DNA of 15,146 nt from Candidatus Tayloriibacteriota bacterium (GTDB lineage: Bacteria > Patescibacteriota > Minisyncoccia > Phycocordibacterales > PALSA-1337): assembly GCA_023269245.1 (NCBI GenBank), contig JAHFMB010000010.1, forward strand, positions 1 to 15,146, read 5' to 3'. A program made the position numbers and the translations under genes. The notes under the pieces were generated by a model. The model saw only the letters and a program-made list of their open reading frames with translations. It had not been told where the DNA came from and ran no database searches. This document shows positions 1-15,146 of this stretch, piece after piece. The stretch's first letter is position 1, and every line of letters begins with the position of its first letter.

Positions 1-2
1 AA

Positions 3-476
3 TCAGGCGACAAACGTCTTGACATTGATTACTCAATCATCCGTACTGCAATCGCTCACGATATGGGTGCTTCTTGGAAATACGGCGAGATTGCCTTCCA
101 CCCTGCCGATCACAATATCCCTTGGATTGGCGGTCACGCCTCACCGGGACCTCTTCTACCAAAATCTTTCATTGACGTAGGTGAAAATAAATTATTAGGT
201 ATCATCAATGGTCGCGAAGCAAACCAAAAAGTAGGCACCGAAACAAGGTATGGCATGTTTTCCATTGGCCTATTCATATACGATTATGAACACGGGAAAA
301 TTAACTGGGTTTCAAAAGAACCTTTCATCCAAGACAGTGAGGCGGTGACTATCACGTTTGCCAGCCAGTTTGTGGAAACTGAGCCAGGTACAGGGATCCT
401 TTATGCCCATGTTGATGACTCATTTGTGCGGGCATACACCTTGGATGCTGCAGAAATGCGAAAACTCCTTCCGTAA
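3..476 (+). CDS. C-terminal part of a five-bladed beta-propeller glycosidase-like protein (GH130/GH43-like), 5' truncated by window edge
   Basis: The reading frame is open from the window edge to the TAA at 474-476, so only the last ~157 codons are seen and the true start lies outside. An internal ATG at 63 is not a convincing start because coding continues upstream in the same frame. The segment GGHASPGPLLPK, then a blade-like stretch ending in WVSKEPFIQDSEAV, then a terminal blade LYAHVDDSFVRAYTLD and a final xxLLP, resembles the C-terminal blades of GH130-type beta-mannoside phosphorylases and related five-bladed propellers. This is a resemblance in spacing and motif style only; catalytic residues would be in the missing N-terminal part. 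A DUF1861-like propeller is an alternative. No signal for export is visible in this fragment, and no hairpin terminator is seen directly after the stop. Confidence 0.5.
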   Translation, partial: SGDKRLDIDYSIIRTAIAHDMGASWKYGEIAFHPADHNIPWIGGHASPGPLLPKSFIDVGENKLLGIINGREANQKVGTETRYGMFSIGLFIYDYEHGKINWVSKEPFIQDSEAVTITFASQFVETEPGTGILYAHVDDSFVRAYTLDAAEMRKLLP

Positions 477-571
477 CAGGCTCTTTCGTGTCCTAAACCA
501 CTCTCCACAGAAATTGTCCAGTTATGCACAACTTATATACAGCTTAGTCACTCATTTACAGTTATTTTGTA

Positions 572-599
572 TTGACTTCAACTAAATAGGGTCCATAAT
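572..599 (+). promoter_or_regulatory. Sigma70-type promoter of the structured RNA locus
   Basis: TTGACT at 572-577 and CATAAT at 594-599 are separated by 16 bp. The predicted start is about base 606, which is within a base or two of the first paired base of the long closing stem of the downstream RNA (605/606 with 735/734). That coincidence between promoter geometry and RNA structure supports both calls. Confidence 0.55.
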
Positions 600-605
600 G
601 GCTAT

Positions 606-735
606 AGGCTCTTGTTCATGGAGAAAATCCTTAACTCAAATTACAGGAATCACAATGTACCTATTGCACTTCGTGCAAGGTCTCGATTCCACTTTATATT
701 TTTTGGACTCTCTCTCCACTATGAACAACAGCCTA
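606..735 (+). ncRNA. ssrS: Putative 6S-like structured RNA
   Basis: No protein gene fits here, but the sequence folds by inspection into a rod. Bases 605-610 pair with 730-735; 611/729 is a C-C mismatch; 612-619 pair with 721-728; 620-623 pair with 714-717, leaving 718-720 bulged. Two unpaired strands of similar size follow (624-645 and 691-713, the second containing TATATTTTTT). An apical part then pairs 646-651 with 685-690, 659-661 with 679-681 and 664-669 with 673-678, with a UUC loop. A closing stem, large central bubble and terminal stem-loop is the known layout of 6S RNA, which mimics an open promoter and binds RNA polymerase holoenzyme. The promoter just upstream starts transcription at the foot of the stem. 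At ~130 nt it is shorter than E. coli 6S (~184 nt). The structure is seen; the family assignment is inference. An unrelated structured RNA is possible. Confidence 0.5.
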
Positions 736-744
736 CCCTATGGC

Positions 745-770
745 ACACTACCCGCTTTGGCGGGTAGTGT
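745..770. repeat. Strong perfect hairpin (11 bp stem, TTTG loop)
   Basis: 746-755 (CACTACCCGC) is perfectly complementary to 760-769 with loop TTTG; A745-T770 extends it to 11 bp. There is no T-tract on either side, so it is not a classical intrinsic terminator. It lies 10 bp downstream of the putative 6S-like RNA and may mark or protect its 3' end. Confidence 0.6.
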
Positions 771-810
771 TGCGTATGGAATACTATATTGAACTACCAT
801 AATACATCCA

Positions 811-836
811 GCCACAAAGAAAGCCCCGTGAGGGGC
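811..836 (-). terminator. Intrinsic terminator after the 24-codon small ORF
   Basis: Read on the minus strand: GCCCC (836-832), loop TCAC, GGGGC (827-823), then TTTCTTTG (822-815). The stem is short but followed by a T-rich tract only in the minus direction. It starts 22 bp after the stop codon of the small ORF at 859-933. Confidence 0.55.
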
Positions 837-858
837 CCTCTTGTGTTCCTCCCGCAAA

Positions 859-933
859 CTACGCCTGTGGAGGATTTGTCGGCTGCTGCGTAGGAGCTGC
901 AGGAGCTGGCTGTTGTGGCTTGTCTTTTGCCAT
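859..933 (-). CDS. Candidate small Pro/Gln/Ala-rich protein (24 aa)
   Basis: ATG at 933-931 and TAG at 861-859 enclose 24 codons. The peptide begins MAKDKPQQPAPAAPTQQP and ends in NPPQA, so it is very rich in Pro, Gln and Ala with a short charged N-terminus and no membrane segment. It would be disordered. Support for a real unit comes from context: a perfect TATAAT box lies 35 bp upstream at 974-969, and an intrinsic terminator (836-811) follows within 25 bp. No Shine-Dalgarno sequence is visible. I do not recognise a family. The biased composition argues against random sequence, but short low-complexity frames can arise by chance, so coding status is uncertain. Confidence 0.4.
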   Translation of the reverse strand: MAKDKPQQPAPAAPTQQPTNPPQA

Positions 934-968
934 AGTAGTTATGCGAGGGGGTTATGTCTCGCCGGAGT

Positions 969-974
969 ATTATA
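969..974 (-). promoter_or_regulatory. -10 box (TATAAT) upstream of the 24-codon ORF
   Basis: The minus strand reads TATAAT at 974-969, which would give a start near 962 and a ~29-nt leader to the ATG at 933. No good -35 hexamer is found 16-18 bp upstream, so the call rests on the perfect -10 alone. Confidence 0.35.
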
Positions 975-1107
975 CCGTCAGCGCAAGCCGCTTCTCTGTT
1001 GCGTCAGCAAGTTGACTGCTCGTCAAAATCTAGGATGCAATAATGGCTAGAAGCCGAGGTTCTGCGACGTGGTCTAATGTGGCCAAACATTACGTCATAT
1101 TTTTTAC

Positions 1108-1137
1108 AAAAAAAGAAGCCCTGCATTGCTACAGGGC
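1108..1137 (-). terminator. Intrinsic terminator of the two-TM protein gene
   Basis: Minus strand: an 8-bp stem between 1137-1130 and 1125-1118 (GCCCTGTA with TGCAGGGC, one T-G wobble) capped by a GCAA tetraloop, followed by TTC and seven T (1114-1108). It lies 28 bp after the TGA at 1168-1166. Confidence 0.8.
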
Positions 1138-1165
1138 CGAGATTGCATTCAATCCCAAAAGTGAA

Positions 1166-1900
1166 TCAGGCGCCACATCTTGCTGCGTGCGCGCGCTGCG
1201 CCTCCTCGACATCATGGAAAAGCTCCTCCCGTGTGACCTTAAGAATCTCAAATGAGTCGACGTGGCTTCTCAGGGCGGCTGCAAACTGTGCTTCGCGGAA
1301 GCCGAGACTGCTAACTACCTGACGCATACGTTCAACGTTGCGTCCCGGCTCTCTCTTCGCCGCATCAAAATACCCTTGATCGGTTTTGAGATACAGCGCG
1401 AGCGACGCGAGATGTTTCCTGGCCTCGGCCGGTTCACAAACCGAGCGCCGGAGCACAAGATCAGCTTCTCCAAACACCAGCGGGTTGAGACCATCGGCAT
1501 GGGCGAGGAACGAATGGATGACCACATGCGCCGCTTCGATTTTGTCAGCGGGAACTTTGTATCTGGAGCCGGCCCATATGGCAAACAGTACCCATGCCAC
1601 AACTGTCGTGAGGCTGACACCTGCGGCAACATTCATGCTGATGGGATGCCTGGCACACAGTTGGTACAGCAAAATACTCATCACCATTGAGAATGGCATA
1701 AGCACAAACGCGACCGGATAGATTAATCCATTCCAACGAATCTTTTTTTCACTCATTTCCAAAATGGCAAGCGCTTCGCGAAGCGAAAGTCCATTCCCAA
1801 TTTTGAGGTGTTTGTATTCCCACTTTGAGACACGTTCCCAAGTGAGCGACTCGGCAATCAGCCGGGCAGCTTCGAGCTTATTATCAACTTTCATTTTCAA
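1166..1900 (-). CDS. Unrecognised protein with two transmembrane segments (244 aa)
   Basis: I do not recognise this family. Layout: a charged N-terminal region (1-55) with the phrase SLREALAILEMSEKKIRW; a hydrophobic segment ~58-81; a short loop; a second segment ~91-111; then a ~130-residue soluble, helix-prone C-terminal part rich in Ala, Arg and Glu, ending HAARCGA. Both ends probably lie on the same side of the membrane. The start is the first ATG of MKMKVDN; a second ATG two codons on is equally possible, and AAGG about 12 bases upstream is only a weak ribosome site. The gene is a single-gene unit: a near-consensus promoter (2033-2005) with a ~98-nt structured leader upstream and an intrinsic terminator (1137-1108) downstream. 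Its base composition is somewhat GC-richer than that of gpmI beside it. Confidence 0.75.
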   Translation of the reverse strand: MKMKVDNKLEAARLIAESLTWERVSKWEYKHLKIGNGLSLREALAILEMSEKKIRWNGLIYPVAFVLMPFSMVMSILLYQLCARHPISMNVAAGVSLTTVVAWVLFAIWAGSRYKVPADKIEAAHVVIHSFLAHADGLNPLVFGEADLVLRRSVCEPAEARKHLASLALYLKTDQGYFDAAKREPGRNVERMRQVVSSLGFREAQFAAALRSHVDSFEILKVTREELFHDVEEAQRAHAARCGA

Positions 1901-1911
1901 TCGCCTTGTTG

Positions 1912-1976
1912 ACGGAGTATGGGCTTGCGGCCATCTAGTCTAGCGGGCAGCCAGTAAGATCCTTCATACCATCCGT
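1912..1976 (-). promoter_or_regulatory. Structured 5' leader of the two-TM protein gene
   Basis: In the leader RNA (minus strand), ACGGA-TG-GTATG (1976-1965) pairs with CATAC-TCCGT (1921-1912), giving 10 bp with a 2-nt bulge. Inside it, GGCT/GC (1952-1947) pairs with GC/AGCC (1928-1922) around one bulged A. A further 5-bp hairpin (2001-1987, GGCAG/CTGCC) spans the predicted start. This could be a cis-regulatory leader; no known riboswitch class is recognised. Confidence 0.35.
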
Positions 1977-2004
1977 AAAATAGTTCGGCAGCTATTCTGC
2001 CCTG

Positions 2005-2033
2005 TTTATACACCATAATTGGAATATAGTCAA
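2005..2033 (-). promoter_or_regulatory. Near-consensus sigma70-type promoter of the two-TM protein gene
   Basis: Minus strand: TTGACT (2033-2028), 17-bp spacer, TATAAA (2010-2005). Predicted start near 1998, giving a ~98-nt leader before the ATG at 1900. Confidence 0.7.
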
Positions 2034-2067
2034 GTGTTTTTGTGGCTTAAAATATAGGAAAAATCAT

Positions 2068-2075
2068 GCTAACAT
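2068..2075 (+). promoter_or_regulatory. Possible extended -10 of gpmI (leaderless)
   Basis: TGC-like extension plus TAACAT (2070-2075) ends 6 bp before the A of the gpmI ATG at 2082, so transcription would start on the start codon itself. The -35 region is poor. No Shine-Dalgarno sequence precedes the ATG, which fits a leaderless message. Confidence 0.3.
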
Positions 2076-2081
2076 TAGCCC

Positions 2082-3611
2082 ATGAGCATATCAGTCACCC
2101 TTATAGTGCTTGATGGTTGGGGCTACCGAGAAGACACCCAAGACAATGCCATCGCCGCGGCCAAAAAGCCGTTTTTTGACCATCTCTGGAAGACCTACCC
2201 ACACTCCCTTCTCAAAGCATCGGGTGACGCAGTCGGGCTACCTGAAGGACAGATGGGCAACAGTGAAGTAGGTCACATGACTATCGGTGCCGGCCGGCCT
2301 GCTGATACGGATTTGGTGCGCATCGACAAAGCAATTGCCGATGGTAGCTTCGACACCAATCCCGCATTTCTATCTCTCTTTGACCACGTCAAAAAGAATA
2401 ACTCGACTCTTCATGTTCAAGGTCTTGTCAGTCCGGGAGGAGTTCACAGCCATCAAAACCATCTGTATGCTTTTTTGCGACTGGCAAAAAAACACCAGGT
2501 TCCCAAAATTGCCATCCATGTCTTTACTGATGGACGAGACACTGCCCCACAAAGTGCTTCTGCATATGTCAAAGAGCTCGAGGCAGTACTTGATATTTTG
2601 AATGAAGACAAGAAACATCCGCGTTTCTTCATTGCCACCATTTCAGGACGTTACTATGCCATGGATCGCGACAACAATTGGGACCGCCTCGCCAAGACCG
2701 AACAGGCAATGTTTGAATGTAAGGGTAATGTCTGCGAAATAAAGCCTTCTGAATACCTTTCTGAGCAATACAAAAAAGGTGAACGTGATGAGCTCTTGCC
2801 ACCGACCGTCTGTGCCACACCAGAGGGTACCGGGTGTGCAATCGAAGAAAATGATGCGGTATTCTTCTTCAACTTCCGTGCCGATCGAGCGCGCATGCTT
2901 TCAGAAAAAATGCTCAAACTCCCCTCTTCGAAAAATATATTGTTTGTTACGTTGACTGAATATTGTGTTGATTTTACCTGTCCTATCGCCTTTCCTCCAT
3001 TCAAGATAGAAACATCGATCGGACAAGAAGTTGCGAACGCTGGATTGTCGCAAGCTCGTATTGCGGAGACAGAAAAATTTGCACACGCCACCTATTTCCT
3101 AAATGGCGGTCGTGAGGCGCAATTTGATAAAGAAACCGACATTCTCATTCCGAGTCGAAAAGATATAAAAACTCACGACGAAGCTCCTGAGATGCGTGCA
3201 GAAAATATTGCTGATGCTGTGATAGATCAAGTCAACAAAGGCACCAATTTCATATTTGTTAATTTTGCCAATCCAGATATGGTCGGACACACCGCCAACG
3301 TCCCCGCGATCATTAAGGCGATTGAAGTAGTTGACGCCCAGTTACAACGAGTCATTGAACATATCGAGAAAAAAGCCGGAATTGCCATTATTATCGCAGA
3401 CCATGGTAATGCTGAAATCAATATTGATCCAATAACAAAAACAAAGCATACGGCTCATACCACAAGCCCTGTCCCCTGCATTATCACGAGCCACAATTAC
3501 AGCATACGCAATGGTGCACTGTTCGATATTGCACCCACTATTCTCGATCTACTTGATCTTACCAAAGCAAAAAGTATGGTCGGTAACAGCTTGATTGAAA
3601 AGAAAAAATAG
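2082..3611 (+). CDS. gpmI: 2,3-bisphosphoglycerate-independent phosphoglycerate mutase
   Basis: This enzyme interconverts 3- and 2-phosphoglycerate in glycolysis, using two Mn ions and a phosphoserine intermediate in the cytoplasm. At 509 aa it is full length for the family. Visible hallmarks: LDGWG with metal ligand Asp11; NSEVGHMTIGAG with the catalytic Ser61; VSPGGVHSH (His122); TDGRDTAP (150-155); SGRYYAMDRD (188-197); FNFRADRAR (263-271); Lys332; NPDMVGHTAN with Asp399 and His403; ADHGNAE with Asp440 and His441; and KHTAHTTSP with His459. All expected catalytic and metal positions are present, offset by 1-4 from the Bacillus stearothermophilus enzyme. The ATG at 2082 gives the normal N-terminus (SISVTLIVLDGWG). 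No ribosome site is seen and the gene may be leaderless. It converges with the DedA-PAP2 gene, and its stop codon lies inside their shared terminator. Confidence 0.98.
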   Translation: MSISVTLIVLDGWGYREDTQDNAIAAAKKPFFDHLWKTYPHSLLKASGDAVGLPEGQMGNSEVGHMTIGAGRPADTDLVRIDKAIADGSFDTNPAFLSLFDHVKKNNSTLHVQGLVSPGGVHSHQNHLYAFLRLAKKHQVPKIAIHVFTDGRDTAPQSASAYVKELEAVLDILNEDKKHPRFFIATISGRYYAMDRDNNWDRLAKTEQAMFECKGNVCEIKPSEYLSEQYKKGERDELLPPTVCATPEGTGCAIEENDAVFFFNFRADRARMLSEKMLKLPSSKNILFVTLTEYCVDFTCPIAFPPFKIETSIGQEVANAGLSQARIAETEKFAHATYFLNGGREAQFDKETDILIPSRKDIKTHDEAPEMRAENIADAVIDQVNKGTNFIFVNFANPDMVGHTANVPAIIKAIEVVDAQLQRVIEHIEKKAGIAIIIADHGNAEINIDPITKTKHTAHTTSPVPCIITSHNYSIRNGALFDIAPTILDLLDLTKAKSMVGNSLIEKKK

Positions 3612-3627
3612 CCTGCGGGCTATTTTT
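3604..3627. terminator. Bidirectional terminator containing both stop codons
   Basis: A 10-bp stem (3604-3613 with 3618-3627) with loop TGCG, A-rich on the left and T-rich on the right, so it has a U-tract in both directions. The TAG of gpmI (3609-3611) is in the left arm, and the TAG of the minus-strand DedA-PAP2 gene (3622-3620) is in the right arm. Confidence 0.85.
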
Positions 3628-4906
3628 CGTTGGAACCCTTTTTGATAACAAGAACGGTTACGTATCGTACCAAAAGTATTGACGCAGTCGCCAGGAACAC
3701 TCCCAGCGCCCACCCCGCGATGACATCTGATGCCCAATGAACATTGAGCACGATGCGGCTCAATCCGATGGTCAGTGTTGCCAGGACGCAGATGACAATC
3801 ATAATCTCACGTGCAACCACCGATTTGATCCGGCGGATCAATAGGTATGCAATGATGACGAAAAACGCTGCCGCCATACCCGCATGGCCGCTCGGAAAAC
3901 TTGGGTCAGCAAGCCCCGTCACGAGCGCGTTCAACGGGCGTGCGCGCAGAAAAAATTCTTTGAGGGTCCCCAATGCAAACGCAGTAGAGCCGAGCGACAG
4001 AATCATGATGGCGACCGAGCGCCAACGGCCGCGTATGGCAAGAGCAATCGCCCCCACGATGCCGAGTCCAGCCATGATTGCCGTACTGCCGAGATTGGTC
4101 ACCCACAGCGCCACGGGTCGCACAATATGATGCGTCTGATTGAATGCCTCAATGAATCCGTTAATGTAGACGTCAAAGTTCGCCATAAAGGAATGAGCTG
4201 CCCAGGCATCTTGTATGGTCTTTGAGAGAAAATAAAGGGCAACAAGGTTCAAGATAAGTACAATGAGCTCGTATTTTTTGAAAATATGGAATCGGACATT
4301 AATGAAATAATAGCCCCAGATAATGACCAATGATGCAATGACTGCGAAGATAGTGAACGTGCCGAGGTACTCAGCGGCGGCACCATACCCTTCCCCAAAT
4401 ACATATCCAACAAACAGCGAGGTACCCGTCCATGCAATGCCGCCAATCACGTTGAATAGCCAGAACCTGCCTGATGGCGTCTGACTACTTCCAACCAAAA
4501 AAGGCATGAGTGCTCGGGTCACCGGACTGAAGCGGCCAATGATCATGGCTTTGCCGGTATGCTTTGAAAGAAGAGTCTGGGCCTTCTCAATATGCGCTTG
4601 GGTAATAAAAAAATAGGGCCTCAGACGGTCGATAAAAGCTATGCCGTAATGACGGCCTAGATAGAAACCAACGCAATCGCCGGCAATAGCTCCGACAAGC
4701 GCAATGGCCGCCACCCAATAAATATTCAAAACCCCAACATTGCCCAAAAACCCGGCGATAATGATCGTCACATGTCCGGGGACAAGCATGCCGACTAGAG
4801 GTATACCTTCAAGAAGCGTCGTTATGAACAGAAAGACATATCCTCCTTGGGTCACAATAGCCTCAAGATGGCTGGTAAAAGCCGAGAATAGGTGGACGTA
4901 GGACAT
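3620..4906 (-). CDS. DedA-family / PAP2 phosphatase fusion membrane protein (428 aa)
   Basis: Two membrane modules in one chain. Residues ~1-200 are DedA/SNARE-associated (VTT): LLEGIPLVGMLVPGH with Glu33, GDCVGFYLGR, and GRFSPVTRALMPF with Arg125 and Arg131. DedA proteins act in membrane lipid handling, including undecaprenyl-phosphate recycling. Residues ~215-425 are a PAP2 phosphatase with all three motifs: KEFFLRARP (316-324), PSGH (338-341) and SRxxxxxHWxSD (His390, Asp394). The catalytic His residues are present. The pair suggests dephosphorylation and translocation of a polyprenyl or phospholipid phosphate (inference). I chose the ATG at 4906. A longer frame starts at 4942, but an extended -10 (TGCTATACT, 4930-4922) lies inside those extra codons and would start transcription downstream of that ATG. 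The gene converges on gpmI. Confidence 0.93.
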   Translation of the reverse strand: MSYVHLFSAFTSHLEAIVTQGGYVFLFITTLLEGIPLVGMLVPGHVTIIIAGFLGNVGVLNIYWVAAIALVGAIAGDCVGFYLGRHYGIAFIDRLRPYFFITQAHIEKAQTLLSKHTGKAMIIGRFSPVTRALMPFLVGSSQTPSGRFWLFNVIGGIAWTGTSLFVGYVFGEGYGAAAEYLGTFTIFAVIASLVIIWGYYFINVRFHIFKKYELIVLILNLVALYFLSKTIQDAWAAHSFMANFDVYINGFIEAFNQTHHIVRPVALWVTNLGSTAIMAGLGIVGAIALAIRGRWRSVAIMILSLGSTAFALGTLKEFFLRARPLNALVTGLADPSFPSGHAGMAAAFFVIIAYLLIRRIKSVVAREIMIVICVLATLTIGLSRIVLNVHWASDVIAGWALGVFLATASILLVRYVTVLVIKKGSNEK

Positions 4907-4921
4907 AATAGTACACGAGCC

Positions 4922-4930
4922 AGTATAGCA
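4922..4930 (-). promoter_or_regulatory. Extended -10 promoter of the DedA-PAP2 gene
   Basis: Minus strand TGC-TATACT (4930-4922). The predicted start is ~4915, leaving a ~9-nt leader before the ATG at 4906. No convincing -35, which extended -10 promoters can lack. Confidence 0.5.
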
Positions 4931-5012
4931 TATTGCGGTCATGCGACGATAACTGGAAGTGTTGCGAGTTGCATCCGGGCACAGAATTGTTACAATAGAA
5001 ACTTACAACTGG

Positions 5013-5046
5013 TTGATACTATTAATCTTAATTTACATACTATAAT
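5013..5046 (+). promoter_or_regulatory. AT-rich promoter of the glutaredoxin-like gene
   Basis: TTGATA (5013-5018), 17 bp, CATACT (5036-5041) predicts a start at about 5048, two bases before the ATG. A better TATAAT (5041-5046) overlaps it but ends only 3 bp before the ATG, too close to start exactly at the ATG by usual geometry. Either way the leader is very short or absent. Confidence 0.4.
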
Positions 5047-5049
5047 CAT

Positions 5050-5283
5050 ATGAAGAACGTGACCATATACTCTACGCCGACCTGCGTCTATTGCAATATG
5101 GCAAAAAACTTCTTCAAGGCCAATGGTGTCGCGTACACCGAGCATAATGTTGCCACCGACCTTGAAAAGCGCCGCGAGATGATTGAAAAGACTGGGCAAA
5201 TGGGCGTGCCGGTCATCGACACCGGCAATGAAGTGGTCATCGGATTTGACGAGGAAAGATTGAGGACAAGTTTGGGAATTTAA
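5050..5283 (+). CDS. Glutaredoxin-like thiol-disulfide oxidoreductase (77 aa)
   Basis: A small single-domain thioredoxin-fold protein of normal glutaredoxin/NrdH length. It opens with a beta strand (VTIYSTPTC) leading into the CVYC dithiol motif (Cys12, Cys15), has the cis-Pro signature GVPVID in the middle and ends with the GFDEERLRTSLGI helix typical of the group. It should reduce protein or small-molecule disulfides in the cytoplasm; the electron donor cannot be told from sequence. The start ATG gives the expected first strand. No ribosome site is visible and a -10 box ends within a few bases of the ATG. A strong bidirectional terminator follows 6 bp after the stop, shared with the convergent DUF805 gene. 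Confidence 0.93.
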   Translation: MKNVTIYSTPTCVYCNMAKNFFKANGVAYTEHNVATDLEKRREMIEKTGQMGVPVIDTGNEVVIGFDEERLRTSLGI

Positions 5284-5289
5284 TTCCAC

Positions 5290-5328
5290 AAAAATAGAGG
5301 GACGGTGAGATACCATCCCTCTATTTTT
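5290..5328. terminator. Bidirectional terminator between grx-like gene and DUF805 gene
   Basis: A 13-bp perfect stem (5290-5302 with 5316-5328) continues, after one C-A mismatch, with GGT/ACC around loop GAGAT. Five A on the left and five T on the right give a U-tract on both strands. Confidence 0.9.
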
Positions 5329-5340
5329 GCATGTGGCGTG

Positions 5341-5709
5341 TTACTGTACCGGCTGTCCGCTCGGTATCCCCTCTTTCGGGTTTGGACCGTACTTATTCTG
5401 CCCCGGCTGACTATCGAAAATCGCAAAAATAATGAGAACAATCTGACCAATAATAGGAATCAGAGCGATGAGTATCCACCAAGCGCTTCGGTCGGTATCA
5501 TGAAGGCGGCGCGATAATATTGCCAAACTTGGGAGCAATACCGCAAGACCGTAGAGCGGAGAGATAAACGATGTTCCGAGTATATTATCAATAATGCTGG
5601 CGATGATAGCCGCAATAAGGTTGATAAGTACGAACATCCAATACTCTTTTCGTCGAGCGCGCCCACTAAACGTAACGTACTTCTTCCACGCACCAGTATA
5701 GTAATTCAT
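5341..5709 (-). CDS. DUF805 inner-membrane protein (122 aa)
   Basis: Matches the DUF805 (YhaH/YhaI-like) pattern: an N-terminal FSGRARRKEYWMF motif, two or three hydrophobic segments (~25-42, ~51-63, ~75-93), the central signature SRRLHDTDRSAWW, an IPIIGQIVLIIF segment, and the C-terminal NKYGPNP motif. The family is widespread and its biochemical role is unknown. Length is normal, with a Pro/Gln-rich tail ending SGQPVQ. The ATG at 5709 gives the family-typical start. It lies 47 bp downstream of tRNA-Gly on the same strand with its own extended -10 between them, and it converges on the glutaredoxin-like gene. Confidence 0.9.
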   Translation of the reverse strand: MNYYTGAWKKYVTFSGRARRKEYWMFVLINLIAAIIASIIDNILGTSFISPLYGLAVLLPSLAILSRRLHDTDRSAWWILIALIPIIGQIVLIIFAIFDSQPGQNKYGPNPKEGIPSGQPVQ

Positions 5710-5736
5710 ATGAGTATAGGGTTATTAATGGTAACG

Positions 5737-5745
5737 ATTATAGCA
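5737..5745 (-). promoter_or_regulatory. Extended -10 promoter of the DUF805 gene
   Basis: Minus strand TGC-TATAAT (5745-5737), a perfect extended -10, just after the encoded CCA of tRNA-Gly. Predicted start ~5730, giving a ~21-nt leader. No -35 match is seen. Confidence 0.6.
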
Positions 5746-5756
5746 CACTGTCCGTT

Positions 5757-5830
5757 TGGTGCGGGTAGCGAGAATCGAACTCGCGTCTCAGCCTTGGGAA
5801 GGCCGCATTCTGCCACTAAACCATACCCGC
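5757..5830 (-). tRNA. tRNA-Gly (anticodon CCC), CCA encoded
   Basis: A complete cloverleaf: acceptor GCGGGTA (5830-5824) with TACCCGC (5767-5761), D-arm with GTGG loop, anticodon stem CGGCC/GGCTG (one G-T pair) around loop TTCCCAA, giving anticodon CCC, which reads GGG. The variable loop is AGAC and the T arm GCGAG-TTCGATT-CTCGC. Discriminator A and CCA are encoded (5760-5757). It is 74 nt long. It lies 19 bp after the stop of the ftsB-like gene on the same strand and may be co-transcribed with it. Confidence 0.97.
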
Positions 5831-5849
5831 AATGCACACCATCTTACAC

Positions 5850-6242
5850 TCAGAGTCCGATTGCGCGCAACAAGCGGCGCCAGAACCCTGGGGTTGATGT
5901 TGCGATCCCTGTTGCTGACTGGCGCACGTTGGCAGACTGGGAACTGTCGACGATAACGGCAACCCGCTCACCATCCTTGACTGCATGATATTTGGTACGA
6001 ATCTCGGCCTCCACACCCTGATCGGTCGAGAGATAATCGACGCGGCGCGCAATATCTTGCTGGCGCTGCACAAGGCGTGCATATTCAGCCTGGGCCTGTT
6101 CGAGTTTAGCGGCACTCACCTGTACTTTTCCTTGAATGTTGATGGCCGCCCTCGCCAAGATAAAAACAGCAACCGCAAGAACAATGACGGCAAATGGAGA
6201 GGAAATGAAGCGACGCCACAACGATGTGTTGCTGTATTTCAT
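5850..6242 (-). CDS. FtsB/DivIC-like septum formation initiator (130 aa)
   Basis: Bitopic division protein layout: a short basic cytoplasmic N-terminus, one TM helix (~17-34, FAVIVLAVAVFILARAAI), then a coiled coil (~38-72) and the conserved patch LSTDQGVEAEIRTKYHAVKDGE, which is the FtsB/DivIC signature (the helix after the coiled coil ending in a short beta segment, VAVIVD). The C-terminus adds a ~30-residue tail ending FWRRLLRAIGL. FtsB/DivIC bridges FtsL and FtsQ/DivIB in the divisome. The ATG at 6242 sits one base after the predicted transcription start of a palindromic -10 element, so the message appears leaderless. The gene is divergent from a 35-residue TM protein and is followed closely by tRNA-Gly. 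Confidence 0.88.
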   Translation of the reverse strand: MKYSNTSLWRRFISSPFAVIVLAVAVFILARAAINIQGKVQVSAAKLEQAQAEYARLVQRQQDIARRVDYLSTDQGVEAEIRTKYHAVKDGERVAVIVDSSQSANVRQSATGIATSTPGFWRRLLRAIGL

Positions 6243-6257
6243 ACTTCACAGTATACT
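6229..6257. promoter_or_regulatory. Divergent promoter pair with shared palindromic -10 (AGTATACT)
   Basis: AGTATACT (6250-6257) is self-complementary and provides TATACT on each strand. On the plus strand TTGCTG (6229-6234) lies 17 bp upstream; the predicted start is 6264 and the ATG is at 6267. On the minus strand the predicted start is 6243 and the ftsB-like ATG is at 6242. The two promoters physically overlap. Confidence 0.6.
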
Positions 6258-6266
6258 AGATTCACT

Positions 6267-6374
6267 ATGTTATTTCATCAAAGTTCACAGAAATTCATGC
6301 GCCGATTGATGATCGTCGTGGGTGTTTTGATCATCATCAGCATGGTTTTGCTATATGTTCCGGTTTGGAGATAA
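6267..6374 (+). CDS. Small single-TM protein (35 aa), divergent from ftsB-like gene
   Basis: ATG at 6267 to TAA at 6372-6374. The peptide has a polar/basic start (MLFHQSSQKFMRRL) followed by one strongly hydrophobic helix (MIVVGVLIIISMVLLYVP) and ends VWR, so it is a plausible N-in small membrane protein. It has a TTGCTG-17-TATACT promoter placing the start 3 bases before the ATG, and a terminator (6391-6434) that works in this direction. I recall similar short sequences in Parcubacteria-type genomes but cannot confirm a family. A longer frame reaching back to 5985 overlaps the ftsB-like gene on the opposite strand and is not credible. Co-regulation with ftsB is suggested by the shared -10 element. 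Confidence 0.6.
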   Translation: MLFHQSSQKFMRRLMIVVGVLIIISMVLLYVPVWR

Positions 6375-6390
6375 GCTTAGATTATTTATC

Positions 6391-6434
6391 AAATAAAAAT
6401 AAATGCCGGCCGCACTTGCGTGCAGCCGGCTTTT
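6391..6434. terminator. Bidirectional terminator after the flotillin gene and the 35-aa ORF
   Basis: An 11-bp stem, GCCGGCCGCAC (6405-6415) with GTGCAGCCGGC (6420-6430), one wobble or mismatch depending on strand. Minus-strand reading has a GCAA tetraloop followed by ATTTATTTTTATTT (6404-6391); plus-strand reading is followed by TTTT (6431-6434). Confidence 0.85.
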
Positions 6435-6458
6435 GGTTTCTAACGACCCTGGAACGAG

Positions 6459-8252
6459 TTACGCCTTGGGCTCACTCGGAGCCGGGCTCGACGCGGCCGG
6501 AGCCGCAGTAGGTGCTGTGGGTGGGACAAGTGCCCCGATCATACCCATCAGACCTTGCGGATTGACCTTGATCAGGTCCATCAGCTTCGAGACGTCCACC
6601 CCACGCAGTTTGAGCTGCGCAAGAAAGTCCGTCAGAATCTGCGGGACCAACCCGCCGATCGCCGCAATGCCCGTCTTGGCCGTGTCGCCGCCGCCGAGGT
6701 CGGTGATGGTAACATTGCCAATCTTGGACACGCCTTCGGCGATAGGCTCGAAGATCGCCTTCGCGATTTTCGCACCAGCTTCGCCGCCATGGTCCAGAAG
6801 ACCCGGCAGACGATCGAGGATGAGGATGAGCTTGCCCTGCTCGGACAACTTTTGCAGAGCTTCGGCAAGTTTCTCCGTACCTTCGGCCTCGGCCAGCAGT
6901 TGTTTCTGCTTGCCTTCAGCTTGGGCATTGAGTTGTAGCCGTGTGCCTTCCGCCGTCGCTGCCAACCTGGCTTGCTCACCTGCGGCTTGCGCCAACAGAT
7001 TCGCTTTGTCGCCTTCTGCCTTGGCCAGCAACACCGCCTTGTCACCGTCCGCCTTCGCGGTCAATGTGGCACGTGTGGCTTCAGCTTCAGCCGTTGCGAC
7101 AATCTTCTTCTTCTGGGCTTCACCTTCGCCGGTTTGGATCATTGCGTTCTTGTCACCCTCCGCCTTGATGCGGGCAGTGCTCGCGTTGAGTTCCGCGACT
7201 TGCTTGGCCGCTTCGGCATTAATGACGGCCGACCTTTGATCGGCTTGCGCCTTGGTGATCTGCGTGGCTTCAAGCTCCTTGGTCCTGCGGAGCGCTTCCA
7301 ATTCTTGGACCCTGGTTTGAGCCTGCTTCTCGGCACCGTCACGATCAGCTTCGGCGACCTTCAACTTTTGGTCCTGCTCTGCTTTCGCGATGGCAAAGGC
7401 CGTCTCAGCAATCGCTCGCTTGGCCTCAGTTTGCTGGCTGAACTCCGCGATTTTGACGTCGCGATCCTTTTTGGCTTCAGCAATCTTGGCCTCGTTTTGA
7501 GCGGTAGCTTCGGCCGCTTCACGCTGGGCGCCGCTTGTTTTGACGGCGGTTTCCTTGTTCGCCAACGCGACAGCAATTTCGGAGTCACGCAGAGCCTCGG
7601 CCACTTTCTGCTTGCCAAGGGATGCGATGTAACCGAGCTGGTCGCGGACGTCCTGAATGACCAAGTTGATGACTTCAATGCCGATGCGTTTGCATTCCGG
7701 CGTTGATTCCTTGATCACCTGCTCATTGAGCTTCTGGCGTTCGCGGAGCAACTGGTCAATGGTAAGGTTACCAGTAATCGAACGGACGTGACCCTTGAGG
7801 ATGTTCTGAATGAACTCGAGGCGTTCCTCGGGAGTTTTGTTGAGGAAGTTGGTAACTGCGTTACCCAAATCCTCTTCCGCCGTCGAAAGACGGCAGGTAG
7901 CCACTCCTTTGATGTCAACGCCGACGCTGTCCGCATTGGGGATGTTGGTCTCACCAACTTCCACCTGGAAAGCGGCGATCTTGATGATCTCGACCTTTTC
8001 CACGATGGGAAGAAGGATCTTGCCGCCGCCCTGGAGGATGAAGAATCCGCGGGTTTGCGTACTGCCGTCGGCCGCCTTGAACTTGTACTTGCGTCCTGAG
8101 AACACGGCGATTTCGTCCGGGCCGACCTTCACATAGCGTGTGGCCACGAACCGGATGATGAGTGAGACTGCGATCACAATGAAGATCGCGGCTATCGGAA
8201 TGGACAGCAGCTTCGGATTTACATCAAAAGCTGCGAGCATTATTGTATTCAT
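6459..8252 (-). CDS. Flotillin / YqiK-like SPFH-domain protein (597 aa)
   Basis: A membrane-anchored scaffold of the flotillin type, which organises membrane microdomains. In order: N-terminal TM anchor (~17-37); SPFH/PHB domain (~38-215) with VKVGPDEIAVFSGRK and GVDIKGVATCRL; a long Ala/Glu/Lys/Gln coiled coil (~215-470); a Gly-rich linker (DLGGGDTAKTG, 518-528); and a C-terminal helical region with a Pro/Ala tail. Residues 390-466 form seven consecutive 11-residue units of the type A-E/D-G-D-K-A-x-L-L-A-x, with another at 364-374. This is a hendecad coiled coil. The gene lies 62 bp downstream of an NfeD/YqiJ-like gene on the same strand, the pairing known from yuaF-yuaG and yqiJ-yqiK. CAAGGG about 12 bases before the ATG is a weak ribosome site. 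Long open frames on the opposite strand here are shadows of its biased codons. Confidence 0.95.
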   Translation of the reverse strand: MNTIMLAAFDVNPKLLSIPIAAIFIVIAVSLIIRFVATRYVKVGPDEIAVFSGRKYKFKAADGSTQTRGFFILQGGGKILLPIVEKVEIIKIAAFQVEVGETNIPNADSVGVDIKGVATCRLSTAEEDLGNAVTNFLNKTPEERLEFIQNILKGHVRSITGNLTIDQLLRERQKLNEQVIKESTPECKRIGIEVINLVIQDVRDQLGYIASLGKQKVAEALRDSEIAVALANKETAVKTSGAQREAAEATAQNEAKIAEAKKDRDVKIAEFSQQTEAKRAIAETAFAIAKAEQDQKLKVAEADRDGAEKQAQTRVQELEALRRTKELEATQITKAQADQRSAVINAEAAKQVAELNASTARIKAEGDKNAMIQTGEGEAQKKKIVATAEAEATRATLTAKADGDKAVLLAKAEGDKANLLAQAAGEQARLAATAEGTRLQLNAQAEGKQKQLLAEAEGTEKLAEALQKLSEQGKLILILDRLPGLLDHGGEAGAKIAKAIFEPIAEGVSKIGNVTITDLGGGDTAKTGIAAIGGLVPQILTDFLAQLKLRGVDVSKLMDLIKVNPQGLMGMIGALVPPTAPTAAPAASSPAPSEPKA

Positions 8253-8314
8253 GGATTTCGATTTCCCTTGTCTTGTTTTTCTGTTTCTTGCTGTTTGGTT
8301 TTGCGTTTTTCTGC

Positions 8315-8896
8315 TCAGGCCACCGGTTCCACCAACAAGGCGTCACCCGACACGGCCATGATTTTTGCCTGCCTGCCTGCGGGGAGTTCACCACCGTTCG
8401 CCATGCGTGCCAGTCGAGTCGTCGACTGACGTGCCGCGACAAAGGTGATTTCACCAACACCGCCGGAAGGAATCCGCGTGGTTACTTGTCCGACGGCTCC
8501 GACAATATCAGCATTGGTGACCAACGAATTGGCCTGCTGACTGTAGAGTAACCGCAGACTATAGAGCGCAACTGCGCCCACAGCGAAACCACTGAGAAGC
8601 GCAATGACGACGCTCCAATGAGGCCGTGCGCCATATACGCTTGCAACTGCACCACCAGATCCAAAGGCGAGCAGGAAGATACACAGCACTTTCGGCGAGA
8701 AAACACTCACCGTCGAGTAGCTGTGCGCACCGCCCGCGTCGTGATCGTGGTCATGGTCGTGATCTGCAACTTCCCCGTCATGATCATGCCCTCCTCCGAA
8801 GAAGAAGCTGACAAGGAGAAACAACATTGCCATCCCGGCAATGCTCAGATAGACAATCATCTGAGTTGATTGGAATATCGACTGGAGTGTGTTCAT
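8315..8896 (-). CDS. NfeD/YqiJ-like membrane protein with Asp/His-rich segment (193 aa)
   Basis: Partner-type protein for the flotillin downstream. From the chosen start: TM1 (~13-33); a segment of alternating His and Asp (HDHD at 37-40, then six HD pairs in 45-53 and a further His58); TM2 (~66-88); TM3 (~95-118); and a C-terminal OB-fold-like beta domain (~125-193, VGAVGQVTTRIPSGGVGEITF) as in NfeD/DUF1449 proteins. The acidic His segment could bind divalent metals (inference). I chose ATG 8896: the promoter TTGACA-16-CATAAT predicts a start near 8972, so an upstream in-frame ATG at 8977 would not be in the message, and TM1 begins properly after 8896. GGA lies 8 bases upstream. No terminator separates it from the flotillin gene, so they likely form an operon. 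Confidence 0.85.
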   Translation of the reverse strand: MNTLQSIFQSTQMIVYLSIAGMAMLFLLVSFFFGGGHDHDGEVADHDHDHDHDAGGAHSYSTVSVFSPKVLCIFLLAFGSGGAVASVYGARPHWSVVIALLSGFAVGAVALYSLRLLYSQQANSLVTNADIVGAVGQVTTRIPSGGVGEITFVAARQSTTRLARMANGGELPAGRQAKIMAVSGDALLVEPVA

Positions 8897-8978
8897 AGTT
8901 GTTCCGATCTGCTTGATTGAATTGTTGCGTTGTTTTGTGTTCCAGAGTGTCAAAGAACCCCGAACACTTCTGCGCATT

Positions 8979-9006
8979 ATTATGCATACAATCCATGATT
9001 TGTCAA
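8979..9006 (-). promoter_or_regulatory. Sigma70-type promoter of the NfeD-flotillin operon
   Basis: Minus strand: perfect TTGACA (9006-9001), 16-bp spacer, CATAAT (8984-8979). Predicted start ~8972 and a ~76-nt leader before the ATG at 8896. Confidence 0.7.
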
Positions 9007-9042
9007 TAGTAATTCTCCCAATTATGTGGCCCTATTTTTTTA

Positions 9043-9076
9043 TAAAAAAGCGCCGTCCGGGAGGTCCCCGAACGGC
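9043..9076 (-). terminator. Intrinsic terminator of the helical-repeat protein gene
   Basis: Minus strand: a 10-bp stem GCCGTTCGGG (9076-9067) with CCCGGACGGC (9061-9052), one T-G pair, then GC and TTTTTTA. It begins 15 bp after the TGA at 9094-9092. Confidence 0.9.
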
Positions 9077-9091
9077 TCTTGAATCGCTCAT

Positions 9092-10342
9092 TCAGTTTGC
9101 GGCAAGACGGCTTTCTGCCGCTGTACGAAGGTCATCATCACCTGTCAACCGAGCGATTATCTTGACCTCGCTGGGAGTGGCCAGGGAGAAGATATGCTCG
9201 AACATCTTGTCGAGGACATCAGAATCCGTCGAGTAATTATCCTGGTAGTCCAGATAGAGCTCGAGTGCTCCGTCAACCGTCTTTTTGGCACGGATGAGAT
9301 GGATGAACGCAATGTTTTCGAGCGCATCCACCTGCGTCCCGTCACGAATCTCAGCCCACTGCTCTTCAGTGAAGACGACTTTCTCGATAGCCTCGAGGGC
9401 TTCCTTCGTATCATCGTCGTGAGAGTTATCAGTGGCCTCAACCAGACTGACCCAGTGATCAGGTGTCTTTGCCAAAGCAATCGCCCGATCGAGGAGCATG
9501 TTCGAAAAGTCGTTGAGGTCCGAGCGACCAGCGTACATTTCGATCCACTTCTCGCACGGTTCATCGCACTTTGAGGCCTTCTCGACGACGCCGGCGATGA
9601 ACGGGCTGTCCGATTCGAGTTCGTCGAACAGACTCTCGAATTCGTCCAGTGTTGTTGATTTACCGAGGCGCCATTCGAGCGCTTTGGCATACAACGGATC
9701 TCCATCAGGCAAATCCGTCACAGCCTCGTCCCACTCACTGGAGTCAGAAGCCAGCTCGCAAATCTTTGCAAAGGCGAGCTTCTCGGGGTCCGATTGCCTC
9801 TGGGCCAAACGATAAATCTTGACCCAATGACTGAAGTCAGTGGCATAGCGACTCATCGCCGCGACAGCCTTCTGAAGTTCTTCAGCAAGAGCCTTGTCCG
9901 ACTCGAACCGATCACTAAGTGTCTCCGCGACATCATAGCTCGTGGCGAGTGCCAACAGACGTTCAACCGCCTGTTTTGCCAAGGGGCTGCCAACCGCAGT
10001 TCCATCAAAGATGGCGAGCCAGTCATCAGAATCAACCGCCAATTTCGCGAGCTTCGAAGCGGCTAATGTCTCGTTGGCGCTCCCTTCGGTCTCGCTTTGG
10101 TACAGCGCAAGGCATTCCTCGATCGAAGTAGCGTCCCGCAGTTTGTCTGCAAAACTTTCACTCGTCTGGATGATAACCTTGCGAAGCGGAGGAGCTGGTT
10201 TAACCTCGGCACGTGAAGCGGGCTGGGGTGCAGTGGGTGATTGAGGTTTCACTTGTGAGACCACTGGTCCCATGTCAGTACGACGAATGTCAGGCTTTCC
10301 AAGGTCGGTAATTGCCGACCAAACAGTTTTAAAAAGGCTCAT
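9092..10342 (-). CDS. Acidic tandem helical-repeat (alpha-solenoid) protein of unknown function (416 aa)
   Basis: I do not recognise a named family. The first ~55 residues are linker-like (MSLFKTVWSAITDLG, then a Pro/Ala/Gln-rich stretch). The rest is soluble, acidic and helix-rich, and can be laid out as about eleven units of 29-35 residues. Typical units read DDWLAIFDGTAVGSPLAKQA, SHWVKIYRLAQRQSDPEKLA and DHWVSLVEATDNSHDDDTKE, each followed by a second helix ending near A/L-x-x-L-A-x-(D/T). Key positions are Trp at the third place of the unit, a hydrophobic-aromatic pair four residues on, and Ala in the second helix. Such two-helix repeats build TPR/HEAT-like solenoids that bind proteins. 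I chose ATG 10342 over 10369 because GGAAGGAA (10354-10347) sits 4 bases upstream, the clearest Shine-Dalgarno in the window. It has its own promoter and terminator, between lepA and the flotillin operon. Confidence 0.8.
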   Translation of the reverse strand: MSLFKTVWSAITDLGKPDIRRTDMGPVVSQVKPQSPTAPQPASRAEVKPAPPLRKVIIQTSESFADKLRDATSIEECLALYQSETEGSANETLAASKLAKLAVDSDDWLAIFDGTAVGSPLAKQAVERLLALATSYDVAETLSDRFESDKALAEELQKAVAAMSRYATDFSHWVKIYRLAQRQSDPEKLAFAKICELASDSSEWDEAVTDLPDGDPLYAKALEWRLGKSTTLDEFESLFDELESDSPFIAGVVEKASKCDEPCEKWIEMYAGRSDLNDFSNMLLDRAIALAKTPDHWVSLVEATDNSHDDDTKEALEAIEKVVFTEEQWAEIRDGTQVDALENIAFIHLIRAKKTVDGALELYLDYQDNYSTDSDVLDKMFEHIFSLATPSEVKIIARLTGDDDLRTAAESRLAAN

Positions 10343-10346
10343 GTGA

Positions 10347-10410
10347 TTCCTTCCGGGGTTGACCGTCATTATCTAAGAAGGAAATTATCACGAATATGCA
10401 CTTCCGTCAA
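10347..10410 (-). promoter_or_regulatory. Promoter and Shine-Dalgarno of the helical-repeat protein gene
   Basis: Minus strand: TTGACG (10410-10405) directly after the lepA stop. The -10 is ambiguous: GATAAT (10389-10384) at 15-bp spacing or TAATTT (10387-10382) at 17 bp. The Shine-Dalgarno GGAAGGAA at 10354-10347 fixes the start at 10342. Confidence 0.45.
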
Positions 10411-10411
10411 C

Positions 10412-12208
10412 CTACTCTCCCGCCCTCATCATCTTGACGAACACATCCTGAGGTATGGTCACCGTACCATGCTCCTTGAGTCGTTTTCGCCCTTCTTTTT
10501 GCTTTTCGCGCAACTTCATTTTGCGGGTAATATCACCGCCCGAGAGTGTGCCCGCAGCATCTTTCTTCTTGCCTGAAATAGAACGTGAGGAAATAATGCG
10601 TCCGAGCGCCTTGGATTGGATCTTGTAGGTAAACAGCTCGCGCGGCATAATTTCGTAGAGTTTTTCGACTGCGGTCTCGGCATCCTGTTCAACACGGCGA
10701 CGCGAGACGACACGAGCAAATGCAGGAACGGGTTCATCCGCAACGAGGATGTCCATACGGACCACGTCGGCCGGACGATTCTCAGTAATATCATATGAAA
10801 TAGAAGCATATCCTGACGAAACACTCTTAACCTCATCAAAAAAGTTGCGCATCAACTCGCGGAGCGGCATACGCATGGTAAGCATGGTGCGATTGTCGCC
10901 GAAGTTTTCCGTGCCAATAACCTCAGCTTCGTGGTCATACAGAGACTTCATCAAACCACTCAAATATGCGGGAGGTGTAATGATTTTCATAGTTACAATC
11001 GGCTCAGATACATTGGCCACGTCATGCTCGTCCGGAAATAACGACGGCGAATACACCGTCATTTTTTTACCATTTTTAAGCTCAACGGAATACGTAATGC
11101 TTGGGTGAGTTACCACCAAATTGAGATTGAACTCGCGGCGCAGGCGTTCGGTGATGATCTCAAGGTGCAACATGCCGAGGAATCCACAGCGATAGCCTTT
11201 TCCAAGCGTCCCTGAGGCCTCTTCTTCATAGGTAAATGAGGAATCCGACAAGCGAAGACGGCCAAGGGCTTGGCGCAGTAAGGCGAGATCATCCTGGCTT
11301 TCAGGATATAAGGAAGCCCACACCACTGGACGTGGACTCTTGTACCCTGCCAACGGCGGCAAGGTATCCTTGAGCGAAGCAATAGTATCACCGACCGATG
11401 CAATGCCTGGCTCTTTTATCCCCGTCACAATATAGCCAATTTCACCAGCACTGATTGAATCTGTCGGCGTATTATCGGGAGCAAAAATGCCAACCTCAAT
11501 AGGCTCGAATACTTTGTCGGCAATCTTAAATTTCACCTTATTATGCCGGCTTACAGTACCGTTCATCACACGAGTATAGACGATAACGCCCGTGTGGTTT
11601 GAATATTGAAAATCAAAAATAATGGAACGAAATTCGTCGGTTACATCAGGAGAACTTGGTGCCGGAACGCGGCGGATGACTTCGTTCAAGAGATGTTCGA
11701 CCCCCTCACCTGTTCTACCAGAAACCTTGAGAACATCTTCTGGTGAGCATTCGAGTAGTTGGCATACCTCCGCAATAACCTCATCCGTGCGCGCCAGTGG
11801 CGAGTCGATCTTACTCACTGTCGGGATAATGGTAAGACCAGCTTCGCGTGCCATATTGAGTGTGGTAAGCGTCTGCGCCTGAACACCTTGTGTTGCGTCA
11901 ACAAGAAGGATTGAGCCCTCAACAGCCTTGAGGGAACGAGAGACTTCATATGAAAAGTCGATGTGACCCGGCGTGTCGATGAGATTCAAGATGTATTCCT
12001 CGTTATTAGCACGCCATGACATGCGCACCGGTTGCATCTTGATAGTAATTCCCCTTTCGCGCTCCAGTTCCATACTATCGAGAACCTGCTCCTGCATTTT
12101 ACGCTTTTCAATAGTCCCAGTGATTTCAAGCAAACGATCGGCAAGTGTGGACTTGCCGTGGTCTATATGGGCGATAATAGAGAAATTGCGGATATGGGCA
12201 GGATTCAT
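10412..12208 (-). CDS. lepA: Elongation factor 4 (LepA), back-translocating ribosomal GTPase
   Basis: At 598 aa it is full length. It has the LepA domain order: GTPase (P-loop AHIDHGKS 13-20; switch II DTPGHIDF 78-85), domain II beta barrel, EF-G-like domains III and V, and the LepA-specific C-terminal domain ending EKQKEGRKRLKEHG...IPQDVFVKMM. EF4 acts on the ribosome during initiation or elongation under stress. Oddity: the G4 guanine-recognition motif reads SKID (132-135) instead of NKID, from AGT where AAT is expected; G5 reads SGRTG rather than SAKTG. The ATG at 12208 gives the usual MNPAHIRNFSIIAHIDHGKS start. TGC-TATATT (12226-12218) predicts transcription 3 bases before the ATG, so it looks leaderless. 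murJ ends 24 bp upstream, so read-through from murJ is possible too. Confidence 0.97.
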   Translation of the reverse strand: MNPAHIRNFSIIAHIDHGKSTLADRLLEITGTIEKRKMQEQVLDSMELERERGITIKMQPVRMSWRANNEEYILNLIDTPGHIDFSYEVSRSLKAVEGSILLVDATQGVQAQTLTTLNMAREAGLTIIPTVSKIDSPLARTDEVIAEVCQLLECSPEDVLKVSGRTGEGVEHLLNEVIRRVPAPSSPDVTDEFRSIIFDFQYSNHTGVIVYTRVMNGTVSRHNKVKFKIADKVFEPIEVGIFAPDNTPTDSISAGEIGYIVTGIKEPGIASVGDTIASLKDTLPPLAGYKSPRPVVWASLYPESQDDLALLRQALGRLRLSDSSFTYEEEASGTLGKGYRCGFLGMLHLEIITERLRREFNLNLVVTHPSITYSVELKNGKKMTVYSPSLFPDEHDVANVSEPIVTMKIITPPAYLSGLMKSLYDHEAEVIGTENFGDNRTMLTMRMPLRELMRNFFDEVKSVSSGYASISYDITENRPADVVRMDILVADEPVPAFARVVSRRRVEQDAETAVEKLYEIMPRELFTYKIQSKALGRIISSRSISGKKKDAAGTLSGGDITRKMKLREKQKEGRKRLKEHGTVTIPQDVFVKMMRAGE

Positions 12209-12217
12209 TGCCTAGTG

Positions 12218-12226
12218 AATATAGCA
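12218..12226 (-). promoter_or_regulatory. Extended -10 promoter of lepA (near-leaderless)
   Basis: Minus strand TGC-TATATT (12226-12218), lying in the 24-bp gap between murJ and lepA. Predicted start 12211, three bases before the ATG. No clear -35; that position is inside the murJ coding end. Confidence 0.45.
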
Positions 12227-12232
12227 GAAAAC

Positions 12233-13912
12233 CTACATATGCTCCACTTCAGCCGGAGGCACACTTGCCTTCCAAATCTTGCGATGCAGGGTCGTCCAAA
12301 CTTCCTGCAGCTCGTTATTCTTGAGAAGAATGAGCACAACCACCCCGGCGACTAACCCGATAATGCCGGCACACAACCCTTGGAGAAAGACTCCCCACAC
12401 CTTCGTCAGTGGAAATACCATCGAGAAAAGGCGCAGCCCGATGAACGCCACATATCCCATGATGACCGAAGCGGAAAATGCATGGAAAAATGTCGACAAA
12501 ACCGGCTTAGTGAAACCTTTGAATTTCTTGGCGAACATCCACCAATGCAAGACTGTATTCAGCGCAATGCCAATCGAATACGCCAACGCAAGCACCAATG
12601 AACTGGTGCCGGGCTGGCCCGTAACCTTGAGTAACTCCTCAAGAAATAGGCGCGCAAGCGGAAACGCAAAAAATGCCTTGGTAAGAAGATATCCAAATAC
12701 GACAATGCAGATCGCTGATATGATATTGATGAGCAGCGGCTTGGTGGTTTTACCTTCAGCATAGAACGCACGGACAAACAGGACGATGAGGCCCTGGCCG
12801 ACAACGGAGATCATAAAGAGTGCCAGTGAGGCGGCAGTGAGTCGCGTATCAGCCCAATCAAAAGCCCCGGCACCGAGAACTGTGCGCACTATTTGCGCGC
12901 GGAGCACGATAAACAAGACCATGATTGGCGTCGACCAAAAAATAATGTGGCGCGCCGCGGCAATCATTTTTTCCAAAAATTCCTTTGTTTTTCCTTGCAC
13001 ATATAGCTGCGAAAGCTCGGGAAACACTGCCGACGAATAGCTCGAAGCGATGATGGTGAGCGGAACTGATTGAAGGTTAAATGAGAGAGTAAAGACCGCG
13101 ATGGACCCCTTGCTCATAAGCGATGCCAGCGCCGTCAAGAAAAATGTCGCGAGTTGATTGGCCGACATCGTGACCGTACGCGGCAACGACAACAGAATCG
13201 CTTTCTTGATATGAACCCAATCAATATGTACCGTAAACTTTGGCAGTAACTTCGTCTGCGCCATAAACGGGATTTGAATAGCCATGTGAAGAAGAGCTCC
13301 CAAGGCAACACCGATCGCCAAGCCAGAAATGCCGAACATTGGATAAAATGCCACAATGCCGACAATGATGCTTATGTTGTAAAAAAGCGGGCTTGCGGCA
13401 TACACCAAGAAACGCCGGTGCATCTGCGTAACGCTCGAAAAAAGATTCGAGAGGCCGAGCAGGAACGGCGACAACAACATGATACGCGACGATAGTATGA
13501 GGTCAGGAAGCGACGGGTCGTCGGCAAACCCCGGCAAAAGCACCGGGATGATGTAAGGAACCAAAATATACGCGACAACGCTCGTGACTATGATTGCGGC
13601 AAAAAAAACAGTAAAGATGGAATCGGAAAACTTCTTACCCTCCGCGGAGCTTTTGCTGAAACGCTCGACGAAAAAAGGCAGTAGGATGGATGCCGACACG
13701 AGGGATCCGACTGACACAAAAATCAAGTCCGGGATACGGAAGGCGGAATAGTACACATCGAGGGCGTGGCCGGCACCAAAACTATATGCCAACAGCTTGT
13801 CGCGCACCAGCGCAAGCAGCTGCGACAAAAAAGCGAACCCGGCTAGAAGATACGCAGCCTCATGAAGGCCGCGTATCTCTTTTCCAATGACTGAGAATAA
13901 CCTCTTTACCAT
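12233..13912 (-). CDS. murJ: Lipid II flippase MurJ (MviN family)
   Basis: MurJ flips undecaprenyl-linked lipid II across the cytoplasmic membrane for peptidoglycan synthesis. At 559 aa it is polytopic throughout, as expected for a 14-TM MOP-superfamily transporter. The N-terminal signature is clear: LLALVRDKLLAYSFGAG with Arg37-Asp38, then LDVYYSAFRIPDLIF with Asp52 and Arg59, followed by the SxxLLPFF motif. The C-terminal TM region ends in a short cytoplasmic tail (LHRKIWKASVPPAEVEHM). The ATG at 13912 gives a short amphipathic lead to TM1. It starts 24 bp after the stop of the upstream TPR membrane protein on the same strand with no terminator between, so the two are probably co-transcribed. 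No strong Shine-Dalgarno is seen. Confidence 0.96.
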   Translation of the reverse strand: MVKRLFSVIGKEIRGLHEAAYLLAGFAFLSQLLALVRDKLLAYSFGAGHALDVYYSAFRIPDLIFVSVGSLVSASILLPFFVERFSKSSAEGKKFSDSIFTVFFAAIIVTSVVAYILVPYIIPVLLPGFADDPSLPDLILSSRIMLLSPFLLGLSNLFSSVTQMHRRFLVYAASPLFYNISIIVGIVAFYPMFGISGLAIGVALGALLHMAIQIPFMAQTKLLPKFTVHIDWVHIKKAILLSLPRTVTMSANQLATFFLTALASLMSKGSIAVFTLSFNLQSVPLTIIASSYSSAVFPELSQLYVQGKTKEFLEKMIAAARHIIFWSTPIMVLFIVLRAQIVRTVLGAGAFDWADTRLTAASLALFMISVVGQGLIVLFVRAFYAEGKTTKPLLINIISAICIVVFGYLLTKAFFAFPLARLFLEELLKVTGQPGTSSLVLALAYSIGIALNTVLHWWMFAKKFKGFTKPVLSTFFHAFSASVIMGYVAFIGLRLFSMVFPLTKVWGVFLQGLCAGIIGLVAGVVVLILLKNNELQEVWTTLHRKIWKASVPPAEVEHM

Positions 13913-13936
13913 ATGATCTCGCTTGACACGAAGCGG

Positions 13937-15146
13937 TTATTTTTTCTTTTCTTTTATCGGGAGCGATGAACGTTTTTCCGGGGCTGGAGTAACCGGTGGT
14001 TTTGCATCCGCGAACGGCGACTTGCCTGCTTGTAAGTTATTCAGAATAAATGATATTTCTTGATTGTCGGGATTCGTCTGCGCCAGCCGTGTAAACTGGG
14101 TGATAGCGTTCGTCGTGTCGTTGAGGCGGGCATACGAGAGACCGAGGAAGTACTGCGCGTTGGCATAGTCAGGCTGAAGCTGGACTGCGGTCGCAAGCGC
14201 CTTGGCGGCAGAAGCATAATCCTTGTTGTTGTACTGGAGGAGTCCAAGCTGGAAGAAGAGGATTGAATTTTGCGGATTGAGCTGCGTCGCAACTTGAGCG
14301 GCAATGATGGCATCACGGAGATTTCCTTGTGCTGCGGTTACTTGGGAGAGAAGGAAGATGGCATCAAGATAGTTGTTTTTGACCTGGAGAGCCGCGCCGA
14401 GCGTCTTGAGCGCGTCATCAAGCTTGTTCTGTGAAGCCTGAAGCTGTGCAAGATTCAAATACAACGTAGGGTTGAGCGGGTTCCTCTTGATAGCTTCAGT
14501 ATATGAGTTGACTGCGTTGTCATACGCTTTGTCCATGCGGATATTTGCCGCAAATTCTGAAACGCGAGCTTCGGATACGAAGTTATAGTAATTGGTTGGA
14601 TCATATGCGATAGCGGACTGTGAGTAAGCGACTGACTTGTTGATGATATCGTAGATAGAAGTGAGCACAACTTGGGATGTCGATGCCGGTGAATTTGAGG
14701 TTACTGTTGACGCCAGTTTGGTTGCTTGGGCGATGCCTGCTTCGGCACGCGCCTGCAGATATACATCAGATGTGTTGAGTGAATACGCGCGGGCAAACGC
14801 CGCATCAGCTGATTCAGGATCGTTGCCAACCGTCAAGGCCTTTACGCCGGAACCAAAGTACGCAAGTGCTGTTGCATCCTTGATATACACAACCCCCCAC
14901 AGAATGGCTACGACAACAAGGACAAGCGTTGCGGCCGATAGGACGCCCCTCGATTTTTGTCCGACACGAGGTGCAATACTATATGGTGGTAGAATGCCGT
15001 ATCTGACGATGCTTGCGATGGCAATGGCTGTTACAACATATGTGTACAGGATAATGACATGGGACGGGACTGAGAAGACTGACATCATCCATAGAAAGAA
15101 AGCGGCAAAGGATGAAGAGACAATGGCAAAGCGGGCGTGCGGTTCT
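13937..15146 (-). CDS. C-terminal part of a TPR membrane protein, probably O-antigen ligase/Wzy-like, 5' truncated by window edge
   Basis: The frame stays open to the window edge: 19 codons (EPHARFAIVSSSFAAFFLWM...) continue upstream of the ATG at 15088, in a hydrophobic segment, so the real start is outside. Visible parts: the end of one TM helix, a second (~VIILYTYVVTAIAIASIV), a cytoplasmic or periplasmic loop, another TM (LVLVVVAILWGVVY), then an extracytoplasmic region. The latter carries about five TPR units, for example AVNSYTEAIKRNPLNPTLYL, ALQVKNNYLDAIFLLSQV and AVQLQPDYANAQYFLGLSYA, and ends in a Pro/Lys-rich tail. TM segments followed by C-terminal TPRs are typical of O-antigen ligase-family proteins in Patescibacteria (inference; the catalytic TM part is not in view). 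It lies directly upstream of murJ, consistent with envelope polysaccharide work. Confidence 0.8.
   Translation of the reverse strand, partial: EPHARFAIVSSSFAAFFLWMMSVFSVPSHVIILYTYVVTAIAIASIVRYGILPPYSIAPRVGQKSRGVLSAATLVLVVVAILWGVVYIKDATALAYFGSGVKALTVGNDPESADAAFARAYSLNTSDVYLQARAEAGIAQATKLASTVTSNSPASTSQVVLTSIYDIINKSVAYSQSAIAYDPTNYYNFVSEARVSEFAANIRMDKAYDNAVNSYTEAIKRNPLNPTLYLNLAQLQASQNKLDDALKTLGAALQVKNNYLDAIFLLSQVTAAQGNLRDAIIAAQVATQLNPQNSILFFQLGLLQYNNKDYASAAKALATAVQLQPDYANAQYFLGLSYARLNDTTNAITQFTRLAQTNPDNQEISFILNNLQAGKSPFADAKPPVTPAPEKRSSLPIKEKKK

Follow-up and report, generated by a model that had tools for sequence, protein, structure and literature searches.

Bacterial 6S RNA acts as a mimic of the open promoter, as passages of PMC8876501 describe it. 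According to the same passages, the E. coli RNA carries a -10-like region in the 3' strand of its bubble and a -35-like region in its apical arm, its product RNA pairs with the 5' strand of the bubble and the adjoining helix, and the B. subtilis 6S-1 RNA, trimmed to the bubble and two short arms, still runs through its cycle in vitro, with binding about tenfold weaker. Other polymerase-binding RNAs are reported from Actinobacteria: Ms1, a 6S-like rod structurally related to 6S RNA, yet binds the core enzyme and by definition is not a 6S RNA, as set out in parts of PMC9130861, and CoRP binds both core and holoenzyme, as stated in parts of PMC11077062. The open-access literature on 6S RNA together with Patescibacteria or the Candidate Phyla Radiation yielded no report of 6S RNA in these organisms.

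Here, we analyzed a DNA stretch of 15,146 nucleotides (the window), taken from one contig of an 814-kb genome that is 83% complete, in which a first-pass annotation had proposed an undescribed 6S-like RNA. Comparison with relatives makes it well supported that the locus belongs to a conserved family of structured RNAs with a promoter-like site and an end hairpin. It is indeed undescribed as far as Rfam goes, since the locus scored above the gathering threshold of no family (the sole match in the window, elsewhere, was to a tRNA), and the broader open-access literature held no report of this RNA. The suggested search with the Rfam 6S covariance model (RF00013) left the window and its relatives unmatched: there was no match at lax E-values (limits 10, 5 or 1) in the 11 of 26 members scanned, window included, and genome-wide in 100 relatives none passed the cut-off, with a single sub-threshold match (G089). 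Because the same model, which detected 6S RNA in five of 14 control genomes (four over the cut-off), was silent in the other nine, its silence in the relatives argues only weakly against another 6S RNA there. With 6S RNA (RF00013; SsrS) the window RNA shares the rod with closing stem, bubble and apical arm, a transcription unit of its own, in some members possibly a -10-like element in the 3' strand of the bubble and, if the 3' hairpin is counted, a similar length; it differs in having no covariance-model match and in its short arms, and polymerase binding and a product RNA are predictions for it. We therefore do not class it as an Rfam 6S RNA, yet consider that it probably works like one.

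Fold and orientation of the window RNA

In the minimum-free-energy (MFE) fold, nucleotides 605-735 form a rod consisting of a stepped closing stem, a central bubble of 15 x 14 nt and an apical stem-loop (Table 1), which agrees with the 6S-like architecture that the first-pass annotation had recognized, with stem, bubble and apical arm in the right polarity. Its interrupted closing stem is present as stepped helices (605-624 with 713-735), and the nested apical stem-loop also appears in the fold. The bubble is real as well, and the 22-23 nt per side ascribed to it require that the 3-bp UCC/GGA helix be left out of account. Likewise, the strong hairpin noted at 745-770 was recovered and is conserved in relatives; its descending arm carries TTT in 18 of the 24 homologues and lacks it in the window copy. 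The label of a miniature RNA of ~130 nt was overstated, as the predicted transcript, from the promoter to the end of this conserved 3' hairpin, measures ~166 nt.

Table 1. Coordinates of the predicted RNA and its upstream elements in the window
Feature	Position	Strand	Basis or remark
Three DnaA-box-like 9-mers (TTATGCACA, TTATATACA, TTAGTCACT) in 11-bp steps	522..552	+	weaker fourth at 501-509
Sigma-70-type promoter, TTGACT-16-CATAAT	572..599	+	motif scan; conserved in 23/24 homologues; points at stem base
Closing stem, 5' strand	605..624	+	fold
Closing-stem pairs	605-610/730-735, 612-618/722-728, 619-624/713-718	+	MFE fold
UCC (pairs with 705-707) and UUAA	628..634	+	fold; candidate product-RNA start
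Bubble-proximal 3-bp helix, UCC/GGA	628-630/705-707	+	MFE fold
Central bubble, 5' strand	631..645	+	fold
Apical stem-loop	646..690	+	fold; different sequence of the first helix in L033 (G012) and L035 (G067), pairing kept
Apical pairs	646-651/685-690; terminal hairpin 659-662/678-681, 665-669/673-677	+	MFE fold
Central bubble, 3' strand	691..704	+	-10-like TATATT at 695-700, putative -10 role
Closing stem, 3' strand	705..735 (705-707, 713-718, 722-728, 730-735)	+	fold
3' hairpin	739..776 (core 745-755/760-770, weaker flank 739-742/773-776)	+	conserved; proposed transcript end

Most pairs of the MFE fold have a probability of at least 0.9, and the outer flank of the 3' hairpin reaches no more than ~0.5. 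On the plus strand, the region 600-740 has an MFE of -41.2 kcal/mol, whereas dinucleotide shuffles give -21.5 ± 3.3 kcal/mol (z -6.0; none of 200 as good). This excess exists only relative to the composition of the region itself, as the raw energy is unremarkable, with 522 of 1502 folding windows on both strands folding better. Furthermore, the minus strand folds equally well (z -6.3), so that orientation is not given by energy alone and must come from elsewhere. Counting G-U against A-C cells was not decisive in this respect, since the base stem (21 to 4) and the closing helix (20 to 14) favor the plus strand and the apical helix speaks against it (3 to 11). The plus orientation is supported by the predicted promoter.

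Conservation and spread of the RNA family

Among the 24 homologues, the base of the stem mostly reads TAGG or CAGG and the apical hairpin is variable. The border between closing stem and bubble is GGAGAAGAUCC-UUAA-like, with CCUUAA, the most conserved motif of the bubble edge, in 22 of 26 members (L044 and L045 included), and the other border of the bubble is mostly GGGUCC paired with GGACACC, a helix that in L033 and L035 is rewritten yet still paired. The 3' hairpin is GC-rich and lies mostly inside UAUGGCA...UGC. When folded singly, all 26 bodies pair their ends, 23 have a z below -2, and ten combine paired ends with an open loop of at least 8 x 8, against 2.2% of shuffles. The arrangement expected of a 6S RNA, a rod whose closing and apical stems are separated by a central bubble, was found, with the bubble partly closed by internal pairs in 16 of the 26 single-sequence MFE folds.

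Two-sided change occurs in 31 of the 40 pairs of the whole structure, where 82.3% of cells are paired, and in 19 of the 26 pairs of the body without the 3' hairpin. In the body 77.9% of cells are paired; column shuffles give 72.6%, none of 500 reaching the observed value, and partners that were slid give 39-54%. Pair counts exceed most slid controls, the exception being the +1 slide in the closing helix, which gives 15 two-sided-change cells against 12, and body partners slid by +1 still show two-sided change in 17 of 26 pairs against 19 for the true ones. For the whole structure, the body and single helices, most measures exceed the column shuffles; the number of further pair types in a single helix is reached by 35 of 500 shuffles. 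Ranking by mutual information placed only six column pairs of the structure among the top 30, five of them in the 3' hairpin. Altogether, compensatory changes in the stem, on whose presence among relatives the first-pass annotation had made its proposal depend, were found, and covariation supports the 6S-like helices, modestly for the body by the mutual-information ranking.

BLASTN with the window stretch matched four of the 33 other genomes of the genus. A covariance model (R1) built from these four relatives and the window (five sequences) was searched in 100 relatives and gave full-length matches at E ≤ 5.4e-11 in 22 of the 34 genomes of the genus, counting that of the window, a weak match in G033 (E 5e-4) that was retained since promoter and CCUUAA are present, one match among 19 other family members (G067, E 2.3e-8), and none that we accepted in 47 further genomes of the order. 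Wider searches added G121 and G327. The RNA family was thereby found in 23 of 34 genomes of the genus, in one of them weakly, as well as in a single further genus of the same taxonomic family and in two further families within the order. In these searches, model R2 (cut-off 0.001) was passed by 72 of 297 order genomes, four of them of the own genus; for the other 68, verdicts refer to the 13 loci inspected, among which G121 and G327 were judged real, one locus (L066) a different RNA, and ten were rejected. Model R3 (cut-off 0.01) was passed by 11 of 397 genomes, with eight candidates scored per genome, and may miss diverged copies; its matches in G154 and G297 did not stand up to inspection.

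Weak R1 matches in G055, G093, G069, G003, G047, G057, G026, G027 and G066 were discarded because of their E-values or because they covered too little, as were secondary antisense or hairpin-only matches, and R3 found nothing below 0.4 in G026, G027, G003, G066 and G069. Occurrences of the exact pattern CCTANNCTATGGCA in G044, G032, G028 and G066, which by eye seem coding and lack such a fold, were also dropped. An exact core pattern that fits only some family members occurs in six stretches of public genome contigs (uncultured bacterium, three; Patescibacteria, two; Candidatus Paceibacterota, one) and in no viral contig. The matches in G068 (L100, L106, L107) are no such RNA; they are three copies of an unrelated, long, MITE-like inverted repeat (GGTCTCTTCACTAAAGCG..).

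Eleven of the 34 genus genomes, five of them at least 96% complete, gave no credible copy with R3 and laxer filters (best E 0.07, in G015, rejected by eye), and in these the RNA would be either dispensable or diverged beyond reach. The stretch after enolase, viewed at 13 loci (eight of the 11 copy-less genus genomes and five other family members), held the RNA at none; in G020, enolase is followed by a different terminator and then directly by gpmI. In G006, all that seems to remain of the RNA just after enolase (L127) is a GTGACCATTATG-like 3' end with the hairpin, which suggests that this species has lost the gene.

Promoter and upstream repeats

The motif scan located the promoter where the first-pass annotation had placed it, at 572-599. 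A single site of this kind is weak alone, 1.2 being expected by chance in 801 bases. It is lifted above chance because it is conserved at a near-fixed distance from the RNA: a promoter scoring at least 8/12 and ending 2-5 nt before the stem precedes 23 of the 24 homologues, against 1.0% of 9600 random positions, and at a score of at least 9/12 the figures are 20 of 24 and 0.55%, with the RNA start placed by hand at the AGG motif in nine of the 24. The consensus is TTGACT-16/17-TANAAT-like, and the 24th homologue (L019) has TTGACT with GACAAT, outside the pattern that our script accepted.

Upstream of the promoter lie the phased 9-mers of Table 1, the sole three-box run in the window, which we name after the DnaA-box consensus. 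Across 26 upstream stretches, 9-mers close to TTATNCACA occur on one strand at 42.3 per kb, compared to 4.4 in the background and 4.8 on the opposite strand. At least one box precedes 25 of the 26 members, and 23 have at least two at a spacing of 10-12 bp (exceptions L020, L037 and L045). A strict two-box pattern occurred four times in 40 genomes, twice before the RNA (G017, G023) and twice in G011, once ahead of an mraZ gene and once after ruvB ends and before yebC starts; phased arrays were noted at L140 and L142 as well as at 501-552 of the window. Neither in G009 nor in G067 does the GC skew switch clearly at the RNA locus; the idea of a replication origin was thus dropped, and we read the array as a candidate regulator site, for which DnaA would be the obvious, as yet unproven, occupant. 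DnaA-box-like repeats upstream of the promoter of this RNA are new here.

Candidate function, alternatives and a second RNA

A 6S-like regulator of RNA polymerase is the most likely reading, to which we would give slightly better than an even chance. As we picture it, a stand-alone small RNA gene would be transcribed from the base of the rod, the 3' hairpin ending the transcript, and its promoter would be controlled through the upstream boxes. The rod, with its two stepped arms and the conserved unpaired sequence of the bubble, would pose as an open promoter to the housekeeping RNA polymerase, where the apical arm may stand for upstream DNA, the 3' bubble strand for the -10 non-template strand and the closing stem for downstream DNA. 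The polymerase would be held until the closing stem is unzipped by a short product RNA, predicted to start in the window as AAGGAUUUUCUCC, for which the CCUUAA edge would serve as template. CCUUAA sits at this predicted start, and -10-like hexamers of at least 5/6 occur in the 3' bubble strand of eight of 24 homologues, against 2.8 expected (0.65% of shuffles reach this number; the sequences are related). At 4/6 the count, again from related sequences, is at chance level (12 of 24 against 9.2). Position and hexamers are consistent with polymerase mimicry, not proof of it. The candidate is conserved, can be aligned and comes with a promoter as well as with predictions of its ends and product RNA, and so opens the question whether these very small genomes control polymerase by RNA to direct tests.

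The only pointers to polymerase, however, are the architecture and a weak -10-like content, and other partners might use the conserved sequence of the bubble or the UAUGGCA...UGCGUAUG motifs on either side of the 3' hairpin. A conserved non-coding RNA with another partner, be it a scaffold, a protein sponge or an antisense RNA, whose likeness to 6S arose by chance, we hold to be rather unlikely; against it, the search for a better-fitting RNA class found none in Rfam, as neither the window RNA nor the ten other members scanned locally exceeded the gathering threshold of any family, and the best sub-threshold matches were at chance level or, as with Leu_leader (E 0.01, L035), fell in the region of the 3' hairpin. 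The same shape might also serve a different form of the target, namely polymerase core, or core and holoenzyme, since Ms1 hides core binding behind a 6S shape (PMC9130861). We hold this to be quite improbable: Ms1, as described there, is longer (~300 nt) and has additional hairpins at both ends, and like CoRP (PMC11077062) it is reported from Actinobacteria. The unit predicted here would measure ~166 nt and carry one extra 3' hairpin.

Genomic context bears on the remaining explanations. Of the 24 loci, 19 have enolase in the upstream flank that was retrieved (in L018 another ORF may intervene), the unit ends in a terminator-like hairpin, and the nearest long downstream ORF, judged by eye, is on the same strand in nine of 24, often gpmI, all of which would suit an element acting in cis, be it a leader or attenuator for the gene that follows or part of the 3' UTR of enolase. 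Yet a promoter of its own precedes the RNA in 23 of 24 loci, the first long ORF downstream runs towards it in 13 of 24 including the window (again by eye; two are unclear), and five upstream flanks are without enolase, among them the window, where a 157-aa partial ORF without Pfam match is found, and L015, where a DNA polymerase III alpha gene lies upstream; nor is enolase in the upstream flank of G121 or G327. This makes a cis-acting element very unlikely. An inverted-repeat mobile element, a decayed coding gene or a chance fold, which the palindromic shape and a 64-aa ORF (598-792) overlapping the window copy could suggest, is scarcely credible: BLASTN finds a single copy in its own 83% complete genome, structure and promoter are conserved in relatives, the ORF has no Pfam match, and the homologues share no reading frame, some frame being open in ten of 24 and the frames differing. 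The locus is thus without a protein gene, as originally described, and the decayed gene named there as a refuting outcome is not supported. Beyond the RNA, the window holds a tiny Pro/Ala/Gln-rich ORF of 24 codons (859-933, minus strand) and a terminator-like stem at 823-836; similar tiny ORFs were seen by eye after enolase at L111 and L112.

A second, separate 6S-shaped RNA of ~160 nt in another family of the order is new here (L066, L143-L156 and L160; G248:C12:25460-25650 and relatives). It resembles the window RNA in its closing stem, bubble, terminator-like end and the absence of an Rfam 6S match (13 loci scanned), and it differs in a hairpin within the 3' bubble strand (CACCUGG..CCAGG), which together with closing stem and bubble appeared in the 15 copies folded; model R3 does not match it. 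Putting both RNAs together, one may speculate that Patescibacteria possess a polymerase-sequestering RNA whose promoter, under phased DnaA boxes, would couple transcription as a whole to the initiation of replication in a minimal cell, and that, with a second, diverged RNA of the same shape in another family, 6S-like function would be widespread in the order and invisible to current models; as a whole, we rate this scenario as unlikely. A strict pattern for the second RNA, weak as it misses members of its own family, was found in none of the nine window-genus genomes drawn, and in 397 genomes it hit six of its own family and one doubtful other. DNA matches to the second RNA occur in 31 of 49 genomes of its family; in 17 of the 49 the match covers 70 or more bases of the body, and the rest are partial or confined to the terminator.
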